Assembly (NCBI GenBank): GCA_964036195.1
Contig: OZ038454.1
Coordinates: 21,996,315 to 22,060,314, forward strand
Reading direction: 5' to 3'
DNA: 64,000 nt
Source: Sphaerolaimus hirsutus
Lineage: Eukaryota > Nematoda > Chromadorea > Monhysterida > Sphaerolaimidae
Within the stretch, counting starts at the first letter, position 1, and each line of letters begins with the position of its first letter. The notes beneath the pieces are model-generated. The model saw only the letters and a list, made by a program, of their open reading frames with translations. It was not told the DNA's origin and did no database searches. Both the position numbers and the translations under genes were made by a program. Positions 1-64,000 of the stretch are shown here, in pieces.

Positions 1-1007
1 TGTTGGACAGTGGAAATTGTAGGAAATGTTTTAAATGGCAACAAAGCTTATCATGGAAAATGTCAATTTATTCATCATTTTGCACATAAACAACTTTTTT
101 AAAGTTTCAATTTCAACGCTTCACTTGACATCAAAAACAGACAGATAGACTCCATCACTGGAAAATTAGACAGGTAGTTGTCACTTTTAATTAATTTGTG
201 ACTTTACTCAGCTTACTTCTTTTGATGGGATCTACATACTATACAAAGTAAATACATACCATGTGATTTGAGAGATTTAACTTAGTATTTAATTAGTTGC
301 GGTATTTTAATAAATCCTACCATATTGTAGTTTTTGGAGAAGGCTGGAGCACCTTGGACCAGCGTCTGGATTATAGACGTTTTGCCAACGCATGGATCAC
401 CTGCATATTGTGTTAGAAATGCCTGCAGTGACGGCATGGAGTAATGGGACTGGCACCATTAGAGGTGCAAAGCAGAGTTGTTTAAAGTACTGAACTTTTT
501 CCAAAGTAAATGTATTCACAGAACAGAGTACAGAAAACGTAGTACATGCTGAGTACAGAAAACGTAAAGTGAAATGTTGTATTTTTACACTTTGTAAAAG
601 GAATAGCACAATCGCACTTTCAGCTTCAGCACCATTGATTTTGGGAAAACAATAATACCAGCAATTTTGGGCACCAGCACCATGGCATTTAGAAAATCTA
701 TTAAAATAAATCTCACCTGCTACTATTACTGGTATACGTGCAACAATGTTTCCTCCCTTCTGTAAACTGGCTACATTGCTACTTTGTCCTTGAAGTTGCA
801 TATTGTGTTGTGGTAGAAAATAAGCTTGGGTGTGGATTTAGAACTGTAGATTTTTGTGAAAATATTAGAAAATATAATATTATGAAGTATAATCTCAGAT
901 ATAGTCTCAAAAAGGAAAATATAATCTTTTTGTAGAATCCTGGGAAAATAAATAGGTAAATAAAAAGTATGATATTTTTTATTTTCATATCAAAGCATAA
1001 ATATACC
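1..1007. other. No gene or clear element
   Basis: AT-rich DNA with short accidental frames. A frame on the - strand at 397-801 lacks any recognisable motif. A CTCAGTACAGAAAACGTA duplication near 520-560 is the only local repeat seen. Confidence 0.5.
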
Positions 1008-1699
1008 ATATTTCTTCTAATAGAAGAGCGCTGTTCTGTTTTTTGTCAACTTTTTACCTGTCGTTATATTGGAGGTGCCATCTGATATAATGCTGCCTAT
1101 TTCTACTTCTATTTTTTCACCAATGTTTTTCACACATTGTTCATTTCAACATAATATTCTTAATGAAACATGAGCAACATTTTCATGTCAATTCGAACAA
1201 ACCCAAATGTGAAAACAACCCCTGAATCATAGCCCCAAACACCTTGGATGTTCTCACCACCATTTCTCAAATATTTTTGTGATTTGGCACTTTTAAAATG
1301 TAATTTTTGTACTGGAGCCTATAGGTGCCATTCTATTGGAGGCTGCCATTCTATTTTTTTATGAGTAAAAAAGTGCCGAAACCTGCCATTCTATTAGAGG
1401 AAACATGATAATTAAACATCTCTGGAAAACCTGGAGAAAATATCAATATCCTGTAATACATAGGTAGTTTGAATGCTAATTCAAATGTGAGAAAGAAAGT
1501 TGTGAGTATTTAGTTTAAACTCAGCTCAATGGAAGGTGGGTGGTTGCTATGGCAACTGTATGTAATGCAAGGCAAGTGTATGGCTGGCGCAGGGAACGAA
1601 TAGATTGTACTAAACACTGATGCACTCATTGGTGGGGGGGCAAATACCTACAACTTTTATACAACAGTGATTACATACCTCGAAATCCCCCCCCCCAAA

Positions 1700-2015
1700 T
1701 CAAGTGTAAAGAGAATGTAAGATGTAGAATGTCAAGTGGCAATTGTGTATCCAATTCTTATTTTTTCGTATCCAAATCTTTTGTTTTTGTTATCGACATA
1801 AGATTTGGATACGAAAACATGAGATTTGGATATGAAAAAAATGATTTGGATACACAATTGACACTTTACTTCACATTTGACACTTTACTTCACATTTGAC
1901 ATTTGACTTTGCATTTGACTTTACATTTGACACTTTACATTTGTCATTTGACTTTGCATTTGACTTTACATTTGACACTTTACTTTACACTTTACAGGGC
2001 TTGGGATTGCCACCT
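1700..2015. mobile_element. Introner-family element fragment
   Basis: The right end, CTTTACAGGGCTTGGGATTGCCAC then CTG, matches the right end of GPCR intron 7. Subterminal TTTGACACTTTAC repeats and a central inverted ATCCAAATCTTATG/ATAAGATTTGGAT motif tie it to the same family. The left terminus is not recognisable, so this copy is truncated or rearranged. Confidence 0.55.
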
Positions 2016-2423
2016 GACAAAATAAAATGTATCCTCAAAGGAATCAACAAGATCAATTTTCCCATTTCGCGCGGCTTGTAGGGCTCAACCTGACATGTCT
2101 TGCAAAAAGCTCGCAAAAATACTAATGTAAATTTTTAATCAAACTGTATCTACGGAGGACTTAGGTAACTGTATTTATCTGCCTTATCTAAATACTGGAC
2201 TGTCTGTCTAGTCTGTCTGGACTCTGGAGACCGGAACCATTATTTTTACCTAGCAGTCATTTCATTCAAAAGTGAAAATCTCAAGACTCCAGTATTTTCT
2301 TTGACTTGACATCTGAACAGAAATTGCCCACGTATATTTTTGCAGGTTCTTGACAGTTAATACGTTCTCAAAAACAACAACATTTATTCATTGCGAGCCC
2401 TCCCCTGTCCCGAACTCAATATA

Positions 2424-2708
2424 CCGTATTTGCTTGAATAATACCCCTGGGGAATTATTTTTCGTCAGACAGTTCTGAGTGGGGATTATTTAAGGGGGAA
2501 TTGTTAGTTCGTCAAAATTTTCAAGCATGTTTCTATCAACTCATTTCACGAAATATGCTTTATAAACACAATAACTTGCCATTTTTTTTAAAAATTGGCA
2601 CAACAAATTGAAAAAATCTCTTAAGGGAGAGTTATTCAGAGGGGATTATTATTTCGTCACTTGTCTAAGCGGGAAAGTTTCAAGGGGGAACTATTGAAGC
2701 AAATACGG
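2424..2708. mobile_element. CCGTATT palindromic MITE, diverged copy
   Basis: Inverted ends CCGTATTTGCTTGAATAATACCCC and GGGGAACTATTGAAGCAAATACGG, flanked by TA on both sides. Interior with GGGGATTATT/TTTCGTCA. A second copy of this subtype is at 62257-62567. Confidence 0.75.
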
Positions 2709-3008
2709 TATTTAGCACAGCCCCGCAGTGTGTCAGATCTTTTTATATCTATTTACCTAGGTATTTAGAATGTCAAATTTCACACATTTGTTACTAACGT
2801 GTCCTAAAATCTGAGATGAGCCGTGATATCTTCTTTCGCCTTCTATCTGACATTTCACAGACTTGAATCAGTGACCTCAGGCTTCAACAGTTCATTTTCT
2901 TTCCCGCGAATCTTTTCCAACGTCTCACAAAATAATACCCTGAATTTTTTCATTCATTTTTTTGGTCTTTTACCCCCTTCTAAATATAACTCGACTACCA
3001 TAACTGGG

Positions 3009-3600
3009 TATTTCCAAATTCTATCAAAATCATGTCGGAAAAACACTTGGCCACTGCAAATATTTATACAGACTGTCAACTCTGGTCGCAAATGGCGGGG
3101 CAATATTGTCTGTCATCCATAAAATAGTGAACGACCTTATTGGGGGCCTACACACTAGTTGACACATTTGTGTCAACTGGTCTGTGTCAACTCAGATTTC
3201 GGCTCCACATGTAGCAGGGCGATCTCCAAATGCACATGCGGCAATGTTGAAACATAAATATTACGGCTAGTGCATTCGGGAGTCGCTCTTCAACACGTGA
3301 AGCGGAAATCTGACTTGACACAAACCAGTTGACATGCATGTTTCAACTAGTGTCTGGGCCGCCATTTTATAGCATTTTGAAGACTGCCGCCGCGCACGCC
3401 ATAAACTGAACACTTCGCTGATGAACATTTCTGTTTCATTGACATTGGTAAATAGGTATTTTTTGGAGCATTCGTCATTTTCCAGTTTTATTGTATTTGT
3501 CGAGTAGCTAATTGGGTTGAGATGGGGAGATTGGTTACCCCCCCTGCCAAATGCTCCTGCCATATAAAACTACTCCAAGCCATGTTCTTAATATAAACCT
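3009..3600 (+). repeat. Duplicated host segment, copy A
   Basis: Collinear with 5305-6045: ATCAAAATCATGTCGGAAAAA, CTGTCAACTCTGGTCGCAA, then the CACACTAGTTGACAC element, and GTTGAGATGGGGAGATTGGT near the end. The two copies flank the TIR element 3604-5303. Copy B has an extra 161-bp hAT insert. Confidence 0.75.
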
Positions 3601-3603
3601 ATA

Positions 3604-5303
3604 TATGAGTCAGTCCACGAGTCGATGGCCAAAACTTGGACACACACAAAAAAAATTTATTTTCTTAAAGTGTTGCCTATATAGCACTGATAAAAAAATC
3701 ATACTTCATTTTTTCAATTTCCTCACATATAGCATAATCAAGCATTTTAACATGGAATGGTGACATCAGATGATTTAATTGTGATTCACGCCTTAACTGT
3801 CGCTGCGGAAAGGGCGTAGACACACACGGTTGCGAAGCTGCGAATTTGCTCTTTCAGAAACTACAGATTTTTTGGGGGGTATCCCTGAGGTCACATATAC
3901 CTAAGAAATGAAAATGTGCCAGCAGAAGATGGAATGGCCGCTTCTATTGCAATTCATGCCTTAATGGTGGCTGCAGAAAGGGGGTAGACACATGCAGTTG
4001 CAAAGCTAAGAATGTGCTCTTTCAGAAACTACAGATTTTTTGGGGGTATCCCCAAGGTCACATATATCTAAGAAATGAAAACGTGCCAGCAGGAGATGGA
4101 ATGGCCGCTTCTATTGCAATTCCCCTGCTGGCATGTTTTCGTGCGGTATATGTTACCTCAGGGATACCCCCCAAAAAATCTGTAGTTTCTGAAAGAGCAA
4201 ATTCTTAGCTTAGAAAGCATGTGTGTCTACCCCCTTTCCGCAGCGACCATTAAGGTGTGAATTGCGATAGAAGCTGCCATTCCGTCCCCTGCTGGCACAT
4301 TTTCGTTTCTTATGCATATGTGACCTCAGGGAAACCCCCCAAAAAAATCTGTAGTTTCTGAAAGACCAAATTCTTAGCTTCACAACTGCTTGTGTCTACC
4401 CCCTTTCCGCAGTGACCATTAAGGCGTGAATCGCAATAGAAGCGGCCATTACATCTCCTGCTGGCACATTTTCATTTCTTAGGTATATGTGACCTCAGGG
4501 ATACCCCCCAAAAAGTCTGTGGTTTCTGAAAGAGCACATTCTTAGCTTTGCAACTGCGTGTGTCTACCCCCTTTCCGCAGCGACCGTTAAGGCGTGAATC
4601 GCAATAGAAGCGGTCATTCCATCCCCTGCTGGCATGTTTTTGTTTCTTAGGTATATGTGACCTCAGGGAAACCCCCCAATAAGTCTGTGGTTTCTGAAAG
4701 AGCACATTCTTAGCTTTGCAACCGTGTGTGTCTACCCCCTTTCTGCAGCAATGGTTAAGGCGTGAATCGCGATAGAAGCAGCCATTCCATCTCCTGCTGG
4801 CACGTTTTTGTTTCTTAGGTATATGAGACCTCAGGGAAACCCCCCCAAAAAGTCTGTAGTTTCTGAAACTGCACATTCTTAGCTTCGCAACCGCGTGTGT
4901 CTACCCCCTTTCCGCAACAATCGTTAAGGCATGAATCACAATAGAATTGGGTGGACTTGCCTCTGCCAGCACGTTTCCATTTCTTAAGTATAAAATGGTC
5001 ACTGAACATGCTATAGCGGGCTGTGGATTCTGATAGAGGACAGTCTGGGCTTTGCAATGGTATAAAATGTAGCTATTGTACCTTTATAGTTGGGTGCCCA
5101 ATAGTGAATAATGTCAGAAATGCCCAATTTTGGAAATTTTCACCTTCAAGTATATGCGATATATACAAATGGAAATTTTACATGTATTTCATAACTCAGT
5201 GGACCCATTGGAGTACCTTAGGACCATTTTTGCAATTTTCAATTTTTTACCGGTGTCCAAGTTTTGTTCCTGGAGTGGCCATTGACTCGTGGACTGACTC
5301 ATA
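3604..5303. mobile_element. 1.7-kb TIR element with an inverted internal array
   Basis: Terminal inverted repeats: ATGAGTCAGTCCACGAGTC... on the left and ...GACTCGTGGACTGACTCAT on the right, followed inward by AACTTGGACAC/GTGTCCAAGTT. Inside are units of about 160-180 bp containing CTTTCAGAAACTACAGATTTTTTGGGG. Two units face right (from about 3778), then about five face left (to about 4960). The long frame seen on the - strand is tandem-repeat sequence, not a gene. Confidence 0.7.
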
Positions 5304-5304
5304 A

Positions 5305-6045
5305 AAAATTCCATCAAAATGATGTCGGAAAAAACTCTTAGCCACTGTAAATATTTATACAGACTGTCAACTCTGGTCGCAACTGGCGCAGCAATATTGT
5401 CTGTCACCCATAAAATAGTGAATGACCTTATTGTGGGCCTGCACACTAGTTGACGCGCGTGATCTGTGTCAACTCAGATTTTGGCTTCATGTGTAGCAGA
5501 GCGATCACCCAATCACGGTTGGTTTTATAAAAATCATTTGTATACTAATTGTATAAAAATTGTATAAAAATGTATTTTATTATTATTTTATTCTTATTTC
5601 TTTTTATTTTATTTTATTCTAAAATTTTCCATTTTATTTGTATTTTATTTGTTTCTGAGATTTTGCCAACCGTGCTCCCAATGCACATGCGGCAATGTTC
5701 AAACATCAATATTACGGCATGTGCATCCGTGAGTCGCTCTGCAACACGTGAAGCCAAAATCTGACTGAGACAGACCAGTTGACATGCATGTGTCAGTTAA
5801 CTAGTGTGTGGACTGCCATTTTATAGCATTTTGAAGACTGAACACTGACGCACGCCATAAACTGAACACTTCTCTGATGAAAGTTTCTGCTTCACTGACA
5901 TAGGTTGGGCGCTTTTTTGAAGCATTTGTCATTTTCCAGTTTTATGTTATTTGATGAGTAGCTAATGGGGTTGAGATGGGGGGATTGGTGACCCCCTGAC
6001 AAATGCTCCAGCCAGATACAACTACTCCAGGCTATGTTCTTTATA
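5305..6045 (+). repeat. Duplicated host segment, copy B
   Basis: Matches 3009-3600 in the same orientation with point differences and the insertion 5514-5674. Each copy contains a palindromic element with inverted CACTAGTTGAC ends. Confidence 0.75.
5514..5674. mobile_element. hAT-type MITE (CACGGTTGG), 161 bp
   Basis: Ends CACGGTTGGTTTTATAAAA and GATTTTGCCAACCGTG with octamers CACCCAAT and CTCCCAAT. The duplicated host segment at 3009-3600 lacks this insert and reads GATCTCCAAATGCAC at the site, giving an empty-site comparison. The family is that of 45054-46232. A partial copy lies at 15975-16166. Confidence 0.8.
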
Positions 6046-6047
6046 TA

Positions 6048-6440
6048 CCGTATTTCCTCGAAATACCCCCAGACGGTTTATTTTTTCAGAGTGGAAGTTT
6101 TGAGGGGGGTATTTCGAGGGGGGGTTTATTATTTCGTAAGAAATTTTCACGAAATTCATAGTAAAGAGTACGCTTTTATATACACAAAACAGGCAATCAA
6201 CGTGTCCAAGTAGGGTATAATTGAACATATCAACGTCTATCGCTACACAAACTAGGATGTGTAGCTGCGATGCAAACTGCGACCAATATATACATAATGT
6301 ACACTGCATACATCATGTACATCATTCCAGATGGGGGTATTTCGAGGGGGGGGGGTAATTTTTTACCCAGCCCAAAAACACCTGGGGGTATTTCGAGGGG
6401 GGGTTAATTCAAGGGGGGGGGGTAAATCGAAGAAATACGG
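6048..6440. mobile_element. CCGTATT palindromic MITE
   Basis: Ends CCGTATTTCCTCGAAATACCCC and GGGGTAAATCGAAGAAATACGG. Subterminal long G or C runs separated by TATTTCGAGG. The core has a CATACATCATGTACATCATTCC motif shared by the 39340, 49600 and 51577 copies. A TA target is inferred from other copies. Confidence 0.8.
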
Positions 6441-6994
6441 TGTATCGTATTATTACGAAATACCGCCACTGGGGTTTATTATTTTGCCAGCAAATTTTGC
6501 GGGGGTCTATTTTTTTGCCAGAAATTTTATGAAATTCCACATATTTATGATGGAAAAGTGATGGAAATTCTACATATCCAGTGATGGAAAAGCGCCGTGA
6601 CGTTGGCGCTTGGCGCTAGCGCCAAAGCAAAAAGCGCCATAGCGCTTTTGGCGCTTGGCGCCATTATGCTGTGGCGCTATTGGCGCTTGGCGCTGTCCAT
6701 CGGTGCCGCCTGGAGCTGAGATTTAAAAAAAGCGCCAAAAAAGCGCCACCACCAGACAGCGAAAAACGCACAGAATTTGCATTTTTATCAATTTACATCC
6801 ATACCAGACATGTGGCAGTACTTTGTGATGTTACTTTTAGCAAAACAATGGCTATGAAGCCGATGAGACAGCATTATAAGTGGTGATATCTGCCAAAGAA
6901 ATCCATTTATATTTAGACTCATCACATATTGTTTTTGTCGAACATGTGTGATTTCAAGTGAATTTGGGCATCGAATAGTGCTTAAATAAGGTTA

Positions 6995-7419
6995 GCGTAT
7001 TACCTCGAAATACCCCCATGGGGGTTTATTATTTCGCCAGCAAATTTTGAGGGGGGGGGGTTAATTCGAGGGGGGGTTATTTGAGGGGGGTCTATTATTT
7101 CGCCAGAAATTTTACAAAATTCCCCATATTCAGACGTAGAAAAATACAACATTGTCAGAGGCGTATGAGTGTTTATAGGCATATACTACTGTATATACAC
7201 ATAAACCCTTCCCTAACATCACTCAGTCATCGGTTTTAACGTGTGTTCTGCATAATACAGTTCGCACACTGTGTTATTTGTTGTGTAGATGCTGTTTACA
7301 CTGTATTGGGGGTGGGGGTATTTTGAGAGGGGGGGTTTATTATTTCCCCAGCCCATTTTGAGGGGGGGGGGTTAATTCGAGGGGGGTGAATTCAAGGGGC
7401 ATAATTTGAGGTGATACGG
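6995..7419. mobile_element. CCGTATT palindromic MITE
   Basis: Ends GCGTATTACCTCGAAATACCCCC and GAGGTGATACGG. The core GTGTGTTCTGCATAATACAG...TTTGTTGTGTAGATG belongs to the subtype also present at 7831, 10907, 13396 and 22438. Confidence 0.75.
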
Positions 7420-7830
7420 TATAAGAGAAGGCTGCATTGGGAGTGTTTCACACTCTGGAAGTATACGTGCGACAGGGGTTAGGTAGGGGGGTGGGGGTAT
7501 CCTTCACACTAGTATGAACAAATGGAGGGTTTTACAGAAATAAAAGCACAAAACTAATTAAAACAACCAACAATGTCTATCTGTGTGTGAAATTGTAAAC
7601 CAATGCACAAAAAATTGCAAAATACCTAGTGAACAAGTAGTAAAAAGTTAAAACTGTCTTGATGCAAAAAGTTAAAAGCAGACTGTTAAATGATGATGAA
7701 ATTAAAAATGGATGTCTGCATTTGAATTCTGGGAGCAGCCTAAAACAATAGAACTTTTACCTATATTTCCCGAACTACTCTACATTTACTTTCAATTCAC
7801 TTGTCATAGAGAGACACTCTTTAGTAAATA

Positions 7831-8190
7831 CCGTATTACCTCGAAATACCCCCAGGGGGTTTATTATTTCGCCAGCAAAATTTGAGGGGGGGATAATTCG
7901 AGGGGGGGGGGTCTATTATTTCGCCAGAAATTTTCGGAAATTCCCCATACGCAGACGTAGAAAAATCAAACAATTACATAGATTTGTATGTGTTTGTAGG
8001 CATATCAAACTGTATATACACATAAACCCTTCCCTAACGTCACTAATTCATCAGTTTTAACGTGTTTTTTGCATTGTACAAATCACAAACTGCGGTATTT
8101 GTCATGTACGTTCACGTTACACTCAATTTTAGGGGGGGTATTTCGAGGGGGGGGGTTAATTCAAGGGGGGGTTAATTCGTGGTAATACGG
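7831..8190. mobile_element. CCGTATT palindromic MITE
   Basis: Ends CCGTATTACCTCGAAATACC and TTCGTGGTAATACGG, flanked by TA. The core has CATAAACCCTTCCCTAACGTCAC and GCGGTATTTGTCATGTACGTTC, almost identical to 22438-22880, so these copies are young. Confidence 0.8.
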
Positions 8191-8399
8191 TAGGTCTGAA
8201 GATGTACTTGGTGTGAAAAAGAGTAGGTTCTCGCATTGGATGGAAGCTGGTACAAAAATACCGAAGCTTTTTACAATGTTTTCTAGGAATGCTTTTTGGG
8301 TACAATGAGGGTATTGCTAGTGGTTTAGGAACTACTTAATACAGCTTACACAATACGATAATTACGAATATGCGATGCTGAGAATTGTGTGTGCATCAT

Positions 8400-8590
8400 A
8401 AGAAGCGAAATCGTTTTGGCGCTGGCGCCATTGCCTCCTGACGCCGTGGTCCAGAAAAGCGCCATGGCACTTTTGGCGCTTGGCGCTCAAACGCTCTGGC
8501 GCCATTGGCGCTTGGCGCCGTGGTCCGAAAAGCGCCATGGAGCTTTTGGCGCTTGGCGCCAACATCCTGGCGCTTTTTCCATCACTAGTC
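8400..8590. mobile_element. GGCGCC-family MITE fragment
   Basis: Arms with GGCGCTTGGCGCC motifs ending GCGCTTTTTCCATCACTA at about 8588. The left terminus is missing. It is directly followed by a GGGACCGGGAC repeat block to about 8712. Confidence 0.65.
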
Positions 8591-8853
8591 GGGACCAGGA
8601 CCGGGACCGGGACTGGGGTTTCGGAAACGGGACAGGCTTTTTCAATTGTCGGGAGCAGGACCGCGACTGGGGTGTCGGTCCCGAAAATTCCCTCAGTCCC
8701 GACAATTGCTGAACCATGTATGGGGACCATACGCATACACTGGGGACTATTTACCAAACCATAAAAATAAGCTGTGATATGTTAGTGTGGAAAAAATGTA
8801 CAGCCAATGTGCTTAGACATAGTATTTACACTGTGTGGAACACCACTCTCAAC

Positions 8854-9617
8854 CAGAGTTGTTAAAATACCGGTATTTTTGTAAAGTGTAAGTGTAAGTG
8901 TAAATACACTTTCCAAATTTTGAGTATGGATACCAAAAGTGTAAGGTATTTTAAAAATACCTAGGAAAGTGTAAAAAAAAGTGTAAGTGTAAAATTTTTT
9001 TGAAAGAGCACTCACTGTTGAGCATTAGAAAACACCGCTGTTCTCATCTTTAGATTTATTTATTTATCATTTTCATGCATTATTTCACATTTTACAGCCT
9101 TTTATGAAACATTTCAGACTGTAACAGATACTGTAGTGGTATGAAGTTCCCTAATAATGGCAGTTTTTCAGTGCTGATATTTTACTGATTAAGCAATGCG
9201 ATACACACTGTTTAAATGCAAGAATGGATATGCAGCCAATGTCAATGCAAAAGTTGACTTTGTGTCCAGCTGGTGAATTTCCATTGATCTTGTCCTTTTT
9301 ACAAAAGTATGATTAAACTGTAGAATACCATGAGTACTGATCAAAGGTTGTAAATAGATCAAAGGATAATTGTACATTTGCCATATTTTCTACATTCAAT
9401 GCATTTTTTGTACATGACCCTATTTTATGCTTTCTCAAAAGCATAAAAGAGGGCCATCTGAAAGAAAAAAATTACACTTTCTGTACCCGGGTATTTTGCC
9501 CAGGAAAGTGTAAAAAAAGTGTATGGGTATTTTATGAAAGTGTAAGTGTAAGTGTAAATATAAATACCCACTTACCCGTGTATTTCAGGTAAGTGTAAAT
9601 ACACTTTCGCAACTCTG
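8854..9617. mobile_element. hAT-type MITE (CAGAGTTG), 764 bp
   Basis: Ends CAGAGTTGTTAAAATACC and CGCAACTCTG with a perfect 8-bp duplication CTCTCAAC (8846-8853, 9618-9625). Subterminal AAGTGTAAGTGTAAATAC repeats and their complement. No transposase frame. Confidence 0.85.
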
Positions 9618-9667
9618 CTCTCAACCTATTAGCTTCTCTTATAATATTTTTCATCTGTAGTCAGTAC

Positions 9668-10314
9668 TAGGGTGTCAAAAAAATTTTTTACGGAAAACGG
9701 AAACGGTAAAAAAAATTTAGCAGCCGGAAAACGGAACGGAAAACGGAAAAAAATTTGCACTTGGCGGAAAACGGAAACGGAAACGGAAAAATTTTTTCAG
9801 TGGCCGGAAAACGGAAAAAGGGGCCAGAAAAACGGAAACGGAAAAATGAAATTTGCATGGAAATGGAAAAATTTGCTGAAATTTTGCCAGAAAATGGATA
9901 AAATTTGCTAAAATTTTGCTGGAATTGGAAAAAATTTGCTGAAAATTTGCTGGGAACAGAAAAAATTTACATAATTGACAATCTACATGAATTTTTTCCC
10001 AGTTTGGATGGAACAAAAAACAGAAAGTTGAGCCAAAAAAAGTAAAATGAGGCGGCAAAACAGAAAATTGAGGCGGAAAACGAAAAAAAGGCGGAAAAAC
10101 TGGAAATTGAGCCGGAAAACAGAAAACAGGCGGAAAAACTGAAATTTTAGCCGGTAAACGGAAAATGAGCCGGAAAAACGGAAACGGAAAAAAAAGTGGC
10201 CGGAAAACGGAACGGAAAACGGAAAAAAAATTTCAGCAGCCGGAAAACGGAACGGAAAACGGAAAAAATTTGCCTGCGGAAAACGGAAATGGAAAACGGA
10301 AATTTGACACCCTA
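9668..10314. mobile_element. hAT-type MITE with GGAAAACGG minisatellite body, 647 bp
   Basis: Inverted ends TAGGGTGTCAAA and TTTGACACCCTA with a perfect 8-bp duplication GTCAGTAC (9660-9667, 10315-10322). Almost the whole body is a degenerate purine repeat (CGGAAAACGGAAACGGAAAA), so one strand is strongly purine-rich. It is not coding; frames through it are repeat artefacts. Confidence 0.9.
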
Positions 10315-10439
10315 GTCAGTACCACTAAAAAATTCTGGGACTGGGACTGGAATATTTTTTTCTCAGTACCGGGACCGGGGCCGACCGGGACCGCCCCAGT
10401 CCCGACTTTTTGCCGAATCATGTACCCATGTACCGGGAC

Positions 10440-10665
10440 TAGTGATGGAAAAGCGCCATGGCGCTGGCGCCTGGCGCTAGCACCAAAGAAAAAAGCGTCA
10501 TGGCGCTATTGGCACTTGGCGCTAAAATGCTCTGGCGCCATTGGCGCTTGGCGCCGGTATCCGGGAAAGCGCCATGGCGCTTTTGGCGCTTGGCGCCATT
10601 TTCTTGTGGCGTTATTGGCGCCTGGCGCTGGCATTTTAAATGGCGCCAAAAAAGCGCCAACCATG
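10440..10665. mobile_element. GGCGCC-family MITE fragment
   Basis: Starts TAGTGATGGAAAAGCGCC after a GGGACCGGGGCCG block (10335-10440). It fades out in GCGCCAAAAAAGCGCCAACC, without a right terminus. Confidence 0.6.
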
Positions 10666-10906
10666 ATTATAACAATTATTACAATACAGTGAAAATCCGC
10701 AATCCAGTTGATCAATTTTGAGAACAACTGAATAAATATTGATAAATATAGGTAAGGGTGTTAGGGGACATAAATATATATTAAATATTGATTAGGTAAA
10801 ATTTGGTGACAAATGTAAGACAATTTCCTCGAATTATCCCTCCCTTGATTTAACCCCCCTCGAAATACCTCCTATCTTTAATAACGTACATCATGTATTC
10901 AATGTA

Positions 10907-11339
10907 CCGTATTACCTCGAATTATCCCCCCCCTTGAATTAAACCCCCCCCCCCCCCTCGAAATATCCCCCCTAAATTTCGGCTGAGGAAATAATAAACC
11001 CCCCCCCCTCGAAATACCCCCCCTAAAATTGAGTGTAACGTGAACGTACATGACAAATACCGCAGTTTGTGATCTGTACAATGCAGAACACACGTTAAAA
11101 CTGATGATTAAGTGACGTTAGGGAAGGGTTTTTGTGTATATACAGTAATATATGCCTATAAACACATTTAAATCTATGTGATTGTTCGATTTTTCTACGT
11201 CTGCGTATGGGGAATTTCCGATAATTTCTGGCGAAATAATAGACCCCCCCTCGAATAAACCCCCCCTCGAATTATCCCCCCCCCTCAAATTTTGCTGGCG
11301 TAATAATAAACCCCCTGGGGGTATTTCGAGGTAATACGG
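10907..11339. mobile_element. CCGTATT palindromic MITE, nested in an older copy
   Basis: Ends CCGTATTACCTCGAATTATCC and TTTCGAGGTAATACGG. Flanking sequence is a split older copy: AATTTCCTCGAATTATCCC...CATCATGTATTCAATG (10824-10906) and CATGATGTATTATTTGC from 11342. Confidence 0.8.
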
Positions 11340-11413
11340 TACATGATGTATTATTTGCTGCCAATTTCCATAGCAAATACATATAGAGTACTTTGTATAT
11401 GTATATATGCATA

Positions 11414-12674
11414 TAAACTGGTGGAAAATATAAATGGGAAAATCAGTCAATTGTATTTTACAAATCCCACATGCAAGCTGTTAGGCTTTCATTTTGTGTG
11501 AGGGTGCCCCCAAGTATTTACTATATATACCCTAGGGGACACCCCCCTCAGGCCACCATTGATGCATAAAAAATTTTTTTCATGTTTTCTTCTGGCAAAT
11601 ATAAATGGGAATTCCATACAAATTTTTGTTCCCGATGAAACAAACATTTTTGATACAATTTTTTCTGGACATTTGAGTTCAAAAAGTTTTTTTGACATTG
11701 GTAGATTGTAATTATGTGCTTCTTTTCTACCCACTCAGAACCCCCAGAAGACCCACACAATGAAGGCATTGTTGATCAAACATGAAATTTTTTTTGAGAA
11801 AAACATAGGTTTGAAAAAGTGGACAATCCACTATCCCAAGCTATTCATGGAGCACATGGGGGCCAGAATTGGCTTGTTTGCAGTCAGGGGCAATATATGG
11901 CTGCTCCTGGGCCCCGTTTTTGCATTCAAGTATTTTTTATAGCTAACAATAAAAATGGCCCTGCGTAAAGGGGGCACTCGCCCAACAGCGTGTCCAGCGC
12001 CTGCAGTGTCTTGACGCAAATGACAAAATACCTGTGCCCATTCAATGTGGACACTAATTATTTGATAAAAACCTATAGGGGCCAATGGGCAATGTGTCCT
12101 GTATCTAGTGTGACTGGGCCAAACAAATAAAGAGGTCATGCCCAGAAAATTGAAAATCACAGTTTTCCAATCACAACCACAATTTTGATAATCACAGAGT
12201 TTAAAATCATTGTTGTCATGGTTTTGTGATCCATGCCTGCTTGCTGGGGGCAAGTTTTGTCAGGGTGAGTGGACCAGGTGCCAAATTTTACTCCCAACTG
12301 ACCAGCAGTCAAAAAATGGCTGTGGGTAAGCCATAAGAAATTTTTATTTTATTTGAAAAGGCACCAACACAAGTGTATTCATCACTTGTGTTGGCAGCAC
12401 AAAAAAATTGGCTGTGCACTTTACTGCAGCTGTATTTTGTGTGTTTTTTGAAAATTCCCATTTATATTTGCCGGGTAAAAATTGGAAAAAAACATTCATC
12501 AATCTGTAGCAGCAGAACAGGGGGGTGCCATGGGGTGCCACTTGGCATATATGTAGGCAAATGTTGTGGGCACCCCCACAATAAATGGCAGCTGTATTGG
12601 GCTGCACGTTTCCTTGTGAGATAGTTATGAAAAATGAAGTACCTGATTTCCCGTTTATATTTTCCACCAGTTTA
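11414..12674. mobile_element. TIR element with CTGGTGGAAAATATAAA ends
   Basis: Left end TAAACTGGTGGAAAATATAAATGGG and right end CCCGTTTATATTTTCCACCAGTTTA are inverted. Further paired motifs (GGGTGCCCCCAAG/GTGGGCACCCCCAC, CATTTATATTTGCC) lie inside. It lies between halves of an older CCGTATT element, of which 12676-12748 is the right piece. No transposase frame found. Confidence 0.65.
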
Positions 12675-13395
12675 CGGTATTTCCTCGAAATATCCCCCTT
12701 GAATTAATTAATAAAAAACCCACATGGGAGTAATTCGAGGTAATATGGTAAATACATTTTGACAATAAATTGCTCTGTATAGCAAAGTAAAAATACCATA
12801 AATTCTCTAAATAAGTCCTCTCCCTAGAATAACTCCAACTGTTAGCCAAATGAGAATAAAATAAACATCCCTTAAATAACTGCGCTTTTTAGCTGTGTGG
12901 GGAACAAAGAAGTCCCCATTGAAAGCCCACCAGTCACAATGTTTGTCTGAAAAAAATATCCCAGGGCATTTTAATAATGTACACATTGTAGTGGTTGATT
13001 GAACTTCAATGGCAGAAGTATAATCGACCACTACCTACGACATCAGCGGTGCGTCACAGTTATGAATTCATTATTCTACAAAACGTATTGCAGGAAAAAT
13101 TTTTGGCGCTGGCGCTATTGGCGCTTGGCGCTGAAGTTCAGAAAAGCGCCATGGCGCTTTTGGCGCTTGGCGCCAAAAGTCTGGCGCTTTTTCCATCACT
13201 AACCGGGACCGCTGTCCCGTTTGAACCCTAGTATTCCTATATGTGTTTTATATGGGTGCGGATAAACATTTATATACTTAAATAGGTTTATGTACCTATT
13301 TATTTTTAACATGTGCTGTCACTGTACATAGGGGACGTGCCATTTCATCCTTGCACGGGATGCACATCATTTCATTCGATGAATGAAACCAAATA

Positions 13396-13783
13396 CCGTA
13401 TTAAATTGAAATACCCCCAGGGGGTTATTATTTCGCCAGCAAAATTCGAGGGGGTTTATTATTACGCCAGAATTTTTTTGAAATTCCCCAGAAATTGAAA
13501 TACTCAGATGTAGAAAAATACAATAATGTCAGAGATGTAAATATTAAGCATTTATAGGTAGGCATTTAAATATAACTGAATATAGACATTGTTCTGCATT
13601 ATGTGTTTTGCATCATACAGATCACAAACTGTGGTATTTGTCATGTATTTACGTTCTCTTTACATTGAATTTGAGTGGGGTATTTCGAGAGGGAGTGGTT
13701 TATTATTTCGCCAGCCAAATTTTAGGGGCGGGGGTATTTCGAGGTGGGAAGTTAATTAAGGGGGTCAAGTCGAGGTAATACGG
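13396..13783. mobile_element. CCGTATT palindromic MITE upstream of the membrane exon
   Basis: Ends CCGTATTAAATTGAAATACCCC and GTCGAGGTAATACGG, flanked by TA. It ends 34 bp before the acceptor of the exon at 13818. Confidence 0.75.
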
Positions 13784-13817
13784 TAGGTACATACTGTTTT
13801 TCTTTTATTTATTTTAG

Positions 13818-14061
13818 GCTCACATACCTACATGTTTTGTTAATTACGTGCAAGTGCTGCTGTCACCAAGGCGCTCATGGTGCTTTATATTTCGACTTTT
13901 TTACTGTGGTGTGTGGCGTTATGTTATTAGTGGCGCTAGCATCAATTTTAGTTTTCACCACATTACCATATTTTTACTATAACTTGTCAACTAATGTGCG
14001 GGCCACCATTATCATGAAGAAATGTCGTCGAACGAGAGTTGTGGCTGAAATAGAAGTACAG
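13818..14061 (+). CDS. Unidentified membrane-protein exon
   Basis: A good acceptor (TTTTTCTTTTATTTATTTTAG) is followed by an open frame of about 81 codons. It has a Cys-rich start (LITCKCCCHQ), a hydrophobic helix of about 25 residues (FFTVVCGVMLLVALASILVF), YFYYNLSTNVRATI with one NLS sequon, then a basic KKCRRTR and acidic tail (AEIEVQ). The composition is protein-like, unlike repeat-derived frames nearby. The frame either runs on into the transposable element to a stop at 14164-14166 or resumes after it at 14286 (VFPEAGILKW...). No family was recognised and no partner exons were found. Confidence 0.5.
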
Positions 14062-14282
14062 GGGGCAGTCATAGACCGTGGAAAAGCCCCTGTAAGATTT
14101 CATCTGTCTTGCATAAGACCCTGTGAAATGTCAGGTGTATCCAAATCTTATGTTTTTGTATCCTAATTATATTTATGGCCAAACGTAAGATTAGGATACA
14201 AAAGCAAAATATTTGGATACACCTGGCACTTTCAGGGTCTTTTCCATGACACGTGACATTTTACAGGGTCTCGAACTGGTAC
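14062..14282. mobile_element. 221-bp introner-family element after a membrane exon
   Basis: Ends GGGGCAGTCATAGACC and GGTCTCGAACTGGTAC are inverted repeats, with a perfect CAG duplication (14059-14061 and 14283-14285). The interior holds TCCAAATCTTATGTTTTTGTATCC and its inverse, shared with the 1700-2015 and 45583-45983 elements. It is inserted in the opposite orientation to the GPCR introners, so its left edge is GG, not GT. Confidence 0.7.
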
Positions 14283-14289
14283 CAGGTTT

Positions 14290-15340
14290 TTCCAGAAGCT
14301 GGAATTTTAAAATGGAAAACAAAAAAATGTGAGATACTGCATAAATAGTTTCACAATTTTACTCCGAATTGGCGTAATTCGAGCTCTAAGTTAGTTCACT
14401 TTGGCGCCATTCCATCGCTACTCAGTGAGCAAACGGAAATTGCACACTACTATAACATGCAAGACATGCGCCGCAGTCGCCTTGACGTGTCTATTTATAG
14501 AACAGTTCGATATTTTAACGCAGTCACGTGGGGGGGGGCTGCCGCCGCTTGAAGCCTCGCGTGCTTGAACTTTGTGTCCACGTGCCCCATAAAATGTACC
14601 TTTCTATTTTATACACGTAAATATATGTAGTGCGTCCAATCCAGTGACTGCACATGCCGCACCTAGATCTACCTACCTATATGCCTTCTAAAACTTTTTC
14701 TCCGAATTTTATTGCTATCGCTGTCGCGTGTAAGCTTGGCGGGCCGCAAAGTACCTTCATGTTACTTTTGTCTTAGTCGATAATACTTATACACGCACTT
14801 CCACAAAAAAGAAAAAGGCGGAGTCACGTATATATGAACAGTGAATGTTTTGTCCCTGAAACGTTCTTTCTCGTTTTTTTTCCCGAACTATTTTGATTTT
14901 TTCAAACGATCATGTCATGAATCACGATCGAGTGTTTGCTTCAAAAAAAACCCCGAGTCTTTATACCTATCGAATTTATCTTCTCATTAATTCATTCATC
15001 AGAGCTCTGTACCTAACACTCTTTTTGTGAGCGATGCACATACAAGTCTACTGCCAGTAAACTAAAAATTGGGTCAACTCATAAACCAACTATGAATTGC
15101 ATTTTAGTTTACTGGAATTAGGTGTTCGTCAATTCAACTGATGCTGAAAGGAAAAATGACTCATTCCAGTAAACTCAAATGCGTTCAAGGCTGATTTATG
15201 AGTTAACTACCTAAATTGTATTTAATTGCATTAGTCAGGTAAATATCGTGTTCAGCGACAAATTTACCATTCAGTCCGATAAGTTTATGTATATTTGTAA
15301 ACCCAATAATGCGTCCAGTTTCATTAGGTCTATATATCTA
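14290..15340. other. No gene recognised
   Basis: Apart from a possible short exon continuation at 14286-14345, only AT-rich DNA and a weak palindrome near 15045-15215 (CCAGTAAACT and complement) are seen. Confidence 0.45.
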
Positions 15341-15344
15341 TTAT

Positions 15345-15695
15345 GCTACGATTACAGCTCGACGTAAAATTCCAGCGTAAAATTCCCTCGCAAAATTGAT
15401 TACATGAAAGTGGATGATGATACAAGTCTGCAATTGTGCATGGACAATATGTTTATCAATACCTTCATTGTGTCCCAGAGTCATCGTCCACGGTCACTGC
15501 TATTTGATTGTGAAAATTCAAACATTTCGATTTTACACTGAAATTTTACGCCAGCTGAAGAAAAGTCAGTCCAGCAAGGTGATTGCATGCAATGACATAG
15601 CCTAAAATTGATTTTTCTTCAGTTGGCGTAAAACTTCAGTGTAAAATCGATATGTTTGAATTTACGTCTGAATTACGTCGAGCTGTAATCGTAGC
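15345..15695. mobile_element. GCTACGATTACAGCTC palindromic element
   Basis: Ends GCTACGATTACAGCTCGACG and CGTCGAGCTGTAATCGTAGC (with a base change in the right arm). Internal CTGCAATTGTGCATGGACAATATG and mirrored GGCGTAAAA motifs. Homologous copies at 52747-53235 and 61257-61600. Confidence 0.75.
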
Positions 15696-16545
15696 ATGAT
15701 GCTATACATAGATAGATACACATTTGTAACTATCAAAGCCTTCTGATAATCGCCGACGGCACAGCACCAAGTGCTGAGTATTGATGGAAAAGCGCCAGGA
15801 AAAATGGCGCCATGGCGGCATTCAAAAATATGGCACTAGGCGCCAGAGAAAATGGCGCCAGACGCCAATGGCGTCATGGCGCCATCTGAAAAAATGGCAT
15901 GCAACTTTTTTAGGTAATGTAAAAGTTTGTCACTGTTTTTCATGTTTCAAGTCTAATAATGATAACAATTGTCTGGCCTTGCAAGCCGGATTATGATTTT
16001 TGTAAAATTTTTGTACAAGTTCTGTAAAATTTTTGTAAAATGGTGTCATTTTTTTTATTAACGACAGGAATAAAATAAAATGAAACAAGAATAAAATAAA
16101 AATTAAATACATTTTTATACAATTTTTATACAATTTGTATACAAATTATTTTTTTAAACCAACCCTGCCCCTGAAGAATGCCTGACAAGAAGTAATTTCC
16201 AAGTGTAATTTTTCAAGCAAATACAGTCACTAAGTATTTATGTAGTCCGTCCAGCCCCTTCCTTATTATGCAACCACTGTGTTTCCTCAAATAAACACCC
16301 TCAAAATACCCACAGCCCACAGGTCATAGCAAGCTGGGGAAATCATCACCCCTGAGGGTATTTCTTGGAAATTCAATTCCCTACTGATTTACTTATCACC
16401 TTGCTTGACAACTTCACATGTATATTCAATTATTATTTTACCCATTTAATCCCCCAATTAAACGTGTCCCGAAGCAACAGGCTGAGAAGAAATATAATTG
16501 TAACATAGCAGGAACATAGCATTAACGTGCTTGTAATGTCACCAC

Positions 16546-17404
16546 TAGTGATGTTAAAGGCACCGGGAAAAATGGCACCGCACCGCACCGGCACCGGTGC
16601 CATTCGGAAAAAATGGCACCGGCACCGAAGGGCACCGGCGGGTTGCCGGTGCTAGCACCGAAAGGCACCGCAGCGGGCTGGAATTTCTGAAGTAAATATC
16701 GGGCAGTTTCTCAGTGGTCTCACCTTTGGAACTGCATATTTCCATGAATTTTCAACTGATTTTGATGGTTGAGCACTTAAAATGATCAGAATGATGTGGC
16801 GATCACTTTTATGAAGCAATTACAATGATTACAAATGAAAGATAAAATATTTAATTCACTAAAAAGCCCATAGCCACCATTATCTACTGATCATGAGTTG
16901 TTGCTGTGCAGAGAATGGGACTATCTCTGTCATAAACTGACAACAATTTTTGAGCAAAATGTAAGAGAAATCTAAAATCTAAAAATGATTTAAAATTCAA
17001 CAAAATTTTAGATTTGCTCGTCAGATCACGTATCGGGTATAATGGATTTCACAGTAGGTATATTTTTTTGATGGGATGTTTACAAAATACCTAGGCAAAA
17101 AAACGGTTGGGTAAATATATCGCTGTTTTTTGAAATATGAATAAGCACATACTATGGACAACATTGCACAGCACATGCCGGTGCCTTTCCCGGTGCCTTT
17201 TACTTTGGCCCTGGTGCTAGCACCTTTGGCACCGGCAAAAAAATGGCACCGCACCGCACCGGCACCGGTGCTATTCTGAAAAAAATGGCACCGGCACCGG
17301 CATGGCACCCCTGAAGATTGCAATGGCACCGCACCAGCACCGGTGCTGGTGCCCTACGGTGCCCAGCACCGGGGCACCGGTGCCCCGGTTCCTTTACATC
17401 ACTA
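16546..17404. mobile_element. hAT-type MITE (GGCACC family), 859 bp
   Basis: Ends TAGTGATGTTAAAGGCACC and GGTTCCTTTACATCACTA with a perfect 8-bp duplication GTCACCAC (16538-16545, 17405-17412). GGCACCGG arms flank an AT-rich core homologous to 41957-42891. Confidence 0.9.
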
Positions 17405-17670
17405 GTCACCACCACCAGAAAATTAATCACATAATTTTTCCACCAGACGTACCTATCATTTTATTCTGTATAGCATCCTTCAACAGAAGAAAAGAACACA
17501 GGGAATACCATGTGGAATTGGATGCCTTATTCATAGAGAAATGCTTTATTCAATCATGAGGAAACCTCCTTTCCCAAGGAAGCGCTGGTCTGGTGATATT
17601 AAATTAAGCAACTTGCAATTGGCATGGCAATTGTTTTTTTCTGAGATTGATATAAACAGGGGACATGCCA

Positions 17671-19072
17671 GGTCCGCCACACAAATTCTGTGTCGGTGCC
17701 GGATGCCATATCTCCAGTTGTAGTGGGGGGATTTATTCGAAATTTTGAGGGAATATACTCGAAACCCACCCACTACTATATACGGGCTGATGAAGGTCGG
17801 CGACCCACCTGAGTGTGGGTCGCCGTATACATGAATAGGTTTTTTTGAAAAAATCGCTGTCCACGCGAGGTCCGCCACCCCGTGTTTTTTTGATAAAACG
17901 GGCTGTCAAACTAAAACTGTTGGGGGGAATTGATCAAAATTTTGAGGGGGTGTACACGACACCCCCACCTACTTTACACGAAAGGTTGAACCCCCTGGCG
18001 ACCCCCCTGAGGGTGGACCGCTGGAAAATAAACTGTTTTTTTTTTATTCACTGTCCAGGTTTGGTAATGTACAATAAATATAAAAATTACATTAGAAAGT
18101 CCCCTAGAGGACAATGTATACAATGCTAAAAAGTGTGTATTAAAAAAGCAAATTTTAAAACAAAAATTTGATCTGGTATGAAAGTGTATTTGACACCCAT
18201 AAAGAAGTTCCAGATTAAATTTTGATTGAAGTCAAATCTTTAATACACACTTTTGAAGCTGGTTTACGATGTCCTCTAGGAGATGATTTAAGGAAAAAAA
18301 TCGCGTAAACAACATTGCACCAAAAATCAATTATGGAGGAGATTTGATGGGGGTCACTGTAATGATGTCATTGATGATGTCATTCCAGGAACAAAATTCG
18401 CTTTGTGGGACAGCTTTTGTGTTGACCCCCATCAAATCTCCTCCATGGTTGATTTTTGGGGCAATGTTGTTTACACGATTTTTTACCTTAATCATCTCCT
18501 AGAGGACATCGTAAACCAGCTTTAAAAGTGTGTAATAAAGATTTGACTTAAATCGAAATTTAATCTGGAACTTGTGTATGGGTGTCAAATACACTTTCGT
18601 TCCAGATCAAATTTTCGTTTTAAAATTTGCCTTTTTAATGCACACTTTTTAGCGCTGTATACATTGACCTCTAGGGGACTTTCTAATGTAATTTCTATTT
18701 TTGTTTGTACAATGCCAAACCTGGACAGCGAATTCTCAAAAAAAATTTATTTTCCAGCAGCCCACTCTCAAGGGGGTCGCCAGGGGGCTCAACATTCCGC
18801 GAATAGTAGTGGGGTGTGTCGTGTACACCCCCTCAAAATTTTGATCAATTCCCCCCAACAGTTTTAGTTTGGCAGCCCGTTTTATCAAAAAAACGCGGGG
18901 TGCCGGACCTCGCGTGGACAGCAATTTTTTCAAAAAAACCTACCTATTCATGTATACGGCGACCCACACTCGAGTATTTAACCTAAAAAATTTCGAAAAA
19001 ATCCCCCTACTACAGCTGGAGATATGGCCACCGTTCACCGACTCAGAAGATAGGTGGCGGACCTGGGGCCAG
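17671..19072. repeat. 1.4-kb near-perfect palindrome
   Basis: The left arm from 17671 (GTCCGCCACACAAATTC) is matched in reverse complement by the right arm ending near 19072 (GGTGGCGGAC). The pairing includes CCATATCTCCAG, GGTCGCCGTATACATGAATAGG and CGGGCTG motifs. The centre is near 18370, where GGAGGAGATTTGATGGGGGTC is mirrored at 18422. It is flanked by CAG on the left and CTG on the right. Any reading frames in it are shared by both arms and are not convincing genes. Confidence 0.7.
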
Positions 19073-19075
19073 TTC

Positions 19076-19698
19076 CGCAAGTAGACAAGTTAAGAGTTAA
19101 AAGTTAAGAGTTGAGTAAAATGACAAATGGCAAGTTAAGAGTAAAGTTAAAGTTTAAGAGTTGAGTTAAATGTTAAGAGTTGAGTTAAAGGTTAAAAGTT
19201 GAGTCAAAAGTTAAGAGTTGAGTTAAAAGTTAAAAGGTGAGTTAAAAGTTGATTTAAAAGACAAATGGGTCATTCGTTGCAGAAGCGCGATACGCTGATC
19301 TTCGATCATATTTTGTCCCCGCACAGCCATTTTGAAACAACGTTCCGCGATTTTTTCTTTTTTTAGCGATAATTTTTTTGGATACGTTATTTTCAAATGT
19401 CGTGCATACAACATTGGCAGCATGCCAGCGAACAGCCGTATCAATACCAATTTCACATTTTTATATTTTGTTACCATTATTTTCCACTTGTCTCTTAACT
19501 ATCAATTCTTAACTCAACTCTTAACTCAACTTTTAACTCTTAACTCAACTTTTAACCTTTAACTCAACTCTTAACATTTAACTCAACTTTTAACTCAACT
19601 CTTCAATTTTAACTTTTCTCTTAAACTTTAACATTACTCTTAACTCGCCATTTGTCATTTTACTCAACTCTTAACTTGTCCACTTGCGGAACCGGCAC
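19076..19698. mobile_element. 623-bp palindromic element, CTG target duplication
   Basis: The ends GGGCCAGTTCCGCAAGT and ACTTGCGGAACCGGCAC are inverted repeats, flanked by CTG (19073-19075, 19699-19701). Both arms are arrays of short AGTTAAGAGTTGAGTTAAA-type repeats and their complement. Read on the - strand the element would start GTGCCGG and end CCCCAG, so it has the same potential splice polarity as the GPCR introners. Confidence 0.75.
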
Positions 19699-19979
19699 CT
19701 GGTGTGTCCCCTGTTTTTTTAAAGCTATTGACTTTGGTCCAGAAAGATGTCTTTTTTTACGTGCCTTATTTCCAGCCCCCCCCCCCCACTTGACTAGCCT
19801 AGCTTATGTTAGCCTTGATTTTCAGCAAACACATGTATTTACAATGTGTCCTAACATAATATATGATGCACCAACACAGTTTTCGGACTCATGAGAGCTA
19901 TTTTTGTCTGGACAGCATCTCAGCTTTCTTTATGCCGCTTTTGTGCCGGTTTGTCGTGCAGTGTGCCTGGTTACAGTCC

Positions 19980-20345
19980 CATACTGGACTCGGGTTGCCA
20001 AGGGGGGGGGGGGGGCTGGGGGTTGCTGCCCCCCCCAAAGAAACAAAATCGGCCAGCTATGTTGCCATCCCGGAGACTCGTCAGCTATTTATCTATCCCA
20101 AGGCAAAATTTTAGGCTATCTATCACCCAAATCGCTCAGCTATATATAAGGTATATTAATGGAGCAAATTTTGAGCGATTCTCGCCAATTTTCTCCCAAA
20201 ATCGCTAAGTTTTGTTGCATTTTGCCAATTTTCACCTTCAAAAATCGCTATTTCCGGCTATATACATTTTTATATGCCTAGGTACTTTTAGCTATTTTTT
20301 ACCTATTTTTAGCGATTTTTTCAGCTTTTTGCCTTCTATACATTG
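19980..20345. mobile_element. Fragment of the CAGGGGTC hAT MITE
   Basis: A G run followed by GGCTGGGGGTTGCTGCCCCCCCC, then GCCAGCTATG...AGCTATTTATCTATCCC and TTTTCACCTTCAAAAATCGC, the family's interior. No clear termini are left. Confidence 0.5.
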
Positions 20346-20689
20346 CAAAAGCCTATATATTTATATAGCCTCGCGAATGGCACATGGAAATTATCACTTG
20401 ACAATCTGTGGGACTTGCCCCGGGTCCCCTTGTATTTATTGTCACTACAGTGACAGCAGGCGCACATGCAGTTGACATTTCTCAGCGCATAATGCGGATT
20501 CTATTGGCTTGTTGTAAAAGTTTTTGCCGTTCCAGGATCCTCTCCCATTGGATCATGCTGGATTGTTTTGTGAAGTTTCAATCAAAGAATTGGTCTGGTG
20601 CATAAGTTCTTGCCGTTTCCGCATCGTTTCGCATTGGAGCGTTCAGGATGATCAGTTGGCTTTCAGCCAGGTTATATAAGGTGGAATTT

Positions 20690-21310
20690 ACTTGAGTGTA
20701 AAATGTAGGTGTGAAATTGATCACGTAAAAGTGGATCCAGTCCTAATCCATCTGTCAGTAATGTCCAAAACTCTAAATACATGCACGGCCCACCATTTCC
20801 AAAGTTTTCGATTTTTCAGTCAAATTCCAATGTATTTAAGATCAGTTGGAAACATAAAGTTGGTGACATTTATAATCATCTACTTAAATGTAATCAATTT
20901 CGCACTAGACGTTTTTCTTCAATTTTATGTCGAGCTGCAATTCCAGCTCATATACCCAGGCTGTAACCTCCCTGATCCAGGACAGTCCAATGGGAGACGA
21001 TCCTGAAAAGGCAAAAACTTTTGCACCAAACCAATATAAAAGCTGAAAATCAAATTACAGCTCGACATAAAATTCAAAAATAAAAGTTTACCACGAAATT
21101 GATTACATAATAGTGAAGATTATAAATATCTCTGAATTTATGTTTCCAACTGATTTTACTTCGAATTTTCATGAAAAATCGAAAAATCTGGAAACGGTGG
21201 ACTTTGCGTGTTGAGTTTTGGACATTATTGGGTGATAAATTAGTACTGGATCCACTTTTACCTAATCAATTTCATAAGAAAAGTTTGTGCTTGAATAGAT
21301 TCCAGCTTAT
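20690..21310. mobile_element. Related palindromic element of the ATTACAGCTC group
   Basis: The left arm (GTGGAATTTACTTGAGTGTAAAATG, CCAAAACTCTAAATACATGCACGGCCCACC) is mirrored by the right arm ending in AGATTCCAGCTTATATACCCTGGC. A central inverted unit carries ACAGCTCGACATAAAATTC. The frames in it are repeat-derived. Confidence 0.5.
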
Positions 21311-21333
21311 ATACCCTGGCTGAAACCCCACTA

Positions 21334-21481
21334 CCGTATTTCTTCTAATTTCTTCTTATCTGCCGTTCTATTGGAGGCTGCCGTTCTATTGTTTTCGTCG
21401 GTGTAAAAAGTACCAAAACCTGCCGTTCTATTGGAGGTGCCATTCTATTTTAGGTGTGCCGTTCTATTCGAAAAAATACGG
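21334..21481. mobile_element. CCGTATTTCTTCTAAT mini-element
   Basis: Starts CCGTATTTCTTCTAATTTC and ends GTTCTATTCGAAAAAATACGG, TA-flanked. Internal repeats of TGCCGTTCTATTGGAGG. Related sequence at 1008-1410 and 41177-41285. Confidence 0.65.
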
Positions 21482-22367
21482 TAATCATAAGTTAGATCCA
21501 AATCGAGACGATCCTGAAACGGAACGAACTTTCTCGACAGACCAATATGTTTCCATGGCGGAGCACATGGATTCTGACGCGATCGCATGCTCGCCGCACT
21601 GTCCATGTGCTCGTGCGCTAAATGCGACCGTTTTAGTAGCTTGTATATCATCGAAGTGTTTTAATCAAGTTGGAAAACTTTTATATGGTTTATGTGGTAC
21701 CGTAATTCGTGCCCCTGGCAATAAAGGGGTATAGATAATGGGTGGTATTTGTATCAATCAAGTTCGAGCAGATGTTGGCAAATTTTATTTTTCTTGTATT
21801 TATTTTCGTGGTTTGTTCAAAAATACCAATTCACTCGCTTCGATAGTTAAACTTTCTTTGCCATATTTATTCGAATAATACCGAAGCGTTTTTCGGATTT
21901 TATTGTACTTTATTTTTGGGAAACTTTCTTAGATTATATCTAATTATATTTTTGGATAAATACCCATTTCGGGAACGCTAATTCCATTGCGTCTTTCTGC
22001 ACCGGATGTGCAGCAATTGTATTTGATGAATCAAACCAGACACAGCCCATTTTGTATGGTCTGACTGTTTAAAAAATATACCTATATCTGCAATATTTTT
22101 CTTCCGTCAGGGGGGGGGGTATTAAAGTGGGATAATTATTTTCTAAAGGGGGAATTATTGAAGGAGGATGAATTATTCGAATAAATACGATACTCACGTT
22201 TAGAATTTTTCCTCAGTGTGATAGGTATTTGAAAGATGTTTTTGTCTGAAACACCAAGAAATGTTTGAATAATATAATTAGTTAAAATGAGCACATGTGA
22301 TATTTTATCCAAGCGACTTTTGAGCAGAGCCTAGTGCGCTGGTTTTGATCACCTAATCCTTGCACTT

Positions 22368-23253
22368 AAGCCGGGATTACAGCTCAGCGGCGTGTGACGT
22401 GAAATGATGACGTAAAATTACATTGTAAAAGTTATTACCGTATTACCTCGAAATACCCCCAGGGGGTTATTATTTCGCCAGCAAAATTTGAGGGGGGATA
22501 ATTCGAGGGGGGGTTATTCGAGGGGGGGGGGTTATTCGAGGCGGGGTCTATTACTTCGCCGGAAATTTTTGGAAATTCCCCATACGCAGACGTAGAAAAA
22601 TCGAACAATTACATAGATGTATATGTGTTTATAGGCATATATAACTGTATATACACATAAACCCTTCCCTAACGTCACTTAGCCATCACTTTTAACGTGT
22701 GTTCTGCATTGTGCAGATCACAAACTACGGTATTTGTCATGTACGTTCTCTTTACACTCAATTTTAGAGGGGGGGGGGTATTTCGAGGGGAGGGTTTATT
22801 ATTTCCTCAGCCGAATTTTAGGGGGGTATTTCGAGGGGGGGGTTTATTCAAGGGGGGGGGGATAATTCGAGGTAATACGGTACATCAAAATAGACAGAGG
22901 TACAGAATTGAAGTTTCAGAATTAGATAGTTCTAGTAATTGTGTGTAAGTTCCCAAAAAAAGAAAATAATTATTATTTCATAAGTTATTAATTTTACATC
23001 AAAATTTACATATTTTACATCAACATTTTACATCAAACATTTTATGTCAACAACAAAATCTTGACATAAATTGTTTAACTACTTAAATAATGAGTATTTT
23101 ATAAAAAAATTTGGGACATAACACGCAATTACTAGAACTATCTAATTCTGAAATTCCAACGTTGTACCTTTGTCTATTTTGATGTAATCAATTTTACGAC
23201 ATAATTTATGTCATCATTTCACGTCAAACGCCACTGAGCTGTAATCCCGGCTT
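22368..23253. mobile_element. ATTACAGCTC palindromic element
   Basis: Ends AAGCCGGGATTACAGCTCAG and CTGAGCTGTAATCCCGGCTT, then CGTGAAATGATGACGTAAAATT and complement. The arms include ACATTTTACATCAA repeats. Holds the nested MITE 22438-22880. A related fragment is at 53250-53640. Confidence 0.8.
22438..22880. mobile_element. CCGTATT palindromic MITE nested in an ATTACAGCTC element
   Basis: Ends CCGTATTACCTCGAAATACC and TCGAGGTAATACGG, flanked by TA, with long G runs. It sits near the left end of the element 22368-23253. Confidence 0.85.
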
Positions 23254-23443
23254 TACCATTAGCAGCATGTTTACTAAATAAATGCTATGTATTTTTATCA
23301 CCTCGGATAATTAGTTAGGTGAAACGTGCGCTTAATGCTAAATAAAGAGAGTAACTTTCATAACGTCATTTGATATCTACCATAAAAATGATGTGCCCTT
23401 CCGTTCAGAAGCATAAAATTGTTAACCTAATAATAATTAGATA

Positions 23444-23858
23444 CCGTATATCCTCGAATAAGGCCCCCCTTGAATAACTCCCCACCCTTGAATAACTCCA
23501 CCCTCAAAAGCACTGACGAAAAAATAACTCACCCCCTTGAATAACTCCCCACCCTTGAATAACTCCCCCTCTCTGATGAGTGGAGAAGATACTGCAACAA
23601 GTGAAAAAAAAACGAAATGCAAATGCAGTGTAGTGTGTGAGACAAAAAATACAAAAGAATGTTAGCCTACAGCAGCGAAAGCAGATACACAGTGCGTATT
23701 TTACACAGTGTATACACACATACCTACCTGCAAGTTTTCCTAAAAGTTATGAGGAAAAAATGACTCCCCCTTGAATAACTCCCCACCCTTGAATAACTCC
23801 CCCTCAAGAACTCTGACGAAAAAATAACTCCCCGGGGGACTTATTCGAGGATATACGG
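23444..23858. mobile_element. CCGTATA-type palindromic MITE
   Basis: Ends CCGTATATCCTCGAATAAGGCC and TTATTCGAGGATATACGG, flanked by TA. Internal repeats of CCCCACCCTTGAATAACTCC. A partial relative lies at 12798-12870. Confidence 0.75.
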
Positions 23859-23859
23859 T

Positions 23860-26758
23860 AGGTAATAATGTTTCTGTATGTTGTTTTCATTAACGATGTG
23901 TCGGCTTACGACGAGAGAATAATTCGAACAGTATTTTTAATCAGGGAAGCGAGTATTTTTTTCGATTTTGTACCAGGAAAACATAAATGTGAGTAAAAGC
24001 TGAAGTGTGCATCGTCGCTTTCCTCACCTGTTGCAACATCAATCATTTCCGCTGCCATATCCGCGTACTTTTTTAAAGAGTATGCGAGTAAGTGGGAACG
24101 GTATTTTTTCAGGAGGAAACGTAAAAGTATTTACGCAGTACTCTAGTATATTAACATATTTATTTATCAAGTAAACGTAAATACGTTTTAGAAACTAGGT
24201 ATGTATCACATACCCACGTAGCACGTGCACGTATCATCAAAAGGCGTGCATCCTATAAGGAATTCATTAATAAAAAGGGTGGCACCATGTTGCCTCAAAG
24301 GTTTTTAATATTTACGATGTTCAACGAGACATTCGCGCCCGCCATCTCAACCTTCGCGGTGAAAATTGTATAACTAAAAGAAGAAACGTTGCACAAAAGT
24401 TCATTTGTTAGTAGTGCATGCTATTAAGTATCTAACTTAATAAATGCCATTAATTTCACTTATTTTGGTGCAAATTTCATGCATTGCGCCGCGATACACA
24501 ACATAAAGGAAAAAATTTGTTCGCGATGTGTTTTACAACATTGCAGATTCATTCTTATTCAGAAAATGCTAAAAATAGCTTGGTTTCGTGGCAATCTGCC
24601 AAACTATCCTCCAGATTTTATAAACACATGCCCGCGAAAAATTGTATCAAATTGTAATCAAATTGTATATAATTTGTGGAAATGTTATTTTAAAGTATCA
24701 TTACGCTTTGTGCCAGTTTGGATGATGGGGCCAACATTATTCACGGGATGAAGTTTGTCCGCAGGCGTCAATTCCGCAAGTCAAAAAGTAAGCTAAGTTA
24801 TTCATTTATGTTTCAATGAGTTAAAAGTTGCTACATTTGCAAACAAACTGGTCACCATTAACAATTTCATTTATAACTTTAGTTAGCACTTACCACTTCT
24901 CACTTTGTTCACTTGCAAAATTGTTCACGAAACGTGCCACAATAATATATTTGAACCGTGGTTCTATTCAACTGAAGCAACACAGCCTTCACTGGATGAC
25001 CTGTTCCATCCTGGCTATTTTTAGCCTATTTGCTTTCAAGTTTCTGTTATTGGATAAATACTAGTGTTATCAAAATCAGTTTAAATCCACGTATGCAACA
25101 ATACCTTTGTGTTTTCGATAGTTTTACTCACACTTATGTTTTCCTGCAATATTTTTTTATACCTTTGCATTTTGCTGTTTTTGTTTTCCTACCGAATATA
25201 ATTGGACATTTTTTCATTTTTTATCATTTTCATCAACAATATCACTGCTGGCTACGCGAGTCATGGATATCCGTAATAAACAAAAGAAAAACACAATTTA
25301 CCAAGCATACGACAGGTAAATACCGTTTGCGAGCGTGAGATTAATTATATAGATAACAATAGTCGACAGTTCAGAAAAACAAATTAAGGCAAGAATGTAT
25401 AAATATAATAGGAAAAGACAAATACCTATCAGTCATCTCTGTCACTAAAATTCAGAAGAATTTGGTTTAAAACAACACTATGTTGCCTCAAGAAGGTTCT
25501 GTTATTATAGTACTTCAGTTGCTGGAGTTCATATAGGAAGGAAGTAAATGACTCTTTTAAATGCATAGATGCTGAAAAATACTATTTGTGGTAGGGGGTT
25601 GTAAGGGATCTATAATCTATTGAAACCAATTGCCCTTGATTATTGATATAGACAGATAGCTGAGAAAAGTTAAAGTCTATAGATAGCTGAGGTGTTACGT
25701 ATATAGTTTCTAAAATATGTAAGATGAGTGAAAGTGTACTGCTTCACCAAATGTCAACATTTGAGCATATTTCAAAAACGTTATCTCTCGTTCTCTTTTA
25801 CATTTTCTCGGTATTTGAAGCCGGGGTGACCACGTTTTAGTCTAATTACTCAAAAAATTTAAAAAAGTATTTATGTTTACGTTTTCCATTCCAAGAGTAC
25901 TGATATTTTAACAACTCTGTTGAACACGTGCATGGAAACGAAATAACTCAGGGCAGTGCATTGAATTCTCATTATCTTTCCAGTGCACTTCAAACATCCC
26001 CTGTTTACGATGTTGCCCCACTTTTTACAGATTAGAAATAAGTTATTTATAGCATTCTGTTCTGATAGATTATTTTGATCCTTGGATTCTGATGGGCCAG
26101 AGAATAAATGTTTGAAAACGGCGGCGATTCAGATAGTGCTACCGTAGTTCGAAGAATAAAGTCACCAATTTTCTCATCCTTTAAAAAGTGTCAAACAAAT
26201 CAAGTGCCGCACAACTTGGTCAAGTGTCTGTAAAATGTCCGGTTATTTCAAATGCTGGTTCAAATCGTCAACTTCCAAACACTGACCATAGTTGAAACTT
26301 TTTAAACAGTTAACACTTATTATACTATATTTCAAATATGTAGTATAGGAATGCAGCAGCTGTGTTTCTATGTAAATATGTCAATATGAGAAGTACGGTG
26401 GTTTTTTTGGTATCACCTTTCTGTTGTATTCATTGTATTCACATACTTTTCCTCACAATGGAGCGCTTTCATTAAAAAATTAGCACAGATTTTATCACGC
26501 TACTTTATTCACCAATTTATGGTGACATTTTTTTTGCAAGCAAACCTTGCAATCTAAATATTATTCAGTATAATTTGTTATTATATTAATATTACCCAAC
26601 CACCACTAGCCACTTTTATGTAACAGTATTGTAGAAAACTATTTGTGCATAAATTGTTAAGCACTTCCCCCGACAATATATCAGTAAGGTTATTAGCTAC
26701 ATAAGTAGGGCTCGAACTCGACTCGGCCGGAAATATATGGCCCCCGGAAAAATATGGA
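23860..26758. other. 2.9 kb without recognisable gene or element
   Basis: AT-rich, low in repeats compared with the rest of the window. Frames up to about 100 codons (24479-25340) have no motif or splice context. This may be intron or unique intergenic DNA. Confidence 0.5.
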
Positions 26759-26766
26759 CTTGTGAC

Positions 26767-28844
26767 TAGTGATGTAAAAGCGCCATGGCGCTGGCTCCTG
26801 GCGCTGGCGCCTGGCGCTAGCGCCAAAGCAAAAAGCGCCATGGCGCTTTTGACGCTCGGCGCTTTTTTGCTGTGGCGCCATTGGCGCTTGGCGCTGTGCT
26901 ACGGTAAAGCGCCATGCCGCTTTTGGCGCTTGGCGCTATGATGCCGTGGCGCCATTGGCGCTTGGCGCTAGCGTTTAAAAAAGCGCCAAAAAAGCGCCAA
27001 GGAGCTCAAAAAATATATCATAATTTTATGTAAAAAACCCTTGTGTGCATAATTTACATAAGCAAATGTGTTACTGTAAGTGTACTCCAGGAAGAACAAA
27101 CCCTCTACTTGCTTATTTTGTAAACCATGTCCATGCAATTGCAATGATATTCAAAACTTTTCCAAAATAATTGGCCTGATGGTTCCCATCCCAATTCAAT
27201 CTCAGCTCACGAGCCGACGAGCAAGGTTCAAATGCATAGTGTTGCATTATGTTTTAAATGAAGTGTATGGTTGGTACATTGATGTGCAATGTGCCAGGCC
27301 GGCATGAAGTATATGCGTATACAACACTGGGTAGTGTTACTCCTTAGCAAGCTCTGAATTGGGATGGGAACCAGTTGACACTGGCTGTCATTGTCAAACT
27401 ATTGTGTGTAGGGCCAATCGAACTTTGAATCTGTGTCTACACTAGTGATGGAAAAGCGCCAGAAAAAATGGCGCCAGGCGCCAAGGGCGCCATGGCGCCA
27501 TTCGGATAGTGGGCGCCAAGCGCCAAGGGCGCCACAGAAAAAGGGCGCCAGGCGCCAAGGGCGCCATGGCGCCATTCAGAAAGTGGGCGCCAGGCGCCAG
27601 GGGCGCCACGGAAAGAGGGCGCCAAGCGCCAAGGGCGCCATGGCGCCATTTGGAAAATAGGGCGCCAGGCGCCAGGATAAAAAATTGCCAACAACACCAT
27701 GCGTGTGCTAAAAATGTTTCTACGGCACCATTGTACGCGCATTCACTTCTTTATTCGCGTTCTCCACGATGTAATGAACAAAAACAAAGCTAGCAACAAA
27801 ATTTTTTTGAATAAAATCCACATGACGACGAATTCAAACGCAATGGAAATTGTCATTTGACAACAATCCATTCATTACAAATAGACCTTTCCAAACAATC
27901 TTTCCTAATTGCAACGATTTAAATCCGTTTATTTCTGATTTTGCAAGTTAGACGGTCCATCATTCTTGTCTTTTGATCCGTCAGACAGATCTGGTGAACC
28001 GTTGAAACGAAAGATTTCCACCCACTCACACCACTCCGTCCATTTTTCTGGCGCATTTAGATCATCCACGGATGCATTTTTAATTTTTTTTCGTTTACAC
28101 AGCACTCACCGTGAAACCCTGCTGGCGCCTTTTTGGCGCCCTTCTAAAGCAGGGCGCCAGGCGCCAAGGGCGCCACGGAAAAAGGGCGCCAAGCGCCAAG
28201 GGCGCCATGGCGCTTTTCAGAATGTGGGCGCCAGGCGCCAAGGGCGCCACAGAAAAAGGGCGCCAAGCGCCAATGGCGCCATGGCGCGGCGTCCTTTGGC
28301 GCCCTCAAATGGCGCCAGCGCCATGGCGCCATTCCATCACTAGTCTACACACAAAAGATGGATGTATCCCTGCTGCAAATCGGGAGGGGGACGCGCCGGC
28401 CGAGAGAGGGCGCAAGTAACCCCCTTATATCACAGTCAGACACACAAAAATCGCAAATGTTAAGGTGATCAATGAATTATACTATATCCATAAAAATCTA
28501 TGCACTTTTTTCGAGATGGCCTGCCATTGTTAACCTGAACTCTCAGCTGTAAGATAACATCAACAAAACAAGTAAACTGGACTCGATTTGACGCTATCTT
28601 GCGTCTTACACAAATAAATAGCAGTGCATTAGCATGGCAGCACCTTATGAGCAGCAAAAAATTTTGGCGCTGGCGCCAACATCCTCTGGCGCCATTGGCG
28701 CCGTGTTCTAGAAAAGCGCCATGGCGCTTTTGGCGCTTGGCGCTATTTTACTGTGGCGCCATTGGCGCTTGGCGCTCGCATGCCAAAAGCGCCATGGCGC
28801 TTTTGGCGCTTGGCGCCAAAAGTCTGGCGCTTTTTACATCACTA
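26767..28844. mobile_element. hAT-type MITE (GGCGCC family), outer copy with a nested copy
   Basis: Ends TAGTGATGTAAAAGCGCC and GCGCTTTTTACATCACTA with a perfect 8-bp duplication CTTGTGAC (26759-26766, 28845-28852). The arms are dense (GGCGCCAAGCGCC)-type repeats. A second member of the family (27443-28342) and non-repetitive DNA lie inside. Confidence 0.85.
27443..28342. mobile_element. hAT-type MITE (GGCGCC family), 900 bp, nested
   Basis: Ends TAGTGATGGAAAAGCGCC and GGCGCCATTCCATCACTA with a perfect 8-bp duplication GTCTACAC (27435-27442, 28343-28350). GGCGCC arms surround about 400 bp of AT-rich core (27680-28110). Confidence 0.9.
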
Positions 28845-28852
28845 CTTGTGAC

Positions 28853-29894
28853 TCCATTTTCACTGAACAGAAAGACTTGACTCACCGACTCGGTGGGAAA
28901 AAATTGGCGGCTGCGACTCGAACTCGAGTTTCAAAGAAAATCGAGTTTCAACTCAAGCCCTATACATATGTCTACATTTAGATGACTGTCAACTGTGAAG
29001 ACATCACAATGGTGCCTTAAAAAGCTTGTGAGAAAACTAAATGCATGTGCTGAATGTTATTCTATCCAGAACTTTATAAATAGCAGTTTGAAAAGAAGTT
29101 TCCTGTCTTTTGAATAACTGCCCTCAAGCAAACGTCAATGTGCCTACGCCCTACACACACTACTTTTCAACCAAAATTTTGAAAACTCGTAAATCAGCAG
29201 CGTTTCTAGAATTAGTCATTTTTAATCTCGGTCAACTGGAGTTGACGGTCATCTCATTATAGAAATCTCAAATGCGCTCAAAGTCTATTTATTAGTTTTC
29301 GAAATTTCGGTTGAAAACTAGTGTGCGCGGGGACAATTAGGTAGTAATAATAAGCAAAGATAATTCCCGTGGGGTCGGGGCATTTGATATACACTAGCGG
29401 CCAGAATAGTTGAGACTTTTTACCATAAAGAAATGGGAGGCTGGGGGTCCACCACACTTTTGTTGCTTCCCAGTTACTTATCCTTGGCCCAATTTTGATG
29501 CTGTTCGAGTATGTTGGGTTTTCAGGTCGGGACTCTGACCAAAAAAATTTGTTTGCTTGAATAATCCCCCAGTCACTAGATAAGGGGGGTCTATAAAAAA
29601 GGTGGTCAATAAAATATAAAAATGTGGCCAATCAGGGTTGTGGGTTTGCCAATGACTTGGCTAGAGCTAGGGCGAGGATTTTGTGCATTCGTCGTTCATT
29701 CTGGCCCTCTCTGTACCCGGCGTATAACATTCAAATAGCTAAAACTCGGGAAATAAGATTGAACTACGCGTAACTAACAAAACGATCCGTCGAATCCCAC
29801 AACATCACCTCTCAAAAACGAAACAACTTTCACAATTCTTTCAAAATTAACCACAATCACCCACATCACCCCCCCTGTTTTTTTTTTGTAGGGT
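28853..29894. other. Repeat remnants near the retroelement
   Basis: 29130-29340 is a weak palindrome (AACCAAAATTTTGAAAACT), related to 39940-40080. 29460-29600 matches 53820-53970 and ends in GGGGGGTCTATAAAA, which resembles a promoter or LTR-like TATA region but cannot be assigned. Confidence 0.4.
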
Positions 29895-31107
29895 TCAACG
29901 GGAGCTGGAATGGTTGCGTGAACTTTTGTAGTTATGATTGGAGCGGTGTTTGCCTATACGAGAGTGAACTCCCCTGTAGTTGGCTGGCTGCCGACGGCGG
30001 TGACGGTGGTTGTTGTGACGGCGGTTGTAATTGTGGTAACTCAGCACCGCTGGTGTCGCGCATCGGTTGTAATGATGTTGTGGATAGCGTTGCGCAGCGG
30101 GCACACGTTGGACAGCAGAAGGTCGCGCCGCTGGTGCACGTGTACCGCTTGCTTCGGGTTCATCAGTATGCTGATTGTCAGGACGTAATTTTGTATTCAA
30201 TGTATACAATGGCCCAGTTCGTCAAGCAAACAATTTACTTGTTCAACAGCCCTACGCCTCAACTCTATTGGCGTCACCGTCATGTGACCATCGAAACGCA
30301 TCAATGGCCCAAATTCAGGACGGCGAAAGAAACGCGCGCCATCAATGTCAACCGACCCTTGCTGTGTGTGTGTAAATGCGGCAATGCAGTTGACAAACAG
30401 CGAAAAAATAATTACGTAAGCACGTTGTTTTTTTTGCAACGTTACAAACATGAGGGAAAAATGTCGTCTCAGTTTGGCTCGACATGTTGTCCATGCGTGC
30501 ATCCCTGTTTGTCAACTGCAATTGGCTAATTTCGGCGGTCAAATCCCGGATCGTATTGTTCTTAGCTCGTGATTCCCTCTCAGAAGCCTCTAATGCCGCT
30601 CCTAAATGCCTATTTTCCACTCTACAACCGGTGACAGTATGGTGTCGGTCATCATGTTCAACTTGGAGTGAGTCAAAACCGCGGCGAAGTTGTTGATACT
30701 TTTCTCCAAGACTATCGAAATCCTAAAAATGTGACAAATGGCATTGGTACCGACTGAGCCCTTATTTGTAGAAAATGGTCATTTCACAAGAAAGACACCT
30801 TCCGCATTTGAGCCATTGTCTGCTTATCAGCTTCTAGTCTACGCTCTAACTCGCTAACGGATTGCTGATCAGCCGTGGCAGCTTCTTGGTTGTTGTCAGC
30901 ATATTGCGGCGTGTGACTTCCTTGAGTTTCGTGGTCTGGATTGGCGTCGGCGGTTTCCAAGGGTGGATCTTATTCATAGGTTGGTGTTGCTGGCGGCTCC
31001 GGGGACGGTGTTTTCGGCGTAGAAGACGTTTTGCTACGTCTGCGGCGTCTGCCCGCCTCCGCAATGGCGCACAGCAACAACAGAAATAGCAACACGTTTT
31101 TATTCAT
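29895..31107 (-). pseudogene. Degenerate multi-segment coding region, secreted coiled-coil-like
   Basis: On the - strand, ATG at 31107 opens with a signal-peptide-like start (MNKNVLLFLLLCAIAEAG), then an Arg and Pro-rich stretch, an in-frame TAA (30970-30972), then an acidic region and a helix (SELERRLEADKQ). A coiled-coil-like segment follows (30723-30450) that needs a 1-base shift near 30660. Then come 30361-30239 and 30170-29895, which join in phase 0 through plausible GT-AG introns and end in an Arg/His/Asn-rich tail. It begins 209 bp downstream of the integrase, so it may be a 3' retroelement ORF or a decayed host gene. The family is not recognised. Confidence 0.35.
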
Positions 31108-31315
31108 CGTTGTTCAGCCGTTATTCAGCCTAACGTTTTCGAAGCTCTTTATAACGTTTCCCAAACATACAGGTGAAAATGTTTGTGAGCTAGTGGTGTT
31201 GCGATTCTACTGTAGTTAAACAACGTTACGCGGAAGGTGGAAAAACGTGCACACAAATATCAAAAAGAAAAAATGAACCAGTATGTGTGAAATGTTAAAT
31301 ATTTTAATGCGAATT

Positions 31316-32665
31316 TTAATGCGATAGATGTACTACTTTCCAACAGTACCTCCCCGGTACTGTTTCTAAAGAGTCGCCATGTTGAAAAGACAGATTGGGA
31401 CCAGATATGTCAACTATCCGATAAGGGCCCACAAAACGTGGCACTGTTTTGTCCGGTGAAAATTGGCGCACCATCACCATGTCACCGATCTCCATAGTGC
31501 GGTTTGGTTTGTTGTCAAAATACTTTCTATAGCGATCTCGGTTTCGTTCACTTTGATTACGGGCCACTGTTCGGATCAAGGTGGGATTATCTTGTTTCGC
31601 CGCCGCGTAAAAAAGGTTCCAATGAGGGAGGTGTCCAAAAATTACAAAAAATGGACAACACTTCAGATTTTTGTTCATCGACAAGTTGTATTTCAACGTG
31701 ACAACTGGTAAGAGCTCCCTCCAATCGGTTTTTGGGTGTTGTTTTCGTACAAACATGTAAATGTCACGTAAACGCCCGTTAACACGCTCTACCATACCAT
31801 TAGCCGCAGGGTTATGCGCTAATACAGGTGTGTGCTTGACGCCAAAAGTGTCGCAGAGAGCATGAAAATCAGAATTCAAGAATTCTGTGCCTTGATCTGT
31901 GATTATCAGCCTAGGCGCGCCATATATCAAAAATATGTTTTTCATAACAGCTCTTGCCACAGTACTTCCGCGTGCAGATGTGAGTGGGAAAGTGATGGCA
32001 TAACGTGTGAAAGCATCGACAGCCACTAGGACTTTGGATTTTCGATTATTATATTCAAACTGCATTGTATCAAAGTGCATTACATCAAACGCTTGGCTGG
32101 GGGTTTCAGTAGCGCCCAGCGGCAGAGGTCGTAGCGCATGTCGCTTATTCTGCATGCATTCGGAGCATTGTTTGCAAAAATCTAAAATTTGCGCACGCAT
32201 ATCAGGCCAAGCAAAATATTGGCACAGCAGGTCCAACGTTTTTTCCTGACTCCCGTGACTGGCGTAAATTCCCATGTGAGCCTGTTCAAGGCAAGCTTGC
32301 TGCCAGTTCCTGGGTGGCCATATAGCATATGAGTTATCTCCACAAGGGGTTTTGTGGTACAACACATTGTCAATGAGCAGCGCGTCATTGAACACGTCTG
32401 GATCATGTTTCAACTTTTCGATAATTACTCCTAATTCAGGATCATTACTCTGGGCCGTTTTCCAGTCAAACTCAACTTGCTGTGTAATAATTTTGGCTTT
32501 GTGTGCCGGCCCAGTGAGGTGAAATCCAGGAGAGGTGTTCACTGCCATGCCGCGCACAAGTTCTGTTGGCACTTGTAATTCATTTTGCCCGAATGCATGC
32601 TCCGAATCCGATTGATTTTGAAGCTTAATAACTTGCCAATTTCTGGGCCGATTTGGATCATTCAA
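31316..32665 (-). CDS. Gypsy-like LTR-retrotransposon integrase (partial pol)
   Basis: A 449-codon open frame on the - strand. A zinc-binding HHCC motif lies at H130, H137, C167, C170. The catalytic triad is D199 (HFDTMQ), D257 (ITDQGTE) and E293 (NGMVERVNGR), giving D,D-35-E spacing. A C-terminal chromatin/DNA-binding region follows (GDMVMVRQF, FVGPYRIV). Reverse transcriptase, RNase H and LTRs are absent. The first ~15 codons derive from a flanking repeat shared with 53990-54110, so the true ORF start is lost. The intact frame suggests a fairly recent insertion. Confidence 0.85.
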   Translation of the reverse strand: MNDPNRPRNWQVIKLQNQSDSEHAFGQNELQVPTELVRGMAVNTSPGFHLTGPAHKAKIITQQVEFDWKTAQSNDPELGVIIEKLKHDPDVFNDALLIDNVLYHKTPCGDNSYAIWPPRNWQQACLEQAHMGIYASHGSQEKTLDLLCQYFAWPDMRAQILDFCKQCSECMQNKRHALRPLPLGATETPSQAFDVMHFDTMQFEYNNRKSKVLVAVDAFTRYAITFPLTSARGSTVARAVMKNIFLIYGAPRLIITDQGTEFLNSDFHALCDTFGVKHTPVLAHNPAANGMVERVNGRLRDIYMFVRKQHPKTDWRELLPVVTLKYNLSMNKNLKCCPFFVIFGHLPHWNLFYAAAKQDNPTLIRTVARNQSERNRDRYRKYFDNKPNRTMEIGDMVMVRQFSPDKTVPRFVGPYRIVDISGPNLSFQHGDSLETVPGRYCWKVVHLSH

Positions 32666-32669
32666 CTCT

Positions 32670-34660
32670 TACAATGATCGGGACAACCTGAAGATTTCAT
32701 TTTTTAAGTTCAGAGTAGTGATGTATAAATTCCGTATGCCGATTTGACCCAGTTTCCAACAAAAAAATATAAAAAAATTTCTGAAGATGCTATTGTATAC
32801 TCTTGATTGATAGAAACACGAAAGAATCATATTGATATCTCCTACCAATCAAAAGTTATAGCACTTAAAGTTGAAGTTATAGTTATATCTTCTGCCTTTC
32901 ATCCGTATCAATAACCGTAGGCCCAAATCGATATATGCACAATTCTACATCACCGATTTGACCTCAAAAATGAACTCCCCAATCATTTGTGATCATTCTA
33001 AAAGTCGGTCGACAAAAATCGGTCAACAAATGAACGAGTTATTGTCGTGCTAATTTTGTTATTTCTGGCCGACACCCAATTTTTTTAGAAAAAATTTTTT
33101 TTTTTAGACCCACCATATCTTGGGTCAGGAAAGTGGTATAACGATGCCATCGATTTTCACTTTAGCCCCGACATAAAATTCCATTATATTCAAATTTCAA
33201 CAATTTTCGCTCTGCGGTTGAGGGATGACGTGCACAAGAACACAGACGAACCTCACCTGAACAAATTTCCCTAATGAGACGGCGGTGAAGAGTCACAACT
33301 ACTCTGCCCGGTAGTGTATGATTCATTTGAAGGTCAATTTCATGTTTGCAAGATGAATTCTACCTAGTTTGAAACTTCTGGATATGCTTTACAGCCTTGC
33401 TATAAAGCATATAGCATTTGATCACATTATTTACCGATTTTATGTAAAAGTGCATTATTTCTTATGAATTTCACGACAATCTATGACCTAATAAAAATCC
33501 CCTCGAACAACCCCCCCCCCCCCGCCGAGATAGCCCCTCAAAACTTGCACTCTGAAAAATTGACCGCATGGGGGTATTTCGAGGAAATACGACGTTTCCG
33601 TACTTGCAAATGCAAAAAATACAAGACAAACACTAAAAGTTTGAGGCTCGTGCTAGTGGTGGCCTATACACATTTGTAAAATATATACCTACTATTAAAT
33701 TTTTTGCTATATATATATATAATTAAAATTTTATCATATATTATTAAAACGACAAGGTCTGGAGATTGAAGGTGGCCAATTCACTGTCATGGCAACAAAA
33801 CTCAAATAATAAGTATTTTAAAACATTAATGACCTGTAATTAGAATATTTGGATGATGCCAGAAAATGTAACTACCTATTTATATAAGGAATATGCATAT
33901 GAGATGCGGACACTCTTCCCTACACTATATTACAATATATATATATATTCCCATTATTAGCATTCTATTCATACAAATATTAGTGTGAAGAGCTAAAATA
34001 AATACAGTCTATTTTACAATCCACATTTCTACATCTACCTAAATTAAAAATGGACCCAAACAGAACGGAGCAAGTTCTCACAATGTTATCTGAGGTTGAA
34101 GTGCAAAATAATGGGTTGGAAATGGAACTATCTTCGAGAGATTTGGATTTTATGTTACCCGCGTCAGTTTTATTACTCATTTTAGTAGCTGAAAAGTGCC
34201 TACGTGCGGTAGTTAGAGTGTTGATGAGCCATTAAAATAGAGTATTTTAGGTGGTTCGGTGCGGCTGTGATATGAACTGATTATATAGTTCAGTTCACAG
34301 TAGCTAAGAGAAATACGAAAACTCGCACATGTTTTTGAATGTTGTTTTTTTTGTGTGGTCACGGTTTTCCTAAATTCGTATTTTTCTGTCGTCAGTGTCA
34401 AACAAACACAAAAAATCGCAAGAAATGATTTTGAAATTTTAGAATTTTTTGGATTACGTTTCTACTTTTACAATATTTTCAAATGATTTTTACATTTTAC
34501 AATTTTGTGGTCAATTTGAATATATTTATCATGTTTTGCGGCATTACTTATCATCTGTTTCCGCATACAAATTTGCAGATTTGTTAAAGTTACTGAACTA
34601 TCTCCAAAATATATGTAAAATACTTTTTTACTCACCCCTGAATGCAGAAAATGTCAAACA
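32670..34660. other. AT-rich, no gene recognised
   Basis: Includes a repeat shared with 53990-54110 (to about 32760), a CCGTATT remnant (33480-33590) and simple AT repeats near 33690 and 33935. A 61-codon frame at 34050 has no recognisable motif. Confidence 0.45.
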
Positions 34661-34663
34661 CTT

Positions 34664-35339
34664 TTTGGCTATTTACACAGGTCCCGGCCGGGGACCGGGA
34701 CCCGGCAAAAAATATTTTTTTTCAAAAGTGAATAATTGGCGTGTTTGGGTTGTTTGCATGTTAATAAGGTGAATTATCACCAAATTAGCACGCACAAAAT
34801 TGTTTTGAGACGGTGACACGCGCTGATGCATTTTCTTTGGGGGAGTGTATAAATTTTTTTGGATTTGTCTAAATTTTGGCATGTGAGTACTCCTTCGTTT
34901 AGTGAGTACGCATGCCAAATTTCAGCTCAGCGCAGTTACCGGTTGTCATTTTATTTATACTTCAATTTTTTCGATCACTGTATTTTTGTATAGTGATCAA
35001 AATCCTGCCGGGGCCCGGTCCCCGGCAGGATTTTGATCACTATAGAAAAATACAGTGATCGAAAAAAATTAAAGTAAAAAATTTGGCATGCTTACTCACT
35101 AAACAAAGGAGTACACGCATGCCAAATTTGAGACGAATCGGAATAACTTTACACACCCGCCCAAAAAATATGCATCGGCGTGTGTAACTGTCTTGCAAAA
35201 ATTTTGTGCATGCTAATTTGGTGATAATTCACCTTATTAACAAGCAAACAACCCAAACACGCCAATTATTCACTTTTGAAAAAAATTATTTTTTGCCGGG
35301 TCCAGGGCCCCGGCCGGGACCTGTGTAAATAGCCACACT
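34664..35339. repeat. Palindrome with GGTCCCGGCCGGGGACC ends, upstream of the GPCR
   Basis: Left GGCTATTTACACAGGTCCCGG and right CCGGGACCTGTGTAAATAGCC are inverted; arms include AATAATTGGCGTGTTTGGGTTGTTTGC and complement. A smaller CCGGGGCCCGG palindrome is at the centre (34995-35040). About 0.55 kb upstream of the GPCR ATG. Confidence 0.75.
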
Positions 35340-35352
35340 TTTTAACCTGGTA

Positions 35353-35705
35353 CCAAAGTTGGGTTGGGGGAAAAAAGGGTCGATTTAAAGTTATGGTAAT
35401 TTTCGCTGACCAATGAGTGCTTTTGTTTGCACAAGTGATTAGTGCAGCATTTGCGCATTCATCTAATATGCATCCCGTCGATCCTGTCAAGTTCATGCCA
35501 TGTGTTTAGCTGGCTATCATCATTTTTTCATCACTTCTATTTGACCCATCCAGCTGAACACATGGCATGGACTTGACAGGATCGACGGGATGCATATTAG
35601 ATGAATGCGCAAATGCTGCACTAATCACTTGTGCAAACAAAAGCACTCATTGGTCGGCGAAAATTACCATAACTTTAAATCGACCCTTTTTTCCCCCAAC
35701 CCTCA
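35353..35705. repeat. Palindrome with GTTGGGTTGGGGG ends, upstream of the GPCR
   Basis: The arms are near-identical inverted copies over about 160 bp (GGGTCGATTTAAAGTTATGG, GCACAAGTGATTAGTGCAGC, CCCGTCGATCCTGTCAAG) around a short loop near 35520. Any promoter of the GPCR gene must lie in or beyond this repeat-filled stretch; no TATA box could be assigned. Confidence 0.75.
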
Positions 35706-35884
35706 TCGATACTTACCATATTCTTCAATCGACCCTTTTTAGGCCCAGCGCCAAAGTTGTTAAAAGTACGGAACTTTTTCCAAAGTATACGTATCCTAGT
35801 ATACTATTTTTTTCGTCAACATTTTCTGCCCTTCTATTGGAGGTATGCCGTCCTATTAGAAGACATGTGGAAATTGTTTTTTAG

Positions 35885-36002
35885 GTTCATGTTGGTGGAG
35901 TTTGTGCGTGCAAATAGCACCTGGAACATGACCGGAATCTCAAGCGACAATTACACGCGATCGGGCTACAATGAATCGATATCTACCATGGAAAAAGCAA
36001 TG
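35885..36002 (+). CDS. GPCR exon 1: glycosylated N-terminus
   Basis: ATG at 35889 opens a 38-codon frame ending in ATG|GTAAGT, a strong 5' splice site. The peptide contains the sequons NST, NMT, NYT and NES, as expected for an extracellular GPCR N-terminus, and no signal peptide. A TTTTTTAG just upstream (ending 35884) could be the acceptor of a 5' UTR intron or a trans-splice site. The start is chosen because it is the first ATG after that AG and is in phase with exon 2. Confidence 0.75.
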
Positions 36003-39000
36003 GTAAGTTAGCTAAGTTAAATATGTACTGGCTTTGGCTAATTCTGCAACTGAAAAACAGGACTGACAAGTGAACTATAAAGTATTTGTCCCAGGAAGCA
36101 TTTATGCCAGTACCTAATGAGCCCCTTTGCTATATTTAGGTCCACCAAATATCCAAAAATATCGAAGAATTTTTTTTTGGAAAACCACTGGATATCAACA
36201 TTTTTCTCAAAATGTATAGTAAATCATTAGTATAAAAATTACATTGTCTGTACTCAGATACTAACAAAAAGTATACATAAAGGCTGAGTTACAGTTACAG
36301 CATAAGGCCAAATAAATGGTGAATATCGGTTATTGCTTTCAACCTGTCAATTTAGGGATTGATATCTCTTAGCTTTCTTGCGTATCTGTAATTTGTCGTG
36401 GCTGAATTTGTCGTTCCACCTTTTATTTGTCGCTATGCCGTAACTCCGCCTTGGGCGAGTACAGCTACTTTTTGGGAGGAAACAACAACATATTTACAAA
36501 TCACTTGAGCAGGTATACACAATTTTCGACGAAATGTAGCAGGAAAAAAACCCCATGACAACTACCCCCAACCCCCCAGCCACCCAACCGCGACCCCGAA
36601 TTCACGCTGCCCTCGTGGATCCTGTGGATGGTGCTGGCCACCATGCGCACCATGGCCGTGCTCGGCTTGCTCGGCAACGCCGCCGCCCTGCTCCTGTTGT
36701 ACACCAGACGGCCCCTGGCCAGGCTCGCTTCTACGGCCTTTTTGAAGGCCCTCGCTGTGGCCAGTTCCATTGTGCTATTGACGCTACTCGCGCCGGTTTG
36801 AAGGGGGGTCTTTGTGATTGGTGGAGATGTGAAAGCGTCATTGCAAGTATACTCCAGTCACTTTACACCCTGCACGCGTGGTTCCCGCTGGAAGCGTGCC
36901 AACGATTTTTTACGCATGCGATTAGCATAAAAAGTTGAAAGAAGTCATCTCTGTTACAACGCTATACGTAAACTTATTCACAACAATGATTTTTTCATCA
37001 TTTATACAAAAATCGCATGCTTTATCATCATTGGCACGCTTCCAACGTGAGACATAAATGAGTGCGAGGGCAGAGTATCATGTTCGCTGGGTTCATATTT
37101 ATACTCCGATCCGAGGACAGAGGGCAGTATGCATCCGCGCATAAATACTTATGTCATGCACGCCTACGCACCAAATGTGATATTTATGTACGCATTTTCA
37201 CAACAAAAAAAAACAACTTATTTTCAAAAGAAAAAGGCGGGGTCAGGTATTTACAACCAACATATATGTTTCATGCATGAAATAATTTCTTATTCAACAA
37301 TTTTTATTCGTGTTGACGCCATAATAACGTTCAGAAAAGTACCTAGGTACGCATAATGCGGTCCGTGGAGTACATTATTTATTGGCGGTTCAATGATATA
37401 GCAGGAACACTCGTTGGGTTTTTTGGCGCCGGGCGCCAAAGGGCGCCAGAAAAAATGGCGCCAACGATAAGAGTCTCTATTTTAGCATGTAAATATTTTT
37501 ATCATAACAGAAGCTTTTTTAGAAGACCAATATGTTGCCGTATTGCCTCCAAATATCCCTTGAATTAACACCCCTTCGAGATACCCGGGCCAGATTTAAT
37601 ACTCCCTACAGATTTGTAGGGTAGGGCGTACGCCCGATAGTTTTTCAAAGTTCAGCCGCATCGACGCACATGCACCGAGAGCAAGGCGGTTCGTAAAATA
37701 CACGAAACTATCCCTTAAGGTCGCCGATATTGCAATATGACGGTTATCGCTTCGATTTTGGCTCGGAAATCACGATTTCGTCATTTCGTGGCCGTCTGCC
37801 AATTCGTTTTTTATTTTATTTTGTCGGGCAGGTTACTCGCATAAGTCGCGCTTTTGTACGCTCGTGCATGCATTTCTTTCTTGTCGCTGCCCTCATGGTT
37901 TCGGTTGCAGACAGTGAACACTAAAAAAGTGACCACCTGACTACACAAAAGCGTGACCTATGCGAGTAACCCGCCCGACAAAATAAAATAAAAAACGAAT
38001 TGGCAGACGGCCACGAAATGACGAAATCGTGATTTCCGAGCCAAAATCGAAGCGATAACCGTCATATTGCAATATCGGCGACCTTAAGGGATAGTTTCAT
38101 GTATTTTACGAACCGCCTTGCTCTCGGTGCATGTGCGTCGATGCGGCTAAACTTTAAAAAATCTGTCGGGTGTACGCCCTACCCTACAAATCTGTAGGGA
38201 GTATTAAATCTGGCCCCAGGTCTGAGCAAGTTGGGGGAAAAAAACCCAACTCGACACCCCCGTCTGTAATAAGGTACATCATGTTTGCAATATGAACATG
38301 ATGTTTTAATGGCTGCCAATTTACATCTCAGCTATACCGTATTTGCTCGAAATACCCAAAGGAAGTTTATTTTTCAGAGTGCAAATTACGATGGGCGGGG
38401 GCATTTCGAGGGGGTGGGGTTTATTCGAGGGGTGGTTGTATTATTTCCCCAGAAATTTTCGAGACAGATCGTAGTAAATATGGTCTTTTACATACCGAAA
38501 ACCAACGATGGGTAAGTTCTCCACAAAAAAACACTTTCTGTGTTTTGAGTTTTTCAAAAATGAATACCTGTGTTTTGAGTTTTTTTATCAAAAAAAACTT
38601 GAGTAACTCTGTTTTTATTTCTGTGTTTTTTGTTAAAACTCGAGTTTTTTGAGTTTTTTTCTAAAAAACTCGAGTTTTCCCCCCAAAAATTGGAAATTCT
38701 CTGATTTACAGCATTTTGAAGTGGAAACAGCGGTTTTCTTATAAAATATTGGTTTTGCTCATGTTTAAACCCCACATAACATATGTGTATTCATTTAAGT
38801 CCATAAAAATGTCCTCAATGAGGACATCCACCGACATCACAACACCAGCATCAACAAAATGCTCACAAACGACAATTTACGCAGTACTCCAAAATTCTTC
38901 AATGGATGTGCACTGTATGGAAGACCACAGAATTGATTTGAACTACAACTATATTTAAACATGTCCACCAGGAGATGTGCATGCCATCTTTAATTTATTT

Positions 39001-42000
39001 TTTGTTCCAACATAAAATATGAATACATTATGTACATATTTACATGCTATACATGCATATCTTATCTTGTTTAGTTTAACTTGTGTTCAACCACTTCGCT
39101 GAAAAAAACACAAAAACTCAAAAAAAAACTTTTCTGTGTTTCCGTGTTTCTGTGTTTCTGTGTTCTCCAAAAAAAAACTCATTTGAGTTTTGAGTTTTTC
39201 AAAATTTGTGAGTTTCCGTGTTTCTGTGTAAAACAAAAACACAGAAACTCAATGAGTTTCTGTGTTCAATTTCTGTGTTTTTTTCATCGTTGCCCAAAAC
39301 AGGTAATAAAAGTGACAAAACAGGGTATATTTAAATGTACCGTATTTCCTCGAAATACCCCCAGGGGGTTATTTTTTCAGAGTGAGCATTTTGAGGAGGT
39401 ATTTCGAGGGGGGTATTTCGAAGAAATACGTATCAACGTTGATGGCTACACAAACTAGTCTTATGTGTGGCTGTGATGCCTATGGCATCGATTAATACAT
39501 CATGTACATTGTGTACATGATGTACCTTATTCCCGACGGGGTATTTCGAGGGGCTTATCTTTAACTCAGCTCGATAAAACCTGGGGGTATTTCGAGGGGG
39601 TGTATTTCTAGGAAATACGGTATATTCACTGCTTGTGTAACGATCTACGGTGATAATGTCCAAAAATTTCCTATTTGGTCACATTTATTCGCAGAATTTT
39701 GTCGCCATTTCTGGCGCCATCCAAAACAATGGCGCCGGGCGCCAAATTGGCGCCAGCGAAAATGGCGCCAAGCGCCAAGGGCGCCATGGCGCCATTCGGA
39801 ATAATGGCGCCAGGCGCCAGATAACGCCAGAGAAAAGGGCGCCAAGCGCCAATGGCGCCATGGCGCTGGCGCCCTTTGGCGACATTAAAGGGCGCCAGCG
39901 CCATGGCGCCATTCCATCACTACTCATAAATAAGATTTGAACGTGTTTGAGTTTTCTACAATGAGTCATTTTTTATCTCCGTCAACTGCAGTTGACGGCC
40001 ACCTCATTGAAGCAGACTCAAATGCGTTCTAAGCTGATTCGTGAGTTGTCGAAATTTCGTGTGAAAAATAGTGCGCACACTCACAAGCACATTGTATCTA
40101 TTGTGCCTACACACAGATTTGCACCGTAGCTTCGATGAAAACTGAATTGACGACGTCGCCATCCTGTGCACTATCATTGTATGCTACCTACGTCTTTATG
40201 TGTTTTAGTTTTCACACTCCCAAAGTGTAAAACTTTCATTTATTTAATTTCAAATATAAATTAAGGTAAATCATTCAACCGATAACCGAGTTGATTCATA
40301 TGAATTTGAATTACCGATATCAGTTTACGCCAAAGTCGCGGTGCAAACTAGTGTGCACATTGGCGCACCACACACTGAAATTTTGAGTTCAGCGTTCGAA
40401 CGTTTTTGCACGCTGAACTACAAACGCTGAAATCAAAATCTAAAGAACACAACGTTTTTGAAGCCTAGATGATCCGGTATTTGTAATATTTCGCGCATTT
40501 TGCATGCGAGCCGATTTTTTACGCTTCAAAAACGTTATGTTCTTTAGATTTTGATTTCAGCGTTTGTAGTTCAGCGTGCAGAAACGTTCGAACGCTGAAC
40601 GCAAAATTTCAGTGTGCGGTGGGCCAATGGCGACACGAAGTTGAACCGATCACCGCTTCTCCGCAGATCTTCGAGTACGTGTCGCGGGTGCCGCTGTACG
40701 CGCGCCTCAATGCCGGCTGCAAGCTGATCACGTTCGTGTCGCACACCTTCGACTGGATGTGCAACTGGTGCATCGCCCTGATCGCCTTCGAGCGCGCCGC
40801 CGTGCTCCGCCGCTGGCCCGACAGGTGCATGGGGGGGGGGGGTCTGATTGTTTACTATGCTACTGGCAGCACGTTTTGCGGAAGAGTCCCGGTATGTAAT
40901 CTTGGAAAAATGCCAAAACGGCCGTGTGGATGCACTCGTTTTCACACATACATCGCATACAAGCGTCAACTGGTGGTGGGCCACTATTAGCGACCATTCC
41001 CGGTTTCTTAATCGCATTCCGCGGCCATTATCGGTGACGCGGACATAAATCCTGCGTCCTTTACTTTGGTTCGTACAATATCCAATTGTATCAAACTATA
41101 TCCAATACAACCTTGTAGTAGTGCCAAGATTGCATAAATGACCCGATCCCATTTTGCGTGGGGAGTTGGTATTTACCGTATTTTTCTGATAGAAGGACGT
41201 CCGTCTATTTTTCGACGATTTTTTTACACGCCCTTCTATTAGAGACGCCTTTGTATTGAAGACCCGGCCTTCTATTAGAAAAATTATGTTATTTTATTTT
41301 CTTCATCTATTTATAATACTTTCCCAAACATAATTAGTATAATAAACATTGTCAGTACTTGCACTGGCGCCCACCATATGCACAAAAATTGGTTCAGAAG
41401 AGAAGGGGGTGGAAGCGGCCGGTTGCATGTGATTGATTTGCCTTTCACATGCTTCATAATATGCACTTCGCGAGATTTTAGATGAACTGCGTCACAAGGA
41501 GTGAAGTGTCTTTCAAACGCGTGTCTCCGTTTCACCGTCACAAGCGTTTTCTGCACACTCCCACGCGTTTTACAAGACTTTTTCTGAAGTGCCTTCCGTA
41601 CGCTTACACAGCTTTCTCGAGGTTTTTGGTGAAAGGGACTTCCCCTGAAATAGACTTACAAGGATTTTTAAAAAAAACGTCGATTTTAAAAGATTGGTGC
41701 AACAACAATCGCACAAAACCACACGAAGCTACTTCACAACACTTCACGCCTCATCACACCCCATCACACATCTAACCCCCCCCTCACAGATGGCGTTGCG
41801 TGCGCCACCTGTGCTCGGCCGTGGGCGCCAGATGGGCGTGCCTCGTCTTACTTTCCGCCGCGCTGCTAGCGAACGCGTGGACTCTGCGCGTGGCAGAGAC
41901 GGATAATCTGGGCTGCGCCGTGCACACGCATCACAGAAAGCTGTTTAGATAGTGAGTAGTGATGTAAAGGCACCGGGGCACCGGTGCCCCGGTGCTGGGC

Positions 42001-45000
42001 ACCGAAGGGCACCAGCACCGGTGCTGGTGCGGTGCCATTGCAATCTTCAGGGGTGCCATGCCGGTGCCGGTGCCATTTTTTTCAGAATAGCACCGGTGCC
42101 GGTGCGGTGCGGTGCCATTTTTTTGCCGGTGCCAAAGGTGCTAGCACCAGGGCAAAGTAAAAGGCACCGGGAAAGGCACCGGCCAAGGCTTCATGTGCTG
42201 TGCAATTTTGTCCATAGCATGTGCTTATTCATATTTCAAAAAACAGCGATATATATACCCAACCGTTTTTGCCTATTTTGTAAACCTCCCATCAAATAAA
42301 TATACCTACTGTGAAATCCATTATACCCGATACGTGATCTGATGAGCGAATCTAAAATTTTGTTTAATTTTTATCATTTTTATATTTTATATTTATCGTA
42401 CTTTTTTGTTCAAAATTTGTTGTCAGTTTATGACAGAGATAGTTCCATTCTCTGTACAGCAACATCTCCGATCAGTAGACAATAGTGGCTATGGACATCG
42501 TAGTAAATTAAATATTTTATCTTTCATTTGTAATCATTGTAATTGCTTCATAAAAGTGATTGCCACATCATTCTGATCATTTTAAGTGCTCAACCATCAA
42601 AATCGGTTGAAAATTCATGGAAACATGCACTTCCAAAGGTGAAACCACTGAGAAACTGCCCGATATTTACTTCAGAAATTCCAGCCCGGTGCGGTGCCTT
42701 TCGGTGCTAGCACCGGCAACCCGCCGGTGCCCTTCGGTGCCGGTGCCATTTTTTCCAAAAGGCACCGGTGCCGGTGCGGTGCGGTGCCATTTTCTGACCG
42801 GTGCCCCAGGGTGCCAGGTGCCCTTTTCATGCGTTGGCAAAGGTGCCGGTGCGGTGCGGTGCCATTTTTCCCGGTGCCTTTAACATCACTAATAGTGAGT
42901 TTGAATAGGTGGGAGTTTGGACCTTTGTGATTGGATGCTTTTGTGAGTGGGTTGAGTAGCGGGCGGGCTACCATGTGCCTGTAGACATGTAAACCCGCTA
43001 GTCATGTAGACCCGCCAGTCATGTGTTTTAAGGGGATTAGCATGACAGGGGTGTTGGCACTGGCAGGATTACGGCATGATAAGTAGAGTATGCACTCGCA
43101 TTGTTTTTGCCACTCTTTGATGATACCACTCAGAAAAATCAGAAATAAGTTGTTGCTCATTTGAGTTTTTCAGTTAAACTTTGAGCATTGCCATCAATAT
43201 AGTGACAAAAAAGATGAGAAGATGTGACACTGTGTAGTGGCCTCACTTATGTACCACCATTGCTATTATATCCTCCATGGCAGGGGTTAAGTAGAGGGGG
43301 GTTGGGGGGGGGTTACCCCCCCCCCCCCAAATTGGCCAGCTATTTTTCTATCCCGGAGGCAAAATTTTTGGCTATCTATCCCCCAAATCGTCCAATTTTT
43401 AAGAAATTTTGGCCCAATTTTCACTCAAAATCGCTAATTTTCATACCTTTTTATAGTTTTTCACCTTCAAAATTCTAATTCACATTCCTTATTGCCTTAT
43501 TTAGTGATTTTTTGTACTATACATACTTATAGACCTATTTCTAGCTGTTTTTCACCTACTTTTGGCGATTTTCCCCCTTTTTCCATCTATACTTGGAAAA
43601 GCCTAACTATTGAACCCCCGCCAACCCCCCCTCCCAACCCCCCCCCCCCAAAAAAAAAAAAAATTCAGCTATCTATCCCTCCGGAGGAGCGATTTACTAT
43701 CTATATAAACCCCCGCCAGGGTCCAAATCTACATATCCCCTGCTTTATGGGGGGTTTACATGACTAGGGGGTCTACATGACTACTGGGTTTAAATGACTA
43801 GTGGGTTTACATGACTAGGCCTACATCGGCGAGACCAGTAGTAAGTAGGCCTGTGCACTTTTAAGTGAGAAATAAAGTGACAAGTAAAACTGTGGATGGA
43901 AATTCATGTTTTGCGTGCCTGTATCATACGTGCAGAATGAATTAGGGCCTTGGCAGTAGTGAATACATCACAGATTGAAAGTACCTACCTAAATACAGTA
44001 TACCTCAATGCCAGCGCTTCCAAATTTGAAGCGTGTTTCACAGATCAAGTTTGCAGGGTCCAGTAAGAAATGTGAAGCATATGGACATAATCCGTGGTGG
44101 TGAAATGTCTCTTCACGCCAATTCCCCACACCAAGCTGAGTATAACAGATCACAGCGCTTCACCACGCATCACACTCTCACTTAAATCTAGCCATCCGTG
44201 AAGCCAGCCAATCTAATCAAAAATCGCTCGCAGTCTCGTAATGGTGGAAACGGTCACGTCGGTGGTCCTACCGCTGCTGTTGATCATCGCCTGCAACTGC
44301 ATCACCGTGTTCGACTACCAGAGATTTAGGAAGACTACCAAACGGGTGCGTTGGGAGAACGTGGAAATTGGCGGCTCGCCAACTAGTTGACACATGTGTA
44401 TGCGTGTCAACTGGTATGTATCAACTCAGATTTTGGGTTCATATGTCGTGTCGCAGTGTGATCTCCAAATGCACACGCGCATGTTGAAAAATAAATATTA
44501 CGGCGAGTGCATTGGCGGATCGCTGTGCGACACGTGAAGCCAAAATCTGAGTTGACACAGACCAGTTGACACACAGCAAAAAATGGGTTCGTGAAGTGCG
44601 CTCTGTGAAGAAGTTTTCGGTGAAGTGTCTTCCACTCACTTCACCTAGCTTCACGAAAACCGAAATTCGTGAAGTGCACTTCACGAACCTTTGCAGCATA
44701 CTTTGCATGGTTCGTGAAGTTCCGTGAAGCGTCTGGAATGCAATGAAGTGTCTTCACGCCGACATTGCGCATCTGCGTGAAGTCACTTCAAGACGCTTCA
44801 CCGCGCATCACACACCCATTTTTTGCTGTGACACACATGTGTCAACTAGTGTGCGGGCCGCCAATGTTGACACGATTGAAGTCGACGCTATTTACGGCAA
44901 TTCGACTAATAGTGAAAGCAATGTAGTGTGATGCAATGGTAAAAATAATATTTTTGGCTTTTCATTCTGATGAAATATGGTACCGTATTTCCTCGAAATA

Positions 45001-48000
45001 CCCCCCTTGAAATACCCCCCTCAAAATGGGCACTAAGAGTTTGTGGTCCGGAGCAGGGTTGGTTTTATAAAAATTCATTTTAGTAAAATTGTATAAAAAT
45101 TGTATAAAAATTTTATTTTATTTTTATTTTATTCTTCTTTCATTTTATTTTATTTTATTTTATTCCCAAAAGTCGTTAATAAAATAAAATGACCCATTTT
45201 ACAAAAATTTTACATTAATTTAACAAAAATTTTACAAAAAATCTGAATCATGCATGCAAGGCCAGAAAAATTTCATCATTAGACATTATACATGAAAAAC
45301 TTGTGACAAATTTTTCCATTACTTGACAAAAGTTGCATGCAGTAGGTATTGTTAGCTAGCAGCAAGTGTAAACTTACCATTATTGATAACAATGGTTTGC
45401 ATTTTTAAAGGACTACTGGTGCCAGTTCCGCAAAATGAAAAGTGAGAAGTGAAATGGCGAAGTAATCGAGCAAAGACAAAGTCAGAAAGGCTGAAGGTGG
45501 CAGCTTGCCCATTGCGCTTTTACTTCGTCTTTGCCATTTCACTTCTCACTTCTTATTTTGCGGAAGTGGCCCCTGGACTGTGCTGGGCACATTTGTAAAA
45601 GATTATGCAAAGTGTCAATTGTCATGACAAATGTAAAGTAGTGTCAATTGTCATGCAAAATGTCAAGTGTCATGGAAAATGTAAATTGTATAACCAAATC
45701 TTAGGTTTTTCTATCCAAATCTTATGTTTATGTAGCCACATTTGGATACAGAATGTAAGATTTTGATACAAAACATAAGATCTGGATACAATACAGAAGA
45801 TTTGGATAAAAGAGAAGATTTGGATATAAAACATAAGATTTGGATACAATTTGCTTGACAATTGGCACTTTAATTTATTTTTGTCATGACAATTGACACT
45901 TTACTAGTTATTTGCCATGACAATTGACACTTTGCATGGCATTTTTCATGACATTTGAGACTTTACACAGCTTGGGACCGCTCCCAGTTCCACGAATAAA
46001 CAGGTAGAAACTCAAGCAACAAGAAAAATATTTTACAAATAATATGAAGTTTTATACAATTTTACATAAAATATGAATTTTTATACAATTTTACAAAAAT
46101 TTTACAAAAATTCGAATTTTTATACAATTTTTATTTTTATTTTGAAATTTTCCATTTTATTTTATTTTATTTTATTCTTAAATTTTCCATTTTATTTTAT
46201 TTTTATTTTTTTCTGCGATTTTGCCAACCCTGGTCCGGAGAATGTATAACAGACATTCAAAACACTTACTGTGTTACGTTAGAACATCGTTTATACCATC
46301 TATATCTTTATATAAGGCTGTAAAAACTTATAAATGGTGGTTATTGTGCATTTTTCACGTTTTTCTCTCAAAATTTTCGCTCTGAAAAAATAAACCCCCT
46401 GGGGGTAATTCGATGAAATACGGTAGTTTTATTGTAAAGTATGGAACACGTAGGGTTTGGAACACGAACCGACACGTACCGTCACTTTTTGGAAGTATCC
46501 CATTATTAGCGCCATGTTGCTCGGCGCCCCTGGAGCCTGGTGCTTTTCATGTTGTGGGAAAATACAGCGTTCCACTAAAACAATCCCTCAAAATTCAAAA
46601 ACAAAAGATAAAATCAAAACCCTACTTCCATTCAAAAATCGCAACTCACTCAAACCAACCCACAATCCTCACAGGTGCGCATGTCCGTGTCGGGCGCGGA
46701 CAAGTGCAAGTGGGCGGCGGGGGGCACGCTGAGCACGTTCAGCTACAAGGCCAAGTCGCGCCTGGTGCGCCTCATGTCCGCCGTAAGTCTGGCCGCCGCC
46801 GGCGCGCAGAGGGCGCCCCATCATACCGCCGTGTATACTGTGGTCCGTTCGGGGGAACTGGGAGGGCTGCGCTGGGGCCAGATCCAATTGCGACGTAGGG
46901 CGCTCCGTAGGGCGCGCGAGGCGCGTGTTGGGCGCCCTAGATAACGGTCTAATAATTTTGGACCTGGTCGATGGGCGTTATGAAAATAAGTGATTTTGAA
47001 CGAAAATTGGGGCGAAATTTCTCAAAAGCAATCACTTTTCCGTTATATTTACACGGTTTTACAAACGAGTAAAACTATTTTAAAAAAACTATCTAAGTTG
47101 TGTGTACTCAGAAGGTGAGTAAAAATAAATACATTACGTTTACGTTTTAAAAACTTCGGTACTTTTAACAACTCTGCCTGGCACGTATTAGGACACCGGC
47201 AACAAAATGGCACCGCATCGGCACCGGCGCCATTCCCCAAAAAATGCACCCGCACCAAAGAGGGGGGGGGTGTCGCCGGTGTCAGCACCGAAAGGGCACC
47301 GCACCGGGTTGCTTAAATTACCGTAATTACCTCGAAGTAAACACGTAAGTACCCGACTCGACCCCCTCTCAGCAAGTGAACGGCACGCTGAGCGAGCGGA
47401 CGAACGACGACGCGGGCAGCGTCAAGCTGCAGGTGGGCGACAGCAACGTGCCGCTCGACGACGGCGGCGGCAAGCCGGCCGACGTGCTGCTCGCGCCCGC
47501 CGTCGGCTGCTCGACGCGCAGTTCCGCAGACACGGCGGCAACTAAGGGCGCCACCGCGGCGCGACGCCGCTCGGCCGCTAGGTGCGACCTGCGGCTAACG
47601 CGCACCCTGCTCGCGGTTACTTGGCTGTTCATCGTGTGCAACCTGGTGCCAGTCTCGGACTCTGTGAAGTGTGAAGTAAAGTGTTAAGTGTCAGGTAAAG
47701 TGTCATGCAAAGTGTCAAGTGTCATGCAATTCTCAGTAACAAAATCTTTTTTTGTTTTGTTTTGATTGACATTTTACCTGACATTTGACACTTTACTTTA
47801 CACTTTGCAGGGTCTGGGACTGCCCCCAGCCCTTCTACTTGATGCGCTTCTACACGACCATCATAGACGAGACCATGTCGGCGCCGCCGACGAACTCGTT
47901 GCTCAGCTATTTCGTGTTCACCTTCGCGCCGTACTTTCTGTACTACCTGCACTTCGCTGCGGTGAGCGTGTGCTACACTCTGTACGGCGGCCCCAGTACC

Positions 48001-48315
48001 AGACACGTGCTCAGGTGCCAGTCCCGGATCCTGTAAAATGCCCTGTAAGATGTCAAATGTCACGCAAAGTGTCAAAAGTCATGTAAAGTGCCCTGCAAAA
48101 TGGCGACTCGGTTGCCATTTTGCAGGGCATTTTACATGACTTTTGACACTTTGCGTGACACTTGACATTTTACATGGCATTCTACAGGGTGCGGGACTGC
48201 CCCCAGGGGTCTGTGCTGCCAAATGCTGCAGTGCGACTGCATCAAGACTGAGGGCGCGCGCATGGCCGATCGGGAAATGCTGCACCAGGCGGCGGCTAAT
48301 TGTAATGGAAGGTGA
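35889..48315 (+). CDS. Class A G-protein-coupled receptor, nine-exon gene model, 478 aa
   Basis: Spliced model: 35889-36002, 36580-36795, 40667-40824, 41790-41951, 44234-44345, 46675-46782, 47373-47645, 47830-48014, 48207-48315. All junction phases agree (0,0,2,2,0,0,0,2) and the frame stays open to a TGA. The protein is a seven-helix plasma-membrane receptor. Its N-terminus has four N-glycosylation sequons (N9, N13, N21, N28). Helix 1 has GN at 70-71. C128 before helix 3 can pair with C205 in loop 2. FER (151-153) replaces DRY. Helix 5 has P230. Helix 6 ends CNLP (379-382). Loop 3 is long (about 250-365). The tail has a CC pair (446-447) that may be palmitoylated. NPxxY in helix 7 is not recognisable. 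The ligand is unknown; the CNLP helix 6 and FER resemble invertebrate peptide receptors (inference). The upstream promoter and any 5' non-coding exon were not identified. Confidence 0.85.
36580..36795 (+). CDS. GPCR exon 2: helices 1 and 2
   Basis: The exon follows a C-rich CCCCCCAG acceptor and ends before a GTTTGA donor. Its 72 codons carry two hydrophobic helices: the first with GN (70-71), then a short basic loop YTRRPLARL, then helix 2 starting STAFLKALAVAS, a typical class A loop-1/helix-2 boundary. It is GC-rich against an AT-rich intron. The donor is the weakest in the gene. Confidence 0.85.
37587..38216. mobile_element. 630-bp palindromic element in GPCR intron 2, copy 1
   Basis: It shares ends and body with the element at 48504-49065 (GGGCCAGATTTAAT, GTAGGGCGTACGCCC, TTTATTTTATTTTGTCGGGC). 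The two arms are nearly identical inverted repeats of about 300 bp around a centre near 37900. The flanks are CCC and CAG, so the 3-bp duplication is not perfect here. Confidence 0.7.
38510..39292. repeat. Inverted arrays of CTGTGTTTTGAGTTTTT units
   Basis: Left block (38520-38690) and right block (39090-39290) contain short repeats of TGTGTTTTGAGTTTTT and complement, around an AT-rich core. An AACGATG motif at each end is inverted, suggesting a transposable element with eroded termini. Confidence 0.5.
39340..39620. mobile_element. CCGTATT palindromic MITE in GPCR intron 2
   Basis: Ends CCGTATTTCCTCGAAATACCCC and TTCTAGGAAATACGG. The core contains GATTAATACATCATGTACATTG. Partial copies lie at 33480-33590 and 38337-38470. 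Confidence 0.75.
39700..39925. mobile_element. GGCGCC-family MITE fragment in GPCR intron 2
   Basis: GGCGCCATGGCGCC palindromes ending GGCGCCATTCCATCACTA near 39921; the left terminus is absent. Smaller fragments of the family lie at 6589-6750, 13100-13200, 15781-15905, 37421-37465 and 54176-54375. Confidence 0.6.
40355..40628. mobile_element. Palindromic element just before GPCR exon 3
   Basis: Ends CCACACACTGAAATTTTG and CAAAATTTCAGTGTGCGGTGG with arms GTTCAGCGTTCGAACGTTTTTGC.../complement. Its right end is about 40 bp from the exon 3 acceptor, so the branch point probably lies between or in its end. Confidence 0.7.
40667..40824 (+). CDS. GPCR exon 3: end of helix 2, helix 3
   Basis: The acceptor is CTTCTCCGCAG and the donor CGACAG|GTGCAT. 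The exon encodes the conserved helix-3 cysteine in AGCKL, a helix-3 body with FVSHTF, and LIAFERAAVLRRW, where FER stands in for DRY. It ends in phase 2, so the next codon (AGA, Arg) is split with exon 4. A palindromic element (40355-40628) ends about 40 bp upstream of this exon. Confidence 0.9.
41790..41951 (+). CDS. GPCR exon 4: helix 4 and loop 2
   Basis: The acceptor is CCCCTCACAG and the donor is ATA|GTGAGT. Only the frame dictated by exon 3 is sensible: a basic loop (WRCVRHLCSAVGARW), a hydrophobic helix 4, then a loop with the GC cysteine (C205). The 5' splice site overlaps the 8-bp target duplication of a hAT insertion that begins six bases into the intron. Confidence 0.85.
41957..42891. 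mobile_element. hAT-type MITE (GGCACC family) at the GPCR intron 4 splice donor
   Basis: Inverted ends TAGTGATGTAAAGGCACCGG and GGTGCCTTTAACATCACTA with a perfect 8-bp duplication ATAGTGAG (41949-41956, 42892-42899). The arms are (GGCACCGGTGCC)-type palindromic repeats. The core contains CATTCTGATCATTTTAAGTGC. The duplication includes the GTGAG of the exon 4 donor. It is the same element as 16546-17404 in inverted orientation. Confidence 0.9.
43281..43742. mobile_element. hAT-type MITE (CAGGGGT family) in GPCR intron 4
   Basis: Ends CAGGGGTTAAG and CATATCCCCTG, interior homologous to 55201-55703. The flanking octamers CTCCATGG and CTTTATGG differ at two positions, consistent with an older insertion. 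Confidence 0.65.
44234..44345 (+). CDS. GPCR exon 5: helix 5
   Basis: The acceptor is ATCGCTCGCAG and the donor CGG|GTGCGT. One base completes the split Tyr codon from exon 4. Then come 37 codons with helix 5, including the conserved proline (P230) in VVLPLLLII and a basic start of loop 3 (YQRFRKTTKR). Confidence 0.85.
45419..45572. mobile_element. 154-bp palindromic element, CTG target duplication
   Basis: Inverted ends GTGCCAGTTCCGCAAAATG and ATTTTGCGGAAGTGGCCC, flanked by CTG at 45416-45418 and 45573-45575. The arms carry AAGTGAGAAGTGAAATGGC and its complement. It is nested in the hAT element 45054-46232. Confidence 0.75.
45583..45983. mobile_element. Introner-family element, left end degraded
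   Basis: The right end is ACTTTACACAGCTTGGGACCGCTCCCAG. The body holds TGTCAATTGTCATG repeats and many ATAAGATTTGGAT copies, as in 1700-2015. The left end is unclear because another element lies immediately upstream. Confidence 0.5.
46675..46782 (+). CDS. GPCR exon 6: intracellular loop 3, first part
   Basis: The acceptor is AATCCTCACAG and the donor GCC|GTAAGT. It is 36 codons, GC-rich, phase 0 at both ends, and encodes a polar and basic segment (KAKSRLVRLM) that fits loop 3. No domain is recognisable within it. Confidence 0.75.
47373..47645 (+). CDS. GPCR exon 7: rest of loop 3 and helix 6
   Basis: The acceptor is CCCCCTCTCAG. It is 91 codons: a low-complexity Asp/Gly/Ala/Arg linker, then LRLTRTLLAVTWLFIVCNL, helix 6. 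The exon ends CTG|GTGCCAG, where the intron is a transposable element. Joining to exon 8 restores CNLP with the helix-6 proline. Reading on through the element would end the frame within about 16 codons. Confidence 0.85.
47646..47829 (+). mobile_element. Introner-like palindromic element forming GPCR intron 7
   Basis: The 184-bp intron is GTGCCAGTCTCGGACTC...GGTCTGGGACTGCCCCCAG. Its two ends are inverted repeats (GTGCCAGTC-TCGGAC with GTCTGGGACTGCCCC). The arms continue as imperfect AAGTGTCA/TGACACTT repeats to the centre. The flanking 3 bp are CTG on the left and CAG on the right; the right one is the splice acceptor. The right end closely matches the end of the 1700-2015 fragment. There is no transposase, so it is non-autonomous. 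3-bp CWG duplications are reported for some PIF/Harbinger elements, but the superfamily is not established here. Confidence 0.85.
47830..48014 (+). CDS. GPCR exon 8: loop 3 extracellular and helix 7
   Basis: It starts after GACTGCCCCCAG and ends CTCAG|GTGCCAG. It encodes PFYLMRFYTTII (end of helix 6), an extracellular loop and helix 7 (SYFVFTFAPYFLYYLHFA...), followed by YGGPSTRHVL, the start of the tail. A canonical NPxxY is not visible. It is bounded on both sides by introner-like elements and ends in phase 2. Confidence 0.85.
48015..48206 (+). mobile_element. Introner-like palindromic element forming GPCR intron 8
   Basis: The 192-bp intron begins GTGCCAGTCCCGGATCC and ends GTGCGGGACTGCCCCCAG. 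The two arms are near-perfect inverted repeats over roughly 90 bp each, separated by a short loop near 48110. The target duplication is a perfect CAG (48012-48014 and 48204-48206): the left copy ends exon 8 and the right copy is the 3' splice site. It has the same termini as intron 7, so it is the same family. Confidence 0.9.
48207..48315 (+). CDS. GPCR exon 9: cysteine-rich C-terminal tail
   Basis: One base completes AGG (Arg), then 35 codons starting GLCCQMLQCDC, and a TGA at 48313-48315. A basic-hydrophobic stretch followed by paired cysteines is typical of helix 8 and the palmitoylated tail. An AAG|GTGACC just before the stop could be an alternative donor, so a longer tail cannot be excluded. 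Confidence 0.75.
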
Positions 48316-48346
48316 CCGTCAAGTTGTGATCTGATTAGTGCGGCTC

Positions 48347-48500
48347 CGGGGCCACGACCGGGTCCTGTAAAATGTGAAATTTTATGCAAAATGTGAAAAG
48401 TTATGTAAAATGGAAAATGAAAATGTGAAAAATGTTTAACGACCAGTAAAGAAATGAAAGGAACGTTGACATTTTACAGGGTCTGGTACGGTAGTGGCAG
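48347..48500. mobile_element. Related palindromic element just after the GPCR stop
   Basis: The left end GGGGCCACGACCGGGTCCTGTAAAATG and the right end CATTTTACAGGGTCTGGTAC...GTGGCAG are inverted and share the CAGGGTCTG/CCTGTAAAATG subterminal motif of the introner-like family. It starts about 30 bp after the stop codon, so it lies in the 3' UTR or a 3' intron. It is directly adjacent to the next element, which starts at 48504. Confidence 0.6.
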
Positions 48501-48503
48501 CTG

Positions 48504-49065
48504 GGGCCAGATTTAATTATCCCTACAGATTTGTAGGGTAGGGCGTACGCCCGATAGATTTTTTTAAGTTCAGCCGCATCGACGCACATGCACCGAGAGC
48601 AAGGGGGTTTGTAAAATATACGAAACCATCCCTTAAGATCGCCGATATTGCAATATGACGTATATCGCTTCGATTTTGGCCCGGAAATCACTATTTCGTC
48701 ATTTCTTGACCGTCTGCCAATTCGCTTTTTATTTTATTTTGTCGGGCGGGTTACTCGCATAAGTCGCACTTTTGTACGCTTATGCTGCTCGTGCATGCAT
48801 TTCTTTCTTGTCGCATAACCCGCCCGACAAAATAAAATAAAAAACGAATTGGGCGACGGCCAAGAAATGACGAAATCATGATTACCGTGCCAAAATCGAA
48901 GTGATATACGTCATATCGCAATATCGCCGACCTTAAGGGATGGTTTCGTATATTTTACAAACCGCCTTGCTCTCGGTGCATGTGCGTCGATGCGGCTGAA
49001 CTTTAAAAAATCTATCGGGCGTACGCCCTACCCTACAAATCTGTAGGGAGAATTAAATCTGGCCC
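48504..49065. mobile_element. 562-bp palindromic element, CTG target duplication, copy 2
   Basis: Inverted ends GGGCCAGATTTAAT... and ...ATTAAATCTGGCCC are flanked by CTG on both sides (48501-48503, 49066-49068). Subterminal motif CCCTACAGATTTGTAGGG is itself a small palindrome. The arms pair over almost the full length. It is homologous to 37587-38216. No open coding frame for a transposase is visible. Confidence 0.75.
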
Positions 49066-49599
49066 CTGGTGCTGATTATACGCATTGGCAAGTGATATTT
49101 TAAGTGATAAGGCAGTGATAGGATTTAAGGATATTACCTAGTTGTGAAATAATAAAAGTCTTCTCCGTTCTTTTTTTATATTTTGTTATTTACAACCAAT
49201 CAATTCCTTATGACCTGACGAGCTTTACATTGGCCGCTGGCATTGTAGTAAAGTTTAGGCACATTTTGGTAAATTTTTGTGTGTATCCATTCCGGTATGT
49301 TTATTGGCACGTTTATTGTTAAATTCTTTTTAGGGATAATTTGCACCTGCGTGTGCATTGTATCATGTATGAAGTTGCTCAAGTTATGATTTCTCAAGAT
49401 TTCTTACAATTTGTAAAATATATTCCAGTAGCTACATGAATTTATAAGCTTGCATAATAAATACCTTTTTTTTACACATTAAAGGGTTTTTTGGTCGATC
49501 CAAAATTGCTCATTTTGCTGTAATTTTCGTCAGGTATTGTGGTACAAGGTGGGTACATCAGCATTGACCAGTCACGCACTCAACTGTAAATGGTAAATA

Positions 49600-50524
49600 C
49601 CGTATTTTCTCGAAATAACCCCAAGTGATTTATATTTTCAGAGTGAAAATTTTGAGGGGGTATTTCGAGGGGGGGGGCTTATTCGAGGGGGATAGGTTTA
49701 TTATTTCGTCACAAATTTTCGTGAAATTCATTGTAAAGAATACGCTGTTACACACCCAAAAGCGGTACATATTTAGGACGTATATACGTTGTATACATAT
49801 ACAAACTACCTAGTCTATACTGATGTAGCTGCGGTGAAAATTGGCAGAAAATAATACCGGGTGGCGCACGTCAGGCGCACAGTTTCAATTTCAGGCGACG
49901 CGTCAATTTTGAATGAAAACTGCTCGAATTTGGTATGGGAGTAGATAAATGTCCCCTATTTGTTGTGTTAAGTGCATAAATTCATATCGCACGATATCAT
50001 GTTAGAACGTGAATCACAGTTTTTATACCTGTTTGAACGTGCTGCACAGTATAAATCATCTACCAAAGCACCAATTCTTCATAAAAATGGCCCAAATTTG
50101 GCATGGAAGTAGATAAATGTACCCCATTTAATATGTTAATTTGTCAGCTTGACCGCATCTTGAACGTTTCAGCATTTTGTTGTTTGCTGTTCAACCATTT
50201 GCACAGCATGCGCATCCAAACACAATGGGACATGTTCAAACACATATGGAACTGTCCTTCACGTTCCGACATGATATCTTGCGAAATGAAATTATGCACC
50301 TTAACACAACAAATGGCGACATTTATCTACTCCCATACCCAAATTTGAGTAGTTTTCATTCAAAATTGACGCGTCGGGACGGGAGCCAATTGAAACCGTG
50401 CGCTTTACGTGCGCACCCCAGTACGTCATGTACATTCAATACATGATGTACATCATTCCAGACGAGGGTTATTTCGAGGGGGGGGGGGGGTAATTTAAGG
50501 GGGGGCAATTCGAGGGAAATATGG
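49600..50524. mobile_element. CCGTATT palindromic MITE with nested palindrome
   Basis: Ends CCGTATTTTCTCGAAATAACCCC and TTCGAGGGAAATATGG. Inside, 49861-50425 is another palindrome with ends GTGGCGCACGT.AGGCGCACAG / GTGCGCTTTACGTGCGCAC and a mirrored ATTTGGTATGGGAGTAGATAAATG. Confidence 0.75.
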
Positions 50525-51576
50525 TAGGTAAATGTAGAATGTAATATAAAATTTTCTTTTATTTTTACTGCTAGTTTTAGATGACACTTAACAAATTTTG
50601 TTAGACGTTTTACATGTGTTCATTGTGTTCAAAGTACTGGGATGATCTATTGCGCAAAATTTCTATGTTGGAAAATTGCTCTGGAAAAAACTATCTCACA
50701 TGGACAAAAAGAGACCAATAAAATTTAATTTCATGTGATTAGATAACGTGCATTGTACATCTAAATATAAGTTTTGATTACCAAATTACCATTCCTCAAA
50801 AGCTTTCACAATTGATGAGTTATGATTGGCTTTGGCACACATGAAATGCACTGCTGAAATTTTGCACGGAACTGAAGAAATGTGACGCTTCACTGTAGAT
50901 ATAGATTTTTGCTCATTTGATGTGAACTACCTAGACTTGAAAGTCCTAGATTATACGTTCTTTATCTTTTCATTTGATTTGATTATTGATTTCGTTTTAT
51001 GTCCTTTCAAGCCGCGATCACAGCTCAACTTAAAGTGTAGCGCCACAAAAACATAAAACACAAAAAAATGAACGATGATGCAAGTCTCCAATTTTTCACG
51101 GTGGAATTTCTAATCGGTCCACACTAGTTTACCATTATTGAATGCTTGAAAATTTTGGTAAAATGTTTGCACAAAACAGTATCAAGCAATGTATTTACAG
51201 AGTTGAATAGTGTTTCGTACTGTTTTGTGAAACAGTTTAAATACCAAAATGGTCGAGTAGCTATTTCATAATGGTCGATTAGTGTGTGCTCCTATAAAAT
51301 CGTTAGTGTCGATTAGATCAATACGTGAATACTATCAAAAAACTCAGCTTAAACACTTGACTATTTTGAAGATTTATTTGATTACTGTCAATGTTACATC
51401 AAAATTTATAACATAAAACTGACTGAAAATCATTGACAAATCAATATCTCCAGAAGTTGTGGAAAGTTCACGCTGCATTTTGGACAGGATTAGAGTATTG
51501 ATTAGAACTTTCATAGTGACAAATTAGAGACTGGCACTTTTAATCCACATTATGTACTTTTTGGCAGTGGAATTTA
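50525..51576. other. No gene or element recognised
   Basis: AT-rich DNA. A partial ATTACAGCTC-like sequence is near 51010-51080. No frames of interest. Confidence 0.45.
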
Positions 51577-52170
51577 CCGTATTTCCCTCGAATTACCCCC
51601 CCCCCCCCCCCTTGAATTAACCCCTCCCCCTCGAAATACCCCCAGGTGTTTTTCGCGCTGAGGGAAAAAAATATACCCCCCTCGAAATACCCCAGTCTGG
51701 AACTATGTACATCATGTATGCACTGTACATGATGTATTTATTGACGCCAATTTTCATCGCAGATGCACATATACAGATGTATGTCTATGGGCCCCCACGC
51801 TAGTTGACATCGACACCAAAATGTCAACTGGTTCCGTTCCTAATTCAAAGACTGTGTTTGAACGTCGTTCGTCCACTAGTCAGCAAGCTTTGAATCGGGA
51901 TCGGCACAGTTGACATTTGGTGTCAATGTCAACTAGCGTGTGTGGGCCCTATATACCCGATATGTCCGAATATATCCTATATTCTCGCGTTTATTACCGG
52001 TTTTGGGTATGAAAACGCGTACTCTTTACTATGATATTCATGAAATTTTCTGACGAAATAATACCCCCCCCCCCCCGCCCTCGAATAAGCCCCCCCACGA
52101 AATACCCCCCCCCCTCAAAATTTCCACTCTGAAAAAATAAACCCCCTGGGGGTATTTCGAGGAAATACGG
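51577..52170. mobile_element. CCGTATT palindromic MITE with nested element
   Basis: Ends CCGTATTTCCCTCGAATTACC and GTATTTCGAGGAAATACGG with TA flanks. It contains the GGGCCC element 51787-51950. A short remnant of the family is at 52622-52708. Confidence 0.8.
51787..51950. mobile_element. Short palindromic element (GGGCCC...CTAGTTGACA family)
   Basis: Ends GGGCCCCCACGCTAGTTGACA and TGTCAACTAGCGTGTGTGGGCCC. Related copies: 3146-3360, 5436-5815, 27175-27415 and 44376-44866. The last, in GPCR intron 5, has an inserted GTGAAGTG-repeat palindrome. Confidence 0.65.
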
Positions 52171-52746
52171 TAACTTTCTTGTTTTACTGCATTTGGTCGA
52201 GCTGTAAGTGACCCTTTGTCGGAGGCGATCACACGCTTTTTGATGTGACGACAATCTTTGAGTTGCGAAACTCGATAAAAATTCGCAATATTTATCTAAT
52301 GTATGTATTTCGCATTGTATTTATCTAAGTCCCATTTTGGGACACGATTACCTTAGATTCTGGCTTGTCGCGAATTCACGGACGCTGTAGATTTTTCTGA
52401 ACGAAACACTCCATCATGACATGGTTCATAATTCAGTTGTTGTCTAGATCAGTTGTTAATAATTTTCAGAAAAAATTTAAAAAAACCTTTCATGGACGAA
52501 AAAATCGTTTTTCTTTAAAAAAATTGTTGTTTTTTTTTTGTGAAAGCGAGTCTATAAGTATTCCGTTGGCGCATTGTTGCGTAGGACATAAGTATGTGCG
52601 CATGAGGAAGGTGTTGTCCGCAGAGTACGTATTTCCTCGAAATACACCCAGGGGCTTTATTTTTTCAGAGTGAGAATTTTGAGGGGGTAATTCGAGGAAA
52701 TAAGGTATAACCAATAAAAAATCATTAAAGATTGCTTACCTATTAT

Positions 52747-53235
52747 GCTACGATTACAGCTCGGGCGTAAAATTCCAACGTAAAATTCCATCGCAAAATT
52801 GATTTACATAAAAGTGGATGATGATACAGGTCTGCAATTTTTCATGGAGAATATCTTTATCAATACCTTCATTGTGTCCGAGAGTCATCATCCACAGTCA
52901 CTGCCATTTGATTGTGGAAATTTAAAAAATTCTATTTTACGTTGGAATTTTACGCCAGCTGAAGAAAAATCAATTCTACGCTATGTCATTGCATGCAATC
53001 ACCTGGCGTAGAATTGACTTTTCTTCAGCTGGCGTAAAATTGCAGCGTAAAATCGAAATTTTTGAATTTTCACAATCAAATAGAAGTGACCATGGACGAT
53101 GGACCCTTGGTCACAATGAAGGTATTGATAAACATATTCTCCATGAAAAATTGCAGACCTGAATCATCATCCACTTTTATGTAATCAATTTTGCGATGGA
53201 ATTTTACGCTGGAATTTACGCCCGAGCTGTAATCG
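52747..53235. mobile_element. GCTACGATTACAGCTC palindromic element
   Basis: Ends GCTACGATTACAGCTCGGGCG and CGCCCGAGCTGTAATCG with long paired arms containing GATGATACAGGTCTGCAATTT and its complement. Confidence 0.75.
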
Positions 53236-53984
53236 CTCCATTATAGCGGGAATTAGAGCTCAGCGTCGATTCGACGTGAAATGATGACGTGAAATGATGT
53301 CGTGAAATTAATTACATGAGAACGGACAAAGATACGGTCTTGTAATTTCAGAATAAGATTGTCCTGGTAATTGTGTATAATGTCCCAAAAAAGATTTTAA
53401 AAATATTAAGCAATTAATGTGTTATTAATTGTACGTCAAAATTGCATCTTTTCACGTCGACATTTCCCGTCAAACATTTCACGTCAGCAACTTTTCATGT
53501 CAGCAACATTTCACGTCGCATAAAATGTTGACGTGAAATGTAAGTCGTCGAATCTTTTCACGTCAGAGTGTTGACGTGAAAAGATGTTTACTGATAAACA
53601 TTTTACGTCAAAAACATTTCACGTCAAGCTGTAATTACAATTTTATGTGTGACGTGAAATGAATGTGTAATATATATTTTTAAGTGAAATGAATGGTAAA
53701 AGTGATTTTTAAGTGTGTATATTATTTCTTTTGTATTTATTTGTAACCTTTTTCATGTAACTTTCATGTAAACTAATTAGTGCACATATGTTTTTTTGTG
53801 ATTTCATAGAAATGCACATTCCTGCATCCCATTCTGGTGTACATTGGCCGATTTTGATGTCATTCAAGTATGTTGGGGTTTGGGGGTCTGGTCTATAACG
53901 AATTGTCTTGGTTTGTTTGAATAATCCCCCCAGTCCCAAGATAATGGGGGTCTATAAAAGGGTGGTAATTTTGAATAGCCAATC

Positions 53985-54620
53985 TGCACATTGACTTTGA
54001 AGCTTGATAACTCATGCATTTCTAGGCTGATTTGGATCGTTCAACACTTAAAATGATCAGGACAGCCTGCAGATTCAATTTTTGTGGTTGTAGTAGTGAT
54101 GTCTATATTCCGTATGCCAATTTGACCCAGTTTTTAGACATGAAAAAAATAATTTTTTGAACATGCTATCATATAGTGATGGAATGGCGCCACGCCGCTG
54201 GCACCATTTGAGGGCGCTAAGGGGCGCCACGCCATGGCACCATTGGCGCTTGGCACCTTTTTCCTGTGGCGCCATTGATGCCTGGCGCTCTTCTTTCAGA
54301 TGGCGCCATGGCGCCCTTGGCGCTTGCGCCATTTTCCCGTGGCGCCCATGGCACCTGGCACGCTGCTTCTGGTGCACCAACTTTTGACTGGAACACGATA
54401 TTGTAATAATTTTCTGGCCAGATTACTTCTTTTCATCTATAGTGTATGATAGAATGTTCAAAAAAAACGTCTTGAAAAATTATTTTTATGACTATTCTTC
54501 ATGTTAAAAAGTGGGTCAGATTGGCATACGGAATAAAGACATCACTAATCCAACCACAAAAATTGAATCTTATGGTTGCCCTGATCATTTTAAGTGTTGC
54601 ACGATCCAAATCGGCCCAGA
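53985..54620. repeat. Palindromic element with a GGCGCC insert
   Basis: GATCATTTTAAGTGTTGCACGATCC-type sequence at the right mirrors AACACTTAAAATGATCAGG at the left; ATTCCGTATGCCAATTTGACCC mirrors GGTCAGATTGGCATACGG. A GGCGCC-family fragment (54176-54375) is in the middle. The left half also matches 32620-32740 beside the integrase. Confidence 0.6.
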
Positions 54621-55200
54621 AAGGACTGATCAAAGTCATCGAACATTTTACATCGAACATTTTACGTCAAACATTTTACGTCAAACATTTTACGTCACTG
54701 AAAAATGTCATTTTTGCATTTGACATAAAATGTTGACGTGAAATGATTTGACGCAAAAAGATTTTAAAATCTTTTTACGTCGAATCATTTCACGTCGAAC
54801 TATTGCATGCAATCGTCGACGTGAAAAGATGCAAAGTAATTTTATGAAATAAATAAAATTTTCAGTTATTTTTTGATATAAATTCAATTTTTTATGTACT
54901 TTTATGATTCAAATACAATTTATAATGTACTTTTATGACTTTAATACAATTTTTTTAGAAATATAACCTTTTATACCGTTTTTTTTAATAAGTAAATGTA
55001 AATGTAAAGTATTTATTTTAACTTTTAAATGTGAGTATATCACTTTTGTCCCAGTAAAATGTAAGAGTAGGTATTTTTGAGAATTTTGCCCCAATTTTCA
55101 CTCTTTCATATATCACCCATTTTGCCCCAATTTTCACTCTTGTGTATTTCACCCAAGTTTTACTCTGGTGTATATCACAGGGTTGTGAAGAGTACTGAAC

Positions 55201-55703
55201 CAGGGGTAGGAAAGTGGGGGTTGGGGTGGATTTACCCCCCCCCCCCCAAACCGCCCAGCTATCTATCTATCCTGGAGGCAAAATTTTGGGCTACTATCCC
55301 CTAAACCACCCCCCCCCCCAAATCGGCCAGCTATCTATCTATCTATCTGGAGTGATTTTTGAGAAACTATACCCCAATTTTCACTCAAAATCGTTATTTG
55401 TCATACCTTTATATAGATTTTCACCTCCAAAATCACTAGTTCATGGATCTAACTGCCTATTTTCAGCTATTTTTAGTACTATATGTCCTTATATACCCAT
55501 TTTTAGCCATTTTTCACCTACTTTTAGCAATTTTTCTTCTTTTCCTCTCTTCTACGCCTATATATTGAACCCCCGCGAACCCCCCCCCCCCCCAAACTCC
55601 CCCCTACCCAACCCCCCAGAAAATTTTTCAGCTATCTATCCCTCCAGAGGAGCTATTTATTATCTATCCAAACCCCGGATGGCTGAAATCTAGAATACCC
55701 CTG
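55201..55703. mobile_element. hAT-type MITE (CAGGGGT family), 503 bp
   Basis: Ends CAGGGGTAGG and ATACCCCTG with an 8-bp duplication TACTGAAC (55193-55200, 55704-55711). The interior matches 62616-63136: G/C runs, CAGCTATCTATC, CCAATTTTCACTCAAAATCG. Confidence 0.8.
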
Positions 55704-56560
55704 TACTGAACTTTTTTGAAAGTAAACATAAATGTTAAGTATTTATTTTTACTCACAGTTGAGTCTCCAGGTGTTTTCAAGCAGAGGAAAAATACCCTCC
55801 CTGATTTACCCCCATCTGGAACATGATGTTTTGATGTACATCACTTAAATATGTAATGAACATGATGAATTGATTGATGTCAATTTGCATCGCAGTAACA
55901 CAGACAAGTACACATCTACTTATACATGGATGTCTTAATATATCCTTAGTTTTGGGCATGCAAAACGCCACTCTTTACTACAATCCTTACTGAAAATTTC
56001 TGGCAAAATAATAACCCCCCTTGAAATACCCCTGCAAAATTTCCACTCTGAAAAATAAACCTCCTGGGGAAGAGACATATTCAGGATTTTTGAGTGGGGG
56101 GGGCTGTTTGTTTACAGAGCTTGGCGAGAGTGGGGGGGGGGGTCTCAGCCCCCCCTAAAATTTTTCCCTACAGAGTGACGGAATGGTGCTGTGGCGCTGG
56201 TGCCACTCATAGGCACCGTGCCATGGTGCCGTTGGCATTGGCGCCAGCACCAGGGACCACTGTATATGTATTTATGTAAATATACGTACATATACAGCGA
56301 CAGGGACAAAATAGAGTGCTTGCTCGGAGAATTGCATTTATGGGATTGATATTTATGTAGAAAATACTAAGTGTATAGGGTATAATTGCGCGCTTGCGCA
56401 CAAAATTTTCACACACATTACAAGAGTTGTATTTTCTAGGGGTTTTCAGGTCTCACCCCGGGAAGGGGGAGCTGCAGCTCCCCCCCTGAATACAGCCCTC
56501 CCCTGGGGGTATTTTGAGGAAATACAGGAAGTATGTAGATGGTATAAATACTGTTCTAAT

Positions 56561-56648
56561 GTAATGTACAGTCATTGTAATGTACAGTCATTGTAATGTA
56601 CAGTCATTGTAATGTACAGTCATTGTAATGTACAGTCATTGTAATGTA
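56561..56648. repeat. 16-bp tandem repeat
   Basis: Five to six perfect head-to-tail copies of AATGTACAGTCATTGT. No function inferred. Confidence 0.9.
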
Positions 56649-57009
56649 TGGATGTTCTATACTAAGAATGTCTCAAAACTAATGAAAATGCACACTCGAA
56701 TACCAAAAATTGCAAAATAACTACCGTATTTCCTCAAATACCCTGAGGGAGGTGATTGTTTCATCGTGGTCCCGAGAGGGGGGGGGTTAAACGAGGGGGG
56801 GTATTTCGAGGGGGGGGGTTATTATTTCACAAGAAATTTTTTCAAATCCTAGTACAAAATCATTGTTTGTGATGTACACTGGGGTAGAAAAATGCATCAA
56901 TAACTGACATGTATAGACTTTTGTAGACTAATAGTAGTATGTAGATGGTTTAAACACTGTTCTAACATGATTACGACATTGTTTACATGTGTTCTGCATG
57001 ACGCAGAAC

Positions 57010-58967
57010 TAGGGTGTCAAAAAATTTTTTTTACGGAAAACGGAAAACGGAAAGGTAAAATTTTTTCACTTTACGGAAAACGGAAAGGTAAAAAAAAATT
57101 TCTGCCGGAAAACGGAAAACGGAAAGGTAAAAAAATTTCACTCAGCGGAAAACGGAAAACGGAAAGGTAAAAAAAAATTGTCGGCCGGAAAACGGAAAAC
57201 GGAAAAATGAAATGCCGGAAAACGGAAAACGGAAAGCAAAATTTTCACGGAAATGGAAAAAAATAAAGTGAAATTAGCACGGTAATAGACAAATTTGCAG
57301 AAGGAAAACCTGCATGCAGGTTTGCCTGTTTGGCTTTGATTGTGGTAGCTGTACATTCTGCAACTATGGATCATGCATGTAACTTCACTTGTAGTTTAAG
57401 CTTAACCGAACCAACAAAAAATCATCAAAAAGTAGCCATAGTGGCCATAGGAAAGGAAACACTATGACAATATCACAGTCTAGAAGCAGTGGGAATCACT
57501 GATGACCCCTATGCAATTGATGAGCACATTGCAGAGGAGATGATAATAAATAGCATAAAATTCAACGACAACAACAAACAATACTATATTGACTGGCCGT
57601 ATAAAGAGAGTATCAGTGACCTGCCCACAGGAAAAGCAGAAGCCTTGGTGCACTTTAAATCACTGATAAGAAGATTCAACAAAGATCCAAACTTATTCAA
57701 ACAATACCAGAAAGTTTTGGACGACCAACTAGAAAAGGGAATAATTGAGATCTGTGACAACAAAACAGACAACAAGGGGATTCATTACCTGCCACACCAG
57801 CCAGTAATCACGCCTGGCAAATCAACATCATGCAGAATCGTGTACAATGGGTCGGCAGGTAAGCCCAGTTTCAACGAGTGCCTTTTTAGAGGACCAATTA
57901 CAACACCATTAGCACTGGGCCTACTCCTGAGGTTCAGGGCAGGCAATCTAGCATTAATTGCCGATATTGAAAAGGCATTTTTGCAAATAGGATTGCATGA
58001 CCAAGCTAGAGACTACACATGATTTTTCTGGCTGAAAGATGCCTCAAAACCAGTAACTGAAAATAACTTAATAGTACTTCATTTTAAACGCGTACTGTTT
58101 GGACTTGTCTGCAGCCCAGCAATTTTGGGAGCAGTCATAAAATACCATTTAAATGTGACAATAAACAACATGAATGAATATGAAGAAAATGAAGGGGAAC
58201 AAAACCAGTTGGCGATGATAATAAACAACATTTACATCAATAACTTCATCATGAGTGTCACGAATGAAGTCGAAGCTTTAAAACTATATTACAAAGTCAA
58301 AGCTTTATTTAACCAATGTTCTATGAACATGAGGGAATGGCTGTCAAACTCCAGATCAGTCATGAATGAAATAGCAGAAAACGACAGGAGTCCAAAGGTG
58401 AATAAAATTGTCGCAGTAATGGGCATGAAATAAAATCACCGAATGGACATGCTGGCAATATCAACACCAAAATTGCAAATTGACAGCATCACAACACCAA
58501 CAAGACGAAACTTGAATAAATTATTGGTGTCAGCATATGACCCAATTGGGTTCACAGCACCTGTTTCACTGACCCTGAAATCCCAGTTGTCAATGCTGCT
58601 CCAAGAGACAAAAACAACACAATGGGATGAGCCAATTGAAGATAAATACAGATTGAAAAAACAATGGAAAAATGCCAGAAAACTGAAAATCAAGCCAGAA
58701 AATGGAAAAATGGCCTGGTAAAACGGAAACGGAAAGGTAAAAATTTTTCATCCGGAAAACGGAAAAATGGGCCGGATAAACGAAAACGGAAAGGTAAAAA
58801 ATTTTCAGCTGCCGGAAAACGGAAAACGGAAAGGTAAAAATTTTTCAGCTGCCGGAAAACGGAAAACGGATAGGTAAAAATTTTTCGGCTGCCGGAAAAC
58901 GGAAAGGTAAAAAATTTTCCTGCGGAAAGGCGGAAACGGAAAACGGAAACGGAAATTTGACACCCTA
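57010..58967. mobile_element. hAT-type MITE carrying a BEL/Pao retroelement fragment
   Basis: Ends TAGGGTGTCAAA and TTTGACACCCTA with a perfect 8-bp duplication CGCAGAAC (57002-57009, 58968-58975). Both ends are the GGAAAACGG minisatellite seen in 9668-10314. Between them (about 57290-58690) is BEL/Pao reverse-transcriptase DNA. The whole element sits in a CCGTATT MITE (56724-59108). Confidence 0.9.
57489..58721 (+). pseudogene. BEL/Pao-like reverse transcriptase fragment, inactive
   Basis: One + frame runs through the segment, broken by TGA (58020-58022) and TAA (58431-58433). Recognisable Pao features in order: an upstream VHFKSLIRRFNKDP region; the PHQPVI...RIVYNGSA palm region; motif A in LIADIEKAFLQIGL; FFWLKDAS just after the first stop; and DPIGFTAPVSLTLKSQL of the connection domain. 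The catalytic YxDD motif reads YINN (about 58234), so both aspartates are lost. Protease, RNase H, integrase and LTRs were not found. It would normally act in reverse transcription of the element; this copy cannot. Confidence 0.85.
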
Positions 58968-59108
58968 CGCAGAACACAAACTGCAGTATTTGTCATGTAC
59001 GTTCTCTTTAAACTCAATCTGGGGGGTATTTCGAGGGGGGGGGGTGATTGTTTCATAGTGGTCTCGAGAGGGGGGTATTTCAAGGGGGGTTATTTCAAGG
59101 AAATACGG

Positions 59109-60594
59109 TAGTGTTTAAGTACTAAACGTTTTGGCTGAGGTTCTTAAAAAAGTGTTTTTTCAAACCTTCTAACACCTTTTTTAAAGATTTTTAAAAAACC
59201 CTGCCATATCTACACTGAAGCCTCCATTACACATAGTCACCATTGTTTACTGACCAGAGTTGATGTTTTACAGAGAATATAATCATATTTCATCATAGTA
59301 AAACATGTAATATGTAAAAAATAACATTTTTTTAAATGGAAGCATTGAAAACCTTTTTTTTTAACAGCACTAGAAATTTTGCATTTTTTTGCGTGCAAGC
59401 TTGCAATTGAACATACCCATTGCCAGTGGTGGTTGTTTTCATTGCTTTTGAGGCATTTTTAGTGTAAAGCTTCCATTTGTTAATGCTTTTGTGTAATACT
59501 AAGCGATGATATCTTTATGTAGTATATGATATCCCACCAATGTGCTCCCACATACTTGTACAGTGTGAAACATCACAGTCAATGTATTAGCCCTCCATTT
59601 TAACCTTATTAAAGCACCATTCCATGCCAAATTTTACTTGAAGTCAAGAACATTCAACAAAATGTGATATCAGTGGTCTCCTAGGGGGGGGCTGGTGGGG
59701 ACTGCCCCCTTGACTTATAACCTGTTTTGAGTGATTTTTCCATTTCTGCCTTCTATGCACTGAAAAAGCCCCCGCAAGCCCCCCACAGCAAATTTCCAGC
59801 CCCCGCGAGAGCCAAATCTTGGAGACCCCTGGGAGATATACCATAATTGTTAAAACATAAATTACTCAATAAATACGGATACTCAAGTACTGCATAAATA
59901 CATTTACATTTCTGCCCCCCCTTGAAAAAATACCGATACTCACTTACCACATACTTTTTGAAAGTATTGTTTATAGGGTTTTTCAAAGCATCAAGGAAAA
60001 AAAGAAGAGAAAGGCTAAAAATAGGGGCAAAATAGCATAAAATAGACAACAACACACTCACTAGTGAATTTGATGGTAGAATAGTTTGAAAATTAGTGAT
60101 TTTGAGTGAAAACATTGGCAAAATTTCTCAAAATGCCCACTTTTACTTTTTCCTGGGACAATAGTGATTTACTCACATTTACTCATGGTCATGGGTAAAA
60201 GTAAAAAATAATTACTTTACATTTTTTTAGCCATTTTTCACCTTCTTTTAGCGATTTTCCCCATTTTCTTCCTTATACACCTATATGAAAAAGCCTATAT
60301 GTTGAACCCCTGCAACTGAAATCACCACTTATAATGCTATCCTGTGGCTCCACGTCGACTCTATGGCTGTATAAAAACATAACAAGGTATCACCACTTGT
60401 CAGATATACATGTATAATCATTCTAATCACTTCATTAAACGGATTGGCACATCATTCTGATCATTTTAAGTGCTCAACCATAAAAATCTGTAGAGATTTC
60501 ATGTAAATATTGCAGTAAAGAATGTGCAGACACTAAGAAACTATCTGACAATTACTTCTGGACACCGAGGCTGGTGCACTGACTCCTGCTGAAC
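59109..60594. other. AT-rich repeat remnants
   Basis: Contains the short hAT copy at 59672-59832. 60400-60500 matches the core of the GGCACC hAT MITEs (CATCATTCTGATCATTTTAAGTGC). Parts resemble 63440-63830. No gene seen. Confidence 0.45.
59672..59832. mobile_element. Short deleted copy of the CAGGGGTC hAT MITE
   Basis: Starts CAGTGGTCTCCTAGGGGG and ends CTTGGAGACCCCTG, keeping both termini but only about 160 bp in total. The flanks TGTGATAT and GGAGATAT are an imperfect octamer pair. Confidence 0.5.
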
Positions 60595-60602
60595 GTCTAG
60601 GC

Positions 60603-60908
60603 TAGTGATGCAAAAAGTGCCTGGACTTTGGCGCCAAGCGCCAAAAGCGCCATGGCGCTTTTTCAAACCCCAGCTCCAAGCACCAATGGTGCCAGAGAAA
60701 TATGGCGCCAAGCGCCAGCGCTACGCGTTTTGTTCCTGGCGCCACACAAAAATAGCGCCAAGCGCCAAAATGGCCATTGCGCTTATCCTAACCCCGACAA
60801 GCACCAATGGCGCCAGAGCAATATAGCGCCAAGCACCAAAAGCGCCATGGCGCTTTTTGCTTTGGCACTAGCACCAGGCGCCAGCGGCATGGCGCTTTTC
60901 TATCACTA
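60603..60908. mobile_element. hAT-type MITE (GGCGCC family), 306 bp
   Basis: Ends TAGTGATGCAAAAAGTGCC and GGCGCTTTTCTATCACTA. The flanking octamers GTCTAGGC and GTCTGGGC differ by one base. It consists almost only of GGCGCC-type arms, with no core. Confidence 0.8.
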
Positions 60909-61256
60909 GTCTGGGCCATAAAATGCTGACCAGTTCAAACTGTTGGAACAGTTTGAAAAACTGTTTGAACAGCAATTTTCCAGTTCAGATTGGGTAGTTG
61001 AAAACGTTTAGTGTCGTCGGTTTGTCGGAAATGTCCAGTTTCAGTGTGTGTTCCCATTGTTGAATCTTTTTATGTCAACATATCATCAAATCTTTTCACG
61101 TCAAGATGTCGTCGGATCTTTCCACGTCACCATGTCGTCGGATCTTTCTACGTCAGATAGCTGTAATTCAAAAATCTTTTTACGTCAAAACTTTTTGCGT
61201 CAAACATTCCACGTCATCATTTCACGTTACATGCTCGAGCTCTAATTCCGGCTTAA

Positions 61257-61600
61257 GCTACGATTACAGCTCGGGCGTAAAATTCCAGCGTAAAATTCCA
61301 TCGCAAAATTGATTACATGAAAGTGGATGATGATACAGGTCTGCAATTTTTCATGGAGAATATGTTTATCTATACCTTCATTGTGTCCGAGAGTCATCAT
61401 CCACGTAAATGCAGCGTAAAATCGAAATTTTTGAATTTTCAGAATCAAATAGAAGTGACCGTGGACGATGACCCTTGGTCACAATGATGGTATTGATAAA
61501 CATATTGTCCATGAAAAATTGCAGACCTGTATCATCATCCACTTTCATGTAATCAATTTTGCGATGGAATTTTACGCTGGAATTTTACGCCCGAGCTGTA
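61257..61600. mobile_element. GCTACGATTACAGCTC palindromic element, deleted centre
   Basis: Same ends and arms as 52747-53235 but the middle is shorter (junction near 61405). Confidence 0.7.
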
Positions 61601-61928
61601 ATCGCTCCATTGGGGAAAAAAGTCCAAAGACGCCAGTATATGAAAAGCTGTTGCATTCATTTTTATCATAAATATAACACCGGCGAATAAACATCAGAAA
61701 CCATCATATTTATATATACACACGAACTCTCACTTTTTATTTTCCTGTACACTGCCAATGTATGGTTCACATTAAATAGTTCCCTGAGCGCACACTTTTC
61801 ACTGGAATCTACCGTACCCCATTTGAAAAGTAAACAAAAAAATTGAAGATTTACACCGTATTACTTATATTTATATCAAACGGAATATGGTAGATCTAAT
61901 TGCAAGTGTGCCCTCAGCTGCTAAAAAA

Positions 61929-62162
61929 CTACACAAATCTACAAAATTCACTGCAAAAGTTCCCATCGGGTGCATAGTGCTCATTCCGGAACACAATCTC
62001 CGCAGTAGTTTTTCTCCCGTCTCCATTTTCTCCGAATACATCGCAAACGCAACACGAGCCGTTATCGATGCAGGGCCGTTCCATTTCAATCTTATTCATT
62101 TTGGATAATTGATTGAATTTGACAAAAAAGCCCACTTTGACGTTGTAGAAATCGAATGCCAC
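61929..62162 (-). CDS. Probable 3' exon of an unidentified - strand gene
   Basis: On the - strand a GGCGTCAG acceptor leads into a frame starting VAFDFYNVKVGFFVKF, followed by a Cys-containing segment (GSCCVCDVFGENG) and a TAG stop at 61929. It is in phase with the exon at 63211-63275 if the 1,048 bp between them is an intron. Overlapping frames are also open, so the frame choice rests on the join. No family was recognised; the join gives a roughly 30-residue hydrophobic stretch that could be a membrane helix. Confidence 0.45.
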   Translation of the reverse strand: MAFDFYNVKVGFFVKFNQLSKMNKIEMERPCIDNGSCCVCDVFGENGDGRKTTAEIVFRNEHYAPDGNFCSEFCRFV

Positions 62163-63210
62163 CTGACGCCAGCTTCGCAAGTGGGCAAGTGGCAGGAAAA
62201 GTGGCAAGTGATTAATAAAGTTGCAAGTGGTTGGTACAATCGGTGACAAGTATATACAGTATTTACTGGAATAATTCCCCTGGGGAATTAGTTTTTCGTC
62301 AGACTTTTTTAGGGGGGGGGCTATTCGAAAGGGAAATTTTTCATAGAGTGAATTATTTTTCCGTAACATTTTTCAAGCATTTTTCTATAAATTCATTTCA
62401 TAAAATATGATTTATTTACAGCAACACGCGATTTTTTGTTCAAATTATACACATCAAATTGATCATATTCCCCTAAACGGGGAATTATTTTTCCCTCACT
62501 CATCTGACACGGGGCACTATTCGAGGGGGAATAATTCAAGAGGCGGGAATTATTCGAGTAAATACGGTAGCTAATGTAAATGAAAATACTTTTCACTTTA
62601 CTCATCACTCGACTTCAGGGGTCTCCTAGGGGGGGGGGCTGGGGGGGGGGCTGCCCCCCCCCCCAAATCGGCCAGCTATCTATCTATCCCGGAGGCCGCT
62701 CAGCTATCTATCTATCCCGAGGCAAAATTTTTGGCTACTACCCCAAAAGACCCCCCCCCCCAAATCGCTCAGCTATCTATCTATCTGGAGTGGTTTTTGA
62801 GAAATTTTGCCCCAATTTTTGCTCAAAATCACTAATGTTCGCACCTTTTTATAGTTTTTCACCTTCAAAATCGTGCTTTGCGGCTATATACGTGGTTATA
62901 TACCTATTTTTAGCCATTTTATACCTACTTTTGGCTACTTTTAACTGATTATTAGCGATTTTTTCCCCTTTCTGCCTTCTTGACCTTGAAAAAGCGTATA
63001 TATTGTGCCCCCGCCAGCCCCCCCCCAAGCCCCCCCCCAGCCCCCCCCAGAAAAATTTTCCAGCTATCTATCCCTCCGGAGGAGCGATTTGCTATCTATC
63101 CAGCCCCCGCAAGGGCCAAAATCCTGGAGACCCCTGCTCGACTTACCACTTACAACATCACATAGCACCTGCCACTTTTCCTTTCACTTCTCCACTTGCG
63201 CAGCGGGCAC
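62163..63210 (-). mobile_element. Candidate introner-derived intron with two nested insertions
   Basis: On the - strand it starts GTGCCCGCTGCGCAAGTGG and ends CCACTTGCGAAGCTGGCGTCAG, an inverted pair. The flanking triplets are CTG (exon side) and CAG (acceptor), the same arrangement as GPCR intron 7. Inside lie a CCGTATT-type MITE (62257-62567) and a hAT MITE (62616-63136). Short AAGTGGCAAGTG repeats form both inner arms. Confidence 0.6.
62616..63136. mobile_element. hAT-type MITE (CAGGGGTC family), 521 bp
   Basis: Inverted ends CAGGGGTCTCC and GGAGACCCCTG with a perfect 8-bp duplication CTCGACTT (62608-62615, 63137-63144). The interior has long G and C runs next to CAGCTATCTATCC repeats. 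An 8-bp duplication with a CAGGG terminus is the hAT signature. Confidence 0.85.
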
Positions 63211-63275
63211 CAGCAAATTGAATACGCCCTCGCACAAGCCGACCGTGTACTCGGCGATGGTAAACGTCAGGTACA
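63211..63275 (-). CDS. Probable internal exon of the same - strand gene
   Basis: On the - strand, ACCCTTGCAG precedes a 65-nt frame encoding YLTFTIAEYTVGLCEGVFNLL, ending CTG|GTGCCCG. The high GC and the acceptor match a short real exon. The downstream intron starts GTGCCCGCTGCGCAAGTGG and ends CCACTTGCGAAGCTGGCGTCAG, inverted ends like those of the CTG-flanked elements at 19076 and 45419. Confidence 0.5.
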
Positions 63276-63304
63276 CTGCAAGGGTAAATAGGTATAGGTA
63301 GTGT

Positions 63305-63973
63305 TAGGGTTGGCCGATGTTTTTTAAACGTTTTTTTGTAAACATGACGTCCGAAATGTTTGTTTTTAAAATAAAAAACATCGGCCGAAATTTTTAGTAC
63401 TAAGCACTAGGTATTTTGCAAAATTGTTGCGCGCAAGCGCGCAATTTCACACACATATTGACATTGGTGGTTGTTTTCATTGGTTTTATGGCATTTTCGT
63501 ATCAAAGTATCCTTTTCTATGTGCTGCCATGGGTTAATGAGCTGTCATATCTTGCTGTAGTATATAATATTGAGGTGATGTGCTTCCATCTACCTCCACA
63601 GTCTGTAACTTCACTCCCAAAGTAACAACCTCCTTTTATAACTTTGTTTCATCACTATTCCGTGCCAAACTTTACCTGAAGTCACGAAAGTTGGACTATG
63701 AGGCGATATACGAATGTATCAGCAAATTTTTTTTGATATTTTTGACACAAATCACCACTTATAATGCTATCTCATGGCTCAACAGCCATTATATGGTAAT
63801 ATTTACATAACATCACCGAGTATTGCCACTGTCTGATAGAACTATATATGTTGACACAAGGTCATATCTGGGAACTTTAAAAAAACTTCTTTTTTTTAAA
63901 AACAACGTTTTTTATTGAAAAAAACATTGTTTTTTTAAAAACATCGAGTAAAAAAAACTTTTTTCCAACCCTA
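63305..63973. mobile_element. hAT-type MITE (TAGGGTTGG), 669 bp
   Basis: Ends TAGGGTTGGCCGATG and CCAACCCTA with a perfect 8-bp duplication GGTAGTGT (63297-63304, 63974-63981). Subterminal AAAACATCG/CGATGTTTT and A/T runs. The middle (63440-63830) is AT-rich DNA resembling 59400-59640 and 60330-60430. Confidence 0.85.
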
Positions 63974-64000
63974 GGTAGTGTGTTTAGATGACATTTATTA

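Follow-up and report, generated by a model that had tools for sequence, protein, structure and literature searches.

The window, by which we mean the whole stretch of 64,000 nucleotides that was analysed, corresponds to C6:21996315-22060314 of the assembly that we searched (348 Mb, 762 contigs), and the proteins of its host are of animal type. It harbors a gene for a rhodopsin-type receptor on the + strand, extending from approximately 36.5 to 48.3 kb. The receptor protein matches Pfam 7tm_1 with an E value of 2.7e-18, obtained with two separately translated halves joined end to end and with the helix-4/helix-5 exon junction provisional. No homologue of the receptor at E <= 1e-3 was found among 7,995 scored candidates. 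The exons of the gene, and the two elements that interrupt its 3' part, are as follows.

36562..36795, + strand: receptor exon, helices 1-2 (exon start not fixed); open frame with 7tm_1 match, GT donor border by eye
40667..40824, + strand: receptor exon, helix 3; open frame, AG/GT borders
41790..41951, + strand: receptor exon, helix 4; open frame, AG/GT borders
44234..44345, + strand: receptor exon, helix 5 (left border less certain); open frame, AG/GT borders
46675..46782, + strand: receptor exon, third intracellular loop; open frame, AG/GT borders
47373..47645, + strand: receptor exon ending in helix 6 (..IVCNL); open frame
47643..47645, + strand: left target copy of element 1, CTG
47646..47826, + strand: palindromic element 1 (181 nt), its left terminus being the GT donor; with the next CAG it makes a 184-nt intron; inverted arms, end words, RNA fold, similar copies
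47827..47829, + strand: CAG after element 1, serving as AG acceptor; differs from the left CTG at one base
47830..48014, + strand: receptor exon, remainder of helix 6 and helix 7; open frame
48012..48014, + strand: left target copy of element 2, CAG
48015..48203, + strand: palindromic element 2 (189 nt); with the next CAG it makes a 192-nt intron; inverted arms, end words, RNA fold, 8% from the family consensus
48204..48206, + strand: right target copy of element 2, CAG, the AG acceptor
48207..48314, + strand: last receptor exon, cytoplasmic tail to stop codon; open frame

The two element-bearing introns were called introns 7 and 8 in a preliminary description of this DNA. We resolved eight exons, and this numbering, kept here for convenience, relies on a putative further exon. 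The remaining five introns are GT...AG with borders placed by eye and are not bounded by elements. Introns 7 and 8 share their ends, GTGCCAGTC at 47646 and 48015 and GACTGCCCCCAG at 47818 and 48195, and both are complete palindromic elements. In element 1 the arms form an inverted repeat of 69 nt with 81% identity, spaced 49 nt apart, and in element 2 one of 94 nt with 89% identity and a 3-nt loop. The predicted RNA folds have energies of -99.4 kcal/mol (z -13) and -148.5 kcal/mol (z -23), respectively, relative to 200 dinucleotide shuffles. The borders of the elements coincide with the splice borders, GT...AG at 47646-47829 and 48015-48206, so that both introns are, judged by their sequence, of the canonical spliceosomal type. 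After excision the receptor has a single open frame that extends from the exon of helix 5 to the stop codon, with CNL|PFYLM and VLR|GLCC across the two junctions. All of this agrees with the preliminary description.

Two further claims of that description held in part. It took the right-hand target copy to be the AG acceptor, which the sequence supports for intron 8 with CAG on both sides; in intron 7 the left copy reads CTG and the right one CAG, one base short of a perfect target duplication, and it was rejected as such. It also proposed that new introns are made from the element terminus plus a target copy. The terminus would indeed provide GT and a CAG copy AG, but a faithful copy of a CTG target ends in TG and never in AG, and the claim that either target yields AG is therefore not supported as stated.

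Other repeats were seen in the window. A related palindrome, GTGCCAGTTCCGC...GCGGAAGTGGCCC, lies at 45419-45572 (45416-45575 with the flanking CTG on both sides) within a larger receptor intron, so that some copies are not introns in themselves. At about 48348-48509, just 3' of the receptor stop codon, there is a degraded palindromic element, GGGGCCACGACCGGGTCCTG..., and at 19063-19701 a 0.6-kb palindrome with the ends GGGGCCAGTTCCGC / GCGGAACCGGCAC and CTG on both sides. The open frames at 31316-32668 (- strand) and 57468-58433 (+ strand) resemble those of retroelements, being integrase-like and Pao-like by eye.

As is characteristic of introners, similar copies of the elements are present at many sites in the genome. 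The word GTGCCAGTC occurs 6,611 times, the reversed word 2,171 times. A search of the whole genome with the element ends, as the preliminary description had proposed, found 560 exact copies of GTGCCAGTC followed by GACTGCCCC at a spacing of 140-170 bases, and 0 copies of the reversed control pattern. Intron 7 is included in this set, and intron 8, with a spacing of 171, falls just outside it. The genome-wide copy counts include copies within duplicated segments, and recent duplications are present among the copies (L041-L043, L089/L090 and L014/L015). A similarity search with intron 7 gave 1,602 candidates, 40 of which were scored. Intron 8 differs from the main consensus by 8% and intron 7 by about 32%, which makes two types.

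The bases on either side of the elements reveal the target. In 362 of the 560 copies both flanks are CWG (left/right: CAG/CAG 190, CTG/CTG 106, CTG/CAG 50, CAG/CTG 16), and the remaining 198 are flanked otherwise. The two flanks are identical in 296 of these 362 copies (Fisher p 5e-35). This agreement indicates that CWG is a 3-bp target duplication, and it rules out that CWG is a fixed part of the element. Among 48 unselected distinct copies, the first 50 places listed (L039-L088, all on contig C1), the flanks are CAG/CAG in 18, CTG/CTG in 11, CAG/CTG in 3, CTG/CAG in 2, CAT/CAT in 1 and other in 13. The right end of the element, read inward, is GGGGCAGTC and of the GGG type, whereas the left end is GTGCCAGTC and starts with GTG. 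It is this difference at the second base, T in place of G, that places a GT donor at the left border.

A CWG target is known from NuwaI of the PHIS superfamily, which has a 3-bp CWG target duplication, termini starting with GGG and animal hosts (PMC4482050). The elements described here are like NuwaI in the CWG duplication, the inverted termini and the animal host. They differ in that NuwaI termini are usually GGG, whereas one terminus here is GTG and acts as the putative donor, and in that short MITEs here would serve as introns, a use not mentioned for NuwaI in the part of PMC4482050 drawn on here. We conclude that the elements resemble the NuwaI group of PHIS/Harbinger, with membership resting on the target and one terminus. 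No paper joining 'NuwaI' with 'introner' was found among the literature matches listed. The genome contains 163 matches to DDE_Tnp_4. Many of these, e.g. C2:10037349-10037981, have nearly the same score and include approximately 190 additional bases in which several TGA codons occur; the transposase gene may have an intron here. The window also contains two copies of a long palindrome whose ends read GGGGCCAGATTTAA, at 48501-49068 and about 37587-38216, the first flanked by CTG on both sides, which suggests that another family of elements shares the CWG target.

The orientation of the elements relative to genes was analysed by joining the flanks of 58 copies (the 2 in the window, the 48 unselected copies and 8 picked from the similarity search) and scoring all six frames by means of a codon model that had been trained on the receptor and refined on the same copies. 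Sixteen of the 48 unselected copies lie in clearly coding sequence, all 16 in sense and 0 in antisense orientation (p 3e-5), and 32 are unclear or non-coding. The model calls four of the 11 CTG/CTG copies in this sample sense (L048, L057, L065, L084) and leaves four without a strand call (L051, L055, L063, L076). The remaining three, L069, L077 and L081, were assigned to the sense strand from their proteins and not by the model. In L077, which interrupts helix 6 of a receptor, the model scored antisense higher and the sense protein resembles 7tm_1 with 24.2 bits at a cut-off of 30.5, while for L081, located in EFTUD2, it was even between the strands. Among 12 further CTG/CTG copies, two of which are one duplication, L096 and L099 were identified as lying in DNPEP and IFT70, and 10 are unsettled.

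The CTG/CTG copies in genes were unexpected. Joined peptides align without gaps across the CTG/CTG junction with proteins of the PDB for CNOT9, EFTUD2, DNPEP and IFT70 (4/4; picked as recognisable). A Pfam match spans the junction in OSCP1, in a xanthine/uracil permease (with one gap) and in the receptor helix 6 mentioned above (below the cut-off). For the joined proteins of L069, whose host we take to be patched-like, and of L054 there were no Pfam matches; SLC23 and ST13, as names given to host genes, are likewise our assumption. Element and intron have the same borders by sequence in both window copies and in CNOT9, EFTUD2, DNPEP, IFT70 and OSCP1. The CTG/CTG copies of these five genes are located at C1:10595875-10596052 (CNOT9), C1:20014882-20015065 (EFTUD2), C2:17750136-17750328 (DNPEP), C2:9516020-9516194 (IFT70) and C1:3591983-3592165 (OSCP1). 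Reading through the element as coding sequence was rejected, since the element with the next 30-60 nt contains, in the protein frame, one or more stops in eight of the nine genes scored, including the nicotinic acetylcholine receptor gene hit by L036; in the ninth, CNOT9, there is no stop but the frame is shifted.

In the CTG/CTG genes the protein is restored by an intron that starts with GT and ends with CTG, or that ends at an equivalent position of the duplicated CTG. The border that restores the protein is thus GT...TG, which would put these introns outside the GT-AG class. We tried all GT..AG pairs with a donor from -12 to +60 and an acceptor from 60 before to 12 after the element end, and in 8 of 8 scored CTG/CTG genes no such pair restores the protein without gain or loss of residues. 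Because no GT...AG choice tested restores the proteins exactly, the simplest reading of the sequences is that the CTG/CTG copies in genes are GT-TG introns. An AG at the 3' end of introns is near-universal. Among the best-preserved copies, approximately one third would produce introns with TG at the 3' end, which would be unusual. Two copies have other flanks, hinting at other acceptor or target variants: L019, which lies in sense at a site that appears to be coding, is flanked by CTG (left) and CCG (right), and L079, beside an STI1/HOP DP domain, by CCG (left) and CTG (right).

We consider it rather improbable that only the copies followed by CAG are real introns and that the CTG/CTG copies use cryptic GT..AG sites in or beside the element, with residues gained or lost. 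Candidate sites do exist: of 70 copies, 64 have a GT inside the element at +18 and 60 have an internal AG that precedes the terminal acceptor by 19 nt, and seven of the eight CTG/CTG genes have in-frame GT..AG options that add 2-33 or remove 2-4 residues. However, the AG at -19 is out of frame both with the terminal donor (19 nt) and with the donor at +18 (37 nt). The in-frame options vary between genes and would alter conserved stretches, and L069 is without any option in its reading phase. The chance is slighter still that the CTG/CTG gene copies represent insertion alleles, pseudogenes or assembly haplotypes with intact copies elsewhere. The recent duplications among the copies would be compatible with this, but the eight CTG/CTG gene copies are 5.6-8.8% from the consensus and hence not fresh, all eight are in sense orientation, and the flanking frames are open, in CNOT9 from the element to the stop codon. 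We give almost no credence to ordinary MITEs having landed in pre-existing introns. The palindrome within the larger intron of the receptor would be a case of this kind, yet the borders of element and intron coincide to the base on both sides, twice in the receptor and again in the other named genes, and this contradicts such an origin.

The copies with mixed flanks bear on the fate of the proposed GT-TG introns. If the right-hand bases were neutral, CTG/CAG and CAG/CTG copies should be about equally frequent, but the genome-wide numbers are 50 and 16 (p 3.3e-5, duplicated copies counted). An AG on the right is therefore favoured, as for a splice acceptor. The nicotinic-receptor copy L036 has CTG/CAG flanks, and Pfam ligand-binding and membrane matches lie on its two sides. 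We read intron 7 and L036 as CTG insertions in which the right copy has changed to CAG; any single CTG/CAG copy may instead be a CAG insertion that has changed on its left side.

Taken together, we think it probable that the two introns are short non-autonomous MITEs, NuwaI-like introners of PHIS/Harbinger type, whose terminus gives the GT donor and whose target copy gives the AG or apparently a TG acceptor. In brief, the counts show that transposition duplicates a 3-bp CWG target, and the sequence shows that a terminus starting with GTG in place of GGG makes the element carry its own GT donor. The right target copy would then become the 3' end of the intron, to which it contributes three bases. 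With CAG as the target the result would be a canonical GT-AG intron at once, as in intron 8, and with CTG a GT...CTG intron. Conserved genes would tolerate the TG-ended form, and its acceptor would be improved where T is replaced by A to give CAG, as we read intron 7.

A hairpin in the transcript, with both splice sites at its base, may join the sites and hide the internal GT and AG. In 57 of 58 copies both ends are enclosed by the predicted hairpin, which as a rule leaves 4 nt free on the 5' side and 7 nt on the 3' side. The splice sites would thus lie at its base, and the internal GT (+18) and AG (-19) within the paired arms. In human U2 introns, TG acceptors are alternative, rare, found only where an AG lies no more than 28 nt away and considered unable to act alone (PMC2374985). 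These human sites likewise make GT...TG introns, and the phrase 'GT-TG introns' is already present in one paper. The human TG sites are tied to the nearby AG, whereas here TG would be the site that restores the protein and would have arisen by transposition. The internal AG could act as the helper AG of the human sites, and it is present 19 nt upstream in 21 of 24 CTG/CTG copies. The EFTUD2 copy has no AG there, and the hairpin or another feature may therefore matter more.

Introners derived from DNA transposons are already known, and a broad survey reports introners, among animals and land plants, in only two groups, both animals (PMC9860276, the part used here). The introners treated there are, as here, non-autonomous DNA transposons in genes, with inverted termini and splice sites shared with the target duplication, and they leave the mRNA length mostly unchanged. 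The closest likeness is to example C of that paper, which carries a 5' site and co-opts a 3' site. Section 7 of the same paper names GC and GA donors and, in the part used, not TG acceptors; furthermore, the target here is CWG and the transposon group can be proposed. Introner elements of Amoebophrya share the inverted repeats, direct repeats of 3-5 nt at the exon borders, predicted hairpins that join the exons and non-canonical sites (PMC7789003). Amoebophrya is, however, a dinoflagellate in which the borders are very diverse and, in the part of that paper drawn on, no general link to a transposase is made, whereas here a single animal family has a fixed GT and either AG or TG.

The origin of new introns is a long-standing question. 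In this family the CAG or CTG target is already half a splice site, and the birth of an intron would follow from the choice of target. Going by the genomic sequence, we see an even chance that TG-ending transposon introns, dozens of them or more, are removed constitutively by an animal spliceosome, that the hairpin and not the AG rule sets their ends, and that T-to-A changes make some of them canonical. The CAG and CTG copies, which share a genome and a family, form a natural experiment on the extent to which the 3' AG rule bends and on its restoration.
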